Assembly: GCF_000934725.1 (NCBI RefSeq)
Contig: NZ_JYNS01000004.1
Coordinates: 1-64,000, forward strand
Direction of reading: 5' to 3'
Length of the DNA: 64,000 bases
From: Methyloterricola oryzae
GTDB taxonomy: Bacteria; Pseudomonadota; Gammaproteobacteria; Methylococcales; Methylococcaceae
Part shown: positions 1-64,000 of the stretch, one piece after another
How the letters are laid out: each line of letters starts with the position of its first letter
Numbering within the stretch: the first letter of the stretch is position 1
Translations under genes and position numbers: made by a program
Notes under the pieces: model-generated
The model's database searches: none
The model's input: only the letters and a program-made list of their open reading frames with translations
What the model was told of the DNA's origin: nothing

Positions 1-257
1 CAATTGGCTATTCGCCGGAAGTCTGCGTGCCGGTCAGCGCGCGGCTGCCATCATGAGCCTGATCCAGTCGGCGAAACTCAATGGTCACGACCCCTACGTC
101 TATTTGAAAGACGTGCTCACGCGACTTCCGACGCAACCCGCCCATCGGATTCATGAACTTCTGCCGCATCGCTGGCAGCTTGAAACCGCTCCCGCTTAGT
201 TCCTCCAAGCGCGATCCGATTCCGGATTGCGTCAACATGGGATCGCCACGCGCTTAC
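1..257 (+). mobile_element. Right end of an IS66-family insertion sequence
   Basis: The first 257 bases look like the right end of an IS66-family element. They hold the last 65 codons of the transposase (stop at 197-199), a short non-coding tail, and a terminus CGCTTAC at 251-257. IS66-family inverted repeats characteristically start GTAA, so the opposite end reads TTAC, which fits position 257 as the element boundary. The left end lies outside the window, so neither the matching inverted repeat nor the 8-bp target duplication can be checked. Confidence 0.7.
2..199 (+). CDS. IS66-family transposase, C-terminal end (partial)
   Basis: This open frame enters from the window edge and ends at TAG 197-199. 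The 65 residues read NWLFAGSLRAGQRAA, then MSLIQSAKLNGHDPYVYL and end in RIHELLPHRW plus a short tail. That is the typical C-terminal segment of IS66 transposases (TnpC, DDE_Tnp_IS66_C): a last active-site strand, a helix with SAKLNG, and the closing 'RI.ELLP.RW' signature. The DDE catalytic core is outside the window, so whether the transposase is intact cannot be judged. The frame has no start here because it is truncated by the window. It lies tail to tail with groEL. Confidence 0.8.
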   Translation, partial: NWLFAGSLRAGQRAAAIMSLIQSAKLNGHDPYVYLKDVLTRLPTQPAHRIHELLPHRWQLETAPA

Positions 258-326
258 ATTGCATCCGCATTGCCTCGCAACCAGAATGAATCGCAAGCAA
301 CCGCTGCGAGCACCCTTCCGGGCTCC

Positions 327-353
327 TAAAAAATGCCCCGCACATGGCGGGGC
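327..353 (-). terminator. Intrinsic terminator of groESL
   Basis: A 7-bp GC stem, GCCCCGC (335-341) and GCGGGGC (347-353), encloses a 5-nt loop. On the minus strand the stem is followed by a T-run, the complement of AAAAAA at 328-333. It lies 27 bases past the groEL stop, where a rho-independent terminator is expected. Confidence 0.85.
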
Positions 354-379
354 TTGATGGGGCAAGGGAAAAGGGAAGA

Positions 380-2008
<1,629 letters not shown>

Positions 2009-2049
2009 TTACCTCCACATATCCAATACGGTGATTCTTTTCGCAGGCC

Positions 2050-2340
2050 TCAGGCGTCCAAAACGCCCATGATGTCATCTTCACGCAGAATGACGTACTC
2101 GACACCGTCGAGCTTGACCTCGGTGCCTGAGTACTTCCCGATCAGGACTTTGTCACCCGACTTCACCGACAAGGGACGCAGTTCGCCATCGTCCAGCAGT
2201 TTGCCATTACCCACGGCAATGACTTCCGCCTTGATGGGTTTCTCCTTCGCAGTGTCCGGGATCACGATCCCGCCCGGAGAAGTTTTTTCCTCCTCCCAGC
2301 GCTTTACGACGACGCGGTCATACAGGGGACGGATATTCAT
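2050..2340 (-). CDS. groES: Co-chaperonin GroES
   Basis: This 96-residue protein is the heptameric lid of the GroEL folding chamber. The sequence shows the family start [14 protein letters not shown], the flexible mobile loop around residues 17-33 ([19 protein letters not shown]), and the C-terminal [14 protein letters not shown] strand. It is the first gene of the groES-groEL operon, preceded by a sigma-32-type promoter about 75 bases upstream. Length and start are typical of the family. Confidence 0.98.
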
Positions 2341-2414
2341 GTCTTACTCACCTCGCTTTAATAAGAACATATGCAAAAACATAAACCTGCACGCTGCACT
2401 CAGCGTCCCGCCGT

Positions 2415-2443
2415 ATCTAGGGACGCCGCTGGAGGATTTCAAG
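2415..2443 (-). promoter_or_regulatory. Heat-shock (sigma-32-type) promoter of groESL
   Basis: Read on the minus strand this gives CTTGAAA (2443-2437), a 14-base spacer, then CCCTAGAT (2422-2415). That closely fits the sigma-32 consensus CTTGAAA-N13/14-CCCCATNT. It lies about 75 bases upstream of the groES start, giving a leader of roughly 65 bases. No CIRCE (HrcA) inverted repeat was seen between it and groES, so regulation by sigma-32 alone is likely. Confidence 0.75.
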
Positions 2444-2639
2444 GGGTCGTCCGACCGAACGGGCGGCACCGGCTTGGAGTGCACCGGTCACGAGCGCCTT
2501 GTGCGGCGGGACACTGAAACTCCGGCCGAACCAACCCCAGGAATCGAGCTTTGGTCTTGTGCCAGCATGCCTTATCGCTGGGGCAGGGACCGGCGAGAAT
2601 GATAAACTGCCGCAAACCATAAGAAGCCGGAGTCATCCC

Positions 2640-3809
2640 ATGAGTGATGTCAGTTCGAAATTGGTACTGGGGGTTGGTGTCGCCATACTGGCGGGCATGG
2701 CCTATATGACCATTTCGCAAGTTTCCCGCAACGTCGCAGAAACCGGCCGCGGTTTCGCACTGCCAGAATTGCGCGAGCACCTGAGCGAGGTGCGCAGCCT
2801 CACCGTAACCGCCGCCGGCGAAAAAGATGTATTGAACCTGAAGCGGGACACGGGTGGCTGGACAGTGACGCAGAAAGGAGGCTACCCGGCCGATTCAGCC
2901 GCGATCAATGGCCTGTTACGCAAGCTGGCCGACGCACGCCTGCTGGAAGCGAAAACCGCTGTCGAGCAACGCTACGCAGAACTTGGTGTCGAGGACGTCA
3001 AAAATGCGCAGGCCAAGGGGATCAAGTTGGTCCTGACCGGCCTTTCCACGCCCGTTCGCCTGATCATCGGTAACGCCACCACCGAAGGTACCTTCGTGCG
3101 ACGTGCCGAGGATCGCAAGGCCTGGCTGGCCAAAGGCAACCTGCAGATCAATCTCGACCCGGTTTTCTGGCTGGACCACAATCTCCTCGACGTCGCCCCC
3201 GAGCGCGTCGCCGCCGTCACTGTGGACCGCACTGGCGTCAAGCCCTCGCGACTGTCACGAAGCAGCCCTGAAGACGCCGCTTTCCGTCTGAGCGAGAAGC
3301 GTCAGTCCAAAGCGCTGGAGGCAGGCGCACTCGGGGCGTTGCCTACGGCCTTGTCCGGATTGACCCTCATCGATGTGGTACCCGCAACGCAAGCCACCGC
3401 CACTGCCAATTCGCTGCGTTACGACACCTTCGACGGGCTGAACCTGACAATCCAGGCCTGGACCCAAGAAAACCTGTGCCACGCACACCTGACCGCCATG
3501 TTCAGCCCAAAAGAAGCCACGGCATTCATCAAGTCGGCGCAAAATCAGACACAGAAAGCATTCCAGGCATCCGGCAAGCCGACTGCGGAAGCGCCGCTGG
3601 CCGTTACGGATGCGGACAAGGACCTGCAGCAGCGCCTGCAGGAAAGTGAAGGAGCCGCGGAAAAACTGCAGCTACTTTTCAGCGAGCGCGAATTCATCCT
3701 GCCTGAAACGATCTGCGCCCGATTCGTGCCACCTGCCGAACTGACGACACTCTCGGATGAAACGGCGAAGCCCGGTGCTGCCAAAGAGGCGAAAGGAAAG
3801 CGCCGATGA
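2640..3809 (+). CDS. DUF4340 domain-containing protein
   Basis: The product is 389 residues. It has an N-terminal membrane anchor (about residues 7-24, VLGVGVAILAGMAYMTI) followed by a periplasmic region resembling DUF4340, including the 'W.V....YPAD...I..LL..LA.ARLLE' stretch at about residues 75-105 and the closing FILPE segment. DUF4340 proteins often accompany GldG-type ABC transporter genes, but here the gene stands alone. The start at 2640 is preferred over an in-frame start at 2499 because it has a GGAG ribosome site and begins the hydrophobic anchor directly. The C-terminus is Lys/Ala-rich. Its molecular function is unknown. Confidence 0.8.
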   Translation: MSDVSSKLVLGVGVAILAGMAYMTISQVSRNVAETGRGFALPELREHLSEVRSLTVTAAGEKDVLNLKRDTGGWTVTQKGGYPADSAAINGLLRKLADARLLEAKTAVEQRYAELGVEDVKNAQAKGIKLVLTGLSTPVRLIIGNATTEGTFVRRAEDRKAWLAKGNLQINLDPVFWLDHNLLDVAPERVAAVTVDRTGVKPSRLSRSSPEDAAFRLSEKRQSKALEAGALGALPTALSGLTLIDVVPATQATATANSLRYDTFDGLNLTIQAWTQENLCHAHLTAMFSPKEATAFIKSAQNQTQKAFQASGKPTAEAPLAVTDADKDLQQRLQESEGAAEKLQLLFSEREFILPETICARFVPPAELTTLSDETAKPGAAKEAKGKRR

Positions 3810-3877
3810 GTGGCGCGGCCGTACGTTGATGCCGTGGCCTGATGCTGCACGGGCCCTAGCCCGGCTGGCGGAAGTCC

Positions 3878-3910
3878 GAAAAAAGATGCCCACGCCGTAA
3901 CGGCGTGGGC
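3878..3910 (-). terminator. Intrinsic terminator
   Basis: A perfect 10-bp stem, GCCCACGCCG (3888-3897) and CGGCGTGGGC (3901-3910), has a 3-nt loop. On the minus strand it is followed by a run of T (complement of AAAAAA at 3879-3884). It lies just past the stop of the small minus-strand gene at 3928 and may also stop transcription from the DUF4340 gene. Confidence 0.85.
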
Positions 3911-3927
3911 TCACTCGGTTTCAACGT

Positions 3928-4170
3928 TCAGGCAGTGACGTTCAGCAAGGTGCCAAGCGTCTCGTTCTCCACGTCGAGCAGTTTGATGGCTGCCTGAGTC
4001 TCAAGATCTGCGGCCTTCAATTCCACAATCGGCTTGATCAGATCCAGCGGTTTCCCTTCCACCGCCACTCCCATCGACGCTTTGGCAATCTTTTCGGCTG
4101 CCTGATCCACATGGTTGAACCCCCGCGTCACGGCGGTCAAACCGTATTGCCCGATGGCGCTGGTCAACAT
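3928..4170 (-). CDS. Small hypothetical protein, flagellar-rod C-terminal-like
   Basis: This is an 80-residue protein with no signal peptide or membrane segment. Its C-terminal half (LIKPIVELKAADLETQAAIKLL, broken here by the limit on quotation, ending LGTLLNVTA) resembles the C-terminal helix of flagellar rod/hook proteins (Flg_bbr_C: 'VEL..A...YEAN.K.L...DEMLGTLL'). It is much shorter than any rod or hook protein and no flagellar genes are nearby, so a role in flagella is doubtful. It has its own terminator downstream. Stand-alone small proteins of this type occur in many proteobacteria without known function. Confidence 0.65.
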   Translation of the reverse strand: MLTSAIGQYGLTAVTRGFNHVDQAAEKIAKASMGVAVEGKPLDLIKPIVELKAADLETQAAIKLLDVENETLGTLLNVTA

Positions 4171-4344
4171 AACAACCTCTCAGGAACTGTTCGAACTCAG
4201 CTCCGATTAGGCTATCGACCTGATGGGAAAAACTTGTAGTGCAACAACATCATCCATTGCTTGAAGGCACAATCTCTGGCCAGCGGGCCGGCATCAGCCG
4301 CATAATAGCGCTTTTGAATTCTGATTGACGTGGTTTCGAATCCG

Positions 4345-4746
4345 ATGAAGAAGATCATTATTGCCGTGCTGACCTCCACGCTACTGGGTGCCTGCAGCGG
4401 CGGCCCCGAGCAGGTCAGCCTGAAAGAGGCGCTGGTAGCCAAGCTGAAAGACGACTCCGATCTGAAGGACTACAAGATCGAACCAGCAGAAGTGGCAGAT
4501 TGCGTCGTCAAGGCGATTACCGATAGCCTGCCAGGCTTCCCGGGCGATCCAAAGCGTGCCAAATATTACGAGGCCTACGCCAAGTTCGTGGCGGTCAAAT
4601 CGCCTACCGATGCGGAAAACGCGACCAATGAGTACAAGGATTTGTTCGGTTCCGTCATACAGGCTCGAGAAGCAGCAGTCGGTGTCACCGATCACATCAT
4701 GGGCTGCATGGGTATCGCTATCGAGCAGCACGCCGGCGAGCAATAA
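4345..4746 (+). CDS. Hypothetical small lipoprotein
   Basis: The product is 133 residues with a lipoprotein signal: MKKIIIAVLTSTLLGAC, with the lipobox LGAC placing the lipidated Cys at position 17. The mature part is charged and contains three further Cys residues. I do not recognise the domain. The ATG at 4345 is preferred to the upstream GTG at 4330 because it begins the basic signal-peptide n-region directly. It lies tail to tail with hypE and stands apart from the minus-strand gene upstream. Confidence 0.7.
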   Translation: MKKIIIAVLTSTLLGACSGGPEQVSLKEALVAKLKDDSDLKDYKIEPAEVADCVVKAITDSLPGFPGDPKRAKYYEAYAKFVAVKSPTDAENATNEYKDLFGSVIQAREAAVGVTDHIMGCMGIAIEQHAGEQ

Positions 4747-4774
4747 TCCCGCCGTGGTAGCATCTCGCTCCGAT

Positions 4775-5794
4775 TCAGCAGATGCGGGGTAAGGGGTCGT
4801 TTTCCAGTTCGTTGAGGACCCGCTCCCCGCCGATTGGCGTCTCGAGCACCACCAGCGCCTTCTCACCCTCCACACGCCCGATTTGCGCGGCCTCCATGTA
4901 GCCGGCCGCATGCAGGGCTTGCACCGCCTTTGACCCTTCGCCCGGGGCAAAGGCGGCCAACACCTGGCCTTCACTCGCCAGGTAGAGCGGATCGTACCCC
5001 AGAATCTCGCAAACGGAACGCACCGGGTCGCGGACCGGAATCATCGCTTCCTGCAGGCGAACCGTATGGCCGGTAGCTTTGGCGATATCGTGGGACACGG
5101 TCGCCAGCCCCCCACGCGTGGGATCACGCATGAACTTCAAGCCGGGGAGGCCGCAAAGGATCCGGGTGATGGGAAGCACGCTGGCGGCGTCGGAAATCAG
5201 GTCCCCCGAAAGGCCGAACTGCTCGCGTGCCAGCAGCACTGCCGTGCCGTGATCGCCTACGGCTCCGCTGACCACCAGCTCATCGCCCTCCCGGAGCGAG
5301 TCCAGCCCCAGGTTCAGTCCCGGCGGCCGGATGCCAATCCCGGTCGTCGCAAAATAGATGCCTCCACCCTGCCCTCTGCGCAGAACCTTGGTGTCACCCG
5401 CCACGATGCGCACATCGCATTCCTGACACGCGCACGCCATGCTGGCAACGACCCGGATCAGAAGGTCCATCGGTACACCTTCCTCGATAAAGGCGTTCAG
5501 CGTGAGATACACCGGGGTCGCTCCAGAGACCGCGAGGTCATTGACGGTTCCGTGTATGCACAGGCTGCCGATGTCACCGCCCGGAAACTCCAGGGGATCG
5601 ACCGTGAAACCGTCGGTCGTGACCATCCAGTCACCGGACAGTTCAGTCGCGGGCAAACAGGAAGCGTCCGCGGCAGTGTCCAGCACATCGTTGCCCAGGT
5701 GGCGCTGAAACACGTGCTCGATCAGCTCGCGCATGAGGCGCCCGCCATTGCCATGAGCAAGAGATACATGCCTATCTTGAAGCGGCGTGGTCAT
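4775..5794 (-). CDS. hypE: Hydrogenase maturation protein HypE (carbamoyl dehydratase)
   Basis: HypE dehydrates the carbamoyl group carried on its C-terminal cysteine to a thiocyanate, the source of the CN ligands of the [NiFe]-hydrogenase active site. The 339 residues show the AIR-synthase-like fold: N-terminal LAHGNGGRLMRELI, then DGFTVDPLEFPGGDIG, VAGDTKV and DPTRGGLAT. The protein ends in PRIC, the signature carrying the reactive terminal Cys339. It therefore looks functional and implies a [NiFe]-hydrogenase elsewhere in the genome. None of hypA, B, C, D or F is adjacent. It could be the end of a hyp set split elsewhere. Confidence 0.95.
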   Translation of the reverse strand: MTTPLQDRHVSLAHGNGGRLMRELIEHVFQRHLGNDVLDTAADASCLPATELSGDWMVTTDGFTVDPLEFPGGDIGSLCIHGTVNDLAVSGATPVYLTLNAFIEEGVPMDLLIRVVASMACACQECDVRIVAGDTKVLRRGQGGGIYFATTGIGIRPPGLNLGLDSLREGDELVVSGAVGDHGTAVLLAREQFGLSGDLISDAASVLPITRILCGLPGLKFMRDPTRGGLATVSHDIAKATGHTVRLQEAMIPVRDPVRSVCEILGYDPLYLASEGQVLAAFAPGEGSKAVQALHAAGYMEAAQIGRVEGEKALVVLETPIGGERVLNELENDPLPRIC

Positions 5795-6497
5795 CCGGGT
5801 CTCCGATACTGAGGGAATGGGTGGAGTATGGCGGATAGCGTCAATTACTGAGAGATCTGCGGCGCGTTTGCGTCGGCATGACGGAATTGTTACGATCGCG
5901 CACTATCGAGGCGGAGAGGCGCTTGCGCTATGCGCAGCCGCAGGGTCACAGCTCCACTCACCGAGTCTCTCCACCCAAGCCCCGGGCGGGGCTTCGCCCG
6001 CCAGATGTAGTGGCCGACCCGGTACCAGGTTACTTTGCTTAACCCTTGGCTTGGTCTGCCACATGGCAAAAATAAAAGAAAAACTCGGCAGATGGTTGCG
6101 CGTGGCCATAGGCGGCCCCATGGGGATTATAGCGTGGGGCATTTCCGGGGCAAGCGCGATGGCGATTGTTGTCTGGGGCCTGCAGACCGTGGCGCTGCCC
6201 TTGCTGATGCTGAAGACAGCCTCCTGGGGAATCTGGGGCCTGGGCGTTTTCCGAGAATCCAGAGCCAAACGCGAAAACCCGCCGCCCAAAGTCTGACTCC
6301 CCCCAACTGAGCATCGAGTTGCCCACAGTGCCCAGTCGCGGACTGTGCGGTCGTACCCGAGCGAAACGCGGCGAACCGTCCTATATTTGAGCCTCAGTAA
6401 TTTTACCAATAAGATGTACATCGCTGCCGATACAGAGGGTAACCCGACTCACTGTGCGCCTGCCCTAGCGGATTAAAATAACAAAAAAGGTACGACA
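5795..6497. other. Gene-poor stretch between hypE and the ABC transporter
   Basis: About 700 bases separate the divergently oriented hypE and ABC transporter genes. The only coding candidate is the 77-residue ORF at 6063-6296. A GC-rich inverted repeat (GGGCG...CGCCC) lies near 5986-6001. No convincing promoter or RNA gene was identified. Confidence 0.5.
6063..6296 (+). CDS. Possible small membrane protein
   Basis: This 77-residue ORF has a basic amphipathic start (MAKIKEKLGRWLRVAIGG), then a glycine- and alanine-rich hydrophobic stretch at about 20-60 that could form one or two membrane segments, and a charged tail. I do not recognise it, and no strong ribosome site precedes the ATG. The composition is that of a real small inner-membrane protein more than of a shadow frame, but the evidence is weak. 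Confidence 0.4.
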   Translation: MAKIKEKLGRWLRVAIGGPMGIIAWGISGASAMAIVVWGLQTVALPLLMLKTASWGIWGLGVFRESRAKRENPPPKV

Positions 6498-8300
6498 ATG
6501 AAGCCAGATAGCCTTCCGCATGTTCCTCTCGACCGCCTCACCGTGGACCGGTTGCTGGGCGGCGTCAAGGCCTTCATCGCCTCACCCGTAGGCGGAAAAG
6601 CCAAAACCCTGTTCTTTCTGCTGCTGTTGGGCATGGTGGGCATCAATGGCCTCAACGTGGTCAACAGTTATGTGGGGCGTGATTTCATTACCTCCATCGA
6701 GAACCGCGACATGGGCGGTTTCATTGGCTGGGCGATGATCTACGTGGGTGTGTTCGCGCTCACCACCATCACCGCCGTGCTATTTCGGTTTTGCGAGGAG
6801 CGGCTCGGATTGCTCTGGCGCGAATGGCTTACGGCTCGCATGGTCACCCTGTACCTGGATCACCGTACCTATTACCGGCTGGACTCCAGCGGGGAAATCG
6901 CCAACCCCGACCAGCGCATCGCCGATGACATCAAGGCATTCACCGTCACGACCCTCTCCTTTACCCTGATGTTCCTCAATGGCACCTTCACCGTGGTAGC
7001 TTTTTCCGGGGTGCTTTGGAGCATCAGCCCATTGCTGTTCATGGTGGCCGTGCTGTACGCCGCGGGCGGATCCTATCTCACGGTGCGCCTGGGCCGGCCT
7101 CTGGTGGGCTTGAACTATAGCCAGTTGGACAAGGAAGCCAATTTTCGCGCAGACCTGATCCATGTGCGCGAAAACGCTGAGTCCGTCGCGCTGCTGCACC
7201 GCGAAAGGCGACTCAAGGTACGGCTGTTCAACCATCTCGATGCCTTGATCAGTAATTTCCGCAACATCATTGCGGTGAACCGCAACCTGGGTTTTTTCAC
7301 CACCGGCTACAACTACCTGATCCAGATCATCCCGGCACTCATCGTCGCGCCCTTGTTCATCCGGGGCGAGGTGGAGTTCGGCGTGATCACCCAGGCCGCC
7401 ATGGCTTTCGCGCAACTGCTCGGCGCGTTCTCCTTGATTGTTACGAATTTCCAGTCGATTTCGGCATTCGCCGCCGTCATTGCACGCGTGGGTTCCCTGG
7501 GCGAAGCCCTGCAGGATGGCGACGGGCCTGCCCCGGATGAGTCAGCGAAACCAGCGCAGAGTGAATCCGCCAAGGACGATTCCATCATCTCGGTGCGCGA
7601 GGAGGAAGGTATTCTGGCATTCCAGAACCTGACCTTGATCTCGCCGCAGTCGGGCCAGATTCTGTTGAACGATCTGTGCGTTTCCATTCCCAAAGGCACC
7701 CGCCTCCTGATCCTGGGCTGCAACGACGCCGCCAAGGTCGCCCTGTTCCGCGCCACGGCCGGCATCTGGGAGCATGGCCATGGCCGCATCGTGCGCCCCG
7801 AGTTCAAGCAGATCTTTTTCCTCCCCGAACGGCCCTACATGCCGCCAGGCACACTACGCGAACTCCTGGTGCGCACCGGGACCGAAACCGAAGTGGGCGA
7901 CGACCGGTTGCTGGAGATACTGCGCGACATGGACCTGATGCCTCTGGTGCAGCGCTCCGGCGGACTGGATGAGGAGCAGGACTGGGACGAACTGCTGTCA
8001 CTAGGCGAGCAACAGATGCTGGCCTTCTCACGCCTGCTGCTGGCCCGGCCGCACTTTGCCTTCCTCGACCGCATCAGTACTGCGCTGAATCCGGAAGACG
8101 TGACGCAGATGCTGCGCATGCTGCGCAAACACGACATCACCTACCTGTCGCTCGGCCGCGACCGTCACGGCCGCCGCGACACGGACGATCGCCTGGAGAA
8201 CTACGAATCCGTGCTGGAAATCAGGCCGGATGGATCGTGGTCCTGGAAGGCGGTGAAAGACGGCGAGATTCTCGAGGAAATCGCCCCGGCCACATCCTGA
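6498..8300 (+). CDS. ABC transporter permease/ATP-binding protein with degenerate ATPase
   Basis: This 600-residue fusion carries an N-terminal membrane domain (about 30-340, several hydrophobic helices, ABC_membrane_2 / SbmA-YddA type, with the family segment 'ANPDQRIADDI') and a C-terminal nucleotide-binding domain (about 370-580). The ATPase looks broken. The Walker A position reads GCNDAAKV (407-414) instead of GxxxxGK[ST], so both the second Gly and the Ser/Thr are gone. Walker B reads FLDRIS, with Arg525 where the catalytic Glu should be. The signature LSLGEQQ (500-506) is kept. Intact relatives work as homodimers, so this one either pairs with another subunit or works without ATP hydrolysis. 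The substrate is unknown. The gene is monocistronic and lies tail to tail with tyrS. Confidence 0.85.
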   Translation: MKPDSLPHVPLDRLTVDRLLGGVKAFIASPVGGKAKTLFFLLLLGMVGINGLNVVNSYVGRDFITSIENRDMGGFIGWAMIYVGVFALTTITAVLFRFCEERLGLLWREWLTARMVTLYLDHRTYYRLDSSGEIANPDQRIADDIKAFTVTTLSFTLMFLNGTFTVVAFSGVLWSISPLLFMVAVLYAAGGSYLTVRLGRPLVGLNYSQLDKEANFRADLIHVRENAESVALLHRERRLKVRLFNHLDALISNFRNIIAVNRNLGFFTTGYNYLIQIIPALIVAPLFIRGEVEFGVITQAAMAFAQLLGAFSLIVTNFQSISAFAAVIARVGSLGEALQDGDGPAPDESAKPAQSESAKDDSIISVREEEGILAFQNLTLISPQSGQILLNDLCVSIPKGTRLLILGCNDAAKVALFRATAGIWEHGHGRIVRPEFKQIFFLPERPYMPPGTLRELLVRTGTETEVGDDRLLEILRDMDLMPLVQRSGGLDEEQDWDELLSLGEQQMLAFSRLLLARPHFAFLDRISTALNPEDVTQMLRMLRKHDITYLSLGRDRHGRRDTDDRLENYESVLEIRPDGSWSWKAVKDGEILEEIAPATS

Positions 8301-8327
8301 CCGGGGCCAGTCATCAGGGACTGAGGC

Positions 8328-9527
8328 TCACGCGGCGAGCAACACCTTGGCCAACTTGCGCTTGCCCACCTGGATGATGTGGGGCCCACCGGGCAGCAGC
8401 ACGAGCTTGTTGTCAGACACCTTTTCGCCATCAATGCGCACCGCTCCCTGCTGAATCATGCGGTTTGACTCGGAGGTGCTCGAGGTCAATCCGAGATCTT
8501 TAAGGAGGCTGGCGATAGGATACCCGCCTTCGGGCACTTGGCGGGTCTGCTCCTCCAGATCCTCCGGAATCAGGCCCTGCTTGAAGCGCGCTTCGAAGCT
8601 GTCCACGGCGGCGCGGGCGGCCGCTGCACCGTGAAAACGCTCCACAATCTCCAGGCCCAATCGAACCTTGCAGTCTCGAGGATTGGCGCCCTCTGCGCAG
8701 GCTTCCCTCCAGCCCTCTATTTCCTTCCAGGGCACAAAGCTCAAGAGTTCGAAATAGCGCCACATCAGTTCGTCGGAAATCGACATGAGCTTGCCGAACA
8801 TCTCCTCGGCAGGCTCGGCGATGCCGATGTAGTTGCCCAAGGATTTGGACATCTTCTGCACCCCGTCCAGGCCTTCCAGGATCGGCATGGTCAGCACCAC
8901 CTGCGGCTTCTGGCCGAAAGCCTCCTGCAACTGACGCCCCACCAGCAGATTGAACTTCTGGTCGGTACCGCCCAGTTCCACATCGGCTTTCATGGCGACA
9001 GAGTCGTAGCCCTGGATCAGCGGGTAGAGAAATTCGTGGATCGCGATGGGCTGCCCGGTCCTGTAGCGGTTATTGAAGTCCTCGCGCTCCAGCATGCGGG
9101 CAACGGTGTGCTTCGCGGCCAGCTGGATCAGTTCCGCCGGACTCATGGCGTTCATCCAGCTGGAATTGAACATGACCAGGGTCTTTTCCGGGTCCAGTAT
9201 CTTGAAGATCTGCGACTCGTAGGTCCGGGCATTTTCAATCACCTCGTCCCGGCTCAGAGGCTTGCGGGTTGCGTTTTTGCCCGTTGGATCACCGATCATG
9301 CCGGTGAAATCGCCAATCAGGAACATGGCTTCATGGCCCAGGTCCTGGAACTGCTTCAGCTTGTTGAGCAGCACCGTATGTCCCAGATGCAGGTCCGGCG
9401 CGGTCGGATCGAAGCCAGCCTTGATCCGCAAGGGACGGCCTTCCTCCAACTTTTTTTGCAATTCCTCTTCGCGCAGCAATTCTTCTGCGCCGCGCTTGAT
9501 CAGCGCCAACGACTCATCTGTGGACAT
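8328..9527 (-). CDS. tyrS: Tyrosine--tRNA ligase
   Basis: TyrRS charges tRNA-Tyr with tyrosine. The 399-residue product is a class I synthetase with HLGH at 47-50 (the HIGH motif), KMSKS near 226, and a C-terminal S4 RNA-binding domain from about residue 335. The length and the HLGH spacing fit the TyrZ-like subgroup. The start at 9527 ([10 protein letters not shown]) is chosen over an in-frame ATG at 9590 because the extra 21 residues are Pro/Ser/Arg-rich and not part of the fold. It lies convergent with the ABC gene, and erpA precedes it on the same strand. Confidence 0.96.
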
Positions 9528-9642
9528 CACAACTACTCGGCTTTCGTGAGAAGGGGGTAAAGGCGGGGATTTTAAATGATTCTGGCGCAAAAGCCCCGCG
9601 CTGCGCTCGCCCGTCGGGCGGCGCCCCTCAAACGACCCCGAA

Positions 9643-9984
9643 CTAGGCGGAGAAGGAGGACCCGCAGCCGCAGGTCGTGGTGGCGTTGGGGTTACGGATG
9701 ACGAATTGCGAGCCGGAAAGATCGTCCTTGTAGTCTATCTCGGCACCGGTGAGATACTGTATGCTCATGGAGTCAATCAGAACGGTGACGCCATTTTTCT
9801 CCACCAGGGTGTCATCCTCGTTCACGACCTCATCGAAGGTAAAGCCGTACTGGAAACCTGAACAACCGCCCCCTTGCACATAGACACGCAACTTGAGCTC
9901 GGCATTACCCTCTTCAGCGATAAGTTCGCTCACCTTGGCGGCCGCGCTGTCAGTAAAGATGATCGGGTCCTGGGTCGTAGTCAT
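9643..9984 (-). CDS. erpA: Iron-sulfur cluster insertion protein ErpA
   Basis: This A-type Fe-S carrier delivers clusters to target apoproteins. The 113 residues show the family's three conserved cysteines, one in GGGCSGF (near 42) and two in the C-terminal TTCGCGSSF. The N-terminal 'ITxxAAxKvxELIxEE' helix is also recognisable. The length is typical of ErpA. It is divergent from the DUF2845 gene, with a 100-base shared upstream region. Confidence 0.95.
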
Positions 9985-10088
9985 GGCGTGAGTCTCTTAG
10001 GATTAACGTGCTGGATTATCGTTATACCAAGCTTGCTGGTCAAGAATAACCCGCTCCCATCCAACCTCAAGTTTAAGGACGTATGCTG

Positions 10089-10415
10089 ATGAAAATGCGA
10101 TTTTTCCTAGGGACAGCACTGCTCCTTTTGAGCACGACCCAGTCGGCCATGGCGATGCGCTGCGGCCAGGCCCTCATCGTGGAGGGAGACCACATGTTGG
10201 ACGTCTATCGTAAGTGCGGAGAACCCTACTTCAAGGAAACCCGGGTGGAGTACCGGGCAGTGCGCCTACGCAACCCGGGACTGGAGCAGGAGCGCTGGAT
10301 TCCCGTGAACGTGGAGGAATGGACTTACAACTTTGGCCCGAACCGATTCATGGAAACCCTGCTTTTCGAGGGAAGCCGCGTGGTGGGTTCGCGCACCCTA
10401 GGTTATGGTGACTGA
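10089..10415 (+). CDS. DUF2845 domain-containing secreted protein
   Basis: The product is 108 residues with a signal peptide (MKMRFFLGTALLLLSTTQSAMA) and a mature domain starting MRCGQALIVEGD, characteristic of DUF2845: 'F(R)CG...V..GD....V...CGEP'. The conserved 'EEWTYNFGP..F...L.F..G' segment follows. A periplasmic protein of unknown function. The ATG at 10089 lies 9 bases past an AAGGA site, better spaced than the ATG at 10083. Confidence 0.85.
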   Translation: MKMRFFLGTALLLLSTTQSAMAMRCGQALIVEGDHMLDVYRKCGEPYFKETRVEYRAVRLRNPGLEQERWIPVNVEEWTYNFGPNRFMETLLFEGSRVVGSRTLGYGD

Positions 10416-10434
10416 GAGCTCAGCTCACCCGTTG

Positions 10435-10842
10435 TCACGAGTCTCCCTTGCTTGATAACACCTCCAGGGCGATCCGCGCAACCCCCCGGTTCACCATCCC
10501 CAACTCGCGCGCCGCGCGCTTGGACAGATCCAGAATACGCCCTTTCGGCAGGCGCGTCCGGTCATTCACACGCACTTCGACGCTGCGCTGATTGCTCAGG
10601 TTCACGACCCGCACCACTGTCCCGAACGGCAGGTGCGGATGGTCGGCGGTCAATTGATTCTTGTCGTAACGCTCGCCGTTAGCGGTGCGGCGTCCATGGA
10701 AGCGGTCACTGTAGTACGACGCCAGTCCCACCTGCTTTCCCGCGCCACCCCGCGGCGCCGTTGGTTTGGCATGGGCTACGGCACTCGCCGAAGCCAGGCA
10801 GACCGAAATGACGGAATGGGCCATCCATCGTCTCGTTTGCAT
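10435..10842 (-). CDS. rlpA: RlpA-like septal ring protein (double-psi beta-barrel)
   Basis: This 135-residue exported protein has a signal peptide ending near AVAHA and a double-psi beta-barrel domain: GLASYYSDRFHGRRTANGE, then LPFGTVVRVVNL, VNDRTRLPKGRILDLS and the final 'G.ARI.LEVL'. RlpA proteins bind or cleave peptidoglycan lacking stem peptides at the septum. The Asp in VNDR and the His of FHG, part of the lytic site, are present. There is no SPOR domain, so this is the short form. It lies 130 bases downstream of lnt and is probably transcribed separately. Confidence 0.9.
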   Translation of the reverse strand: MQTRRWMAHSVISVCLASASAVAHAKPTAPRGGAGKQVGLASYYSDRFHGRRTANGERYDKNQLTADHPHLPFGTVVRVVNLSNQRSVEVRVNDRTRLPKGRILDLSKRAARELGMVNRGVARIALEVLSSKGDS

Positions 10843-10974
10843 CCATTACCTCCAAATTCTGTGCTTGATCCAAGCCTTGGGCAAGGATGATAACCGAATC
10901 GATGCAATAGACAAAATTTGATTCCTAAATTGTCTAACCCGCAGCCGCAATTTCCCACGGCCATGACTTGACAT

Positions 10975-12507
10975 CTAAGATATCTGTTCAGGCACTCGTT
11001 TCAGCCAGGACAAGCCGAGCACACGGCGCCGGGCCGACAACAGCACCAGCGCGGCGGCACCGGCAACCGTCCAGTCGCCAAAGCGCACATAGGGCGTGGC
11101 GCCTTGCATGGGCGTAATCTCGACGGTCAGCGCCGTTTGCGTAAATTGCGGTGCCTGGGCAATGACCCAGCCGCGCGGAGAAATGGCGGCGGTAATGCCC
11201 GTATTGGTGGCGCGCAGCAGGGAACGCCCGGTTTCCAGGGCGCGCATGCGCGCCATCTGTAGATGCTGATGGGGTTGCCAGGAATCCCCGAACCAGGCGT
11301 CGTTGGTGACATTGACGAGATAGCCCGCCGCGGGCAGGCCAAAGCGCGACTCGTGGCCGAACGCGTCCTCGTAACAGATCGAGGTCGATACCTCGTACCC
11401 CGCGGCCATCAGGGGACTTTGCGCATCGGTGCCCCGGGCGAAATCGGCGAGGGGAATCTGCAGCATGTCGGCGATGGCCCCGAACAAAGGCCGGAAGGGT
11501 ATGAACTCGCCGAAGGGCACCATGTGCCGTTTGTAGTACATGCCGGGCTGAGCACCGAGGGAAACCAGGGCGTTGTAATAACGTTGGCTGGCGGGATCAA
11601 CGACGGGCACGCCGACCAGCACGTCGGTCCCGTTTTCGCGGGACTCCTGCTGCAGCGCCGCGAGGGGACCGTCCTTGACCTCATGATGAAAGGCCGGAAC
11701 GGCCGTTTCCGGCCACACCACCAGATGGGAATCCCAGTTTGCCCGGGTCATGGTGCTGTAAAGGTCCAGGGTGCTGGCCAGCACTTCCGGTCGCCACTTC
11801 AGATTCTGCGGCACATTACCCTGCAGCAAGGTCGCCTTGAAGGGCTTCCCGGCCTCTTCCACCCAGTCGACCCGGGCCAGCAATGCGCAGCCCAGGAAAA
11901 GCCCGGCTACTCCGGCCAATGCCCTCAAGCGCAGGCGAGGGTCCCCAATCAGTGTCAGCAGCGCCAACCCCGCCAGCAGGGCTACGGCCCAGGTGATCCC
12001 GTATGCGCCGACCAGCGGCGCCAGCCCCTGCCCTAAGGGTGTGTCGACTTGGCTGGATCCAAGGTTCAGCCAGGGAAACCCTGTCAGGAACCAGGAGCGG
12101 AACCACTCCACCAGGGTCCAGACTGTTGGGAAATACAACAACAGGCGCGCGGTCGCATCGGCACCCGCGGCGATGCGCTGCGCCAGATAGCCGGCCACTG
12201 CAGGGTACAAGCCGAGAAACAGGACAAACAGGGCGGTGAGCAGCGAGGCCTCGGCCGTATCGGCGCCTCCAAATCGGTGAATGCTAATGTAAACCCAGCC
12301 AACACCTACCCCGAACTGCCCGAGGCCGAACAAATAGCCACGCCAGAAGGCGCGGCCCGGGGTGGCCCGCAGCCATGCGAAGAACAGCATGGCCAGGGAT
12401 GGTATGGCCAGATAGGGCGTCTCGAAGGGGGCGAACGCAAAAGGCAACAGGAGACCGCCGGCCAGCGCCGCCAGTTCTCCCAGCCCGATTACTCCGCTAT
12501 TCGTCAC
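10975..12507 (-). CDS. lnt: Apolipoprotein N-acyltransferase
   Basis: Lnt adds the third acyl chain to the N-terminal Cys of lipoproteins in the inner membrane. The 510 residues contain an N-terminal multi-helix membrane domain (about 1-200) and a nitrilase-like periplasmic domain with the catalytic Glu in WPETAVPAF, a central Lys (MYYKRHMVPFGE region), and the nucleophile Cys in ICYEDAFG. A final membrane helix follows. It overlaps the upstream corC by 11 bases, as in the conserved ybeZ-ybeY-corC-lnt operon. Confidence 0.97.
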   Translation of the reverse strand: MTNSGVIGLGELAALAGGLLLPFAFAPFETPYLAIPSLAMLFFAWLRATPGRAFWRGYLFGLGQFGVGVGWVYISIHRFGGADTAEASLLTALFVLFLGLYPAVAGYLAQRIAAGADATARLLLYFPTVWTLVEWFRSWFLTGFPWLNLGSSQVDTPLGQGLAPLVGAYGITWAVALLAGLALLTLIGDPRLRLRALAGVAGLFLGCALLARVDWVEEAGKPFKATLLQGNVPQNLKWRPEVLASTLDLYSTMTRANWDSHLVVWPETAVPAFHHEVKDGPLAALQQESRENGTDVLVGVPVVDPASQRYYNALVSLGAQPGMYYKRHMVPFGEFIPFRPLFGAIADMLQIPLADFARGTDAQSPLMAAGYEVSTSICYEDAFGHESRFGLPAAGYLVNVTNDAWFGDSWQPHQHLQMARMRALETGRSLLRATNTGITAAISPRGWVIAQAPQFTQTALTVEITPMQGATPYVRFGDWTVAGAAALVLLSARRRVLGLSWLKRVPEQIS

Positions 12508-13354
12508 TCGCGAGCAGGGTTTCGCCGGCCTCTGCGACGATCAACTTGAGCAGGTGCACGCGGCGGTCATCGGCGCGGATCACGATAAAGCGAAAGCGGC
12601 CGATGTCGACACGCTCGCCGCGGCGCGGCAGATGCCCCATCTGATGGACGATCAAGCCGCCGATGGTGTCGAATTCGTCATCGGCCAGTTCCGCGTCGAA
12701 ATATTCGTTGAATTCCTCGATGGGCGTCAGGGCCTTGAGGGTGAATTCGTGCTGGCTCTTGCGAAAGATGAACTCCTCCTCGCCGAAATCGTGTTCGTCC
12801 TCGATCTCACCGACAATCTGTTCCAGCACGTCCTCGATGGTCACCAACCCGGCGGCAGCCCCGTACTCATCCACCACGATGGCCATGTGGCTGCGCGTGG
12901 AGCGGAATTCCTTCAGCAGCACATTCAGCCGTTTGCTCTCAGGCACGAACTGGGCGGCACGCATGATGTCCCGCACCTGCAAGGCCTTGTTCTTGAGCCC
13001 TTGGGCCAGAAGATCCTTGACCAGCAGGATGCCCACCACCTCGGCCCGATCCTCGCCGATCACCGGATAGCGCGAATGGGCGGATTCCATGACCAGGGGG
13101 AAAATGGTCTCCAATTCCGCGTCCTGCGGCACCACCACCATTTGCGCCCTGGGAATCATGATGTCGCGGACCCTCAGTTCCGAGAACTGGATCACCCCTT
13201 CGATCATCGCCAGGGCTTCCGGGTCCAGCAACTGGCGCTTCTGCGCATCCCGCAGGAAGACCAGCAAATCTTCGCGGTCCTCCGGTTCGCCAGCCAGGAA
13301 ATGCCCAAGCCGCTCCAGCCAGCTCCGGTGCTCGCCGGCCTGCTCCTCGCTCAT
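12497..13354 (-). CDS. corC: CorC/HlyC-type CBS-domain transporter-associated protein
   Basis: This 285-residue soluble protein has two CBS domains (about 70-200; the stretch [14 protein letters not shown] marks the first) and a C-terminal CorC_HlyC domain with [16 protein letters not shown]. It is linked to Mg/Co efflux in E. coli, where it is also called YbeX. It sits in the usual order downstream of ybeY (4-base overlap) and upstream of lnt (11-base overlap). Confidence 0.95.
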
Positions 13355-13800
13355 GTTTCATCCTCATAGGGATTGGCAAAGCCCAGCCGTCTCATGATGG
13401 CGACTTCTTCCGCCTCCATTGTCATTGCCTCGGCATCATCGATGTGATCGTAGCCCTGCAGGTGCAACACACCGTGCACCACCATATGCGCCCAGTGAGC
13501 CACCGGAGCCTTGCCCTGCTCCCGTGCTTCGCGCGCCACCACCGGAGCGCAGATCACCAGATCCCCGAGAATCGCGGTGTCGACTCCGGGCGGGGATTCG
13601 AAGGGAAAACTCAGCACATTGGTGGGGCCAGTCTTATGCCGGTATTGGCCGTTGAGTTCGGCGCTCTCGTCCTCGTCCACCACGCGGATCACAAGCTCCG
13701 CCGTCTCGCGCTGCAGGGCGGCTTCCGCCCAGCGCTCGAAGCTCGCGGCATCGGGGACGTCCAAGGCCTGGCTGACGTTCTGCAGCTCCAGTTCGATCAT
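13351..13800 (-). CDS. ybeY: Endoribonuclease YbeY
   Basis: YbeY is a metal-dependent RNase needed for 16S rRNA 3'-end maturation and ribosome quality control. The 149-residue product carries the H3 zinc motif [11 protein letters not shown] near residues 113-123 and the family segment 'TNVLSFPFE'. It overlaps both neighbours by 4 bases, indicating translational coupling within the ybeZ-ybeY-corC-lnt operon. Confidence 0.96.
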
Positions 13801-14783
13801 GCCTCGATCTGTGCCCTTTCGTAGGCTTCATAGGCCGTCACGATACGTTGCACCAGAGGATGGCGGACCACGTCCTGGGCGGTAAAGAAGGTGAAACTGA
13901 TGCCTTCCACTTCGCGCAGCACCGCCAGCACGTGGCGCAGCCCGGACTCCTTGTTGCGAGGCAGATCGATCTGGGTGATGTCGCCGGTGATCACCGCCTT
14001 GGAACCGAAACCCACGCGGGTCAGGAACATCTTGATCTGCTCGGTGGTGGTGTTCTGCGCTTCGTCAAGGATGATGAAGGAATCGTTCAGGGTGCGGCCG
14101 CGCATGAAAGCCAGGGGCGCCACCTCGATGACGTTGCGCTCGATCAGCTTGGCGACACGCTCGAATCCCAACATCTCATACAGCGCGTCGTACAGCGGCC
14201 GCAGGTAAGGGTCGACCTTCTGCGCCATGTCCCCCGGCAGGAAGCCCAGCTTCTCACCGGCTTCCACCGCAGGACGCGCCAGGATGAGGCGCCGAACTTC
14301 CTCGCGCTCCAGCGCCGCCACGGCACAGGCCACGGCCAGGTAGGTCTTGCCCGTGCCCGCCGGGCCGACGCCGAAGTTGATGTCGAACTGCTGGATGCTT
14401 TTCAAATAGCGGCGCTGGTTGGGACCGCGCGCCTTGAAAAGGCCGCGCCGGATGCGGATCAGCCCGGCCTCCTGGTCGGATTCGGTTTCCCCCTCAGCCA
14501 GGGCCGCCACGTTGGACCCCTGCAGGGCCAGGTGAACCCGTTCTGGCGTAATGATCTCGCTCACCGTCGCCTCGAACAGGTCCTGCAGCAAATGTCTGGC
14601 CGCCTGGGCCGGTTTGCCTGAACCCAGCACCTGGAAGTGGTTGCCGCGGTTGCTGATCTCGACACCCAGGCGCCGTTCGATCTGGCGCAGGTTCTCGTCG
14701 AATTGTCCGCACAGGCTGGCGAGCCGCTCGTTATCGTCCGGTTCCAGGACGAACTGCAGGCAGTTAGGATGACTGGTGGGCAA
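13797..14783 (-). CDS. ybeZ: PhoH-family ATPase (YbeZ)
   Basis: This 328-residue protein has an N-terminal KH-like region and a PhoH P-loop ATPase domain. Walker A is [11 protein letters not shown] (about 140-150), and the Walker B region is FIILDEAQN. The later motifs TRVGFGSK and GDITQIDLP are also present. YbeZ works with YbeY in RNA processing. It starts one base after the miaB stop, so it is probably co-transcribed with miaB. Confidence 0.95.
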
Positions 14784-14784
14784 G

Positions 14785-16158
14785 TTAGCGGCCGGCTACG
14801 GCGGATACTGGGCGCTCGGCAGGCGCGTCGGGCACATCGACCAGCCGCCCGCGCAGGGAATTAGGCAAGGCCTCGGTAATGAGTACGTCGGCGAAGTAAC
14901 CGACAAGCCGCGGGTGGCCTTCGAAATTGACTACCCGGTTGTTCTCGGTGCGTCCGCTCATCTGCGCATAGTCCTTCCGGGAGACACCTTCCACCAGCAC
15001 TTTCTGCACGCTGCCCACCATGCCGCGGGAAATCTCGGCGGCCATGGCGCCGATGCGTGCCTGCAGACGGGCAAGCCGCGCCCGCTTGGTATCAATGCTG
15101 ACGTCATCGGGCATGTCCGCCGCCGGCGTTCCCGGACGGGCGCTGTAGATGAAGCTGAAGGAATGGTCGAACCCCAGGGTATCGATAAGATCCATGGTGG
15201 CCTCGAAGTCCGCGTCGGTTTCGCCCGGAAACCCGACGATAAAGTCCGACGAAAGGCTGATGTTGGGGCGAACCTGACGCAGCCTTGTGATCCTGCCGAT
15301 GTAGTCCGCGCGGCCGTGGCCGCGCTTCATCAGAGCCAGGATGCGGTCGCTGCCGCTCTGTACCGGCAGGTGGAGATGATCCACCAGCTTCGGCAACTCG
15401 GCGTAGGCCTCGATCAGACTGTCGGAAAATTCCACCGGATGCGAGGTGGTGTAGCGGATGCGGTCGATGCCATCGATGGCGGAGACGTAGTAAAGCAGCA
15501 GGGCGAAGTCGGCCGTGTCGCCGTCCTCGGTCTCCCCGCGGTAGGCATTCACATTCTGCCCCAGCAGGTTGACCTCGCGCACGCCCTGGGCGGCCAGCAC
15601 CTCGATCTCGCGCACCACGTCCGCGACCGGCCGGCTGACTTCCTCGCCGCGGGTGTAGGGCACGACACAGAAGGTGCAGTACTTGCTGCAGCCCTCCATG
15701 ACCGACACGAACGCCTTGACCCCCTCGGCCCGGGGCTGCGGCAGGGCATCAAACTTTTCGATTTCCGGGAATGAGACATCGACGACGGCACCCGACCCGG
15801 ACCGCGCCCGCTCCAGCAAGTCAGGCAGGCGATGCAGGGTCTGGGGACCGAAAACCACGTCCACGAAGGGCGCCCGCTTGCGCAAGGCCTCACCCTCCTG
15901 GCTGGCCACGCAACCGCCGACGCCAATCATCACATGAGGGCGCTTTTCCTTGAGAGGGCGCCAGCGCCCCAATTCGGAAAACACCTTTTCCTGCGCTTTC
16001 TCACGTATGGAACAGGTATTCAGCAACAGAACATCGGCCTGCTCGGGGTCCTGCGTCAGCTCAAAACCCTGGGCCGCTTTGAGCACATCCCCCATTTTGG
16101 CGGAGTCGTACTCGTTCATCTGACACCCGAAGGTTTCGATGTAAAGCTTTTTTGACAT
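14785..16158 (-). CDS. miaB: tRNA-2-methylthio-N6-dimethylallyladenosine synthase MiaB
   Basis: MiaB is a radical-SAM enzyme that adds the 2-methylthio group to i6A37 of tRNAs reading UNN codons. The 457 residues contain the N-terminal cluster Cys residues ([22 protein letters not shown]), the radical-SAM motif CSKYCTFC near residue 156, and a C-terminal TRAM domain (about 380-440). It is the first gene of the miaB-ybeZ-ybeY-corC-lnt operon. Confidence 0.98.
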
Positions 16159-16353
16159 TAAGGGAAGAAAAATCCCGCTCGTTGTAATGGGGATATTCTA
16201 TCAGAATCGCCCCGGCCCGGTCTCATCCGAACACGCAGGACCGATCAAACCGAGGGCCCCAGTCAAGCCGGGGCCCCATCCGCGCCTGCAAACACGGCCG
16301 ATACCATGAAGCGCTGAGCCTCCTCGCGGGTGTACCGGCCTCATTAACCGATT

Positions 16354-16890
16354 TCAGGCGTGGCTATGCTCGAACTTGAAGGGGTTGATGAACGTGGAGC
16401 CGGCGCGCTTGAACTGGGCTTCAGGATGTCGCCTGGCCATGGCTTCCCGCACCTTATCCTCTTCTTCGGCCTTGACGTCCACCATGATCAAGAACTTGCC
16501 CGACTCGATTTCGTCATGGTACAGGGCAATTTTCTGGTTTTCGCGGCTCAGGCCAACTAGCCCGCCCATCCAGGCACCAAACAGGGTGATGAAGCCAAAG
16601 ATGGCCGCATAGACCATCCCATTCAACTGACTGCCGAAGGGTTCGGCACTCACCACGTACCACGTAACCAGAATGGCCAGGGCGAAACCGATCATCGCGC
16701 CGCGCTCGCCATTGCGCACAATATCCAGTTTTTGCAGATAGTTAGCGGAATGAAGGTGACGCTTGTAAAGCCCCGCCTCGTCCTTGCTCAGGACGTGGAA
16801 ATTCCAATCGGTGATCCCTGCCTGATGCAGGTCATTGGAAATTTCCTCGGCGCTATCAATGCTCTCGGTCAGATAATACAGTCGTTTCAT
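16354..16890 (-). CDS. Hypothetical membrane protein
   Basis: The product is 178 residues. A soluble N-terminal domain (about 1-65, MKRLYYLTESIDSAEEIS) resembles the small ferredoxin-like domains of general-stress-protein-17M/DUF1269 proteins. Two or three hydrophobic segments follow (about 66-85 and 92-115), then a soluble C-terminal domain ending FKFEHSHA. A role in stress response or transport is possible but cannot be shown. It stands alone between miaB and glcF, reading away from the miaB start. Confidence 0.7.
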   Translation of the reverse strand: MKRLYYLTESIDSAEEISNDLHQAGITDWNFHVLSKDEAGLYKRHLHSANYLQKLDIVRNGERGAMIGFALAILVTWYVVSAEPFGSQLNGMVYAAIFGFITLFGAWMGGLVGLSRENQKIALYHDEIESGKFLIMVDVKAEEEDKVREAMARRHPEAQFKRAGSTFINPFKFEHSHA

Positions 16891-17011
16891 CGCAATTCTC
16901 CTCCGGGTTCAAAGGGCCGCAGACTCGACACTCAGTATTTTTCCATGGGGTCGCGAAGAAATGGTTTATCAACGAATAGGAAACTAGTCAATCCCCCCTG
17001 TGCCGGACGGA

Positions 17012-18229
17012 TCAGCCCGCCATCATCTGGTCGACCACTTCGATCCAGTGCCGGACCGGCGCCTTGGCCGCCGTCTGGAGATGCGTCAGGCATCCGATGT
17101 TGGCCGTCACGATGACCTCAGGATCGCCCGCCTGCAGGGATTCCAGCTTGTTTTTCAAAAGTCGCCTGGACAATTGCGGCTGCAGGATCGAATAGGTGCC
17201 GGCAGACCCGCAGCACAGATGCGCCTCTGCGACCGGGGACAGGTGAAACCCCAGCCTGGACAGGACCGCCTCGACCCGCCCCGCCAGCCGCTGTCCGTGC
17301 TGCAAGGTGCAAGGCGACTGGAAGGCAATGCGGGCCCCTGAAGCGCTTCGCCAGGCGTCGAGCTCCTCTTGTTCCAGGATCTCCACCAGATCCCTGGCCG
17401 CGGCCGAGATGCGCGCCGCCCGCTGCGCGTATTTTGGATCGTGGGCAAGCGCGGCCGCATATTCCTTCACCATCAAGCCGCAACCGCTGGCGGTGATAAC
17501 GATGGCTTCCACGCCCTGGTCGAGATACGGCTCCCAGGCATCGATGTTACGCCGCATGAATTGCAGACCCTCTTCATGGGCATTGAGGTGATAGCTGACG
17601 GCGCCGCAGCAGCCCGAAGCCTTCGCCGTCAATAAATGTATGCCCATACGATCGAGCACACGAGCCGTCGCCGCGTTGATGGAGGGTGCCAAGGCGGGCT
17701 GGACGCACCCTTCGAGCACCAGCATCCTGCGAGCGTGCGTCTTTTGCGGCCAGGGCGAGTCCGGCGTGATGCGCGGAACCTGACTTCGCAAGGGTGCAGG
17801 CAAGATCGGCCTGAGGATGTGCCCCAGCCTGGCCAAGGGCGTAAAACGCTGAGGATATGGCAACATCCAGCGCAGGAGGCGGCGCTGCAGGCGCTCCAGC
17901 CAGGGCCTGGCCACCTGGGCATCCACCAGCGGCCGGGCGATGTCCAGGAGACGTCCGTAGCGGACGCCGGAAGGACAGGTGGTCTCGCAGGAGCGGCAGG
18001 TCAGGCAGCGGTCCAGATGCATCTGGGTTCCCGCGCCGGCGGGTGAACCCTCCAGGACCTGCTTGATCAGGTATATGCGCCCCCTGGGGCCATCCCGCTC
18101 ATCACCGAGCAACTGATAGGTCGGGCAGGTGGCGGTGCAAAAGCCGCAGTGCACGCAACTGCGCAAGATGGCGTCCGCTTCGCGGCCCTCCGCGGTTTCA
18201 AGGAGGGAATCGAGTAACTGGGTCTGCAT
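17012..18229 (-). CDS. glcF: Glycolate oxidase iron-sulfur subunit GlcF
   Basis: GlcF passes electrons from the GlcDE flavin subunits towards quinones. The 405 residues carry two [4Fe-4S] motifs, CVHCGFCTATCP (about 25-36) and CLTCRSCETTCP (about 74-85), and two CCG-type domains, visible as ASGCCGAVSYH and AHLCCGSAGTYS. It starts 3 bases after glcE ends, as the last gene of the rhomboid-glcD-glcE-glcF unit. Confidence 0.95.
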   Translation of the reverse strand: MQTQLLDSLLETAEGREADAILRSCVHCGFCTATCPTYQLLGDERDGPRGRIYLIKQVLEGSPAGAGTQMHLDRCLTCRSCETTCPSGVRYGRLLDIARPLVDAQVARPWLERLQRRLLRWMLPYPQRFTPLARLGHILRPILPAPLRSQVPRITPDSPWPQKTHARRMLVLEGCVQPALAPSINAATARVLDRMGIHLLTAKASGCCGAVSYHLNAHEEGLQFMRRNIDAWEPYLDQGVEAIVITASGCGLMVKEYAAALAHDPKYAQRAARISAAARDLVEILEQEELDAWRSASGARIAFQSPCTLQHGQRLAGRVEAVLSRLGFHLSPVAEAHLCCGSAGTYSILQPQLSRRLLKNKLESLQAGDPEVIVTANIGCLTHLQTAAKAPVRHWIEVVDQMMAG

Positions 18230-18232
18230 GCC

Positions 18233-19315
18233 TCACCACGCCGGGTATAGTCGGCCCACATTGAATACACCCTCAGGGTCGAAGGCGTGCTTGATGCGCT
18301 GATGCAGCTTGAGCAAGGCGGAGGGAAGCGGCTGGAACACCGCATCGGCGGCGCCGCGAAAGCACGCGGCATGCCCTTCCAGACGGGCCGCGGCGGCAAA
18401 CACCTCATCCGGCGCGGCGCTGCTGCGCAACCAGCGCTGAGCGCCGCCCCAATCCAGCAGCCACTCGCCGGCCAGTTCAGGCAAAGGTGCCAAAGGCTTC
18501 ACGGACAGCCGCCACAGGGGCGCAGCCCCCTGGAAGAATGGCAGACGCTGCTCAAGCAGATCCCTCCAGAACACCTCGCCATCACCCATCAACTCACCGC
18601 CCAAGCGCCGACAAGCGCCACTCAGGCTGGATTCAGCGCCCGATAACCTCAGCCACAGGCGACCATCGGCATGACACGCGGCGGAGATCGGCAGACCCTC
18701 GCCCACCCAACGGTTCATGCGTTCCAGGGCGGAGGCTGCATCGGATTCGAAGCATAGGCTGCATTCCGTCTCGGGCCGTGGCAGCACCTTGAGGGAAACT
18801 TCCAGCACCACCCCGAGGGTGCCCATGGCCCCGACCATCAGCCGAGATATATCAAACCCGGCCACGTTCTTCATGACCCGGCCGCCAAAGGACAGCGACT
18901 CGGCCTTGCCGTTGATCAGCTTGACGCCCAGAACGAAGTCGCGCAGCGAGCCGGCAAAAGGCCGCCGAGGCCCAGATAGACCCGACGCGACCGCACCTCC
19001 CAGGGTCGCGCCAGGGCCGAAATGGGGTGGCTCGAAAGCCAGCATCTGCTTATGAGCGGCGAGTTCCGCCTCGATTTCCTTGAGCGGCGTGCCGCAGCGG
19101 GCGGTGATCACCAGTTCCGTGGGCTCATATTCCACAATCCCGCAATGCGCTCCCACCGCCAGCGGCTGCGCCTTCACACGTCGCCCGTAGAATCGCTTGC
19201 TGCCGGAACCGACGATCTCCAGGCTGTATCTGCCGTCAAGGGCCGATTGCACCTGATGGACCAATTCGTGCTCCCTGTCGCCCGCCCCAGGCCTGCTAGC
19301 CAAGTCCTGACTCAC
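18233..19315 (-). CDS. glcE: Glycolate oxidase FAD-binding subunit GlcE
   Basis: This 360-residue FAD_binding_4 protein has the flavin-binding segment GPGATLGGAVASGLSGPRR and the conserved GGRVMKNVAGFDISRL. GlcE is an accessory flavin subunit of glycolate oxidase. It overlaps glcD by 4 bases (ATGA type) and lies 3 bases before glcF. A D-lactate-type oxidation is the main alternative substrate assignment for the complex. Confidence 0.93.
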   Translation of the reverse strand: MSQDLASRPGAGDREHELVHQVQSALDGRYSLEIVGSGSKRFYGRRVKAQPLAVGAHCGIVEYEPTELVITARCGTPLKEIEAELAAHKQMLAFEPPHFGPGATLGGAVASGLSGPRRPFAGSLRDFVLGVKLINGKAESLSFGGRVMKNVAGFDISRLMVGAMGTLGVVLEVSLKVLPRPETECSLCFESDAASALERMNRWVGEGLPISAACHADGRLWLRLSGAESSLSGACRRLGGELMGDGEVFWRDLLEQRLPFFQGAAPLWRLSVKPLAPLPELAGEWLLDWGGAQRWLRSSAAPDEVFAAAARLEGHAACFRGAADAVFQPLPSALLKLHQRIKHAFDPEGVFNVGRLYPAW

Positions 19316-20808
19316 AAACGTTCCAGTTCCGGATGCGGCAAAGCACCGCCGTGGACATGCATGGCGCCGAATTCGGCGCAGCGGTGCAGGCTGGGGACCG
19401 CCTTGCCTGGATTAAGCAGCCGGCTGACATCGAAGGCCGACTTGACTGCGTGGAACTGGGCCAACTCCGGACCGCGGAACTGGATGCACATCTGATTGAT
19501 CTTCTCGATGCCGACGCCGTGCTCGCCCGTTACGGTGCCGCCCATGGCGACGCAAAGCTCCAGTATGCGTCCGCCCAGTTCCTCGGCCCGTTCCAGTTCT
19601 CCGGGTCGGTTGGCGTCGTACAGGATGAGGGGGTGCAGATTGCCGTCGCCAGCGTGGAACACATTCGCCACGCCCAGCCCGTATGCTGCGGATAGCCGCG
19701 CGATCCCGGCCAGCACCTCGGCAAGCCGCCGCCTGGGGATGGTGCCGTCCATGCAATAGTAATCGGGCGCGAGCCGCCCCACGGCGGGAAATGCCGCCTT
19801 GCGGCCGGCCCAGAAGCGCCGCCGCTCCGCCTCGTCGCGCGACTCGCGAACCTCCAGCGCGCCGCAAGCCAGCAGAATTTCCCGGGAGCGCGCCAGATCG
19901 GCCGCCACCTGGTGCTCGCCGCCATCCATCTCACATAAGACCAGGGCGGCGGCATCCACCGGGTAACCCGCCTGGATGAACGCCTCCGCCGCCTGTATGG
20001 CAAGACTGTCCATCATTTCCAGGCCGGCGGGCAGCAGTCCGCCGCCCACTATGGAGGCCACGGCATGTCCGGCCTTCTCCACGGAATCGAACGCGGCCAG
20101 CAGCACGCGGGCGACCTCTGGCCTGGGCAGGAGTTTCACCGTGGCTTCGATGATGATGCCGAGGAGCCCCTCGGAACCCGTCAGCAGGGCCAGCAGGTCA
20201 TAGCCCGGACTGTCCAGGGCGGCCCCGCCCAGTTCCAGCAATTCCCCTTCCATGGTCAGCAGCTTCATCCCCAGCAGATTGTGCACGGTGAGGCCGTACT
20301 TGAGGCAGTGCACGCCGCCGGCGTTCTCCGCCACATTGCCGCCGATGGTGCAGGCGATCTGCGAAGACGGGTCCGGCGCGTAATACAAGCCGTGAATTGC
20401 CGCGGCTTCGGAGATGGCGAGGTTACGCACGCCGGGCTCCACCCGCGCGATGCGGTTCAGAGGGTCAATCTCCAGAATCCGGGTGAACTTGGCCAGGCTC
20501 AGCAACACGCCATTGTCCACCGGCAGGGCGCCCCCCGACAGTCCGGTCCCGGCACCGCGCGCCACCACCGGCACGCCATGTTGGTGACACAGGCGCAGCA
20601 CGCCCCGCACCTGCTCGATGCTTTCCGGAAGCGCCACCAGCCAGGGCAGCGTGCGGTAGGCGGAGAGTCCGTCGCACTCGAAGGGAGCCAGGTCTTCCTG
20701 CTCTGAAAGGAGCTGCTCCGCAGGCATCACCTCCCCCAGCAGTCTCAGGAACAGTCCCTTGTCCATGCCGTGCCCGATGCGCTCTTCCGGGTCGATACGG
20801 TAACTCAA
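19312..20808 (-). CDS. glcD: Glycolate oxidase catalytic subunit GlcD
   Basis: This 498-residue flavoprotein oxidises glycolate to glyoxylate. It has the FAD-binding PP-loop VVARGAGTGLSGGALP (near 83-98) and the later NVAENAGGVHCLKYG. The C-terminal FAD-oxidase domain holds the conserved NVFHAGDGNLHP and GEHGVG. In a C1 organism with a Calvin cycle it would recycle phosphoglycolate-derived glycolate. The gene overlaps both the rhomboid upstream and glcE downstream by 4 bases. Confidence 0.94.
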   Translation of the reverse strand: MSYRIDPEERIGHGMDKGLFLRLLGEVMPAEQLLSEQEDLAPFECDGLSAYRTLPWLVALPESIEQVRGVLRLCHQHGVPVVARGAGTGLSGGALPVDNGVLLSLAKFTRILEIDPLNRIARVEPGVRNLAISEAAAIHGLYYAPDPSSQIACTIGGNVAENAGGVHCLKYGLTVHNLLGMKLLTMEGELLELGGAALDSPGYDLLALLTGSEGLLGIIIEATVKLLPRPEVARVLLAAFDSVEKAGHAVASIVGGGLLPAGLEMMDSLAIQAAEAFIQAGYPVDAAALVLCEMDGGEHQVAADLARSREILLACGALEVRESRDEAERRRFWAGRKAAFPAVGRLAPDYYCMDGTIPRRRLAEVLAGIARLSAAYGLGVANVFHAGDGNLHPLILYDANRPGELERAEELGGRILELCVAMGGTVTGEHGVGIEKINQMCIQFRGPELAQFHAVKSAFDVSRLLNPGKAVPSLHRCAEFGAMHVHGGALPHPELERL

Positions 20809-21512
20809 GGTGACTGCTCCGGTGGCTCGGAATCGCGCGGCGGTCCGTCACGCAGGAACAGGCGGTACAGGAGCATGCCCGCGACGAAGCCTCCCAAGTG
20901 GCCCCACCACGCCACGTCGGCATAGCCACCTCCCGCGGTCAGACCTCCCGTGGCTTTATAGAGTTGGATAATGACCCACACGCCCAGGAAGGCGATGGCC
21001 GGCACCTGGATGAATAGCGGCATGAAGAAGACCCATATGACGATGCGGGCATAGGGATAGAGAAAGAAAAACGCGCCCATGATGCCCGCCAGACCGCCGG
21101 ACGCACCGATGGCCGGCACGGTGGCATCGGGGCTGAAATAAATCTGCAGCCAGCCGGCCACGATCCCGCAGATCAGATAGAAAGCGAGGTAGCGCACGCC
21201 GCCCATCCGATCCTCGATATTGTCGCCGAAGATCCAGAGTAGCCACATATTGGCCACCAGATGCATCCAGCTTCCGTGCAGGAACATGCTGGAAACGAAC
21301 GGCGTGTAGTCGTTGGCCGGCAAGCCGGCCCAGGCGGCCCAGTCGGGATGGGCGTAGCGCGCCGGCACCAGGCCATAGAGGTAGAACAACCGCGTTTGGG
21401 CCTGCTCCGGAATCATCAGCGAAAACACGAACGCGCCAAAATTCGCCACCATGAGCGACCAGGTGACCCACGGCGTATTGACGCAGGGAATCGTGTCTCG
21501 ATAGGGAATCAT
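20805..21512 (-). CDS. Rhomboid-family intramembrane serine protease
   Basis: The 235-residue product has about six or seven membrane helices. The catalytic serine lies in GASGGLAGIMG and the catalytic histidine in AWWGHLGGF, so the Ser-His dyad is complete. The N-terminal start MIPYRDTIPCVN and the segment 'HGSWMHLVANMWLLWIFG' match the family of rhomboids common in bacteria. Its ATGA overlap with glcD suggests translational coupling, although no functional link to glycolate oxidation is known. Confidence 0.93.
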   Translation of the reverse strand: MIPYRDTIPCVNTPWVTWSLMVANFGAFVFSLMIPEQAQTRLFYLYGLVPARYAHPDWAAWAGLPANDYTPFVSSMFLHGSWMHLVANMWLLWIFGDNIEDRMGGVRYLAFYLICGIVAGWLQIYFSPDATVPAIGASGGLAGIMGAFFFLYPYARIVIWVFFMPLFIQVPAIAFLGVWVIIQLYKATGGLTAGGGYADVAWWGHLGGFVAGMLLYRLFLRDGPPRDSEPPEQSP

Positions 21513-21543
21513 TGCCTAAAAACGGTCCATCCAGAAAGCTGGC

Positions 21544-22425
21544 TCACCACATGCGCCTTGCGTGGGTGCGGAAGCGCATGAACCCGTCCACCGCACCCAG
21601 CATGGCGAGCCCCAGGGCAGCATACTGCGGCATCATGGCAATCAGCACATACGGCGGCGCAGCCCACAGCCATGACAGCCGGCGCTGGACAACGATGCCG
21701 TGGATCACCGCAAGTCCCACGAATAGATACATCATCAAGGCGACCAGGAACAAGTCCGACATCAGAACCAGGCTGAAGACCGAGACTGCAAAAAGCACAA
21801 CGGCCACCAGCACGGTCACGCTGACCGGCAGGCGCAAGGCGCGGAACTCCTGCCCGAATCCCCCTGGATAATACACCAGCGACTGCATCCAGCGCGCCAG
21901 CAGCAGGCTGAGCATAGCCCCTACGCCCATGGCGAAGGCCACCAGGCCATTCATCAACGGCAGGGTGCCGTCGCGCTCGAAACCCTGCACGGTCGCACCC
22001 GGCACCCCCGCAACTGCGCGCTCCAGCCAATCTCTCCAGAACGCTTCCACGTCGCCGGTCAGCACATGCATGGCGAGGACCCAGAACAGGCAGGTGGAGC
22101 CCACGGCAAGCACAGCCATTCCCTGCGAGCGATACGCCCGCAGCGCCCAGGCCCCCGCCAGCACCGGCACCCATAATGAGACGACGATGGGAAAGGCCAG
22201 GCCGGGCCGCAGGTTGACCAGCAACCACCCGACCCCCACCACAAGCAGAGCGCCCGCCGAGATGAGGGCGGCGATCAGGGTGCCGTGACGAAGTGCCACC
22301 AAGGCCAAAACCGCAGCGCTGAGCACGGCGGCAGGTAGAAAAATCAGAGACAAGGCGCCCAACACACCGGCAGCAAAAACCGCATGCAGGGGATGCCTCA
22401 GCAACAACGAGGCGAGTTCGCCCAT
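21544..22425 (-). CDS. Multi-pass membrane protein, DUF2232-like
   Basis: The product is 293 residues with about eight hydrophobic helices and short loops. The overall pattern, with the later 'D..LPLMNGLVAFAMG' and 'YYPGGFGQEFRALRLP' segments, resembles the DUF2232 (YybS-like) membrane proteins that in many gammaproteobacteria sit beside rpsR and rplI. Here those ribosomal genes are absent and it lies upstream of the rhomboid gene on the same strand, 31 bases away. Function unknown. Confidence 0.7.
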   Translation of the reverse strand: MGELASLLLRHPLHAVFAAGVLGALSLIFLPAAVLSAAVLALVALRHGTLIAALISAGALLVVGVGWLLVNLRPGLAFPIVVSLWVPVLAGAWALRAYRSQGMAVLAVGSTCLFWVLAMHVLTGDVEAFWRDWLERAVAGVPGATVQGFERDGTLPLMNGLVAFAMGVGAMLSLLLARWMQSLVYYPGGFGQEFRALRLPVSVTVLVAVVLFAVSVFSLVLMSDLFLVALMMYLFVGLAVIHGIVVQRRLSWLWAAPPYVLIAMMPQYAALGLAMLGAVDGFMRFRTHARRMW

Positions 22426-22629
22426 GTGCTCGAGCCTCCTTCAGAATTGATTCAACATACTCATGGACCGCGGCAACGGCATTTGGTTTCGTGCCCCCCG
22501 CAGGGCCCGCACAGCGCCGCGGCACGGCGTCCGCGCGGATTCGGATTCCCCAATGACAGGCAGGACCGAAGACATGGGCGTTTGCCGGCGAAGCGATTAA
22601 ACTGGCCGTCCATCGTAGAGGAGAACCCC

Positions 22630-23913
22630 ATGACAGAACAACAACAAGCTCCAGCGCTGGCGGAAGCGGACAGGGTGGCTGGCGGCGGACTTCTGGATCG
22701 GCGCCTGTTCCTCAGGCAGGGTGCGGCATTCGGCCTGGCAGCCACCGTCGCCCCGGCGGCTGCGCTGGCAGGTGAAATCGAGCGTCCCGCCTGGATGCGC
22801 TCGCCGGGCGCCCCCTTCTCCAACTACGGACAACCCTCCTCGCACGAAAAAGGCGTGATCCGCTGGGTCGCCGCCAACCCCGGAGCGCCGGGCAACGGCA
22901 TCTCCTGGACGCCCCTGCAGAAACTGGCGGGAACGATTACGCCATCCGGTCTGCACTTCGAACGCCATCATAACGGCGTACCGCAAATCGACCCCGACCA
23001 GCACCGTCTGCTGATCCATGGCCTGGTGAAAACACCGCTGTTTTTCTCCCTCGAAGCGCTGTACCGCTATCCCATGGTGTCGCGCACCTGTTTCATCGAA
23101 TGTGGCGGCAACAGCAACGCCGGCTGGCACGAGGAACCCATGCAGGCGCCCCTGGGCAACATGCACGGGCTGGTGTCCTGCAGCGAATGGACCGGCGTGC
23201 CCCTTCGCCTGCTCCTGGAGGAAGCCGGTCTCGACCCGAAAGCCCTGTGGATCATCGCCGAAGGCGCCGACGCAGCGGCCATGAACGTGAGCATTCCCCT
23301 GCGCAAGGCCATGGACGACGCCCTGATTGCCGTCTATCAGAATGGCGAGCACCTGCGGCCCGAGAACGGCTACCCCATGCGCTTGCTGTTGCCTGGCTGG
23401 GAAGGCGTCACCCAGGTCAAGTGGCTGCGCAACCTGGAGGTGGCCGATCAACCGGTCATGGCGCGTAACGAAACCGCCAAGTACACGGAACTGCAACCGA
23501 ACGGTAAATCGCGCCAATTCACCTTCGTCATGGAGGCCAAATCCCTGATCACGCACCCCTCGCCGGGGCACCGCCTGCGGGAGCGAGGGGTCTATCCCAT
23601 CAGTGGCCTGGCCTGGAGTGGGCGCGGCAAGATCCGACGCGTGGAGGTCTCTGCCGACGGGGGACGCAGCTGGGCCGATGCCGAGTTGCAGGAACCGGTG
23701 CTGCCCTGTAGTTTCACCCGCTTCCGGATTCCCTGGCGCTGGGATGGGGCTCCGGCGCTGTTGAAAAGCCGTGCCACCGACGAGACCGGTTACGTGCAAC
23801 CCGAGCGCAGCCGGCTGATCGCCGAACGCGGCCGAAACGGGTATTTCCACTACAACGCCATCGTCTGCTGGTCCGTATCCACCGAAGGAGAGCTGACCCA
23901 TGTGTACGCGTGA
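22630..23913 (+). CDS. soxC: SoxC-like sulfite dehydrogenase, molybdopterin subunit
   Basis: This is the molybdenum-binding subunit of a periplasmic sulfane/sulfite dehydrogenase. The 427 residues start with a Tat-type leader (DRRLFLRQGAAFGLAAT), then a sulfite-oxidase-fold domain with the Mo-coordinating cysteine probably in TCFIECGGNSNAGW (about 155-168). The C-terminal dimerisation domain begins near residue 310. The start at 22630 is chosen because a GAGGAG site precedes it and it begins the leader; a longer frame upstream has no such site. It overlaps the cytochrome gene by 14 bases. No other sox genes are adjacent. Confidence 0.92.
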   Translation: MTEQQQAPALAEADRVAGGGLLDRRLFLRQGAAFGLAATVAPAAALAGEIERPAWMRSPGAPFSNYGQPSSHEKGVIRWVAANPGAPGNGISWTPLQKLAGTITPSGLHFERHHNGVPQIDPDQHRLLIHGLVKTPLFFSLEALYRYPMVSRTCFIECGGNSNAGWHEEPMQAPLGNMHGLVSCSEWTGVPLRLLLEEAGLDPKALWIIAEGADAAAMNVSIPLRKAMDDALIAVYQNGEHLRPENGYPMRLLLPGWEGVTQVKWLRNLEVADQPVMARNETAKYTELQPNGKSRQFTFVMEAKSLITHPSPGHRLRERGVYPISGLAWSGRGKIRRVEVSADGGRSWADAELQEPVLPCSFTRFRIPWRWDGAPALLKSRATDETGYVQPERSRLIAERGRNGYFHYNAIVCWSVSTEGELTHVYA

Positions 23914-24433
23914 TCCTTTCCTGAATCGGCTAGCGACCGCCGTGGCCCTGATCGCGGCCCTGTCCAATGCCAACGCCGAAGGGCTGGGCATACCCGCGAG
24001 TGCGGCGGAAGTTGCGGCGCGCCGCCTGAACGTTTTCCCGGACGGCAAGGGACTGCCCGATGGCAAGGGCAGCGCCTTAGAGGGCAAAGCCATCTACGCC
24101 GAGCGCTGTGCCTCCTGCCACGGCGCGACCGGAACCGGCGGCAGCGCCGAGGAATTGGCCGGTGGCCGGCTCGACGGCCCCAGCCCGGACAAGACCATAG
24201 GCACCTATTGGCCCTATGCCACCACCGTCTTCGATTTCGTCCGCCGTTCCATGCCCCTGGATGCGCCTGGGTCCCTCAGCAGCGATCAGCTGTATGCGGT
24301 GACGGCCTATCTGTTGAACCTGAACGGCATCATCGATGAGCGCGCCGAGATGAACGCAGCCACCCTGCCCCAGGTCAAGATGCCCAACCGGGGTGGCTTC
24401 ATTGCCATCGACGCCGCCTTGACTCCGCCTTGA
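23900..24433 (+). CDS. soxD: SoxD-like monoheme cytochrome c
   Basis: This 177-residue exported cytochrome has a signal peptide ending near SNANA and one heme site, CASCH at 70-74. It would accept electrons from the SoxC-like dehydrogenase, which it overlaps by 14 bases. Canonical SoxD has two hemes and is longer; this one has a single CxxCH, as in SorB-type partners. The axial Met is probably in VRRSMPLDAPGSL. Confidence 0.9.
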   Translation: MCTRDPFLNRLATAVALIAALSNANAEGLGIPASAAEVAARRLNVFPDGKGLPDGKGSALEGKAIYAERCASCHGATGTGGSAEELAGGRLDGPSPDKTIGTYWPYATTVFDFVRRSMPLDAPGSLSSDQLYAVTAYLLNLNGIIDERAEMNAATLPQVKMPNRGGFIAIDAALTPP

Positions 24434-24519
24434 CGCGACCTTTAGACGCAGTCCGAGGGCGGGTCATGACCACTGAGCCGGGGCGCCGGGACCGCCCCGT
24501 AAATTTTGTCGGGAGATTG

Positions 24520-24548
24520 TTGACACGACCTGGCGAGATCCGCATAAT
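24520..24548 (+). promoter_or_regulatory. Promoter of tRNA-Leu
   Basis: TTGACA at 24520-24525 and CATAAT at 24543-24548 are separated by 17 bases, a near-consensus sigma-70 promoter. The -10 box ends 35 bases before the tRNA. Confidence 0.85.
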
Positions 24549-24583
24549 GCGCACTTCCCAAGCAGCTCAGCGCTGCACCTCTT

Positions 24584-24668
24584 GCCGAGGTGGTGAAATT
24601 GGTAGACACGCATGTTTCAGGTACATGTGAGGCGACTCGTGGAGGTTCAAGTCCTCTCCTCGGCACCA
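24584..24668 (+). tRNA. leuT: tRNA-Leu(CAG)
   Basis: The 85-base gene folds as a class II tRNA. The acceptor stem GCCGAGG (24584-24590) pairs with CCTCGGC (24658-24664), followed by A and an encoded CCA. The anticodon stem CATGT/ACATG holds the loop TTCAGGT, giving anticodon CAG, which reads CUG. The variable arm is long and the T-loop GTTCAAG-type sequence is present. Its promoter lies just upstream. Confidence 0.97.
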
Positions 24669-24993
24669 TATTTCTTCTTCGTTTGATTCCAAAGAACTAA
24701 GTCTCCGCGTCGTTTCAATGACGCCGCGAGCCGCTTGAATCCCCTCGTTTGCCCAAGCCCCGAGGTTCCTGAAGTCTAAGCAGGTCTACGGATTCCGCCA
24801 TCGCCGCGGCAGGCAGAGACTATTCGCGTTCGTCAACTTCCGCCATCCCGCGCGGGCTCGCCAGGACAGTTCACGGCGTCCCGGCACGGGGTACGCGCAG
24901 CAATCGCCTTGCGTCCGCGGCCAGATTCTCCCACCACGGCCCGCAAGGCTCCGATGCACCGCATCCGGACCCAACGACCCCGAGGAGGCCGAC
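24669..24993 (+). other. Intergenic region after tRNA-Leu
   Basis: About 325 bases between tRNA-Leu and the zinc-ribbon gene. The first bases after the tRNA are T-rich and may help termination. No integrase, attachment-site repeat of the tRNA 3' end, or convincing ORF was found. Confidence 0.5.
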
Positions 24994-25497
24994 ATGAAAG
25001 CGCCGCCACCCCCGAACCAACCGCCAGAGCACGAACGCCGCGACCGATTACTGAAGGAACGCGTGCACGATACCTACAAAGCGCGGCTAAAGCCGCAGGA
25101 GCCGTCGGTCTGCGCCCAGTGCGGAGCCGTGTTCCACCAGGGCCGCTGGCAGTGGCTCGCAGCCCCCGAAGCCTTCGGCAGCACCTTGTGCCCGGCCTGC
25201 CAGCGCATCCAGGACAAGGTACCTGCCGGTCACCTCTGCGTCAGCGGCGAATTCGCCCGCGCTCACCACGAGGAAATCATAAATCTGATCCGCCATGTGG
25301 AGCAGCACCAAGCCCGGGAGCATCCCCTGCACCGGATAATGAATGTGGAGACCTCGGGTGAAGAACTGCACATCACCTTCACGGACCCCCACCTAGCCCG
25401 CGGGGTCGCCGAAGCCTTGCACAGTGCCTACCAGGGTGAGATGGAATTTTCCTATGCCAACGAGGAACCGATGCTGCGGGTCCGTTGGAAAAGATAA
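24994..25497 (+). CDS. BCAM0308-type zinc-ribbon protein
   Basis: This 167-residue soluble protein has an N-terminal zinc-ribbon made of CAQCGAVF (near 40-47) and CPAC (near 67-70), four cysteines in two CxxC pairs. The segment 'GRWQWL' lies between them. The C-terminal half carries 'HRIMNVE...LHITFTDPHLARGVAEAL', which resembles the domain of BCAM0308-family proteins and NMD3-like zinc folds. Function is unknown; a link to RNA or ribosomes is a guess. A GGAGG site precedes the ATG. Confidence 0.75.
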   Translation: MKAPPPPNQPPEHERRDRLLKERVHDTYKARLKPQEPSVCAQCGAVFHQGRWQWLAAPEAFGSTLCPACQRIQDKVPAGHLCVSGEFARAHHEEIINLIRHVEQHQAREHPLHRIMNVETSGEELHITFTDPHLARGVAEALHSAYQGEMEFSYANEEPMLRVRWKR

Positions 25498-25796
25498 CGG
25501 CCCGCCGTACCCTCGGTTCATCGGGCCGAACGGGCTCACGCGCAGACTGCATAGCGGCCGGAATAAAGAAGGCCGTGCAAGCACGGCCTTGAGGAAGGAG
25601 TTGTGCGGAGCGGAGCCCCGCCTTTTCTTTTGGTTCTTTCAGTCGCCGCGTCCACGCTTGCCAACCAACTGAATTTCCTGCGCGGTAGGGGCAGTGTGCC
25701 GGCTTACCGCTGTTGCCTAATAAGGAGCAAAGGGCATGCCATAAGCCCCATCTCCAGACATTTCGGGCTTTGCGCCTATACTTAACGGCAATCCAC
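25498..25796 (+). other. Intergenic region before the sigma-54 regulator
   Basis: No gene found. It contains the inverted repeat noted at 25569-25590 and leads into the palindromic operators before the regulator gene. No clear sigma-54 (GG-N10-GC) promoter was seen. Confidence 0.45.
25569..25590 (+). terminator. Terminator-like inverted repeat
   Basis: AAGGCCGTGC (25569-25578) and GCACGGCCTT (25581-25590) are perfect complements; the practical loop is CAAG. It lies 72 bases past the stop of the zinc-ribbon gene. The downstream T-tract is poor, so termination is only likely. Confidence 0.45.
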
Positions 25797-25846
25797 TGAC
25801 AGAAGTGTCAAAAACGGCTGACACTTCTGTCATGACAGCCGTAACA
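25797..25846 (+). promoter_or_regulatory. Tandem palindromic operators upstream of the sigma-54 regulator
   Basis: Two copies of TGACA-N4-TGTCA occur at 25797-25810 and 25819-25832, with spacers GAAG and CTTC, so together they form a larger perfect inverted repeat around an 8-base centre. A third, degenerate copy (TGACA-N4-TAACA) follows directly at 25833-25846. The last site ends 25 bases before the regulator's ATG. The pattern suggests cooperative binding by the encoded Fis-type HTH and autoregulation; this is inference. Confidence 0.7.
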
Positions 25847-25871
25847 GGCGGCGAGTCGCCCCTTACCCAAC

Positions 25872-27203
25872 ATGGATCGAATGGCGTCGACGATCACCCT
25901 GCATTCCCTGCTGGAAACCCACGACCAGCCTTTTTGCGTGATTGATGCCTCGCTGCGGGTGATCGCGGTCAATCACGCCTACGAAACCCTGTTCGCCAGG
26001 AATCGCGATACCCTCGTCGGACAACCCTGCTGCCATCTCGCCGGCGATGAGCATGACGAGCATCAGCCCTGCCGGCACCAGCGGATGTTTCGGGATCTCG
26101 AGCCCTACCAGATCATCCATTCAGTCACCGATGGCGTGGACCAATCCCGCAGTTTTCGGGTTCGCGGCTTCCCGCTGGTGGACAGCGGCAGTCATCTCTT
26201 TCTCGGTGAATCCATCCTGCCCGTGGGCTTCAGCGGCGCCTTGGGCCAGTCTGCCATGGCGGGCGAATGCCCACGCTTTCGGCAACTGCTGGAACGGCTC
26301 ACATTGGCGGCGGGCAGCCTTGCCCCGGTACTGCTGGAAGGCGAAACAGGCACGGGCAAGGAACTGGCCGCGCAATTCATACATGCCCACTCAACTCGGG
26401 CGAGCGGCCAACTGGTGGTGGTGGATTGCACGGTGCTGGGCGAGGCGCTTTTCGAGAGCGAACTATTCGGCCACGAAAGAGGCGCCTTTACCGGGTCGGC
26501 AGGTTCCAAGCCTGGCCTGTTCGAACTGGCTCACCAGGGCACCCTGTTCCTGGATGAGATCGGCGAACTTCCGCTGACACAACAGCCCAAGCTGCTGCGC
26601 GCGCTGGAATCGGGATCCTTCCGCCGCGTCGGCGGCACCGAGACGCGCAAGGCCGACGTGCGCGTGATCAGCGCCAGCCACCGTGATCTCGCCGCGATGG
26701 TACAAGCGGGGACTTTCCGCGCCGACCTCTACTACCGGCTCGCCGTCTTGCCCGTCGCAGTACCGGCGCTACGGGAGCGCGGCGGCGACATTCCTGTCAT
26801 AGCCCGGCACTTGCTCGCTCAAATCGGCGCCTCCGTAGGGCGTCAACTGAGCTTATCTCTCGCCGCCGCAGAAAGGCTGCAGCAGCACGCCTTTCCCGGC
26901 AATATCCGGGAATTGCGCAATGCCTTGCAGTTGGCGGCGGCCCTGGCTCCCTTCGGCCGCATCGAAGCGGAGCATGTGGTGCTTGGCACCAGGGGCGGCG
27001 CCCATGCCGCCACGGCGCCACGGGAGGGCAGACCGGCTGCGTCGCCCAACCCTCTGGACGAACTGGAGATGTCCTACCTGAAGGAGCTGCTGCGGCGCCA
27101 CCACGGCAACCGGAAGCTGGCCGCCGAGGAAATGAACGTCAGCGAGCGCACCTTTTACCGCAAGCTCAAACGTTATCACCTGAATGACGCGCATGAGCAT
27201 TGA
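25872..27203 (+). CDS. Sigma-54-dependent activator with a Cys/His-rich PAS domain
   Basis: This 443-residue regulator has a PAS domain (about 10-115), an AAA+ sigma-54 activation domain (about 130-365) and a Fis-type HTH (about 400-437). The AAA+ part is complete: Walker A GETGTGKE near 156, the sigma-54 loop GAFTGS near 204, Walker [11 protein letters not shown], and the Arg-finger region. The PAS domain carries an unusual cluster of Cys53, Cys54, His55, His61, His64, Cys67 and His69, which could bind a metal, heme or Fe-S cofactor. The protein therefore looks active and ligand-sensing. It overlaps the HDOD gene by about 20 bases. Its targets are unknown, but three palindromic sites lie directly upstream. 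Confidence 0.93.
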
Positions 27204-28152
27204 CACCGGCAAACTTGGCCTGATCGACGCCCTGTGGGCGCTGGATGTAACGGGAAAACACCCGGAGGATTTCAATGCGCCGCACGATATGCGCGAGCGC
27301 ATTCAGGGAGCCCAGCAACTGCCGCCGCTGCCGGAAATGGCCCAGCGCGTGCTCGCTCTCAAGAGCGACCCTAAGGCCGACGCACGCAAGCTTGCCCAGA
27401 TCGTCGAACTGGACCCGAGCCTCGCGGGACAGGTGATCCGCTGGTCCAATTCCGCGCGTTACGGCTTCCAGAGCCGCATTCTTTCGGTGAAGGACGCCAT
27501 CACCCTGGCCTTGGGTTACGAACAGGTTTTCAACCTGGCCCTGGCACTGAGCGCAATCCGTCCCTTCCAGGTGCCGGTGGAAGGCCCTTTGGGTAAACGA
27601 TTTTTCTGGCGACAGACCCTGGCCGGGTCCGCCCTGATGCAGAAATTACTGTACCTTAGCTCGCTGGAGGCGCGTCCGGATGCGAGCGCGCTGCACCTCG
27701 TCTATCTGCTGCACAACATCGGCCACCTGCTGCTGGCCCATTTGTTCCGTGCGGAGTTCGATTATCTGCGCTGCAGCATCAGCGCCAATCCGGATGCCCG
27801 GTTGATTGCCCTGGAGCGCTATCTGCTGGACGTGGATCATGGACAGATTGGCGCCTGGCTGATGGCCAGCTGGCGCATGCCGGAGCTGATCCAGACGGTC
27901 ACCCTGCATCACCACAATCCCTATTATCGCGGCGAGCACCAGGAAATGGTCTGGCTTACCTGTCTGACTGACCGCCTACTCGGCAAGATCGGCATCGGGG
28001 ACGCCCGCAATTGTTCACCCACCAACTCGCATCTCTTGAACCGCCTGGGCATGGAGCCGGACAAGGCGGAAGAGCGACTTGTGGAAATCGAGGACGCCCT
28101 TACCGAACTCGATGAGGCCGTCGAGGCCTTGTGCGGCAACGAGAGCACATAG
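27184..28152 (+). CDS. HDOD domain-containing protein
   Basis: This 322-residue protein is mainly one HDOD domain (about 40-240), an HD-like fold without catalytic metal ligands, recognised by 'LPPLPEMAQRVLAL', 'IVELDPSLAGQVIRWSNSARYG' and 'SVKDAITLALGY'. HDOD proteins usually serve in signalling as scaffolds. It overlaps the sigma-54 activator by about 20 bases, which suggests joint expression and possibly a shared pathway. A second possible start is at 27193. Confidence 0.9.
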   Translation: MTRMSIDTGKLGLIDALWALDVTGKHPEDFNAPHDMRERIQGAQQLPPLPEMAQRVLALKSDPKADARKLAQIVELDPSLAGQVIRWSNSARYGFQSRILSVKDAITLALGYEQVFNLALALSAIRPFQVPVEGPLGKRFFWRQTLAGSALMQKLLYLSSLEARPDASALHLVYLLHNIGHLLLAHLFRAEFDYLRCSISANPDARLIALERYLLDVDHGQIGAWLMASWRMPELIQTVTLHHHNPYYRGEHQEMVWLTCLTDRLLGKIGIGDARNCSPTNSHLLNRLGMEPDKAEERLVEIEDALTELDEAVEALCGNEST

Positions 28153-28171
28153 TCGCGCGCCGGCCGGGCCG

Positions 28172-28459
28172 TCAGGCATCCCGGCGCACTTCGAAATCTC
28201 CGAACTCATCACGCGCGGGTTCTTCGAACGACTCCAGGCTGTCCACCCGGGCCCGGGCCGGCCCATGGGCGCACCAGCTCCGCAGCCTGTCGACGGCGCG
28301 GGCCTCGCCCTGAGCCAGGATTTCAACCCGGCCGTCGGACAGATTCCGCACCCAGCCCACCAACCCCAAGGCGCGTGCCTGATCCTGCGTGGCGGCGCGA
28401 AAGAACACGCCCTGCACCCTGCCTTCCACCACGATACGCTCGCGTTTGACTTCCAACAC
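28172..28459 (-). CDS. acyP: Acylphosphatase
   Basis: This enzyme hydrolyses acyl phosphates. The 95 residues include GRVQGVFFR with catalytic Arg21 and the later VRNLSDGRVEI with catalytic Asn39, both expected for the family. An ATG at 28525 would add 22 residues with no counterpart in the family, so the GTG at 28459, preceded by a GGGA site, is preferred. It lies tail to tail with the HDOD gene and divergent from the DUF202 gene. Confidence 0.9.
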   Translation of the reverse strand: MLEVKRERIVVEGRVQGVFFRAATQDQARALGLVGWVRNLSDGRVEILAQGEARAVDRLRSWCAHGPARARVDSLESFEEPARDEFGDFEVRRDA

Positions 28460-28548
28460 TCGACATCCCGGCACGGTTCCCCGAGGCGCCACCCTGACCA
28501 AACCTACCCTATCGCCACCCGCCAAAGCGGCGTTATGATGACTTCACA

Positions 28549-28926
28549 ATGTCTGAACTCAACGATCCCCGCGTTCTGTTCGCAGCGGAACGCACCCTGC
28601 TGGCCTGGAGCCGTACCAGCCTGACCCTCATGGGCTTTGGCTTCGTACTGGAGCGCTTTGGCCTGTTCCTGAAGTTCATGGTGCCGGGAAGGGCCATCGT
28701 CGATGACCACAATGCGTCCGCCTGGATCGGGTTGAGCTTCATCCTGCTGGGCTGCGCCTTTCTCCTGCTGTCATCGCGGCAGTACCGTCAGGTGCTGAAA
28801 ACGCTGGCGCCGCCGGAAATACCGGAGCGCTACTCCCCTTACCTGCCCTTGCTTCTCAACCTGTGCCTGCTGATGATGGGCGTGACCCTGAGCGCCTACG
28901 TCATCTATTCGGTCTGCGCTCAATGA
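28549..28926 (+). CDS. DUF202 family membrane protein (YidH-like)
   Basis: This 125-residue protein has three membrane helices and the family start 'AAERTLLAWSRTSLTLMGFGFVLERFGLF' (residues 12-40), which is diagnostic of DUF202. Its role is unknown. It overlaps the aspartic protease gene by 4 bases (ATGA), so they are probably an operon. Confidence 0.9.
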   Translation: MSELNDPRVLFAAERTLLAWSRTSLTLMGFGFVLERFGLFLKFMVPGRAIVDDHNASAWIGLSFILLGCAFLLLSSRQYRQVLKTLAPPEIPERYSPYLPLLLNLCLLMMGVTLSAYVIYSVCAQ

Positions 28927-29621
28927 GCGCGCCCAAGTCCATGTTCAGACGGGCCCCGGCGCTGTTCTGCCTTGCCTTGGCGGTGAGTTCGAACTGTTGG
29001 GCGGAATCCCTCTCGCGGCAGTTGCAGAACCTGGCGCAAACCCACCAGTTTCGGCTGGAAGGCCTCGATCGGCTGAACCGGGAACCGGGCCGGCCGGTCG
29101 AGGGCGACCTACGGGAGCAGGTGCAGGATCTGCTGTCCAATTACAACTACGTGCTCATCCAAGGTACCGGCGGACGCATTGAACGGGTTTCCATCACCAG
29201 CCTCAAGGACCCCAGCGCAAAGCCCCGCTTCAGTCCGGTAGTGGCCACGACCCGCTATGGCAGCCACCATCAGGTGCAGGCCAGGGTTACCGGCCCCTCC
29301 GGCCAGGCGGCGGAAGTCACGCTGCTGGTGGACACCGGAGCCACCACCCTGGTGCTGCCGGAATCCATGATCGAAACCCTGGGCTTCGACCCGGCCAGCC
29401 TGCGGCCCGCCGTTAGCCAAACCGCCAGCGATACGGTGAACATCCGCATCGGCACCCTGCCCTCCGTCCAGGTCGGCCAGGTGGTGGCCGAGAATGTCGA
29501 CGTCAGCTTCTTCCCCGACCAGCGACTCAACGGCGCCATGCTGCTGGGCATGAGCTTTCTCAACCGCTACCGGTTCTCTCTGGACGACGAAAACAGCGAA
29601 CTGACCCTGATCGCCAAATAA
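28923..29621 (+). CDS. Exported retropepsin-like aspartic protease
   Basis: The product is 232 residues. A signal peptide (ending near SSNCWA) precedes a variable region, then a retropepsin-like domain with LLVDTGATTLVLP (about 135-147; catalytic Asp-Thr-Gly) and the closing LLGMSFLNRYRFSLD. The family works as a homodimer, so a single DTG motif is expected. Substrate unknown. The ATG at 28923 overlaps the DUF202 stop. It lies tail to tail with the large secreted protein. Confidence 0.88.
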   Translation: MSAPKSMFRRAPALFCLALAVSSNCWAESLSRQLQNLAQTHQFRLEGLDRLNREPGRPVEGDLREQVQDLLSNYNYVLIQGTGGRIERVSITSLKDPSAKPRFSPVVATTRYGSHHQVQARVTGPSGQAAEVTLLVDTGATTLVLPESMIETLGFDPASLRPAVSQTASDTVNIRIGTLPSVQVGQVVAENVDVSFFPDQRLNGAMLLGMSFLNRYRFSLDDENSELTLIAK

Positions 29622-29634
29622 GTCGCCAATACGC

Positions 29635-31842
29635 CTAGGGCAACAGGGTGAAATTCGGGCTCACGACACTGCCGAGCACCTTCCCGGAAGCTCCCTTGAG
29701 CAGCACGCGCACCTTGCTTTTCCCGTAGGTCTTGGTCAAAGCTGGCACGGTCCAGGCGTAGCTGCCGGGATTACCCTGAAGCTTCGCCAGCTTCTTCCAG
29801 GCCTTGCCGCCGTTGAGGCTGTAAGCCAGTTCCACTTTGCGCACCGCCCCCTTGGTAGCGAAGGTCTCCCAGATGATGTTCAGAACGTGGCCTGAATTGA
29901 CCACTTCGCCGCCCACCGGCGTCTTCATGCTGATGACCTGGATGGTGAAAGCCTTGGCCGAGCGCACGCTGCCTATCTCCAGACCGTCCTGATTGAATCC
30001 GGTAACACGCAGCAGGGATTTGCTCTGGTTGCCGGTCACTGCCGGAACACTCCAGGGGTAGGTGGTCTCCGAAAGACCCGTGGCGATTTTCTTCCAGCTC
30101 GTGCCGCCATTCAGCGAATAATCCAGGCGGTAGCTCACCACATCGCCGGGGATCCCGCCTTGCAGATCCCATGACACCTGATACAGTGACCCGGCCGGCA
30201 AGGTCTCGCCGCCATCGGGTGCGACCAGGGTCAGGGTTCCGGGGTATGTGATCTTCACCTTGGTGTTGACTTGCAGCGAGCTGCCGGGGTTGTTGCTCCA
30301 GTCGAGCTGAGCCTGGTTCTTGCTCGTCCCGAGCCTCGACGGAACCACGACCAGCTCCACCGTAGCACTGGAACCACCCGCCAGCGTTCCCAGATCGCAG
30401 TTCACCACCGCATCCACCGGTGCGCAGCTACCCGTGCTGGGCGTTGCGGACACCAGGGTCGCGCCCTCGGGCAGGGCGTCGGCGAGCGAGACGCCCTTGG
30501 CAGCACTCCCGCCCTTGTTCTGAACCGTCATGACATAGGTCAACTCCGCCCCGGCGCTCACCGTTTTCGGTGTGGCCTTCACATTCAGGGAGAGCGTGGC
30601 GAATTGGGTGGAAAAGTCGACGAATTGACCCCAGATGGTGGAAACGGTATCGCTGATGCGCCGCGACCACACCACCAGCCCCAGGTTATCGCGCTGGTAA
30701 ACCGCCACCGCCGCCCGGCCGCTGACCGTGGCCGTCTCGGATACCTTGAACACGGCGCTGCCGCCGCTCAGACTGGCCGGCAAGAACTGGCCCATCAGAT
30801 GGCCCTTGTTCGCATTGGCTGCCCCGGCCTCGATCCAGGCCGCGAGATAGCGCTTGCGCGCGTTCGAATAGGCGATCACGGGAGACGCCGCATTATTGCG
30901 CAGGGCACGGTTGCCACCGGCCAAACTGCCGTCGCCGTTCACCAGTTGCGCCTTCAAGCGGGTGCCCCCATCGTTCCAGGCCACCAGGAACTGGCCTCCG
31001 ACCGGCAGCACCTGTGGAAGGGTCTGGGCGCCAGCCGCCGCGGAAACGGAAACCGTATCACTGACCTGCAGGCCATTGGAATCCAACAGGCGCGAAATGA
31101 TATCGGACGCGCTGGCCAGGCTCGTCTCCAAGGCGAGCAGGTAACGTCCCGCGTCGCCATTGAAAGCAAGTGCGGGACTGCGCGTCACCTGCCCGATGGG
31201 GCCCATCTGGGTGACCGTGCCCAGCGCCACTCCCGCATTGGTCAAAAGGAGCCCGAATGTGTTCACATTGCCGGCGCCGTTCCAGACCACAAAATAGCGG
31301 TTGGAGTTAGCGTCGTAGCTCACCACGGGCGCGGTCTGGCTATTGGCCCGGATCAAGGCGATCTCGGTTCCGCGCGGCACACCCCCTGCACCGATGCGTT
31401 GAGCGAAGATCCCCGGGTCCTGACTCTGGTTTTCGCTCCGCTCGTAAACCACCAGGAACTCATTGTCCGCCGTGTTATAGGCGACTGAAGGCGTGCTTCC
31501 GCCGAGGATGGTGTCCGCGTCGAAGGCCGGCGTCACGGTGATCGTATCCGTCAGGAAGGACCCGTCCGAGGCGACCAGGCGTGCGGCCACCGTTGTCACG
31601 TTGCGTGTGACGGTTTCCCCGCCAATGACCACGGATGCCGAATCGGAACGGCTCCATGCCACCAGGAAAGTACCCGCTTCCGGGTTGACGGCAACCGCGG
31701 GTGCGCTATCCAGACTGGTCCCCGCGGATAGCGCGAAATTCGCCCCAACCGCCTGCACGGTTGCAGCGCCGACCGCCTGCGCCACAAACAGGATCAAGAC
31801 CAGCAGACCGGTTTGAAGCATTGGGTAAGGCAATGATTTCAT
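29635..31842 (-). CDS. Large secreted protein with DUF11 and Ig-like repeats
   Basis: The product is 735 residues. A signal peptide (MKSLPYPMLQTGLLVLILFV... ending near VGA) leads to a beta-rich region of about 400 residues with repeated 'VAYN...FLVVWER' style segments, like secreted beta-propeller proteins. A DUF11 (conserved repeat) domain follows at about 425-530 (PKTVSAGAELTYVMTVQNKG). Two further Ig-like repeats end the protein, each with 'YSLNGGTSWKKIA' or 'YSLNGGKAWKKLA' near its middle and 'YPWSVPAVT' or 'YAWTVPALT'. The start at 31842 has an AGGGAGA site 5 bases before it; an ATG 21 bases upstream lacks one. It is probably a cell-surface or secreted adhesin. Function unknown. Confidence 0.85.
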   Translation of the reverse strand: MKSLPYPMLQTGLLVLILFVAQAVGAATVQAVGANFALSAGTSLDSAPAVAVNPEAGTFLVAWSRSDSASVVIGGETVTRNVTTVAARLVASDGSFLTDTITVTPAFDADTILGGSTPSVAYNTADNEFLVVYERSENQSQDPGIFAQRIGAGGVPRGTEIALIRANSQTAPVVSYDANSNRYFVVWNGAGNVNTFGLLLTNAGVALGTVTQMGPIGQVTRSPALAFNGDAGRYLLALETSLASASDIISRLLDSNGLQVSDTVSVSAAAGAQTLPQVLPVGGQFLVAWNDGGTRLKAQLVNGDGSLAGGNRALRNNAASPVIAYSNARKRYLAAWIEAGAANANKGHLMGQFLPASLSGGSAVFKVSETATVSGRAAVAVYQRDNLGLVVWSRRISDTVSTIWGQFVDFSTQFATLSLNVKATPKTVSAGAELTYVMTVQNKGGSAAKGVSLADALPEGATLVSATPSTGSCAPVDAVVNCDLGTLAGGSSATVELVVVPSRLGTSKNQAQLDWSNNPGSSLQVNTKVKITYPGTLTLVAPDGGETLPAGSLYQVSWDLQGGIPGDVVSYRLDYSLNGGTSWKKIATGLSETTYPWSVPAVTGNQSKSLLRVTGFNQDGLEIGSVRSAKAFTIQVISMKTPVGGEVVNSGHVLNIIWETFATKGAVRKVELAYSLNGGKAWKKLAKLQGNPGSYAWTVPALTKTYGKSKVRVLLKGASGKVLGSVVSPNFTLLP

Positions 31843-31929
31843 AACTCTCCCTTGCGATTCCATGATTCCACACGCGCTAATCTAGTGGAGAGCCGAGCCC
31901 CACTTCAAGCCCTTTGTGCAACCTGGCTC

Positions 31930-31938
31930 TGATATAAT
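31930..31938 (+). promoter_or_regulatory. Extended -10 promoter of the C1 cofactor operon
   Basis: TGATATAAT matches the extended -10 consensus TGnTATAAT, with a consensus TATAAT hexamer at 31933-31938. The -35 region is poor, which is usual for extended -10 promoters. It lies about 130 bases before the first gene of the cofactor operon. Confidence 0.7.
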
Positions 31939-32066
31939 CCCGACCCATGCCCGGTCCCCGACACCGCCCTCGACCGCACGCCAGACCGCCGCACGGAATC
32001 CGCGAGATCCGGGGCGTGTCGGCTTGCGCGCCGGTCCCTCTCCGCGCCTGACCGCAGGGATTCGAC

Positions 32067-33467
32067 ATGGCGGAGCATATCCTCTTTCTTACCGGCAAGC
32101 TGGCTGAAAAGCAGTTGCGCCAGGTGCTTGCGGACATGGAGCCGGAGTTCCAGTACACGGTGCATCAGCTGGGCGTCAGCGTGGCGGCCCTGATGACCGC
32201 GGACATGATTCGAAGGCGTCTGAAAGACACTTACGGTGCCGACCGCGTGCTGGTCCCCGGCCGTTGCCGGGGCGATCTGGACCAACTCTCCGCGGCGATG
32301 GGCCTGCCCTTCGAACGTGGACCGGAGGAACTGCGGGACCTGCCCGAATTCTTCGGCAAGAAGGCCCGGAAGCCCTCGCTGGACCGCTACGATCTGCTGA
32401 TATTCGCCGAGATCACCGATGCGCCGCGCCTGCCCGTCGATGCGATCCTGCGCCAGGCCCGCGATTACCGGCGCGACGGAGCGGATGTCATCGACTTGGG
32501 CTGTCTGCCGGCGACGCCTTTCGATCACATGGAAACCGCCATCGCCGCCCTGCGCGTGGAAGGCTTCAAAGTCAGCGTCGACTCCCTGGAGAACGACGAC
32601 CTGTTGCGCGGCGGACGCGCCGGTGCCGATTACCTGCTGAGCCTGCACGAGGACAGCCTGTGGATAGCCGACGAGGTCGCCGCCACCCCGGTGCTGATTC
32701 CCGCCCGGCACGGCGACCTCGACAGCCTGGACCGCGCCGTGGCCGCCATGCTCGCCAGAAACCGCGATTTTCTGCTCGACCCCATCCTCGACCCCATACA
32801 TTTCGGCTTCAGCGACTCCCTGGTACGCTACCACGAGACCCGGCGCCGCCACCCCGATGCCGCAATCATGATGGGGGTGGGCAACCTGACCGAACTGACG
32901 CATGCGGACACCATCGGCATCAACGCCATGCTGCTCGGCATCTGCTCGGAACTGAACGTGGGCGCGATTCTCACCACCCAGGTCAGCAAGCACGCGCGCC
33001 GCGCGGTGCGCGAGGCCGATCTGGCCCGGCGCATCCTGTTCGCCGCGCGAGAGTTGAACACCTTGCCCAAGCATATCGACGACGGCCTGATGGCCCTGCA
33101 CGGGCGCGCGCCCTTTCCCTATTCGAGGGCCGAACTGGAAGAGCTCTGGGCCCAAATCAAGGACCCCAGCTTCCGTATCCAAACCAGCCCGGAGGGCATG
33201 CACATTTTCAACCGCGACGGCTTCCATACCGCTACCGACCCCTTCGACCTGTTTCCCCATCTGGGCGTCGAGCACGATGGTGGCCACGCCTTCTATCTGG
33301 GCGTCGAACTGGGCCGGGCGCAGATCGCCTGGCAATTGGGCAAGCGCTACACCCAGGATGAAGCCCTGGACTGGGGCTGCGCGGTGGAGACGCAGGAGAG
33401 CGCGGTCGACCCGCACGTCTACAAAGCCGCCGGCACTACCCTGAAAAAGCACAAGGACGAACCATGA
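32067..33467 (+). CDS. DUF6513/dihydropteroate-synthase-like protein (H4MPT pathway)
   Basis: This 466-residue protein has a central pterin-binding (DHPS-like) barrel at about 140-330, with 'RDGADVIDLGCLPATPFDHM' and 'MMGVGNLTELTHADTIG' matching dihydropteroate-synthase signatures. It is known only in H4MPT-containing bacteria and archaea, where it is thought to serve tetrahydromethanopterin synthesis; the exact reaction is not established. It heads a compact unit with DUF447 (4-base overlap), mfnB and pyrD. Confidence 0.9.
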   Translation: MAEHILFLTGKLAEKQLRQVLADMEPEFQYTVHQLGVSVAALMTADMIRRRLKDTYGADRVLVPGRCRGDLDQLSAAMGLPFERGPEELRDLPEFFGKKARKPSLDRYDLLIFAEITDAPRLPVDAILRQARDYRRDGADVIDLGCLPATPFDHMETAIAALRVEGFKVSVDSLENDDLLRGGRAGADYLLSLHEDSLWIADEVAATPVLIPARHGDLDSLDRAVAAMLARNRDFLLDPILDPIHFGFSDSLVRYHETRRRHPDAAIMMGVGNLTELTHADTIGINAMLLGICSELNVGAILTTQVSKHARRAVREADLARRILFAARELNTLPKHIDDGLMALHGRAPFPYSRAELEELWAQIKDPSFRIQTSPEGMHIFNRDGFHTATDPFDLFPHLGVEHDGGHAFYLGVELGRAQIAWQLGKRYTQDEALDWGCAVETQESAVDPHVYKAAGTTLKKHKDEP

Positions 33468-34042
33468 TCCTGGAAACCATCATCACCAGCCTGTCGCCCG
33501 ACGGCACAGCCTATCTCGCGCCCATGGGTGTGCACGCGGTGAACGGCGAGATGCTCATCATGCCCTACCGGCCCTCCAGGACCCTGGACAATATTCTCGC
33601 CACGGGGCACGCCGTCATGAACCACACCGACGATGTCCGCCTGTTTGCCGGCTGCCTGACAGGCCGCCGTGATTGGCCGGTAACGGCTACGGAGCGCGTG
33701 CCGGGCTGGCGCCTTGCCTGCGCCCTCAGCCATGCCGAACTGGAACTGGTGAGCATGGAAGAGCATGAACTGCGCCCCAAGCTGCACTGCCGCGTAGTGC
33801 ATGAAGCCAACCATGCGCCCTTTCGCGGCTTCAACCGCGCCCAGTTTGCGGTGCTGGAGGCGGCGATCCTGGCCAGCCGTGTGGGTATGCTGCCTTGGGA
33901 AAAAATCGCGGCCGAACTGGCCTATTTGCGCATCGGACTGGAGAAGACCGCCGGGGAGCGCGAGAACGAGGCCTGGTCCTGGCTGATGGAAAAATTCGAC
34001 GCCTTCCGGCAAGGACAAGTCCAGGAGACCGAAATCCCATGA
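33464..34042 (+). CDS. DUF447 family protein (H4MPT pathway)
   Basis: This 192-residue protein belongs to the DUF447 family, with the flavin-reductase-like start 'ILETIITSLSPDGTAYLAPMGV' and the later 'FRGFNRAQFAVLEAAILASR'. In methylotrophs and methanogens it is always encoded beside H4MPT or methanofuran biosynthesis genes. Its enzymatic step is unknown. It overlaps the DHPS-like gene by 4 bases and mfnB by 4 bases. Confidence 0.9.
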   Translation: MILETIITSLSPDGTAYLAPMGVHAVNGEMLIMPYRPSRTLDNILATGHAVMNHTDDVRLFAGCLTGRRDWPVTATERVPGWRLACALSHAELELVSMEEHELRPKLHCRVVHEANHAPFRGFNRAQFAVLEAAILASRVGMLPWEKIAAELAYLRIGLEKTAGERENEAWSWLMEKFDAFRQGQVQETEIP

Positions 34043-34731
34043 CCGGCATGCTGGCCAGCGTAGCCAACCTGGCGGAGGCCCGTCTGGCGGCAGCGGCCGG
34101 GGCCGATATCATTGACCTGAAGGCCCCGCGCTTCGGCGCGCTGGGCGCCCTGCCGGTCAGCGAGGTGCGACTCATCGTCACCGAGCTGCGCGGCCAAAGG
34201 CCCATCAGCGCCACCGTGGGTGATTTGCCCATGTGCCCGTCTACGGTGTTCGCAGCCGTGCAGGAGATGGCCGCAACCGGCGTCGATTACGTCAAGATCG
34301 GCTTTTTTCCCGAAGGCGATTGGGATGGCACGCTGGAAATCCTCCGATCCATGGCCGCCGCCGGGGTTTCCCTGGTAGCCGTGCTGTTCGCCGACCAACC
34401 CGCGGAGTTGGACTGGCTGCCGCGCCTGGCTAAAGCGGGGTTTGCCGGCGCCATGCTGGACACCATGGATAAGGACCGCGGCTCCCTCACCGAAGTGCGC
34501 GACGCTGAATTCTTGCGCGCGTTCGTAAACCAGGCGCAGGCGCACGGGCTGCTCTGCGGGCTCGCGGGCTCGCTGCGCGCCAGGGACATCGTTCCCCTGC
34601 GCGAACTGGCGCCTGATTACCTGGGCTTCCGCGGAGCCCTGTGTCATGGTGCGCGGCGCGTGGCGGAGATCGATGTCAACGCGCTGCAATACATCCGCGC
34701 CATGCTGCACGCATCCACCGCAACTGCCTGA
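34039..34731 (+). CDS. mfnB: (5-formylfuran-3-yl)methyl phosphate synthase MfnB
   Basis: MfnB condenses two molecules of glyceraldehyde 3-phosphate to the furan ring of methanofuran. The 230 residues form a TIM barrel with the Schiff-base lysine in IIDLKAPRFGALGA (Lys28, matching the catalytic Lys27 of the archaeal enzyme) and later 'DYVKIGFF' and 'AGSLRARDI'. The start at 34039 overlaps the DUF447 stop by 4 bases. An in-frame ATG at 34048 is a second candidate. Confidence 0.93.
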   Translation: MTGMLASVANLAEARLAAAAGADIIDLKAPRFGALGALPVSEVRLIVTELRGQRPISATVGDLPMCPSTVFAAVQEMAATGVDYVKIGFFPEGDWDGTLEILRSMAAAGVSLVAVLFADQPAELDWLPRLAKAGFAGAMLDTMDKDRGSLTEVRDAEFLRAFVNQAQAHGLLCGLAGSLRARDIVPLRELAPDYLGFRGALCHGARRVAEIDVNALQYIRAMLHASTATA

Positions 34732-34743
34732 CGAGGCCGAGCC

Positions 34744-35757
34744 ATGCTCTACGAAACCCTGCGTACGCTGCTGTTTCGCCTGGACCCCGAGACCGCCCAC
34801 ACCATCGGTCTTGTCTCTATGGAGCAAATGGCCCGTTTGGGCCCGCTGAATCCCTTGCGCCAGCGCCTTGCCGCCAAACCGGTCACCGTCATGGGCCTGG
34901 ACTTCCCCAATCCGGTGGGGTTGGCGGCCGGCATGGACAAGGACGGTATTTGCCTGGAGGGGCTCGCCGCCATCGGCTTCGGCTTCATCGAAGTGGGTAC
35001 CGTGACGCCCAGGCCGCAGCCCGGCAACCCCAAGCCACGCCTGTTCCGCCTGGTGGAGCAGGACGCGCTCATCAACCGCATGGGCTTCAACAACCAAGGC
35101 GTGGATGCGCTCATTGAGCGCCTGCGGCGGCGGCGTTACCAGGGGATACTCGGCATCAACATCGGCAAGAATTTGACGACACCGGTCGAAAACGCCTTGG
35201 ACGATTACCGCGCCGGGCTGCGCAAGGTCTACGCCCACGCCGATTACGTGACGGTCAATATTTCATCGCCCAACACGCCGGGTCTGCGCAACCTGCAGAG
35301 CGGTGAACATTTCCGCCTTCTGCTGGCGGGACTCCAGGAGGAACGGGAAGCCCTCGCCCAGGCACAGGGGCGCCGTGTACCCATTGCCGTGAAGATCGCC
35401 CCGGACCTAGAAGCGGACGAGATCGCCCGCCTCGCCGAACTGATGGTGGCGCACGGTATGGATGCCGTCATCGCCACCAATACCACCCTGTCCCGGGCCG
35501 GGGTCGAAGGCTCGCCCCTGGCCGGGGAAGCCGGGGGCCTGAGCGGAAGACCGCTGTTGGAGAAATCGACCCAGGTCGTGGCAAGGCTCTCCGCAAATCT
35601 GGCCGGGGCTTTGCCCATCATCGCCTGCGGCGGCATCTTCAGCGCGGCTGACGCGCAAGCGAAGCTCCAGGCCGGGGCCAGCCTGGTGCAGATCTACACC
35701 GGTTTCATCTACCGCGGACCGGCACTGGTCAAGGAAATCGTCAAAACCTGCGCATGA
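34744..35757 (+). CDS. pyrD: Dihydroorotate dehydrogenase (quinone), class 2
   Basis: PyrD oxidises dihydroorotate to orotate in pyrimidine synthesis, passing electrons to quinone at the inner membrane. The 337 residues have the class 2 N-terminal membrane-association helices ([20 protein letters not shown]), '[10 protein letters not shown]', the catalytic serine region '[15 protein letters not shown]', and the closing FMN-phosphate motif '[12 protein letters not shown]'. It lies 12 bases after mfnB, so the methanofuran operon and pyrD are probably transcribed together. Confidence 0.97.
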
Positions 35758-35770
35758 TTGCTGGCCAGGA

Positions 35771-36226
35771 CTACTTTGGCTGCAGGGGATGCACGATCAC
35801 CTCGCCTAGGACACCGCCGCGTTTCATGCACTCACTGTAAGCCGCCTCATCGAAACGGCTATCCAGACGCGCCTGTGAATCCGCGACCTGCATGGTCTGA
35901 GTAGCTGCCCTGCGGCAGCGCAGCGCCACCTGGAAATAGGGATCCTGCTCAGGGCTCGGCGGAGCCCAGCCCCGGGCTTCCATACACTGGCGGTATTTCG
36001 ACGGGTCCATCCCGAGTTCCACAGGCAGGTCCATGCGCGCCGTACCCGTTCGGACGCGAACAGTGCTCACCGCCTGGCTGGCGCGACTGCATTGGCCCGC
36101 GTCGCTCAGATAGTCCCGGCCCGAAGGCTGGGACTTGGTCGGCGTGCCACAACCCGCCAGGCTGAGCATGAGAAGTACGCCAATCGCCCTGCGCCTAATC
36201 GCGAGGCGGGAGAGTTCGTCAGGCAT
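35771..36226 (-). CDS. Hypothetical lipoprotein downstream of the Fae homologue
   Basis: This 151-residue protein begins MPDELSRLAIRRRAIG followed by a lipobox LSLAGC, so it is an exported lipoprotein. The mature part holds several cysteines and two short repeats with 'YRQCMEARGW' and 'YSECMKRGG'. The start at 36226 is chosen as the one nearest the signal peptide, overlapping the Fae-homologue stop by 8 bases; a longer frame from 36244 is possible. It is probably co-transcribed with the Fae homologue, whose significance is not clear. Confidence 0.7.
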   Translation of the reverse strand: MPDELSRLAIRRRAIGVLLMLSLAGCGTPTKSQPSGRDYLSDAGQCSRASQAVSTVRVRTGTARMDLPVELGMDPSKYRQCMEARGWAPPSPEQDPYFQVALRCRRAATQTMQVADSQARLDSRFDEAAYSECMKRGGVLGEVIVHPLQPK

Positions 36227-36752
36227 CCGGATCGAACATGTCATGCTTGATGCTGTGGCGGTTGGCGATCAGTTCTTCCAGGCTCGGCTGATCGCGCATG
36301 GCGCGTTGGATAGCCAGTTTGGTGGCCTCATAATTGGTGCGGTACAGGTCCTTTTCGTCCAGATTGGGATCTTTCACGCATTCAGGGTCCAGCCAGATCA
36401 GGGAGATGATGCATAAGTGGTTGGCCTGATCCCGCGGAATGATGCCCTCGATCACACAATCCAGCACCGCATCGGCCGTCGCCGACTGCACCACGCCACC
36501 AAACAGGTTGATGTAGGCGCTGCTCTTGATGGTGACCTTGGGGACCATCATGGTCGCCGGCCGCACCATCTGGTTGCAGGCGCGGATGGCGAACATCCGG
36601 GTATGCCCGGCGGTCTGCCCCATCATATTGGCGAACGCCTGACCGACAGGACCGTTGACGTGCCCGATCAGCACTTCGGGCATCGCGTCGGTGTACTGGC
36701 CTTCAGCCGCCAGTACGGTGGCTTCGCCGGTCTTGAAAAGAAACTCTGACAT
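36219..36752 (-). CDS. Formaldehyde-activating-enzyme (Fae) homologue lacking the catalytic His
   Basis: Fae condenses formaldehyde with tetrahydromethanopterin. This 177-residue protein matches the Fae fold over its length, including 'VTIKSSAYINLFGG' and the C-terminal NYEATKLAIQRAM. At the position of the conserved active-site His of the 'AHIDLIIG' segment it reads AMPEVLIG, with Met in place of His, and the 'EVGNG' region before it is changed too. The protein also carries a C-terminal extension of about 20 residues and a Cys/Lys-rich insertion. It is therefore unlikely to catalyse the standard reaction and may belong to a regulatory or divergent paralogue group (Fae2/Fae3 type). The lipoprotein gene follows it. 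Confidence 0.88.
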   Translation of the reverse strand: MSEFLFKTGEATVLAAEGQYTDAMPEVLIGHVNGPVGQAFANMMGQTAGHTRMFAIRACNQMVRPATMMVPKVTIKSSAYINLFGGVVQSATADAVLDCVIEGIIPRDQANHLCIISLIWLDPECVKDPNLDEKDLYRTNYEATKLAIQRAMRDQPSLEELIANRHSIKHDMFDPDA

Positions 36753-36785
36753 ATGGACCTCCCTATTGTTGTGTGTAGCGTCAAT

Positions 36786-36809
36786 ACCGCCGCAGGGGCC
36801 TGCGGCGGT
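36786..36809 (-). terminator. Inverted repeat after the beta/gamma-crystallin-like gene
   Basis: ACCGCCGCA (36786-36794) pairs with TGCGGCGGT (36801-36809) around a 6-base loop. It lies past the stop of the crystallin-like gene and before the Fae homologue on the same strand. No clear T-run follows, so this is a likely but unproven terminator. Confidence 0.5.
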
Positions 36810-36830
36810 CGGTCGAACCAGCCCAGGGAT

Positions 36831-37274
36831 TTAGGGCAGGCACTTGATTTTAAGTGAATTAATGTTCTGGTGATAGTTGAGTTCGCCCAGGTGGTGCTCC
36901 ATCTGGCCCGGCGCGAAGCTTATATCCTGATCGGAGTAGCCTTTCGGATCGCCACCCCAATTTCGAATAGCGTCGCCGTGATAGGGTTGTTCGGATGGCG
37001 CCTCCTGGAAATGCTCCAGCCGGTAGGCAATCACCTGGGCCTTGGGTCCGACCTTCAGGCTGTCGATGCGGTTGCTCCAGTCTTCGCCGGCCAGTTTGCC
37101 CAGACTCAGCAGTTCCGCCGGCCCGTCGATGCGCACGTGCGCCCCCTCGAAATTGGTTTTGTCATAGATGTCCAGCCAGCAGTCACCGCTCGCCAGGGCC
37201 GCATTGCTTCCCGCCAAAAGGCACACGCCCAGGCATGCCAGTGGGGTGGATATCGATCTCGCTGTGGGATGCAT
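36831..37274 (-). CDS. Exported beta/gamma-crystallin-like protein
   Basis: The product is 147 residues with a signal peptide (ending near NAALA). The mature domain carries a Greek-key signature 'IYDKTNFEG' (Y-x4-F-x-G), like beta/gamma-crystallin domains that often bind calcium. The start at 37274 is selected because AGGAG lies 7 bases before it; ATG at 37280 is directly on the Shine-Dalgarno and less likely. No operon partner is close on this strand; an aspartic protease gene is divergent. Confidence 0.78.
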   Translation of the reverse strand: MHPTARSISTPLACLGVCLLAGSNAALASGDCWLDIYDKTNFEGAHVRIDGPAELLSLGKLAGEDWSNRIDSLKVGPKAQVIAYRLEHFQEAPSEQPYHGDAIRNWGGDPKGYSDQDISFAPGQMEHHLGELNYHQNINSLKIKCLP

Positions 37275-37432
37275 AACCATCTCCTCTTCTTTGCGCCGGT
37301 CCGAGTCCGGCGGTGGTTGCAGCATAATCCTGCCCCCCAGGTTTTCCAAGAGTACTTCCTGGCGTCTCGAGGCACTCCCACGCACCACGGGCGCTATACT
37401 CTCGGCCAGACAACCACCATCCGAGTCAACGC

Positions 37433-38059
37433 ATGGCACACACCCAAAGCATCAGCCTAAAGGCGCAGTTGGCCCGTGCTGTCCTTTTGCTCTGCACGAG
37501 CATCGGCGCGTCGCACGCGGAGATGGAAGCATCTGGGCTTACAGAGGAATCACCAGCGCTCCGGGACACTCGGGTCAAGGTGGTGCTACCCCGAGACCTC
37601 GCCGGCAACTACATGGGCGATGGGGAAATCAACGGGACCGATGTGCGATTTTTGGTGGACACCGGGGCCAGCATGGTGGTCGTGCCCGAGGGCATTGCCA
37701 GGCGCATCGGCCTGAGAAAAGGCAAGGCTATGAACTTCAGGACCGGTGGCGGTCTTGTCACGCACTACGCAACAGAACTGGACACGCTGCGCATTGGCCG
37801 TATCCAGATCAGCGACACGCCGGCGGCGATCAATCCTGAAATGAAGGAAGAATTCGTGCTTCTGGGCATGAGCGCGCTCAGCCTGCTGCAGTTCAGCCAG
37901 GAAGGCGACAATCTGGTCCTGAGTTACGATGCAGGGCCCAGCGCGACTCCCCCGCCGGCCGCATCGGACCCCCGCTTTCAGCGGTCGTTGAACGACTGTA
38001 TGGGAAAAGGCAAGGTGATCGACGAGAAGACCCTGGCTTGTCTTAAGGGCGGCCGTTAA
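37433..38059 (+). CDS. Exported retropepsin-like aspartic protease (second copy)
   Basis: The product is 208 residues. A signal peptide ends near IGASHA. The central domain contains FLVDTGASMVVVPEGIARRIGL with the catalytic Asp-Thr-Gly, and 'VLLGMSALSLLQFSQEGDNLVLS' closes it. The C-terminal tail holds two cysteines (DCMGKGK and ACLKGG) that may form a disulfide. It is similar in design to the protease at 28923, but the two are not close in sequence, so recent duplication is unlikely. It is divergent from the crystallin-like gene. Confidence 0.88.
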   Translation: MAHTQSISLKAQLARAVLLLCTSIGASHAEMEASGLTEESPALRDTRVKVVLPRDLAGNYMGDGEINGTDVRFLVDTGASMVVVPEGIARRIGLRKGKAMNFRTGGGLVTHYATELDTLRIGRIQISDTPAAINPEMKEEFVLLGMSALSLLQFSQEGDNLVLSYDAGPSATPPPAASDPRFQRSLNDCMGKGKVIDEKTLACLKGGR

Positions 38060-38137
38060 GGCCGACTTCTGCGCCTTTCGCAGCCCGCATTCTGTAATGA
38101 GAAGGGCCTGGCGCCCGAATCCGAAGCGGCAAGAACG

Positions 38138-38425
38138 CTAAAGGCCCAGCACCACCGCCAGCATCACCAGGGACATGAACACGGATATGGTGAGGAGGAT
38201 CGCCGCCTGCACTTTCTTGGCTTCATTACGCAGCCCCAGCAATCCCATAACGATACCCACCGGAGGGATGAACAGGGTCGCGCCGATCAGGCCCACCATC
38301 TCGGAAAAACTCCAGCGGCTTCCTTTCGGCGCAGCGCCGGACGACAGCGCATCAACCGGCTTGCCACAGGCCGTACAAACCGTCGCAGTATCTTTCAACT
38401 CCTTACCGCAGTAACGACAAAACAT
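38138..38425 (-). CDS. Zinc-ribbon membrane protein
   Basis: This 95-residue protein starts with a zinc ribbon (MFCRYCGKELKDTATVCTACG, four Cys in two CxxC pairs) followed by two hydrophobic helices (about 45-65 and 72-93). It belongs to the large zinc-ribbon/membrane class of unknown function. It lies tail to tail with the aspartic protease gene. Confidence 0.8.
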   Translation of the reverse strand: MFCRYCGKELKDTATVCTACGKPVDALSSGAAPKGSRWSFSEMVGLIGATLFIPPVGIVMGLLGLRNEAKKVQAAILLTISVFMSLVMLAVVLGL

Positions 38426-38740
38426 TGACCAACCTCTTGCAAAATTGCACGCACTCGAACCAACCCGTTCGGGCTTAGACCGCCGTTGCCGGCGAGAGAG
38501 GATAGCCTAAGCCCACCACGCTTTCCATAGGTCCGCACCGCGGCGCGCAGTTAGCATATAAATACCTATTGCTACAAGGACGTTTTTTGGAAATAATAAA
38601 TTGCCGATTACGCCCAGAGCCTGATGTGTGAGTGAATCCGTCTGGCGTGCCGTCGCGAAGTGAGCAGGACGGCAGATCGGCCCCGTTCATGGATGGAGGT
38701 CAATAGTCATCGAGCGTTAATCTTTTTTGGAGGGTGCACT
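38426..38740. other. Intergenic region with nested stem-loop
   Basis: About 315 bases between the zinc-ribbon gene and the small ORF. The stem-loop at 38471-38514 is the only structured element seen. The middle part is AT-rich (38550-38600) and may hold promoters, but none is convincing. Confidence 0.45.
38471..38514 (-). repeat. Nested stem-loop upstream of the zinc-ribbon gene
   Basis: Outer arms GGGCTTAG (38471-38478) and CTAAGCCC (38507-38514) pair over 8 bases; inside, CGCCG (38481-38485) pairs with CGGCG (38490-38494). It lies 46 bases before the zinc-ribbon start and would be in its 5' leader if transcribed. Possible regulatory element; no known RNA family recognised. Confidence 0.5.
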
Positions 38741-38947
38741 ATGTCTCAAAACGAAATGTACGGTCGCAGTCAGAACGTGTTCAAGGTCAAAGCCTCCACC
38801 GGCGGGGGGCTGTCGAGCGGACCGCAGGCGGGAGGAACCACCCGGTCCGTGGAGACATTTCTTGCGACCGGTCTTGGCAGCCGCGGCGGCCCCAACAAGG
38901 CATCCAACAAGTTCACACGGTGCCCGAGCTCATATCCCAAGTTTTGA
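38741..38947 (+). CDS. Small Gly/Ser-rich hypothetical protein
   Basis: The ORF encodes 68 residues rich in Gly and Ser, with several basic residues and a single Cys near the end (FTRCPSSYPKF). A good GGAGG site lies 7 bases before the ATG, supporting translation. No domain was recognised. It is followed by a structured inverted repeat (38997-39031) and is not close to another gene. Confidence 0.55.
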   Translation: MSQNEMYGRSQNVFKVKASTGGGLSSGPQAGGTTRSVETFLATGLGSRGGPNKASNKFTRCPSSYPKF

Positions 38948-39318
38948 GCTCACTAGCGTTTCAGTACAGATCGCCAAAGCCCTGAGGCTCGCGCTTGCAT
39001 GCGCTTCCCTTCAGAGGGAATGAACGCATGCTGTGCTGAGTGGCAATAAAACGATTATTTGGCGCCGGCGGACTCCCAGAGATCTGCCACGAGCAGGTCC
39101 GACCGGCGCGACTCTCTTTCCCACCATTCGTGTCACACTCTCAGCCTAGCGATCCTTCCCGCCCGACGCGCCCGAGCACTTAAAGCTAGCCGGCGTGCAC
39201 GTCTCGGTTCTCTGCGGGACATAATTCCCACCAGGAGTTCCCATACCCACCTGCTTTTTCGGACAATAGCAGGCTTTACCTGGCCAAACCGCAACACCTG
39301 CCGTCCAAATAGCACTCG
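38948..39318 (+). other. Intergenic region before the Hsp70 gene
   Basis: About 370 bases. It holds the stem-loop at 38997-39031 and otherwise no recognised feature. An A/T-rich patch (about 39040-39060) could contain promoter elements. Confidence 0.45.
38997..39031 (+). repeat. Two-part stem-loop after the small Gly/Ser-rich ORF
   Basis: Outer arms GCATGCG (38997-39003) and CGCATGC (39025-39031) enclose an inner stem TTCCCT (39005-39010)/AGGGAA (39015-39020) with a TCAG loop. No T-run follows, so it may be a terminator or RNA element. Confidence 0.5.
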
Positions 39319-42117
39319 ATGATGAACGCCAGCAACACAGCGGGGCTTGCCATGCCCCGATACATGGTCGGCATCGACCTTGGGACCACCCACACCGTCG
39401 TGGCCTATGCCGACACGGTAAAACGGGGAAACGCCAAGATCGAACTGTTCCAACTCGAACAACTGATCGCCCCGGGCCAGGTGGACCGACGCCCCCTGCT
39501 CCCATCGACGCGCTATCACCCCGCCCAGGGGGAACTAAGCGAGACGGACATGCGTTTGCCCTGGACCGCAGGCGAACTCTGCCAAGACGCCATTTTCGGA
39601 ACCTGGGCGCGTGAACTGGGCGCCAAGTCCCACGGACGCCTGGTCACCAGCGCCAAGAGCTGGCTCTGCCACGCGGCCGTGGATCGCACCGCCGCCATCC
39701 TGCCCTGGGGCGCCCCGGCGGACGCGGCCCGAGTATCCCCGCTGGAAGCCAGCGCCAGTTATCTTTCCTATGTGCGGGCAGCCTGGAATCACCAGCAGCC
39801 GCAACATCCGCTGGAGGCCCAGGAGGTCATTCTGACCCTGCCCGCGTCCTTCGACGAATCCGCACGCGCCCTGACCCTGGAAGCGGCCCGCCTGGCCGGA
39901 CTAAGGGATGTGCAGTTGCTCGAGGAACCGCAAGCCGCCTGCTATGACTGGCTATGGCGGCACCGAAAGAGCCTGCGGCGCAGCCTCTCCGGAGTCAATC
40001 TGCTGCTGATTGTCGACGTCGGCGGCGGCACCACCGACCTGACCCTGATCCGGGTGGAGCATGGAGAAGACGCGCGCCCGGAACTGACCCGAATCGGCGT
40101 CGGCAACCACCTCATGCTCGGCGGGGACAATATCGACCTGACCCTGGCGCACCGGCTCGAACAGCGGCTCGTGCCCGAAGGACAGAAGCTCACCGCCGCG
40201 CAATTGGCGCAGTTGGTGGAGCAGTGCCGTTCAGCCAAGGAGCGCCTGCTCGCCGGCGATGGTACGGAATCGGCCAGCGTCACTCTGCTGGGCGGGGGCT
40301 CCCGTCTCGTCGGCGGGGCACGCAGCACGGCGCTCAGCGCAAGCGAGGTAAGCCAGGTAGTCCTGGATGGCTTCTTTCCTCTCGTCCCCCTGGACCAGCG
40401 ACCGGAGCGTCGCCGCAGTGCGGTGGTCGAGTTCGGGCTGCCCTATGTGGCAGATCCGGCCGTCAGCCGGCACTTGGCTGCCTTCCTCAGCGCGCACGCT
40501 GCCGCGCCCGAGGACAGCGAAGACGGCGTCCATGCGCCTGATGCCATTCTGCTCAACGGCGGGGCCTTCCGTAGTCCCCTCATCGAGTCACGGGTTCTGG
40601 ACTTGCTGGAATCCTGGATCGGTCGCCGACCCAAGCAGCTCAAGAATGACCGTCCGGATCTGGCGGTCGCCTACGGCGCGGTGGCCTATGCGATGGCGCG
40701 GCATGGCCTGGGCGTCGGCCGCATCGGCGGCGGATCCCCGCGCAGTTTTTTCCTTTTGGTGGACACGGACGGCGAAGGGCGTGAAGGCGTGTGCCTATTA
40801 CCCAAGGGATGCGAGGAAGGCCGGGAAATCGTCCTCGAAGGGCGCAGTTTCGCGTTGCGCCTGGGACAGCCGGTGCGTTTCCACCTCGTTTCAAGCGCCG
40901 GTGAGGTGAATTGCCAGCCCGGCGAAATGGTGGCCTTGGACGATCCCGACTTTGTCCACTTGCCTCCCCTGGCCGTAGCCTTCCGCGAAAACGAAGGCGC
41001 GCAGCCAGGGAACGTAAGGGTTCGTTTGTCCGCCACCCTGAGCGAAATCGGCACCCTGTCGCTTCAGTGTATCGCCGAGGATGACCCGGAGCGCCGCTGG
41101 GACGTGGAATTCCAGTTGCGAGGCCAGGACGAAAGCCGTGGAGCCGACGACCCCGACGACCAGACGCATCCACGCCTGAACGAAGCGGTCGCGCTTATCC
41201 AGAAAGTCTTCGGCAAGAAAGCCAAGGAGGCTGACCCCAAAGCCGTTCGCGGTCTACGCGGCGAACTGGAAAAGCGCCTGGGCAAACGCGATGAATGGGA
41301 CACCAAGCTGTTGCGCGAACTGTCCGCACCGTTGCTTGACGGGATGCCGCACCGGCGCCGTACCGCCGAACACGAAAGATTGTGGCTGAGCCTTACCGGC
41401 TACTGTCTACGGCCGGGCTTTGGGGTGGCTCTGGATGACTGGCGAGTCGAACGTCTCTGGCCGATCTATGAATCCGGTATCCAGCATGTGAACGAAGCGC
41501 AGAATTGGGCGGAGTGGTGGACGCTGTGGCGCAGAGTTTGCGGCGGTCTCGGCTCGACCGAGCAAACTCGGATCTTCCAGGACCTGTCCGACTTCATCGA
41601 CCCTCGCGCCATCAAGCGCGGCAATCTGGCCACTTTGGCGCGCAAGCGCGCCTTCGAGGACATGCTCCGCCTTGCCGCGACGCTGGAACGCCTGTCCCCA
41701 GTCACCAAGGTGGAGTTGGGCGGCTGGCTGCTGGAGCGATTGCAGAAGGGCGGTGACGCGCCCGCCGAAATCTGGTGGGCCCTGGGCAGAATTGGCTCCA
41801 GAATTCCTTTCCATGGCAGTTCCCACGAAGTGGTGCCGGTCGACGCGGCGGAGGCCTGGTTAGGCGAGTTGCTGAAACTGGACTGGAAGAAGCAACCCCT
41901 GGCGGGCTTTGCCGCGACGCTCATGGCACGGCTGTGCGAAGACCGGGAACGTGATGTGAGTGCGGAACTGCGCGCCCAGGTAGTAGCCACGCTACAGGCG
42001 GCCAAGGCCCCCGAAACCTGGGTAGCGATGGTGAAGCACTATGTGCATCTGGACCAGGCCGACTCGAAACGCGCCTTCGGGGAGGCATTGCCTCCTGGAC
42101 TCAAGCTACTGGTGTGA
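39319..42117 (+). CDS. Hsp70-family protein with DUF3731 C-terminus
   Basis: This 932-residue protein has an N-terminal Hsp70-type ATPase domain (about 12-450; MVGIDLGTTHTVVAYAD is the phosphate-1 motif; 'LIVDVGGGTTDLTLI' the second) and a long C-terminal region (about 560-932) with 'AEWWTLWRRVCGGL' that matches DUF3731. These large DnaK-like proteins have no canonical peptide-binding domain and their clients are unknown. It stands alone. ATG at 39352 (MPRYMVGIDLG) is an alternative start. Confidence 0.88.
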   Translation: MMNASNTAGLAMPRYMVGIDLGTTHTVVAYADTVKRGNAKIELFQLEQLIAPGQVDRRPLLPSTRYHPAQGELSETDMRLPWTAGELCQDAIFGTWARELGAKSHGRLVTSAKSWLCHAAVDRTAAILPWGAPADAARVSPLEASASYLSYVRAAWNHQQPQHPLEAQEVILTLPASFDESARALTLEAARLAGLRDVQLLEEPQAACYDWLWRHRKSLRRSLSGVNLLLIVDVGGGTTDLTLIRVEHGEDARPELTRIGVGNHLMLGGDNIDLTLAHRLEQRLVPEGQKLTAAQLAQLVEQCRSAKERLLAGDGTESASVTLLGGGSRLVGGARSTALSASEVSQVVLDGFFPLVPLDQRPERRRSAVVEFGLPYVADPAVSRHLAAFLSAHAAAPEDSEDGVHAPDAILLNGGAFRSPLIESRVLDLLESWIGRRPKQLKNDRPDLAVAYGAVAYAMARHGLGVGRIGGGSPRSFFLLVDTDGEGREGVCLLPKGCEEGREIVLEGRSFALRLGQPVRFHLVSSAGEVNCQPGEMVALDDPDFVHLPPLAVAFRENEGAQPGNVRVRLSATLSEIGTLSLQCIAEDDPERRWDVEFQLRGQDESRGADDPDDQTHPRLNEAVALIQKVFGKKAKEADPKAVRGLRGELEKRLGKRDEWDTKLLRELSAPLLDGMPHRRRTAEHERLWLSLTGYCLRPGFGVALDDWRVERLWPIYESGIQHVNEAQNWAEWWTLWRRVCGGLGSTEQTRIFQDLSDFIDPRAIKRGNLATLARKRAFEDMLRLAATLERLSPVTKVELGGWLLERLQKGGDAPAEIWWALGRIGSRIPFHGSSHEVVPVDAAEAWLGELLKLDWKKQPLAGFAATLMARLCEDRERDVSAELRAQVVATLQAAKAPETWVAMVKHYVHLDQADSKRAFGEALPPGLKLLV

Positions 42118-42384
42118 GGGCTCTGAAAGGGTCGCCCAAGACTGGGCGGAACCCGATGCGCTATAGGTAGGTGGGGCGGGAAAACCCGAGGTGATAAATC
42201 CATTCCCAAGTAAATCGACTTTGCTGGGTGGGTACCGACGTCGTTTGTTCTAATTTTCTGAACGCCAGCAGCATTCCCACACAGCAAAGCCCAATTGACA
42301 GTCTCTCCTCCTGATTTCTTATTCTTTTTCCTCTGGTGCTTTTATCGTTCCCTTGCACGCTTTCACGTACGGAACGACATTTTC
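42118..42384 (+). other. Intergenic region after the Hsp70 gene
   Basis: About 270 bases between convergent genes. A short stem CGCCCA (42133-42138)/TGGGCG (42143-42148) may be a weak terminator of the Hsp70 gene. The rest becomes AT- and pyrimidine-rich from about 42250. Nothing else was recognised. Confidence 0.4.
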
Positions 42385-42552
42385 TTATTTTGCTTTGGAG
42401 ATCTGCTTTTCTACTTCGGCCTTGGTCTGAGAATAGGCGTCGTAGGGAACACTCTCCATCTCACGGCCCTTCAGCATGAACACCAGACCGACCGCGATTA
42501 CGATGATGCCTCCAATGTAGAGCCAGAAGTTATCTTTCTCGTTGTTTTCCAT
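42385..42552 (-). CDS. Small single-pass membrane protein
   Basis: The product is 55 residues: MENNEKDNFWL, one membrane helix (about 12-30, YIGGIIVIAVGLVFML) and a charged tail with Lys/Glu. The ATG at 42552 is preferred since a GAGGG site lies about 8 bases before it. Function unknown. Confidence 0.65.
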   Translation of the reverse strand: MENNEKDNFWLYIGGIIVIAVGLVFMLKGREMESVPYDAYSQTKAEVEKQISKAK

Positions 42553-42835
42553 TTTTTGTACCCTCATAAGATCTAGTCATTGAAACATCGACGTCGGGAA
42601 AGACCGTCGCCTTTACTTCGCAAGGCTTATGCCCTGCAACCTCGTGAGGAGTGATGCCGGTGAGGACATCCCCCATCCGCGCAAGCATTCTAAAAATGAA
42701 AACAGTCATATTCAAGCGATCTTGTTGACTTTTTTTACATTGTTTTTGTCGAAATTTCTTAAGTCCTTGAATAGGCTTATTTTTATAGTTATCATCAGTT
42801 AAAACTTATGGATTACAACTCTGACCTTCCCAATT

Positions 42836-43288
42836 TCATGGGGTTTCCACCGGTCGTGGATACAGAACGGCGAGGCGTTTGAGCAAGCGTTTGGCGGGTT
42901 TGAGCATCTCGCTGTCGGCATTTTCCAGCATTCCCGCCACGATGCCGGGCACATCCTCCGTGCCGTCCACGACGATGGCGCCCACCATGCGTGCCCGCCA
43001 GTGCTGCGGGCACCGGAATACATAGACGCCTTCCGTGGCAATGACATAATCGACGTCCGCCCCAAGACTTGAATTCAGACCTTCGGCGCCTTGCGGCCAC
43101 ATGGCATCGATGGACTCGACGGCATGGGGAACCATCTTGCGGAAGGCGATGACGTCGCCTATACGCGCATGGATGATCTCCGGCTGAAAGCGAACCCCTT
43201 CGCCCTTGATTTCATAAGTTTGAGCCTGGCCCCCGAGCGGCACGCCACACAGCAAGCAAGCCAGAGCCAGCATTCGATATGCGATCAA
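42836..43288 (-). CDS. Pseudoazurin-like cupredoxin
   Basis: This exported blue-copper protein has 150 residues. A TTG start at 43288 is preferred because GGAGAGG lies 6 bases before it and the resulting leader (LIAYRMLALACLLCG... ending near GGQA) is a proper signal peptide; ATG at 43273 is an alternative that loses the basic residue. The copper ligands are His in MVPHAV, Cys, His and Met in FRCPQHWRARM (C-x2-H-x4-M, the pseudoazurin spacing). It would shuttle single electrons in the periplasm. The cytochrome c gene is divergent. Confidence 0.85.
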   Translation of the reverse strand: MIAYRMLALACLLCGVPLGGQAQTYEIKGEGVRFQPEIIHARIGDVIAFRKMVPHAVESIDAMWPQGAEGLNSSLGADVDYVIATEGVYVFRCPQHWRARMVGAIVVDGTEDVPGIVAGMLENADSEMLKPAKRLLKRLAVLYPRPVETP

Positions 43289-43698
43289 TTGACACCTCTC
43301 CAATACGGACTCCCAGCAACGTCCAAGCCCGCGCCAAGGCAGGCCACAGCGCCAATCGGTAGACGCACCCGACTGGCTCGCGCGTTCAGTTCCCATTCAG
43401 CGATTGCCAGGCACACTGACCTCGCGTCGCGATGTCCAAAGCTACCCCGGTGCAAAGGCAGTTTTATGCCCGCGCGCTTCTTCATCCGGCGCTACGCTGG
43501 CCGGCGACACTCGGCTTCAAGTGACCGGGACAAGAGGAATTTTCCACTTGGTCAAATTCACCGCAAGGCTATAGAATTACGCGCGGTCCGGTTAGCGATT
43601 AACAACTAAAGGACCCTGACTGGAATCACGAGAAGCGAATGGCTTGCCGTGGCGATTCCGAAGGAATTTACTTGATTTCCCATGCTAGGAGGAAACTG
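43289..43698. other. Intergenic region between cupredoxin and cytochrome c genes
   Basis: About 400 bases shared by divergent genes. It contains the putative cytochrome promoter (43548-43575); nothing else was recognised. Confidence 0.45.
43548..43575 (+). promoter_or_regulatory. Putative promoter of the cytochrome c gene
   Basis: TTGGTC at 43548-43553 and TATAGA at 43570-43575 are separated by 16 bases, a moderate sigma-70 match, about 120 bases before the ATG. Confidence 0.4.
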
Positions 43699-44046
43699 AT
43701 GAGCAAAAAAATCATAACTGCGGTCGGCGCCGGCGCTGTCCTGCTGTTCGCGGCTCAAAGCGCCTTCGCGGTCGAAGAGGCCATCTCGAAGGGTAGAAAG
43801 GTCTACGAGCGCGGTGGCTGCGAAGCCTGCCACGGGCCGGGTGCGGAAGGCGGCGGCGCGTTCCCCAACCTCGTCAACGGACTGAAGGCCCTCTCCAAGG
43901 AACAGTTCGCCGCCACTGTCACGAACGGAAAAGGCGCCATGCGCGCATTCAAGGACAACAAGATGGTCATGGACGGCATGGACAACCTCTACGCCTACCT
44001 GAAGGCCCGCTCCGACGGCACCGTTCCCGGCGGCAAGCTGGAATAA
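43699..44046 (+). CDS. Small monoheme cytochrome c (c5-like)
   Basis: This periplasmic cytochrome has 115 residues, a signal peptide ending at SAFA, and one heme site CEACH at 41-45 in a c5-like context. The axial Met is probably in NKMVMDGM. The AGGAGGAAACTG site directly before ATG 43699 fixes the start; a longer frame has none. It could be the redox partner of the divergent cupredoxin or of a dehydrogenase elsewhere. Confidence 0.9.
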   Translation: MSKKIITAVGAGAVLLFAAQSAFAVEEAISKGRKVYERGGCEACHGPGAEGGGAFPNLVNGLKALSKEQFAATVTNGKGAMRAFKDNKMVMDGMDNLYAYLKARSDGTVPGGKLE

Positions 44047-44060
44047 TCCGGCATCTTCGT

Positions 44061-44095
44061 TTGCCTCCCGGGCCCGTCATGGGCGCGGGAGGCAA
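44061..44095. terminator. Hairpin between convergent cytochrome c and AI-2E genes
   Basis: TTGCCTCCCG (44061-44070) pairs with CGGGAGGCAA (44086-44095), and inside GCCC (44072-44075) pairs with GGGC (44081-44084). It lies 15 bases past the cytochrome stop and 45 bases past the stop of the opposite gene. T-runs are weak, but the stem is strong and the position fits a two-way terminator. Confidence 0.6.
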
Positions 44096-44139
44096 TCCAA
44101 CCCTTCCCTTCCCCGAGCGCAGCACGCTCAGTTTCCGGA

Positions 44140-45237
44140 TTAGCGTTTCCTCGGCGGGTCTTGATCGGCTGCCGTAACCTCGGCATCTCCATAAAGCTCA
44201 CTGTCCTTGTAAAGGCCATGCGCATGGCGCAGCAGCACCATGACCACGGAGGCCAAGGGTAGCGCCATCAGAACACCCAAGAATCCGAACAACTGGCCTC
44301 CCGCCAGCACGGCGAAAATCACCGCCACCGGGTGCAAGCCGATCTTGTCGCCGACCAGCCAAGGCGTGAGCACGACCCCTTCCAACACGTGCCCGACGGC
44401 AAAAACCCCCAACACCGGCAACACTGCCCAGAATTCCCCCATCTGCGATACGGCCGCCACGGAGGCCGACACCACACCGACCGCGGCCCCCAGGTACGGT
44501 ACGAAACTCACCAACCCTGCGGTCACACCCAACAGCAGGGCCAGATCCAGGCCAACCAGCCACAATCCGATGCTGTATAGCGTGCCCAAGGCCAGCATCA
44601 CCGAGAACTGCCCCCGCAGGAAAGCGCTCAGAACTTCATCCGCCTCGCGGGCCAGACCCTTTGCCGTGGGCGCCCAGGGGCGCGGCAGCAGCTCGGCGAT
44701 ATGCGCCACCAGCACATCCCAATCTCGCAGCAGGTAGAAGGTCACCACAGGGATCAGAAGCAGGTTCATGATCCAGGAAAGCAGTACCGCCCCCGAATGC
44801 GAGAGCGACTTGGCCACGGCCGTGGCGACGCCTCCGGCTTCCTGCCAGTAAGCGCCCAGCAGAGAGGCCACCTGATCCAGTCCACCACCCAGGTTGATTT
44901 GGACACCGAAGCGGTTCCGCAGCCAGGGCAAGGCGGAAGTCTTGAACCAGGCGGCGAAGGCGGGCAGGTTGTCCAGCAGGCGGCCGACCTGGGCTTCCAG
45001 GAGGGGCAACAGGAATAGCAGGGCCAGAATCGCGGCCAGAGCCACCACCAGGAAAACCACGATCACCGCGGTCTGCCGTTTCAGGCCCGCCGCCTCCAGG
45101 CGATCCGCCAGAGGATCGTTGAGGTAGGCAAGCAAAGCGCCGGCCACGAAGGGCGTGAGGATCGGCGCCAAGAGATAGATCAGCCAGGCGGATGCCCCCA
45201 GGCCTGTCAGGATGAACCAGCGGCGGGAATCGCTCAC
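44140..45237 (-). CDS. AI-2E family transporter (PerM-type)
   Basis: This 365-residue membrane protein has eight or so helices and the family segments 'LAPILTPFVAGALLAYLNDPLADRLE' (about 24-49) and 'SFVPYLGAAVGVVSA' and the C-terminal 'VLEGVVLTPWLVGDKIGLHPV', which are diagnostic of the AI-2E transporter family. The substrate cannot be inferred. It lies between the cytochrome c gene (convergent) and the D,D-carboxypeptidase gene, 43 bases downstream of it. Confidence 0.93.
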   Translation of the reverse strand: MSDSRRWFILTGLGASAWLIYLLAPILTPFVAGALLAYLNDPLADRLEAAGLKRQTAVIVVFLVVALAAILALLFLLPLLEAQVGRLLDNLPAFAAWFKTSALPWLRNRFGVQINLGGGLDQVASLLGAYWQEAGGVATAVAKSLSHSGAVLLSWIMNLLLIPVVTFYLLRDWDVLVAHIAELLPRPWAPTAKGLAREADEVLSAFLRGQFSVMLALGTLYSIGLWLVGLDLALLLGVTAGLVSFVPYLGAAVGVVSASVAAVSQMGEFWAVLPVLGVFAVGHVLEGVVLTPWLVGDKIGLHPVAVIFAVLAGGQLFGFLGVLMALPLASVVMVLLRHAHGLYKDSELYGDAEVTAADQDPPRKR

Positions 45238-45280
45238 GCCCGGGCCTTATTCACGAGTTGACAGGCAAATCGGCCGGCTG

Positions 45281-46510
45281 CTAGTTGGAAGCCACGGCCA
45301 GGCTGCACTGGATACGCTTGCGCCCCAGTTGCTTGCACGCCTGGGCCGCGTCATTCCGGTCCAGCCCCTTGAAGTAGGCCACGTAACTGGTCTTGCCATG
45401 CCGTGAAATGGCCGCCTTGCTATGCCGCAGGGCCGTTGGGGCCGCTTTCATGGCCTGACTCAGCCGCTGCTCCGCCTGTTTTTCATTCTTGAACTGGCCC
45501 ACGCGTACATGCCAAGAACTCGACGCCTGCTTGCTCTGGTTAGCCTCCTGGCTGTTCTTGGGCGCCGGTGATCGCGCCTGTGTCCGACGGGCATAGCGCA
45601 GCATATCCTGCTCATCCGTCACGTTGGGCGGACGCCGCAACAGGGTGGGCACATCCGAAGGTTGCATCAGCGCATAGCGCTGGACCGGCTCGCGACCTTC
45701 CAGACGGTCGAAGCCATCATCGAGGATGTCGCGCATGTGCGCATCACGCCGCGAGTGGGTGCTGCCGCCGAACACCACGCCGATCAGGCGGCTGCCATTG
45801 CGCTTGGCGGATGCAACCAGATTGAACCCGGAAGCGTTGACGAACCCGGTCTTGATCCCGTCGGCGCCCGGATAGTTCTTCAGCAGATGGTTGTGATTGT
45901 GAAAGCTGCTTCCACCGAAATTGAAATGGTCGGTGGAAAAATAGGGATAGTATTCCGGGAAATCCTTCAGCAAGGCCTTGCCCAGCCGGAACATATCCCA
46001 GGCCGTGGTCACCTGGTCCGGATTGGGCAAACCCGAGGCGTTGTAGAACACGCTGTTGTTCATGCCCAACTGGCGCGCCTTGGCGTTCATCATGGCGGCG
46101 AAGCCCGGTTCGGAACCGCCCAGGGATTCGGCCAGCACGGTGGCTGCGTCGTTGGCGGATTGGGTGACCAGCGCCAGGATGGCCTCTTCCACGGCGATGG
46201 TTTCCCCGGCACGAAGACCGATCCGCGAGGGCGGCCTCGACACAGCGTAGCGCGAGGCCACGAGGCGGTCGTCCAGGGATATCTGCTTGCGAGCCAGCGC
46301 CTCGAAGGTCAGGTACAGCGTCATCATCTTGGTGAGTGAGGCGGGATGGCGCAGTTCCTCGGCATTCTGCGAGAACAGCACCCGCTCCGATTCCACTTCT
46401 ACCACCAGTGCGGAATAAGGTCCCGCCGTCGCATTACCAACCAGCAAGGCGGAAACAATCAGGACGAGTGCAAGGGCGAACCCATGGCGAATACGGCGAT
46501 GTGACAACAT
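45281..46510 (-). CDS. D-alanyl-D-alanine carboxypeptidase with C-terminal SPOR domain
   Basis: This 409-residue protein is a penicillin-binding protein of the DacA/PBP type. A signal peptide ends near ATAG; the active-site motifs are SLTK (about 60, nucleophile Ser), SAN (about 117) and KTG (about 220, GIKTGFVNASGF). The C-terminal 75 residues form a SPOR domain (SSWHVRVGQFKNEKQAEQRL...), which binds denuded peptidoglycan and directs it to the septum. It trims peptide stems in the periplasm. It is downstream of smpB on the same strand. Confidence 0.92.
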   Translation of the reverse strand: MLSHRRIRHGFALALVLIVSALLVGNATAGPYSALVVEVESERVLFSQNAEELRHPASLTKMMTLYLTFEALARKQISLDDRLVASRYAVSRPPSRIGLRAGETIAVEEAILALVTQSANDAATVLAESLGGSEPGFAAMMNAKARQLGMNNSVFYNASGLPNPDQVTTAWDMFRLGKALLKDFPEYYPYFSTDHFNFGGSSFHNHNHLLKNYPGADGIKTGFVNASGFNLVASAKRNGSRLIGVVFGGSTHSRRDAHMRDILDDGFDRLEGREPVQRYALMQPSDVPTLLRRPPNVTDEQDMLRYARRTQARSPAPKNSQEANQSKQASSSWHVRVGQFKNEKQAEQRLSQAMKAAPTALRHSKAAISRHGKTSYVAYFKGLDRNDAAQACKQLGRKRIQCSLAVASN

Positions 46511-46575
46511 TGCTTCCTTAGCATTTCAAAGTTTGAGTACGGGGTGGCCACTGTTTCCCCCAAGAACGGCGGGAG

Positions 46576-46596
46576 CCCGGCCCGTATCTGGCCGGG
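46576..46596 (-). terminator. Hairpin after smpB
   Basis: CCCGGCC (46576-46582) pairs with GGCCGGG (46590-46596) around a 7-base loop. It lies 27 bases past the smpB stop, between smpB and the carboxypeptidase. No T-run follows in the minus direction. Confidence 0.4.
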
Positions 46597-46622
46597 AAAA
46601 CAGCGACAACGGGAATTCGAGC

Positions 46623-47099
46623 TTACCTTTGCTTCATGATGCGCAGTTTTTCCCGCTGCCAGTCCTTGTCCTTTTCCGAGGCGCGCTTATCGTGCAGCTT
46701 CTTGCCTTTTGCGAGACCGATTTCCAGCTTAGCGCGGCCTTTTTTCCAGTACAGGGCCAACGGGATCAAAGTATAGCCCTTGCGCTCCACATGTCCGATG
46801 AGGCGGCTCAGCTCACGGGCGTGCAGCAGCAGCTTACGGGTGCGCAGCGGATCGGGGTGAATATGGGTGGAAGCCGATAACAGCGGCGAAATGTGTGCGC
46901 CCAGCAGGTAGGCCTCGCCATTCCTCAGCACCACATAGCTTTCCTTGAGCTGCGCCCGACCATCGCGCAGGCTCTTCACTTCCCAGCCCTGCAGCACCAA
47001 ACCGGCCTCGAAGCGCTCCTCGATGAAATAATCGTGGGTGGCGGCGCGATTCTGCGCGATGTTGGAATCACCGTTCTGGTTTTTCTTCTTGGCTGCCAT
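46623..47099 (-). CDS. smpB: SsrA-binding protein SmpB
   Basis: SmpB brings tmRNA to stalled ribosomes in trans-translation. The 158 residues form the OB-fold with '[29 protein letters not shown]' and a C-terminal basic tail that enters the mRNA channel. It is divergent from the NSS transporter and ratAB, a conserved neighbourhood; no ssrA gene lies in the window. Confidence 0.97.
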
Positions 47100-47203
47100 T
47101 GCGAGGAGGAATATGCCTGACTGTAGGGGGTAATTTTGTTATTTTACCGCATCGCGCAGCGTCACCGCTTGCGCGGGTACGATTTAACTCACCGGGGAAA
47201 TTA

Positions 47204-48562
47204 ATGACCGAGCAGCGTCTCCTGCATGCGCAATGGTCCTCGCGCATGGCGTTCATCCTGGCGGCCAGCGGCTCCGCCATCGGCCTGGGCAACATCTGGA
47301 AGTTCCCCTACCTCGCCGGCCAATACGGCGGTGGCGCCTTCGTGCTGGTCTATCTGCTGTGTGTGGTCGCCATCGGCCTGCCCATCATGATCGCGGAAAC
47401 CCTGCTGGGCCGGCGCGGCCGGCAAAGCCCCATCAACACCATGCTGACCCTGGCCGAGGAGGCCAAGGCGAGCCCCAACTGGCATTATGCCGGCTGGCTG
47501 GGCGTTACCGCGGGATTTCTGATCCTGTCCTATTACAGCGTCATCGCCGGCTGGTCCATGGCCTATATCTTCAAGGTCAACAGCGCCCTGTTCGAACATA
47601 TCCACGCGGCGGCGGCCACCCGATTCTTCGACGAGTTCAAATCCTCCTGGGAATTCCAGCTCATCTGGCACACCGTGTTCATGGTCGCCACCATGGTCAT
47701 CGTCAGCCGCGGAGTCAGCGGCGGTCTGGAGCGGGCCACCCGCTACATGATGCCGGCCCTGTTGGCGATGCTGGTGCTGCTGGATTTCTATGGCATGAGT
47801 TCCGGCGGTTTCGGTCAGGGCTTTGCCTTCCTGTTCAACCCGGACTTCAGCAAGCTGACCGGCGAAGGGGTGCTGGCGGCCATGGGCCAGGCCTTCTTCT
47901 CCCTGGGGCTGGGGATGGGTTCCATCATGGTTTACGGCTCCTATTTGCCGGCCCACGTGTCCATCGCCCGCTCCAGCGCCTTTGTCGCTAGCGCCGACAC
48001 CGCCGTCGCGCTCATGGCGGGCCTTGCCATCTTCCCCATCGTGTTCGCCAATGGTCTGGAACCCACCATGGGCCCCGGCCTGATCTTCCAGACTCTGCCC
48101 ATCGCTTTCGGCCAGATGCCGGCGGGCTGGCTGTTCGGCATGGTGTTTTTCGTCCTGGTGTTCTTTGCCGCCGTCACCTCGGCGATTGCCCTGATCGAGC
48201 CGGCGGTGGCCTTCCTCGCCGAAAACCTCGCCTTGCACCGCAAGACCGCCTGCCTCTATGCCGGCCTGGCCTGCTGGGCCCTGGGCCTGGCCACCGCGTT
48301 CTCCTTCAACATCTGGTCGGAAGTGAAACTTTTCGACAAAACCCTGTTCGAATTGGTGGACTTCGTCACCGCCAACCTGATGCTGCCCCTGGGCGGCCTC
48401 CTGGTGGCCGTGTTCGCCGCCTGGGTGATGCCAAGGGCGACTGTCGAGTCCGAACTGGAGATGGGGCCCGGCCCGGCCTTCGGTCTGTGGCATGCGCTGA
48501 CGCGGTATGTGGCGCCGGCCGGCATCGTCATCATCTTTCTGGACGCCCTCGGAGTCCTTTGA
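47204..48562 (+). CDS. Sodium:neurotransmitter symporter (NSS) family transporter
   Basis: This 452-residue protein has about 11-12 membrane helices. The NSS signature 'SRMAFILAASGSAIGLGNIWKFPYL' occurs near residues 10-34, with the unwound TM1 region binding Na+ and substrate. The family includes amino-acid symporters such as LeuT, but the substrate here is unknown. The start at 47204 is preferred to upstream frames because it begins directly before TM1. It sits between smpB and ratA, an insertion in an otherwise conserved neighbourhood, and abuts ratA (ATG 1 base after its stop). Confidence 0.93.
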   Translation: MTEQRLLHAQWSSRMAFILAASGSAIGLGNIWKFPYLAGQYGGGAFVLVYLLCVVAIGLPIMIAETLLGRRGRQSPINTMLTLAEEAKASPNWHYAGWLGVTAGFLILSYYSVIAGWSMAYIFKVNSALFEHIHAAAATRFFDEFKSSWEFQLIWHTVFMVATMVIVSRGVSGGLERATRYMMPALLAMLVLLDFYGMSSGGFGQGFAFLFNPDFSKLTGEGVLAAMGQAFFSLGLGMGSIMVYGSYLPAHVSIARSSAFVASADTAVALMAGLAIFPIVFANGLEPTMGPGLIFQTLPIAFGQMPAGWLFGMVFFVLVFFAAVTSAIALIEPAVAFLAENLALHRKTACLYAGLACWALGLATAFSFNIWSEVKLFDKTLFELVDFVTANLMLPLGGLLVAVFAAWVMPRATVESELEMGPGPAFGLWHALTRYVAPAGIVIIFLDALGVL

Positions 48563-49018
48563 ATGACCACGGTACAGCGCAGCGCCCTGGTGCGTTTTCC
48601 CGCGCACCTCATGTTCGACCTGGTGGATGATATTCCGTCCTACCCCAAGTTTCTGCCCTGGTGCACCGGAAGCCGCATCCTGCGCCATTCCGGCAACGTG
48701 GTGGACGCGGAACTGGACATCGCGCGCGCCGGCTTCCAAAAGTCCTTCGCCACCCGCAACACCATCACGGCGCCGCGGGAAATCCGCCTGAGCCTGCTGA
48801 ACGGTCCCTTTAGTCACCTGGAAGGGGTCTGGACCTTCACCGAGTTGCGCGCCGACGCCAGCAAGATCGCCCTGGATCTGGAATTCGAGATGAACGGCAA
48901 ACTGGCCAACCTGGCCTTTGGCGCCATCTTCAACCAGATCTGCAACACCATGGTCTCGGCCTTCAGCGAGCGGGCCAAGGCCATCTACCTCTATCACCAC
49001 GAAGAAGATGAAGGTTGA
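48563..49018 (+). CDS. ratA: RatA-type START/COQ10-like protein
   Basis: This 151-residue protein is a START-fold coenzyme-Q-binding-like protein with 'VRFPAHLMFDLVDDIPSYPKFLPWC', diagnostic of the RatA/COQ10 family. In E. coli RatA was reported to block 70S ribosome association, whereas homologues act in ubiquinone handling; the role here is open. It directly follows the NSS gene and overlaps ratB by 11 bases. Confidence 0.92.
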   Translation: MTTVQRSALVRFPAHLMFDLVDDIPSYPKFLPWCTGSRILRHSGNVVDAELDIARAGFQKSFATRNTITAPREIRLSLLNGPFSHLEGVWTFTELRADASKIALDLEFEMNGKLANLAFGAIFNQICNTMVSAFSERAKAIYLYHHEEDEG

Positions 49019-49289
49019 AGTCGCCTACGCGCGCCCCGATGTGCAGGTCATCCTAGCCCTGGAGGTCGCCGAAGCGACCACGGCCGAAGGCGCCATCCGC
49101 CAGTCGGGCATTCTGGAGCGCTTTCCCGAGATCGACTTGGCCCAGAACCGCATCGGCATCTTCAGCAAGGCCTGCAAGCTGGATCAGATCCTGCGCTCCG
49201 GTGACCGGGTGGAAATCTACCGTCCCCTCATCGCTGACCCCAAGGAAGCGCGGCGAAACCGGGCAGCAAAGAGCGCAACCAGCGCCTGA
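49008..49289 (+). CDS. ratB: RatB/RnfH-family ubiquitin-like protein
   Basis: This 93-residue protein belongs to the RnfH (UPF0125) family with a beta-grasp fold, seen in 'VEVAYARPDVQVILAL' and 'GIFSKACKLDQILRSGDRVEIYRPL'. It overlaps ratA, as in most gammaproteobacteria. Whether it acts as an antitoxin is disputed; it may serve another role. Confidence 0.92.
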   Translation: MKVEVAYARPDVQVILALEVAEATTAEGAIRQSGILERFPEIDLAQNRIGIFSKACKLDQILRSGDRVEIYRPLIADPKEARRNRAAKSATSA

Positions 49290-49310
49290 GCCGAACTCGC
49301 ATGAGAGGGT

Positions 49311-50084
49311 TTAAGAAGCCCCCTTGCCGACCAGAAATTCCAGAACCTCCGCCCACCAGACCCCTTCAACCCGAGCCGGCCAGTCGTTATGGTCCGCGCC
49401 CTGGACCACCACCAGGCGCTTCGGCCCCGGCAATGCCTGATACAGGCCCAGGCCGCTGGCCACGGGCACGACGCTGTCTCGCTCCGCCAATACCACGACA
49501 ACCGGTTTCTGAAAGCTCGTGAGATAGCGGACGCTGTCATACGGGTCGCTCATGAGCCATGACACGGGTAGCCAAGCATAATGATGACCGGCCACCGATT
49601 CCAACCGGTCCCAGGGCGTGATCAGCAGCAGCCCAGCCACGCGATCGGGCGACTGTGCCGCGGCTCCGGCGGCCACAGCCGCGCCCAGGGATTCACCCAG
49701 CAGGATCAGCGGCGCGCCGAAAGCCTGATGAGCGAGGCGCAGGGTTTCGATGGCATCGGTCACCAAGGACTGCTCACCCAGTGCGCCGGGCCGCGGCCCG
49801 TAACCCGGATATTCCGCCAGGATCACGCGAAAGCCCAGGCCTGCCAGAACCTGAGCGTAGTAGCCGCGCTGCCCGGCATGGCCCGCATTGCCGTGGAAGA
49901 CCACCACGGTGCCACGCGCTTCACCGGCGGGCTCCGCCCGCAGCCCGCGGAAGGCATTCCGATCAGGCCAGGCTTGGAGGCCGCCTTGCTCCACGGCCGC
50001 CAGCGGTGCCGGCTCGGGAAAATACAGCAGAAAATTCTGCAGCAAGGCCATGCCCGCCATCAGGGTGACCAGAGCAGCCGACAC
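49311..50084 (-). CDS. Alpha/beta hydrolase
   Basis: This 257-residue protein has an N-terminal membrane anchor (about 5-20) and an alpha/beta hydrolase fold with the oxyanion segment 'VVVFHGNAGHAGQRG', the nucleophile elbow GESLG (Ser near 136) and the catalytic His in GADHNDWP. Similar proteins are called BEM46-like hydrolases. The substrate is unknown. It is 5 bases downstream of zwf and may be in the same transcript. Confidence 0.88.
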   Translation of the reverse strand: MSAALVTLMAGMALLQNFLLYFPEPAPLAAVEQGGLQAWPDRNAFRGLRAEPAGEARGTVVVFHGNAGHAGQRGYYAQVLAGLGFRVILAEYPGYGPRPGALGEQSLVTDAIETLRLAHQAFGAPLILLGESLGAAVAAGAAAQSPDRVAGLLLITPWDRLESVAGHHYAWLPVSWLMSDPYDSVRYLTSFQKPVVVVLAERDSVVPVASGLGLYQALPGPKRLVVVQGADHNDWPARVEGVWWAEVLEFLVGKGAS

Positions 50085-50089
50085 AGCGC

Positions 50090-51571
50090 CTAGACCTGAT
50101 TACGCCAGGCGGTGTCGTCCTCGTCGAACAGGCGATTGGCCTCCACCGGCCCCCAACTCCCGGCGGGATAGGTGTGGATGAAATCCCGCTCCTGGGCCCA
50201 GTATTTGACGATGGGGTCCACCACTCGCCAGGCCCATTCCACTTCGTCAAAGCGGATGAACAGGGTGCGGTCGCCCTCGATTACGTCCAACAGCAAGGTC
50301 TCGTAGGCATCCAGTGGCTGCTCGTCATTCGCGCGGAAGCCCGCGTTGAGCTTGACCACCCGGGTGTTCATGTCCAGGCCGGGCTGCTTGGCATGGATCT
50401 CCATGTGCATGCTTTCCTCCGGCTGCAAGGAGAGTACGATCCAGTTGGGTTCAAGCACTTCCAGCGGCGTTTCCCGAAACAGCTGCTGGGGCGGATGCCG
50501 CAGGCGCAGGGCGATCATCGACACCGCCTGGTTGAGCCGCTTCCCGGTCCGCAGGTAAAACGGCACGCCGCGCCAACGCCAGTTGTCGATGTAGAACTTG
50601 GCGGCGATATAGCTCTCGGTGATGGAATTGGGCTCGATTCCCTCCGCATCCTGATAGCCCGGCACGTCCTGGCCGCCGGACTGGCCGGCGCGGTATTGCG
50701 CCCGGCAGGCATAGGCATGCACCGAACGCTTGCCGATGGCGCGGATGGAGCGCAGCACCTTCACCTTCTCGTCGCGCAGCACATCCGCTTCCAGGGCGGG
50801 CGGTGGTTCCATGGCCACCAGGGTCAGGAGTTGCATGAGGTGGTTCTGCAGCATGTCGCGCAGAGCCCCGGCCTTGTCGTAATAATCGGCGCGGCCTTCG
50901 ATGCCCCGCTGCTCCGCCACCGTGATCTGCACATGGTTGATGAAATTGCGGTTCCACAGGGGCTCGATCAGGGTGTTGGCGAAGCGGAACACCATCAGGT
51001 TCTGCACCGTCTGCTTGCCCAGGTAATGGTCGATGCGGAACACCTGGGTTTCGTCGAAATAGCGGTGTAGCAACTGGTTGAGGGTCTGCGCGGACTCGAT
51101 GTCGATGCCAAAAGGCTTTTCCACCACGATGCGGTGCTGACCGCGGCGCCCCGACAAGCCCACCGTGTCCAGGTTCTTGATCACCGCAGGAAAATCCCCC
51201 GGCTTGATGGCCAGGTAGAACACCACATTGGAACAGACGCCCAGCTTCGGCTTGGCCAGCAGTTCCTTCATGGCCACGTAGAACTGCGGGTCATTCAGTT
51301 CGCCGCGCAGGTAATCGAAACGCCCGGTGAACCGATCCAGAACCTCCCCTTGTGCCTCGAGTTTCTGCTCCAGGGAAGCCCGCACCTGCTGGCGCCAACT
51401 TTCATCGTCCAGTTCACGCCGGCCGCAGGCGACGAAATTCATGCCCTGCGGCAGTTTCCCGGCCAGATCCAGCCGGTAAAGGGCGGGCAGCAGCTTATGC
51501 GTGGCAAGATCACCGGTGGCGCCGAAGATGACGAAATTGCAGGGTGTGAGGGTAGTCTCCTGATGCAGCAT
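50090..51571 (-). CDS. zwf: Glucose-6-phosphate 1-dehydrogenase
   Basis: Zwf makes 6-phosphogluconolactone and NADPH, the entry to the oxidative pentose phosphate and Entner-Doudoroff pathways, relevant to the RuMP cycle. The 493 residues contain the coenzyme motif FGATGDLA (about 16-23) and the substrate motif RIDHYLGK (about 178-185) with the catalytic His. The start at 51571 has AGGAG 7 bases before it; a longer frame starting at 51658 has no such site. It is divergent from the acuI-like gene. Confidence 0.96.
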
Positions 51572-51714
51572 GGCTGATCTCCTGGAATGGCGATGGCTTG
51601 CGGAGGAAATGTCCTGGATCTGCTCCCTTGGACCGCGGCAAGTCCTGCGACGTTGCATGGCGGGCCGGGCGGTTTGACAATACGCTCGCCTTCCATCTTG
51701 CCTGGAGTTGCCCC

Positions 51715-52698
51715 ATGGTGAAAGCCATTCTGCTGGAATCCCCGGAAGGCGTGTTCCGGGCCCGACTGGCCGAACTCGACGAATCCGCTTTTGCCGGTCG
51801 CGAGGTGTTGGTGGATGTCAGCTATTCCACCCTCAACTACAAGGACGCGCTGGCGATTTCCCGTGGCGCGCCGGTGGTGAGGCGCTTTCCCATGGTGCCC
51901 GGCATCGATCTGGCAGGAACAGTCCGCGAAAGCGCCGATCCGGCCTGGAAGCCCGGCGATGCGGTCTTCGTCAACGGTTACGGGCTGGGCGAGAGCCACT
52001 GGGGCGGCCTTGCGCAGCGAGCGTGTGTGGAAGGCAGGCACCTGCAGCGGCTGCCGGGGGCGTTCACGCCGCGTCAAGCCATGGCCATAGGCACCGCGGG
52101 CTTCACGGCCATGCTCTGCATCATGGCGCTGGAGCGCCACGGCATCACGCCTGAGCGCGGCGAGGTGCTGGTGACGGGCGCCAGCGGCGGCGTCGGCAGC
52201 TACGCCGTGGCCCTGCTGGCAACGCGCGGCTACCGGGTGACCGCCAGCAGCGGGCGGCCGGCGGAATGGTCCCGCCTCAAGGCGCTGGGCGCCGCCGAAA
52301 TCATGGACCGGCAGGAACTGAGCGCGGCCTCCAGACCGCTGCAGCGCGAGCGCTGGGCCGCGGCGATAGACACCGTGGGCAGCCACACCCTCGCGAACGT
52401 CTGCGCCGGGCTGCATCCGCGCGGCGTGGTGGCCGCCTGCGGGATGGCGCAGGGCCTGGATTTTCCGGGCTCCATGGCTCCGTTCATCCTGCGCGGCATC
52501 ACCCTGGCGGGGATCGACAGTGCCCAAGCGCCCATGGCCGAGCGCGAATCCGCCTGGGGCCAACTCGCAAGCGTCCTGCCCGCAGCCTTGGCCGATGGTC
52601 TGACCTGGGAAATCGGCCTAAAGGACGTGATCCAATGCGCCCATGACCTGCTCGACGGCACCCTCAGCGGGCGGATCGTCGTGAATGTGAATGCCTGA
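51715..52698 (+). CDS. acuI: AcuI/YhdH-type acrylyl-CoA reductase
   Basis: This 327-residue zinc-independent MDR-superfamily reductase matches the acrylyl-CoA reductase AcuI/YhdH family. It has the coenzyme-binding '[21 protein letters not shown]' near residue 150 and an NADPH-type specificity loop. The reaction in the cell may be detoxification of acrylyl-CoA or another enoyl compound. It is divergent from zwf, with 140 bases between the starts. Confidence 0.88.
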
Positions 52699-52708
52699 TC
52701 CAGCGGTT

Positions 52709-52838
52709 ATTTACCCGGCCCTTAGTGGCCGGGTAAATGCGGGGCACGTATGCCCCGGCGCGGCCACAGGCCGCGTCAGCCAAGGTCGGGCGCGACCGAC
52801 CTTGGCGTCGGCCCGAAATACCAGGAGGGTATTTTGGG
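52709..52838. repeat. Array of five consecutive hairpins
   Basis: Five adjacent inverted repeats fill the gap between convergent genes. H1: 12-bp perfect stem, 52709-52720 with 52727-52738. H2: 7 bp, 52740-52746 with 52751-52757. H3: 7 bp, 52759-52765 with 52769-52775. H4: 11 bp perfect, 52779-52789 with 52796-52806. H5: 7 bp AAATACC/GGTATTT (52816-52822, 52828-52834), extended by three more C-G pairs outward. The arms differ between hairpins, so this is not a simple tandem repeat. A few Ts follow H5, but none of the others has a T-run. Function unknown. Confidence 0.8.
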
Positions 52839-52844
52839 GCCTGT

Positions 52845-54248
52845 TCAATAAGCCAGCCCCGCTTCCACCGCGCGGGCCGGCAGGACGATATCCACGCACA
52901 AGCCGCCGCCCGGCCGGTTGCGCGCCCTGATGCTGCCGCCGTGCGCCTCCACCGCCCTTCGCGCGATGGCGAGCCCAAGGCCGAAGCCGCCCTGCCCTTC
53001 GCCGCTGCCCCGAAAAAAGGGCTCGAAGATGGAGCCCAGCATCTCCGGCGCGACTCCAGGCCCCTGATCGAGTACCGCCAGGTGAAAACGGCCGGCCCGC
53101 CTGTCCATACGGGCTTGAACGATCACGCAGCCGCTCTGCGGGGAATGTCTGACCGCGTTGCGCACCACGTTTTCCATGGCGCGGTGCAGCAACTCAGCCC
53201 GCCCACGCACCAGCACCGGCTCGAGCGAGGTGCATTCCAGGCGCACGGCCTTGGCCTGCGATTCAAACCGCGCATCCTCGACGATGTCCGCAATCAACTC
53301 CGCCAGGTCGATGTCGTCCTCCAGCGGGCCGTTCACGCCGGCCTGCAGGCGCGAAAGAGTCAGCAACTCGCCCACCAACTGATCCAGCCGCAGGGATTCG
53401 CGCTCGATCCGGGCGAGGGTCGAATCCAGCTTTTCCGGGTTTTGCCGGGCCAGTCCTATGGCCGCCTGCAAACGGGCCAGGGGCGAGCGCAATTCATGGG
53501 AGACATCGTGCAGCAGGCGCCGCTGGGCATCCATCAGGCTGGCGATCTGCCCGGCCATGTGATCGAACTCGCGGCCCAGATCGGCCAGTTCGTCCCGCCG
53601 CCGGCCCATGGATGGCGCCACGCGGGTCTGCATCTGCCCCTGCGCCACCGCCGCGAATGCCCGGCGCAGGCTGCGTATGGGCTTGGCCAGATACCAGGCG
53701 AGCCAGGCGCTGAACAAGAGGCTGGCAAGAATCCCGGAGGCGATCGGCAGCACCGGGGCGGGCTGAGCGGGGGCCGGACGATGCCGGGGCGGCGTGCGGA
53801 AACCTCCGGGTGGTGGCGACGACTCCCCCGGCGGCGGCTCGCGCCCTTGCATGAACAAGAGATAGCTGTGGCCATCGTCGGCCTGGACGTGCCGCACCTG
53901 GTCCGGGAACTGGCCTTCCTGGGCCAGCGCGCGGGCTCTTTCGAGCAGTTCATCGGGCACCGGCCGGCCGAGCAGATCGCGGCCCGTCTCGTCCACCGCA
54001 AACACTTCCAGGGCCGTCGACCTTTCCCAGTCCGAAAACAGCTCACGCAAGGCCGCGGTGCCGCCCCGGCGCAGCACCGCTTCCGTAACGCCGACCCAGC
54101 GGGCCGCTCGCCAGCGCAGGTCCACGCTGGCCGCGCTCTCCTGCTCCAGGGCCAGGTGACGCAGCCAGACCACCGTCCCAACGCCCGCCCCTGCCAGCAA
54201 AAGAGCCAGCCAGAAGGCGAGAAAAACCTTCCAGAACAAGCGCCCCAT
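52845..54248 (-). CDS. cpxA: CpxA-like sensor histidine kinase
   Basis: This 467-residue envelope-stress kinase has a membrane helix (about 8-28), a periplasmic domain that ends in a proline-rich linker, a second helix (about 165-185), a HAMP domain (about 185-240), a HisKA domain with the phospho-acceptor in HDVSHELRSPL, and an HATPase domain with 'ENVVRNAVRHSP', 'DQGPGV' and 'GFGLGLAIARR'. The start at 54248 is chosen as the ATG just before the first helix. It follows cpxR by 4 bases. Confidence 0.94.
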   Translation of the reverse strand: MGRLFWKVFLAFWLALLLAGAGVGTVVWLRHLALEQESAASVDLRWRAARWVGVTEAVLRRGGTAALRELFSDWERSTALEVFAVDETGRDLLGRPVPDELLERARALAQEGQFPDQVRHVQADDGHSYLLFMQGREPPPGESSPPPGGFRTPPRHRPAPAQPAPVLPIASGILASLLFSAWLAWYLAKPIRSLRRAFAAVAQGQMQTRVAPSMGRRRDELADLGREFDHMAGQIASLMDAQRRLLHDVSHELRSPLARLQAAIGLARQNPEKLDSTLARIERESLRLDQLVGELLTLSRLQAGVNGPLEDDIDLAELIADIVEDARFESQAKAVRLECTSLEPVLVRGRAELLHRAMENVVRNAVRHSPQSGCVIVQARMDRRAGRFHLAVLDQGPGVAPEMLGSIFEPFFRGSGEGQGGFGLGLAIARRAVEAHGGSIRARNRPGGGLCVDIVLPARAVEAGLAY

Positions 54249-54252
54249 GGCC

Positions 54253-54933
54253 TCAGTCCTTGACGAACAGATAGCCGCGGCCGCGCACGGTCTGTATGCA
54301 TGCGTCGCCGCCGGGCAAGGCGGCGAGCTTGTGGCGAATGCTGCTGAGGTGCACGTCGATGCTGCGGTCAAAGCGGGCCAGAGGTCTTCCCAGGGCAGCC
54401 TCCGACAGCTCGTTCTTGCTCACCACGCGCCCGGCATTGCGCACCAGAGCCTCCAGCAGGCTGTACTCGGTGCTGGTCAGATCCAGGGCCAGACCGCCCC
54501 AGCTTGCCTGCCGCTTCTGCGGCTGCATCTGCAGCGGCCCTTCGCTTAAGGTTTCGGGCGTGGCCAAGGTTGCCCCCTGGGTGCGGCGCAGGATGGCCCG
54601 GATGCGTGCCGTCAGTTCCCGCGGCGTGCAGGGCTTGGGCACGTAGTCATCGGCCCCCAGTTCCAGCCCGATGATGCGGTCCAGATCGTCGCCCTTGGCG
54701 GTGAGCATGAGCACCGGGACCCGGCTCTGCAGGCGGATGCGGCCCAGCACCTCGATGCCGTTCATACCCGGCATCATCACGTCCAGGACCACCAGGTCGT
54801 ACTGGCCGGTGAGCGCCTCGGCGACGCCACGCGCGCCTTCCAGGGCGATGCCCGTAGCGAAGCCTTCGCTGTGCAGGTACTCCGCCAGCATCTCGGCCAA
54901 TTCGGCATCGTCATCCACCAGCAATACTTTCAT
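54253..54933 (-). CDS. cpxR: CpxR-like response regulator
   Basis: This 226-residue OmpR-family regulator has a receiver domain with phospho-acceptor Asp51 (VVLDVMMPG) and conserved Lys100 (DYVPKP), then a winged-helix DNA-binding domain (about 130-225, ending 'TVRGRGYLFV'). With cpxA it senses envelope stress. The gene is divergent from cpxP, with a perfect Cpx box between them. Confidence 0.95.
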   Translation of the reverse strand: MKVLLVDDDAELAEMLAEYLHSEGFATGIALEGARGVAEALTGQYDLVVLDVMMPGMNGIEVLGRIRLQSRVPVLMLTAKGDDLDRIIGLELGADDYVPKPCTPRELTARIRAILRRTQGATLATPETLSEGPLQMQPQKRQASWGGLALDLTSTEYSLLEALVRNAGRVVSKNELSEAALGRPLARFDRSIDVHLSSIRHKLAALPGGDACIQTVRGRGYLFVKD

Positions 54934-55006
54934 AACTATCCGTTCGCGCTCGTCATGTGCCGATCATAGCCAAGCGAATGTGACTGAAAAGCCGCCCCAT
55001 GGATGA

Positions 55007-55021
55007 TTTACCAAGATTTAC
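55007..55021 (-). promoter_or_regulatory. CpxR-binding box
   Basis: TTTAC-CAAGA-TTTAC on the plus strand reads GTAAA-N5-GTAAA on the minus strand, an exact match to the CpxR consensus. It lies in the 193-base space between divergent cpxR and cpxP. A further TTTAC half-site occurs at 55038-55042. It should control both genes. Confidence 0.85.
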
Positions 55022-55126
55022 ACAAACAGAGCCCCGGTTTACGGTGCATTTGGCCACACTCTATCCAACGCCGAAGAGGCGTACGGGCGCTGCCCGCTGA
55101 ATTTCACCTTCGACAGGAGACGCACC

Positions 55127-55609
55127 ATGAAACGCAACACACTGACCCTGGGCGCAACCGCCCTAGCTCTAGCCTTGGCATTTCCCCTGACCAGCCTTGC
55201 CGGCGCGCCCGCCGATTGCCCCAAAGGCGGACCGGGCGGACCTTACCACGGCGGACCGGGACCATTCTCTGCAGACCGCCTGCCGCCCTACCTGGACGGC
55301 ATCAATCTGACCGAGGCCCAACGCACGGCCATCAAGGACATTCTCAAGACCAAGGGCGAAGCCCTGCGCAGTAAATGGCAGGACCGCCGCGACAATTTCG
55401 AGGAACTGCGCAAGCTAGCCTTCTCCGAGGAGTACACGGCGGACAAGGCCAAGGCGCTGGTTGAAGCCGGCATGGCGGACAAGACCGAAGTCGCCCTGCT
55501 GCATGCGGAATTGGATAACGCCATCTTCAAAGTGCTGACGGCCGAACAGCAACAACAGGTCAAGAACAAGCCCATGGGCTTTCATGGCCGGCGTTGGAAA
55601 AAGGACTGA
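55127..55609 (+). CDS. cpxP: CpxP/Spy-family periplasmic protein
   Basis: This 160-residue protein has a signal peptide (ending SLAGA), a Gly/Pro-rich mature N-terminus (PKGGPGGPYHGGPG) and a helical Spy/CpxP domain with the family's LTxxQ motif, here LTEAQ. CpxP inhibits CpxA and helps clear misfolded proteins in the periplasm. Its divergence from cpxR and the Cpx box between them support the assignment. Confidence 0.9.
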   Translation: MKRNTLTLGATALALALAFPLTSLAGAPADCPKGGPGGPYHGGPGPFSADRLPPYLDGINLTEAQRTAIKDILKTKGEALRSKWQDRRDNFEELRKLAFSEEYTADKAKALVEAGMADKTEVALLHAELDNAIFKVLTAEQQQQVKNKPMGFHGRRWKKD

Positions 55610-55739
55610 TCGAGCCCACCACTGCCCTCCCGGTCCTTCAGGCCTAATCCAGGCTGGCCCGTATAAGCCTTGAGTCCCTCCTCGTCAGCCTGCTGTTCCC
55701 CGGAGGACAGCAGGCTCGATGTCGCAAGTCCAGGCCCGC

Positions 55740-57074
55740 TCACACTGCGCGCGGCGGGTCACTTGCGGTGCCAAGCAACAGATCACTCAGCGTCAGACCG
55801 GCCAGGGCCTGATCCCGGGTCGCTTGCAAGCGTTCGAACAGGCGATCGACTTCCACCATTGACAGATGCCCGGGGCTTTCTCCGCCGCCCCCGAGGGCAT
55901 TCAGAATGTCCTTCAGCAGCAACCGGTCCAGCGCCTTCGCCGGGAGGTAGGCAGGCGCCTCGCCCTGCACCTGGGCGATCATTTCACTGCGAAGTAGAAC
56001 GCTCAGCACCTCAGCGATTCGCTCACGCGGCAGATTCAGATCCGCGGACAAGGATTCGAGGCGAAGTGGCGGTTCACCTTGTAGGAAGGCCCTGCCGATC
56101 CGCACCAACAAGAGAAGCCCAAGCCGCTCCCGCGAATACCGAATGGTCCCGCCATCCTCCGCCTTGAATTCCCTGAATGAAGGAAACTGGGCAAGAAATG
56201 CGATCGCTGCGCCGAGCAAGAGGATCATCCAACTGGCGTACAGCCAGATCATGGACAGAATGACCGTCGCAAATCCCGAGTAGATCGCGCTGTAGCTGGC
56301 GGATCCGACCACCACGGTCGCAAAGGCCCAACCTACGGCCTTCCAGGCCAAACCAGCGCAAACGGCTCCGATCAAGGCCGCGCGCAACCGCACCTGAGTA
56401 TTGGGCAGGAACAGGTAGACGAAAGTGAACGCGCCGATGATGAGCGCATAGGGAACCAGTTGAACCAGCAAAAAATACAGAAATCCGAAGGGCTCCTGCT
56501 CGACCAGCCACTGCACCAGCCGGCCACTGGTCATGGACGCGGTGATGCCCAGCGCCGAGAAGACCAATACGGGCCCTATGAGCACCACGCTGAGGTAATC
56601 GGTGAAGCGGCGCCGCCAAGGACGCTGCTCGCGCACGTGCCAGATCAGGTTGAGGCTGTCCTCGATCTTGCCCAGCAGCGAGACCACCGAGTAGAACAGC
56701 AGCGCCAGGCCCAGGGCACCCAATACGCCCACCTGGATGTTTTCCACAAAACCGAGAATGCGCTGCACGACTTCTTCCCGTTGCTGTCCCAATGGCGCCA
56801 GAGTCTGTAACAGAAACGGCTCCAGTTGGTTGTGCACGCCAAACCCCTTGAGCACGGAAAAGCTGACGGCCAGCAGCGGCGCCAGAGACAGCAGGGTGGT
56901 GTAAACCAGGCCCATGGCGCGGTAATCCAGCGCGTCCTCGCGGATCGCGCGCTGCAAGGCAAAGCCCCAGCGGAGAGCGCCCGCGAGGCGGCCCAGCCAG
57001 GGACTGCGGCTGGACAACTGCGGTGACCAAATCCCCCGCTCGAGAAATTCCTTGACCACACCCACTCGCGACAT
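55740..57074 (-). CDS. YihY/BrkB-family membrane protein
   Basis: This 444-residue protein has a YihY (BrkB) membrane domain (about 30-295, six helices, with 'YTTLLSLAPLLAVSFSVL' and 'YASWMILLLGAAIAFL') and a C-terminal winged-helix-like part (about 310-440). These proteins were once misnamed RNase BN. Function unknown. It stands alone. Confidence 0.9.
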   Translation of the reverse strand: MSRVGVVKEFLERGIWSPQLSSRSPWLGRLAGALRWGFALQRAIREDALDYRAMGLVYTTLLSLAPLLAVSFSVLKGFGVHNQLEPFLLQTLAPLGQQREEVVQRILGFVENIQVGVLGALGLALLFYSVVSLLGKIEDSLNLIWHVREQRPWRRRFTDYLSVVLIGPVLVFSALGITASMTSGRLVQWLVEQEPFGFLYFLLVQLVPYALIIGAFTFVYLFLPNTQVRLRAALIGAVCAGLAWKAVGWAFATVVVGSASYSAIYSGFATVILSMIWLYASWMILLLGAAIAFLAQFPSFREFKAEDGGTIRYSRERLGLLLLVRIGRAFLQGEPPLRLESLSADLNLPRERIAEVLSVLLRSEMIAQVQGEAPAYLPAKALDRLLLKDILNALGGGGESPGHLSMVEVDRLFERLQATRDQALAGLTLSDLLLGTASDPPRAV

Positions 57075-57446
57075 GACTCAACCTATCTCCCTGCATCTCC
57101 CAAAAACGGTGGCGTCGCCGGTCGCCCTGTCTGCAGAACTTGCGGCGGACCTGCGCCACCCGGCACAAGCCGAATTCAGGTTCAGGCATTTGCCGCGGCG
57201 GCTAGGCTATATCCAGCATTCCATCCCGTCGCGGCCTGAACGAACACCCCGTGTCACGCTCTGCAGACGCTTTGGCCATTGAGTCGCCACAATTGCCGGC
57301 GCGTGGCACCAAACCTGCTCCTGAGGGACTTGCATGACCTCTTTTTGCTGGCGGCGGCAGCAAGACGCGACATCCTCGACTTGTCTGGCCGCCAGCCTTT
57401 TCCCCCGCAGCTCAAGCGATGCACTGCAGGGCCTTGGACGCCCCCA
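57075..57446. other. Intergenic region between YihY and LysM genes
   Basis: About 370 bases without a recognisable gene. No promoter or RNA element was identified with confidence. Confidence 0.45.
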
Positions 57447-57917
57447 TCACGCCCGAGACGGAATCCTCAGCACCTGGCCGGGATAAATTTTGTCCGGATG
57501 CTTTAGCATCGGCTTGTTGGCTTCGAATATGGCATTGTAGGCATTGGCATCGCCATAGAACTTCTTGGCGATGGCCGACAGGGTGTCGCCGCGCTCCACG
57601 GTGTGGAACTGGGCTTCGGCATCCACCTCGCCCTCGACGGTCAACGCGTCTTCCACCTGGGCAATGCCCTGCACATTGCCACAGGCCAGCATGACCTTCT
57701 CCCGCGCCTCCTGGCTCGGTACCTTCCCGGACACCCGGGCCGTATGGCTGGCCGTGTCGACCTCGATGGACAGGTCCGTCACCGGCAGTTGCAGCGAGCC
57801 GATGTAGGCGGTGATGGCGCTGCTGGCGGAGCGGTTGGACGAGGCAGTATCGGCGGCCTCGGCCTGAGCGCCGAACAGTTTTTCTCCGGCTTCACGGATA
57901 AAGCTCAATAGACCCAT
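57447..57917 (-). CDS. kbp: BON-LysM protein (Kbp/YgaU-like)
   Basis: This 156-residue protein combines a BON domain (about 35-95) with a C-terminal LysM domain (HTVERGDTLSAIAKKFYGDANAYNAI, about 105-154), the layout of the potassium-binding protein Kbp (YgaU). It has no signal peptide, which also fits Kbp. The start at 57917 is fixed by an AAGGGGGA site a few bases upstream. It is divergent from the yidB gene. Confidence 0.87.
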   Translation of the reverse strand: MGLLSFIREAGEKLFGAQAEAADTASSNRSASSAITAYIGSLQLPVTDLSIEVDTASHTARVSGKVPSQEAREKVMLACGNVQGIAQVEDALTVEGEVDAEAQFHTVERGDTLSAIAKKFYGDANAYNAIFEANKPMLKHPDKIYPGQVLRIPSRA

Positions 57918-58077
57918 GGCATTCCCCCTTCGTTGATGAACTGGATTCGGCAATCCCGACGGAGGGCTCCGGCAGGCGCAGCCAAGGCCAGGGTACCCGA
58001 ATGAGGGGCAAAAGTCTGTTAAATTGGAGCACCGGCCGCGCGTGGCCGGCATCCCTCGTGAATGAAGGAGTCCTGCT

Positions 58078-58476
58078 ATGAGTTTTCTGAGCGATCTGGC
58101 GCAAGGCGCCTTGGAAGCCGTTTTGAAACAGGCCGGCCAGTCACCGGAGCTGCAGTCGGGCCTTGCCGAGCTGCTAAATCGTGCCGGCGGACTGGATGGA
58201 CTATCCCAGAAATTCCAGCAAGGAGGGCTGGGTAGCGTCATTTCCTCGTGGATAGGAACCGGCGCCAATGAGTCCATAGGCGCGGACCAGCTCAAGTCGG
58301 TGCTCGGCCCTGAATTGGTCACTGGCCTGGCATCCAAGCTAGGCATCGACGCGGACACGGCCAGCAATCAACTAGCCAGCCTGTTGCCGGTGCTGATCGA
58401 CAAGCTGACGCCCGATGGGCAGGTTCCACAAAGTTCGGACCTGAGCCAGGCCCTGTCCGGGATCTTCAAGGTGTAG
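58078..58476 (+). CDS. yidB: YidB family protein (DUF937)
   Basis: The product is 132 residues with the DUF937 pattern 'AELLNRAGGLDGLSQKFQQGGLGSVISSWIG' (about 30-62) and 'LPVLIDKLTPDGQVP'. YidB-like proteins are small and of unknown function. A GAAGGAG site precedes the ATG. Confidence 0.9.
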   Translation: MSFLSDLAQGALEAVLKQAGQSPELQSGLAELLNRAGGLDGLSQKFQQGGLGSVISSWIGTGANESIGADQLKSVLGPELVTGLASKLGIDADTASNQLASLLPVLIDKLTPDGQVPQSSDLSQALSGIFKV

Positions 58477-58558
58477 CGACGACGGAAGTGTAAGCCAGCC
58501 GGCGCGAGCTGCGCCGGCGCCTGGTTCTGCGCCTATGCAGACAGATCGGGCTCCCGGC

Positions 58559-59347
58559 TCAGCGGGCCAGGGCCGGCTCGGCCAGCAACACGGCCTTATC
58601 CGCCTTTAGCCGCGCCAAGGCATCCGCAACGGCAGGCTCGGGAACCGTACCGTCACCGATGCGCACGGTATAGACCCCGTGCGCACTGGGCCCACCCACG
58701 ATGCTCGCGTTCACCGAAAGCAAAAGGGCTGTCAGATCCTTTTGCAAAGCCTCATCGGAAAACACCAGGCGCACATCGTTGCGCCCGAATTGCTGCATGC
58801 TGCCCTGGGTCGCCAAGGTGTGATAGGCGGGCGCCGAAGAACCCGGCGCAGCATCCTTCAGCAGCATCGGGACAGATCCCCCCAGCACTGCAAGAATGGC
58901 CAGCGCCAGCCAGGTACCGCACTTCAGCCTCTTGATGGCGGCGGTTGCGCCCACCGGCCCGTCCTTGCCCGCCGCTTCGCGCACGGCGGGACGCGCAGCC
59001 TGCATAATGGCATCCACCACCTGCGGGTCCAGTTCGTCTTTGCGGAAAAAATAGGAAGCGCCGGCGGCCTCCGCCACCTCCCGGTATTCGGGCTCGCCAT
59101 GTGCCGTCATGATGACGACGGGCATATCCGGATAAACTCGGCGCACTTGCCGCGCCAGTTCGATCCCGTTGCTGTCAGGCAGCTTGATATCCAGAAACAG
59201 CACGTCGGGCCTGAGACGGTCCAGGCGCGCGGCCAGATCCGCGCCTTCCCACGCGCTTTCGATGCGCATGCCGGGATTGCGGGTTTGTAGATGTTCGCGC
59301 AGACAATCGTGAAACTGCTGATTGTCGTCCACGATCAGGGCTTTCAT
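58559..59347 (-). CDS. Receiver-domain protein with membrane helix and periplasmic domain
   Basis: The product is 262 residues. Residues 1-120 form a receiver domain with Asp7/Asp8, phospho-acceptor Asp53 (FLDIKLPD) and Lys103, all present. A membrane helix follows (about 146-164, LALAILAVLGGSVPML), then about 98 residues that would be periplasmic. That part ends 'VRIGDGTVPEP' and 'ALARLKADKAVLLAEPAL', which resembles the C-terminal domain of certain anti-sigma-factor-like and Fervidolysin-type proteins. A receiver domain tied to the membrane is unusual; phosphorylation might alter the outer domain or a partner. The start at 59347 is preferred to 59374. It lies 206 bases after the SCO-cytochrome gene on the same strand. 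Confidence 0.82.
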   Translation of the reverse strand: MKALIVDDNQQFHDCLREHLQTRNPGMRIESAWEGADLAARLDRLRPDVLFLDIKLPDSNGIELARQVRRVYPDMPVVIMTAHGEPEYREVAEAAGASYFFRKDELDPQVVDAIMQAARPAVREAAGKDGPVGATAAIKRLKCGTWLALAILAVLGGSVPMLLKDAAPGSSAPAYHTLATQGSMQQFGRNDVRLVFSDEALQKDLTALLLSVNASIVGGPSAHGVYTVRIGDGTVPEPAVADALARLKADKAVLLAEPALAR

Positions 59348-59553
59348 TGTCTCGCTACCACTTTGTAGGCACATATCAACCTCTTGGAAGGCACCGCCGA
59401 CGGATACTCGGAACCTTACGTGTCACAGATATGATACATACCCAAAAAAGCGCGGACATAGGGTCTTCACTGTAGATTGAGCTAGGGTTTCAACGCTTCG
59501 GGAAACCAAACCGTTTCCGCCTTGTCTGGACAGGCCACAGGCGCCGGCGTGGG

Positions 59554-60492
59554 TCACATCGTGCCGCCCCGTGAATCCAAATACTCGAGCAGGACATCCA
59601 CATCCCGGTCGCTGAGGCGCAGGTTGGGCATGATCACCTGGTTGTACCGGGTAAATAATGTCTGGGCGATGGGATCCTTCTCGGCCAGCACCTGATCCGG
59701 TGTCTTCAGCCAGCGCACCAGCCAGTTGCGGTCGCGGTTGCGGGTCACTCCAGCCAGGTCCGGTCCCAAGGTATCGCCGGCGCCCACGGTGTGACAGACC
59801 TGGCAGCGCCGGCGGAACAGGTCCTCGCCGGGATCGATGGTAATCGTGTGGGGCGCCGCCGCATAACTGCCATCGGCGACCGCGGGACGGCTGAAGTTGA
59901 ACAGCTCGTCCCCCAACACACGGGCCAGCACCTTGGGATTATCGAAGGTGGAACGCTGCTTCCATTGACCCGTGGCTTCATTGCCGACAATCAGGTTCAT
60001 GGTATGGTCGCTGCGCCCCTCGCCCTCCTCGGCCAGACCCAGCTTTTGGCGCAGTTGGTTGATCTCGGCTTCCTTTCCCGTCAGGAACTGCCAGCCGGGC
60101 GCCACCTTGTAGCGCTTCGCGTACTCCTTGAGCCGCGCGGGCGTGTCATGCTTGGGATCGATGGTGATGGAGTACATGAATATGTCACGCCCCACCCGAT
60201 CGCCCAAGGCCTCCTGGACCTGTCGCAGCTTGGCCGTCTCCAGGGGACAGGCGTCCTTACAGCCCGCATAGACGAAGTTGATCATGACCACCTTGCCCTT
60301 GAGCATATCGTCATAGAATCGGAGCTTCTTCCCGTCCTGGTTAATCAGCACGCTATTGGGGAAAAAGTTGGCCCCCCAGGGCGAGCCCCTCGGGGCCGCC
60401 GCGACAGGCTCGACAATGCCCGCCAGACAAAGTGTTGCTAGCAGCAGGATGGCCAGCCACACCTGCCGATTGCTTGAATTGGTTTCGTTCAT
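59554..60492 (-). CDS. SCO1/SenC-cytochrome c fusion protein
   Basis: The product is 312 residues. A signal peptide (ending VEPVAAA) leads to a SCO-type thioredoxin-like domain with Cys78 and Cys82 (GCKDACP, CxxxC copper site) and His near 162 (SDHTMNLIVG) as the third copper ligand. A C-terminal cytochrome c domain carries CQVCH at 229-233. SCO proteins deliver copper to, or reduce, copper enzymes. The heme could supply electrons. The gene follows the multicopper oxidase by about 130 bases and probably serves it. Start chosen by the AGAGGTGG site before ATG 60492. Confidence 0.9.
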   Translation of the reverse strand: MNETNSSNRQVWLAILLLATLCLAGIVEPVAAAPRGSPWGANFFPNSVLINQDGKKLRFYDDMLKGKVVMINFVYAGCKDACPLETAKLRQVQEALGDRVGRDIFMYSITIDPKHDTPARLKEYAKRYKVAPGWQFLTGKEAEINQLRQKLGLAEEGEGRSDHTMNLIVGNEATGQWKQRSTFDNPKVLARVLGDELFNFSRPAVADGSYAAAPHTITIDPGEDLFRRRCQVCHTVGAGDTLGPDLAGVTRNRDRNWLVRWLKTPDQVLAEKDPIAQTLFTRYNQVIMPNLRLSDRDVDVLLEYLDSRGGTM

Positions 60493-60586
60493 GATCCACC
60501 TCTTTTCGCCCGAACTGCGGGCGAGGAGAAATCGCGAGGTATCGGGCCGCGGATGTCGCGGCTCCGTTTCGATTGAATGGGAAGGT

Positions 60587-60610
60587 GGCCGCCGCACCAA
60601 AGCGGCGGCC
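60587..60610 (-). terminator. Hairpin after the multicopper oxidase gene
   Basis: GGCCGCCGC (60587-60595) pairs with GCGGCGGCC (60602-60610) around a 6-base loop. It lies just past the multicopper oxidase stop and could reduce read-through into the SCO gene. No T-run follows. Confidence 0.5.
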
Positions 60611-60625
60611 CCAGGTTACCGGCCG

Positions 60626-63600
60626 TTATTTCACGGCCGCGGATGCCACCCCGCCGTTGGCGGACCAGACGCAGACGCTCGTGGGTGTGACGTTCTTGGC
60701 CGATAACGACCAGGCTCCGGCGCTCGTGACTGCGCTGCTCCCCAAGATGGAGCCGGCACAGGCCGTCGCCGAGGCGTTCATCCCGCCGGAATAGACCATG
60801 ACGCTTGGCGCGTAGGCGTTATTGAGCTTGCTCAGGCTGCCTGCCACGGACAAGGTCTTTTTGCTGATTGCCGCCTTGCTGATGGTCACTTTGTCAGTCG
60901 TCGGATTGGCGTTCACGGTCAAGCTGACCGTGGCTGGCGCCGAGGTGCCGCCGGAGTTGGTCGCTGTGTAGGTAAAGGAATCCGCGCCGGAGTAGCCTGC
61001 GGTCGGCGTATAGGTGATCTGGCCCGCGGCGGGGCTGTTGGCGGTCACCTTTCCATGGGCCGGAGCCGAGGCAATCGACAAGCTGCAGCCGGATCCACAG
61101 TTGCTGTCGTTGGCGACGACGTTGATTCCTATAACCGTATCCTGCTGGGTCGTGGCCGAGTCGGCGACGGTCACCGGAGCGGCCAGCGGCGGGGGCGGCG
61201 TGACACCTCCGGTCACATTCACGGTCACCGTAGCCACGTTGGACACTTTCGAGCCCGTGGTGGTGTCCTTGACGGTGTAGGTGAAGCTGTAGGTGCCGTT
61301 GTCCGTCCCCAGGTAGCTAACGGTGCCATTGCCGTTGTTGATCGCTTTTCCGTTGCCTGACACCGATCCGATGACCAGGGTAGCCGGGTCGCAGTTACCC
61401 ACACAGGAGTCATTATCCAGCACCTGGATAATTGCCGGCACGCCAGCGGTCGCCGCCGCCGTGTCGTTTGCGGCAACAGGACCCGCCACCGAACCCAGGA
61501 ACGTCGTTTGCTGGCCGGACTTGTAGGTCGGAACATCCGTCGTGTTGGTGTTCATGTAATTCACGCCATCCCAGGATGGGAAAGGCGACTGAATGGCCAC
61601 CGTCTGGCCGGGATGCTGACTGTCCCAACGTAGCAGCATGGCGTTGTCCTCATGCTGGGTGTTGTGGCAGTGCTCCACGTAGGTTCCCTGGAATTCGCGC
61701 ACGCGGATGGCGATATCGACGCTGTCGGTCGTATCGGCCATGGGTCCAATGCGGTACATGTCCTTGCGAGCACCTTTTTCCCACAGGGGCGGAGCCACGC
61801 CGCCGCGCTCCAGGATCTGGCCCTCCTCGAAGTGGATGTGCACGGGGTGACTCCAGCCCTGGCCGCCGTTGCGGATGTGCCAGATTTCCACGCTGTTGGC
61901 GCTGCCGTCCTTGCCCGTGCCATCCGGGGCCGCCGAAACACGGTCAAACAAGCCTTCGACGCTGGTAGCGTTATAAGACTGTCCTCCGTCGGTGCTGATG
62001 GTCCAGGGCTTGACATCGCCGCCGCGGTTGAAGGTGAAGGTACGTTCCTTGGCATTGGCCAGTTCCTGCTTGCTGAACCCCGGCAGCGGGATCATCGTCT
62101 TCTTACCCTCGACATAGTCCGCCGGGTTCATGCTGACGTCCTGAGCCCCAGCCTGCATGGCCTGCACCCTGAATTCCATGAAGGAACCAACCACCGGATC
62201 GCAACTGGCCGGGCAGCCGCTCTTGGAATACGCCCCGCTCAGCACCTGGGCAAGCGGAATCGCCTGCTTCGGACCCTTGCCGTCCTCGTGCTCCAGCAAG
62301 TTCACGAAATACAGCTTGCTGCCGACGGGTACCTGACTGAAGTCCACCACGATGTCATAGCGCTCGGCGATACCCTGCGACGGCAGGCCCTCGGGGGATT
62401 GCACATTGGGGAACGGCACCGCATGCTCGAGAATGTTGCCGTCGTTGGCGACCAGATGGAAAGGCACCTGATTGTAGGAGACGCCCGAACCGGATGGCCC
62501 CGGATACTTTCCGCCGGAACCTGAAACCTGCTGCACCAGGGCCAGCTTCCAGTAGCGCGAGACACTCCCGTTCAGGATGCGGAAGCGATACCGGCGCGCC
62601 CGCACGTCGAAATACGGCTTGTAGAGGAAATTGACCGTGGCCACATCGCCCAGGAAACCGTCGGTCTGGAAGGTGTTGAACCAGAGTTGCCCCTGAGAGT
62701 CGAAAGCCTTGTCCGCCACCACCAGATTGATGTCGTAATCGCGGTTGCCCCAATCCAGCGCCGTGCCGCTGGGCAAACGCAGGTTGATGCCGTCATTCAG
62801 CCCCTCGTTGCCGCGGTCGATGGCGCTGTAGTAATTCATCATCGCGGCATTGCCCTTGTAGACGTTCTGGGCGGTGTAATCGACCATGTGGTCGTGAAAC
62901 CAGTGGGTGCTCATGGTCTCGTGCCAATTGCCCCGCACCTTCTTGACGCCGCCCCAGGTGGCACAATTGCCGGGACGCGGATCGAAACAGGCAGGGCTGC
63001 CCGCCTTGGAGTTCTTCTCCTGCAGAATGGGATCGCTGGAGTTGATGGGCACGCTGTCATGACCGGCGAGCACCATGGGCCAACGGTAGTCATAGAATTC
63101 GCCGGGGAAGAAATAGGCGCCGGCGTAACCATCGCTCTCGGCCGGGTTGTGGCCATTGTGCTCGTGGGTCGTAATGGTGTGCTTGCCGAATCCGTAGTTC
63201 GCCGAGTCGTCGATCGGCAATGCGTTGTAGTGGCGGAACAGTATTGTCCTGCCATAGGGCGCCATCAGCAGTTTTGGAGGCAAGGTGCCGTCGAAAGTCC
63301 AAAGTGCCTGCGGGTTTTGGATGGGCATCTTGGGATGGAAGCGGATTTCGATACCGGCGGTTGTGCCATCAAAGCCGGGGAGTCCGGTGGTGTTATGGTA
63401 GAGTCCGCCAGTACCAAACTCGCCGTACGTGTAACCGTGCGATTGCAGGTTATCGCGCAGGCCGCCGTTCTTGCGCGCCCCCGCCATCGCGGTCTGAAAA
63501 TAGACCGCGCCGGCATCGGACGTCGGCGGGAAATCGCTCCAGCGCTGGTGCGCAAAGTCTTCGCCCCCTGGACGCCCTTCGAGAACGCCCGTCATCGGAC

Positions 63601-63979
63601 GGCCGATGCAATCGCTGATCCGGGCGCTCCAAGGATTTGGAGAACTGGTATTGGCCAGGCGTTGGGTAGGCGGATATAAGGGTTCGCTGAGGAATTTATC
63701 CAGGTCGGCGGAATACGTGCTGGGATTCAGGGGGCCCTCGCACCCTCCCGGTTCCGGCAGGGAATGGGCGGATGCACTAGTCGGCAGCGGCTGCGGTCCA
63801 AACTCTTCGAACATCAGCATCTTCTGGGTGAACGGCGCGGCACCGAACAAGGGGCTGGACCCCGCGCCCGTAGGCACATCGAACTTGGCGTGGGCCGGAG
63901 CCGCCAGCCCGAGACCGATGACGGCGGCCACCGCGGCGGTCAGGACAGACCTGGAAATCCCCGATAGCGGCATGGCCAT
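60626..63979 (-). CDS. Large multicopper oxidase with Ig-like C-terminal repeats
   Basis: The product is 1117 residues with a signal peptide (ending PAHA). Four copper motifs are visible in order: HEHNGHN near 270, HWFHDH near 356, HPVHIH near 710 and HCHNTQH near 768, i.e. a complete type 1/2/3 set. After about residue 830 come two Ig/cadherin-like repeats ('YSFTYTVKDT' and 'GYSGADSFTYTATN') and a C-terminal domain, so the protein is probably surface-associated. The size and domain plan resemble MofA/MnxG-like manganese oxidases, but substrate cannot be told from sequence. The start at 63979 lacks a visible ribosome site and the window ends 21 bases upstream, so a longer N-terminus is possible. 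Confidence 0.87.
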   Translation of the reverse strand: MAMPLSGISRSVLTAAVAAVIGLGLAAPAHAKFDVPTGAGSSPLFGAAPFTQKMLMFEEFGPQPLPTSASAHSLPEPGGCEGPLNPSTYSADLDKFLSEPLYPPTQRLANTSSPNPWSARISDCIGRPMTGVLEGRPGGEDFAHQRWSDFPPTSDAGAVYFQTAMAGARKNGGLRDNLQSHGYTYGEFGTGGLYHNTTGLPGFDGTTAGIEIRFHPKMPIQNPQALWTFDGTLPPKLLMAPYGRTILFRHYNALPIDDSANYGFGKHTITTHEHNGHNPAESDGYAGAYFFPGEFYDYRWPMVLAGHDSVPINSSDPILQEKNSKAGSPACFDPRPGNCATWGGVKKVRGNWHETMSTHWFHDHMVDYTAQNVYKGNAAMMNYYSAIDRGNEGLNDGINLRLPSGTALDWGNRDYDINLVVADKAFDSQGQLWFNTFQTDGFLGDVATVNFLYKPYFDVRARRYRFRILNGSVSRYWKLALVQQVSGSGGKYPGPSGSGVSYNQVPFHLVANDGNILEHAVPFPNVQSPEGLPSQGIAERYDIVVDFSQVPVGSKLYFVNLLEHEDGKGPKQAIPLAQVLSGAYSKSGCPASCDPVVGSFMEFRVQAMQAGAQDVSMNPADYVEGKKTMIPLPGFSKQELANAKERTFTFNRGGDVKPWTISTDGGQSYNATSVEGLFDRVSAAPDGTGKDGSANSVEIWHIRNGGQGWSHPVHIHFEEGQILERGGVAPPLWEKGARKDMYRIGPMADTTDSVDIAIRVREFQGTYVEHCHNTQHEDNAMLLRWDSQHPGQTVAIQSPFPSWDGVNYMNTNTTDVPTYKSGQQTTFLGSVAGPVAANDTAAATAGVPAIIQVLDNDSCVGNCDPATLVIGSVSGNGKAINNGNGTVSYLGTDNGTYSFTYTVKDTTTGSKVSNVATVTVNVTGGVTPPPPLAAPVTVADSATTQQDTVIGINVVANDSNCGSGCSLSIASAPAHGKVTANSPAAGQITYTPTAGYSGADSFTYTATNSGGTSAPATVSLTVNANPTTDKVTISKAAISKKTLSVAGSLSKLNNAYAPSVMVYSGGMNASATACAGSILGSSAVTSAGAWSLSAKNVTPTSVCVWSANGGVASAAVK

Positions 63980-64000
63980 CGAAGCGGAATTGGAAACGCA

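Follow-up and report, generated by a model that had tools for sequence, protein, structure and literature searches.

Five tandem hairpins between acuI and cpxA very probably form one copy of a non-autonomous IS630/Tc1-mariner-type MITE

Why is the gap between the convergent genes acuI and cpxA occupied by five unlike hairpins that follow one another? The first-pass annotation of the window (the whole 64,000-nucleotide stretch of DNA analyzed) had described this array and offered three explanations for it: a transcription-stop cluster, a REP/BIME-like mobile element or a structured RNA. All five hairpins are present where they had been placed (Table 1). RNA folding of positions 52700-52855 yields -98.2 kcal/mol compared with a mean of -65.1 +/- 4.4 for shuffled sequences, corresponding to a z-score of -7.55, and none of 200 shuffles folds as well. 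Hairpin 1 is composed of a terminal repeat at the left end of a mobile element and an internal inverted copy of the same repeat, so that the end to which the transposase presumably binds doubles as a stem.

The hairpins lie in a short dispersed element with defined ends. Searching the resident genome (G000, 4.9 Mb) with the hairpin stretch returned 20 near-full and about eight partial copies. Copies elsewhere, whose absence along with a lack of conservation had been named as refuting the observation, are consequently found at some 27 other places in this genome and, in addition, in eight relatives. When copies are aligned together with their flanks, they match from TATT through AATA and the sequence outside is unrelated, which identifies the element as an inserted unit and not as part of a duplicated region. 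Its ends, TATTAACCCGGCC...GGCCTGATTAATA, are imperfect inverted repeats, the right one having the family consensus TATTAATCAGGCC / TATTGATCAGGCC, and the pair TATTAACCCGGCC / TATTAATCAGGCC represents the terminal inverted repeats expected of a MITE. Dispersed copies are 143-149 bp long (141-149 bp for most copies other than that in the window), well within the short (<300 bp), multicopy and dispersed format of MITEs, and no reading frame of the element encodes a transposase. Three shortened copies, L030 (G000:C5:75724-75815), L031 (G000:C1:34706-34794) and L061 (in genome G013), retain both ends and have lost inner hairpins with different break points in each; these forms look like independent deletions. 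Overall, we are highly confident that the five hairpins constitute one copy of a non-autonomous IS630/Tc1-mariner-type MITE. The element is a previously undescribed family within a well-known class of genomic parasite and not a purpose-built terminator; no published description of it in methanotrophs was found in the open-access literature, ISfinder aside.

Table 1. Positions of the hairpins, the element and the adjoining genes in the window.
Feature	Position	Strand	Details
acuI, acrylyl-CoA reductase	51712-52698	+	NCBIfam NF051456, 488 bits (cut-off 440)
Element, very probably a MITE	52708-52850	+	143 bp including TA at each end; from 38 aligned copies of 7 genomes and sister-copy empty sites
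Left terminal inverted repeat, TATTTACCCGGCC	52708-52720	+	Family consensus TATTAACCCGGCC; first TA is the target copy
Hairpin 1, 12 bp, perfect	arms 52709-52720/52727-52738	+	94.5% of cells paired in 38 copies
Hairpin 2, 7 bp, perfect	arms 52740-52746/52751-52757	+	88.5% of cells paired in 38 copies
Hairpin 3, 7 bp, perfect	arms 52759-52765/52769-52775	+	88.3% of cells paired in 38 copies
Hairpin 4, 11 bp (14 positions, 93%)	arms 52779-52792/52793-52806	+	95.4% of cells paired in 38 copies
Hairpin 5, 11 bp, one mismatch (91%), loop AGGAG	arms 52812-52822/52828-52838	+	86.3% of cells paired in 38 copies
Right terminal inverted repeat, minus strand reads TATTGAACAGGCC	52838-52850	-	Last TA is the target copy
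CpxA-like sensor histidine kinase ORF	52845-54371	-	Best matches are CpxA models, below curated cut-offs; 54371 bounds the ORF and is not necessarily its true start
cpxA stop codon TGA	52845-52847	-	From the right terminal repeat of the element (..GCT TAT TGA)

Among the genomes searched, the element is confined to one bacterial family, where it shows both young and old copies. It is present in 9 of 38 genomes of the family, spanning 6 genera, and was found nowhere in the rest of the order (311 order genomes searched, ca. 270 of them outside the family). In a class-wide sample of 369 genomes it occurs in only two, both members of the same family as the resident genome. Plasmids and phages contain no copies, nor do IMG/VR viral contigs in an exact 25-mer search. 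Within-genome identity between copies reaches 97.5% in G003, 97.7% in G021 and 95.9% in G013. Copies of the resident genome share on average 86% identity among themselves and a mean of 75-84% with the copies of any other genome, and they look older than those of the three genomes above. These identities indicate a spread through recent bursts in some genomes (97-98% identity) alongside old copies in others. Counting end motifs in G021 gave 65 forward and 60 reverse occurrences, where a reversed pattern used as control had 2 and 0. The counts suggest that this genome carries about 60 copies. The resident genome also encodes three PmoA/AmoA-type proteins (G000:C18:70710-71423, C22:33-746 and C12:121014-121715), two with identical scores, and these genes (425 bits) mark it as that of a methane oxidizer.

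Other repeats were encountered in the same genomes. The resident genome contains a second, unrelated MITE-like element of 104 bp (L149, G000:C11:34392-34495) with ends TATTACTCCGGCC. Related ends are located at C47:2073, C48:2534 and C39:305, the one on C47 lying just before broken IS3-family transposase ORFs, and L149 may be a derivative of that IS3-family insertion sequence (IS). Two short elements of G013 (L165:365-477 and L164:1090-1235) possess IS630-type ends that together form a single long stem around a REP-like sequence (GGGAGCGGCCTTCAGGC..GGGCTAAAGCCCGC), apparently a REP carried inside an IS630-type MITE. In G021, a 32-base stretch in the far right flank of L051 (query bases 1474-1505) recurs exactly at more than 20 places and is probably another dispersed repeat of that genome.

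Insertion probably takes place at TA and duplicates it, as expected of an IS630-type MITE. Of 43 copies, 40 have T or C immediately on the 5' side of the element and 41 have A or G immediately on its 3' side, defining a YTAR target. To find empty sites, the joined flanks of copies were sought in congeneric genomes, and uninterrupted sites were identified for three loci (L047, L043 and L057). The L057 flanks match G041, where the empty site reads GAACTAAAC with a single TA (CTAA), compared with GACT[TA..element..TA]AACC in the filled site of G021. The L047 flanks form one continuous match of ca. 500 bases in G014, G041 and G042 with 79-85% identity across the join, and those of L043 have matches in G042, in G041 and at a different location of G021. 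Because at L047 the empty congeners show CA in place of the TA of the filled site, and the empty sites of L043 show a small gap at the insertion point, these two loci demonstrate absence of the element and not exact duplication; TA duplication therefore rests mainly on L057 and the YTAR statistics. Some copies depart from a clean duplication, since left ends in the resident genome are often CATT instead of TATT (5 of 18 aligned copies: L013, L015, L017, L018 and L024). In these five copies, the first base C pairs with the opposite G and lengthens the stem of hairpin 1, a pattern suggestive of template switching that corrected a quasi-palindrome.

The ends of the element point to IS630-family transposases as its mobilizing partner. 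Using the same end motif in pairs set further apart, we detected five pairs spaced 1,118 bp in G013 that correspond to five identical 1,116-bp ISs, TATTAACCCGGCC...GGCCGGGTTAATA. Both ends of this IS are TATTAACCCGGCC, identical over 13 nt to the consensus of the MITE left end. Its single 345 amino acid ORF encodes an IS630 family transposase (NCBIfam NF033545, 238 bits, cut-off 100) with a Pfam DDE_3 domain (140 bits) and a winged helix, the nearest named plasmid relative being IS1471 with 48% protein identity. A second, decayed IS630-family IS in G013 (51% protein identity) has unequal ends, TATTAGCCGGGCCCTTAAATA and TATTAACCAGGCCCCAAAATA. The former matches the MITE left end (TATTAACCCGGCCCTTAAATT) at 18 of 21 positions and the latter the right end (TATTAATCAGGCCCCAAAATA), with 22 of 25 positions matching the family consensus over a slightly longer stretch. 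The C-end/A-end asymmetry of the MITE is also seen in intact IS630 relatives from G043 and G044. Since the ends of the decayed IS match each MITE end separately and this asymmetry recurs, each of the two unlike ends of the MITE has its counterpart in one end of this IS group. IS630 copies of G014, G021 and G002 were also considered as partners and rejected, as they carry other ends (TAGAGCGTTTT.., TACTAACCGT.. and TATTGACCTTTG..).

Element and IS reside together in G013. A search for DDE_3 transposases in the resident genome (a draft assembly of 73 contigs) gave no match, and no partner IS was found in G008 or G014. Mobilization in trans is therefore argued from the similarity of the ends and not from co-residence. 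A partner transposase in the same genome is usual for MITEs, though not strictly required, and partners are often lost. The copies of the resident genome are probably stranded, their partner transposase gone, with a small doubt left by the draft assembly.

A mobile, repeated element is what the first-pass annotation had anticipated in part, and mobility and repetition are borne out while the kind it named, REP/BIME-like, is not: ends, YTAR/TA target and matching IS are those of an IS630 (Tc1/mariner-like DDE) MITE. A palindromic repeat moved by a RAYT (Y1 tyrosine) transposase would fit a dispersed, intergenic, palindromic element in high copy number, and the resident genome does contain one Y1_Tnp gene, on contig C47. 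The Y1 protein however scores as an IS200/IS605 transposase (145.7 bits, cut-off 55) and reaches just 36.4 against the RAYT model (cut-off 80), and no copy of the element was found on its 5.2-kb contig, so that the gene is not flanked by the repeat as a RAYT gene would be. REPs lack terminal inverted repeats and TA/YTAR sites, both of which are present in this 143-149 bp element, and its ends recur on ISs of the DDE type. The ends common to the element and IS630-family ISs largely refute mobilization by a RAYT, which we consider hardly credible. The nearby RAYT-type transposase that had been proposed as a check is likewise missing, the sole Y1-type gene being that of the IS200 protein.

At the locus itself, the element does fill the space between acuI and cpxA, as had been described, but it is longer than the hairpin array and overlaps the end of cpxA. 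The acuI stop codon lies 9 bp before the element. On the other side, the insertion provides the last codon (TAT) and the stop codon (TGA) of cpxA, placing the 3' end of the gene inside the element. Since the match to the kinase domain stops some ten residues short of this element-derived end, the insertion is probably harmless to cpxA. The convergent arrangement could indicate a bidirectional terminator cluster retained for the two genes, all the more as the stems are strong and, by crude gene calls, two further copies of the resident genome sit in convergent gaps like the window copy. Set against this, no intrinsic terminator, a GC-rich stem followed by a T tract, was found on either strand of 52600-52950, and the copies are dispersed between unrelated flanks. 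Of the copies in relatives placed by equally crude gene calls on both sides, 10 have divergent neighbors, 13 have tandem ones and none has convergent ones, which argues that convergent termination is not a property of the family. Retention as a terminator, the first of the original proposals, is very improbable in light of these observations; the MITE may nevertheless impede transcription as a side effect.

The hairpin stems are retained across genome-specific subfamilies, some with compensatory changes. Across the 38 copies, standard pairs fill 91.0% of the cells in the five hairpins, and double-sided changes are found at 9 pairs. The covariation score (0.086 versus 0.056) lies above all 500 shuffles and also above every slid control. 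The clearest compensatory changes are located in hairpin 4, where one pair is A-U or C-G in 24 and 9 copies and another is C-G or U-A in 20 and 15 copies, respectively. This conservation would be compatible with a selected structured RNA, either an sRNA or a cis-regulatory element, that became multicopy by chance. The copies are found at unrelated sites, though, and the subfamilies are specific to genomes. Because the compensatory cells track subfamilies, they represent few independent events, and templated correction of quasi-palindromes could explain the double changes as an alternative to selection. The best Rfam match, RsmW on the other strand, reaches 25.1 bits compared with a gathering score of 52. 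Of the suggestion that the array is a structured RNA, the retained and partly compensated stems survive while no known RNA family matches, and we regard a selected RNA in its own right as improbable. As the stems are retained, the hairpins are probably of importance to the MITE. More tentatively, and with the balance of our judgment against it, selection might be acting on the array as a functional part of the element, for example as a single-strand fold required when it transposes or replicates, or as an RNA insulator easing insertions; the array would then be a multi-hairpin cargo that compensatory change has preserved across genera instead of a passive remnant.

Taken together, the data are consistent with the following model. 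An IS630-type DDE transposase would bind the TATTAAYCMGGCC ends in trans, excise the element and insert it at a TA that becomes duplicated. The internal hairpins would be kept by helping the element, whether by letting single strands fold while it transposes or replicates, by protecting the inserted sequence or by insulating neighboring transcripts. The partner would have been lost from the resident genome, leaving its copies as decaying fossils, one of which, in the window, came to supply the end of cpxA. A striking intergenic structure is in this way explained as a mobile parasite with its probable engine named, and similar hairpin arrays in these methane-oxidizing bacteria need not be taken for regulators. 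The element, alongside the IS630 with the same ends, can serve as a natural system in which to study the retention of strong hairpins by bacterial MITEs and their persistence after the transposase is lost.

Among known systems, REP/BIME sequences with their RAYT are likewise multicopy intergenic palindromes, while the present element lacks a RAYT and differs in ends, target and size. The BOX elements of pneumococcus are multi-hairpin and MITE-like and vary in the number of boxB modules (PMC3049150). Forms lacking inner parts also occur here, but the five hairpins are unlike each other and the shorter forms look like independent deletions. Correia/NEMIS and ERIC elements are MITEs that lie between genes with TA on either side and whose transcripts fold (PMC2229807); they form long stem loops, in contrast to the present hairpins, each of which closes locally, and sequences and hosts differ. 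The 1.1-kb IS630-family ISs of G013, G043 and G044 share with the MITE the terminal 13 nt, the TA borders and, in several, the C-end/A-end asymmetry; unlike the MITE they carry a transposase gene, and no sequence beyond the ends is visibly common to both. By analogy, the best counterpart is RUP of Streptococcus pneumoniae, a short, non-coding element with about 100 intergenic copies, a TA target and ends resembling IS630-Spn1, for which mobilization in trans has been proposed (PMC2229807, PMC3049150). RUP is 107 bp long and AT-rich, and its ends pair mutually in one folded structure (PMC3049150), whereas the present element is 143-149 bp long, GC-rich and built of five separate consecutive hairpins, with no apparent sequence relation. 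What the two have in common are inverted ends like those of an IS630-family IS and insertion at TA.
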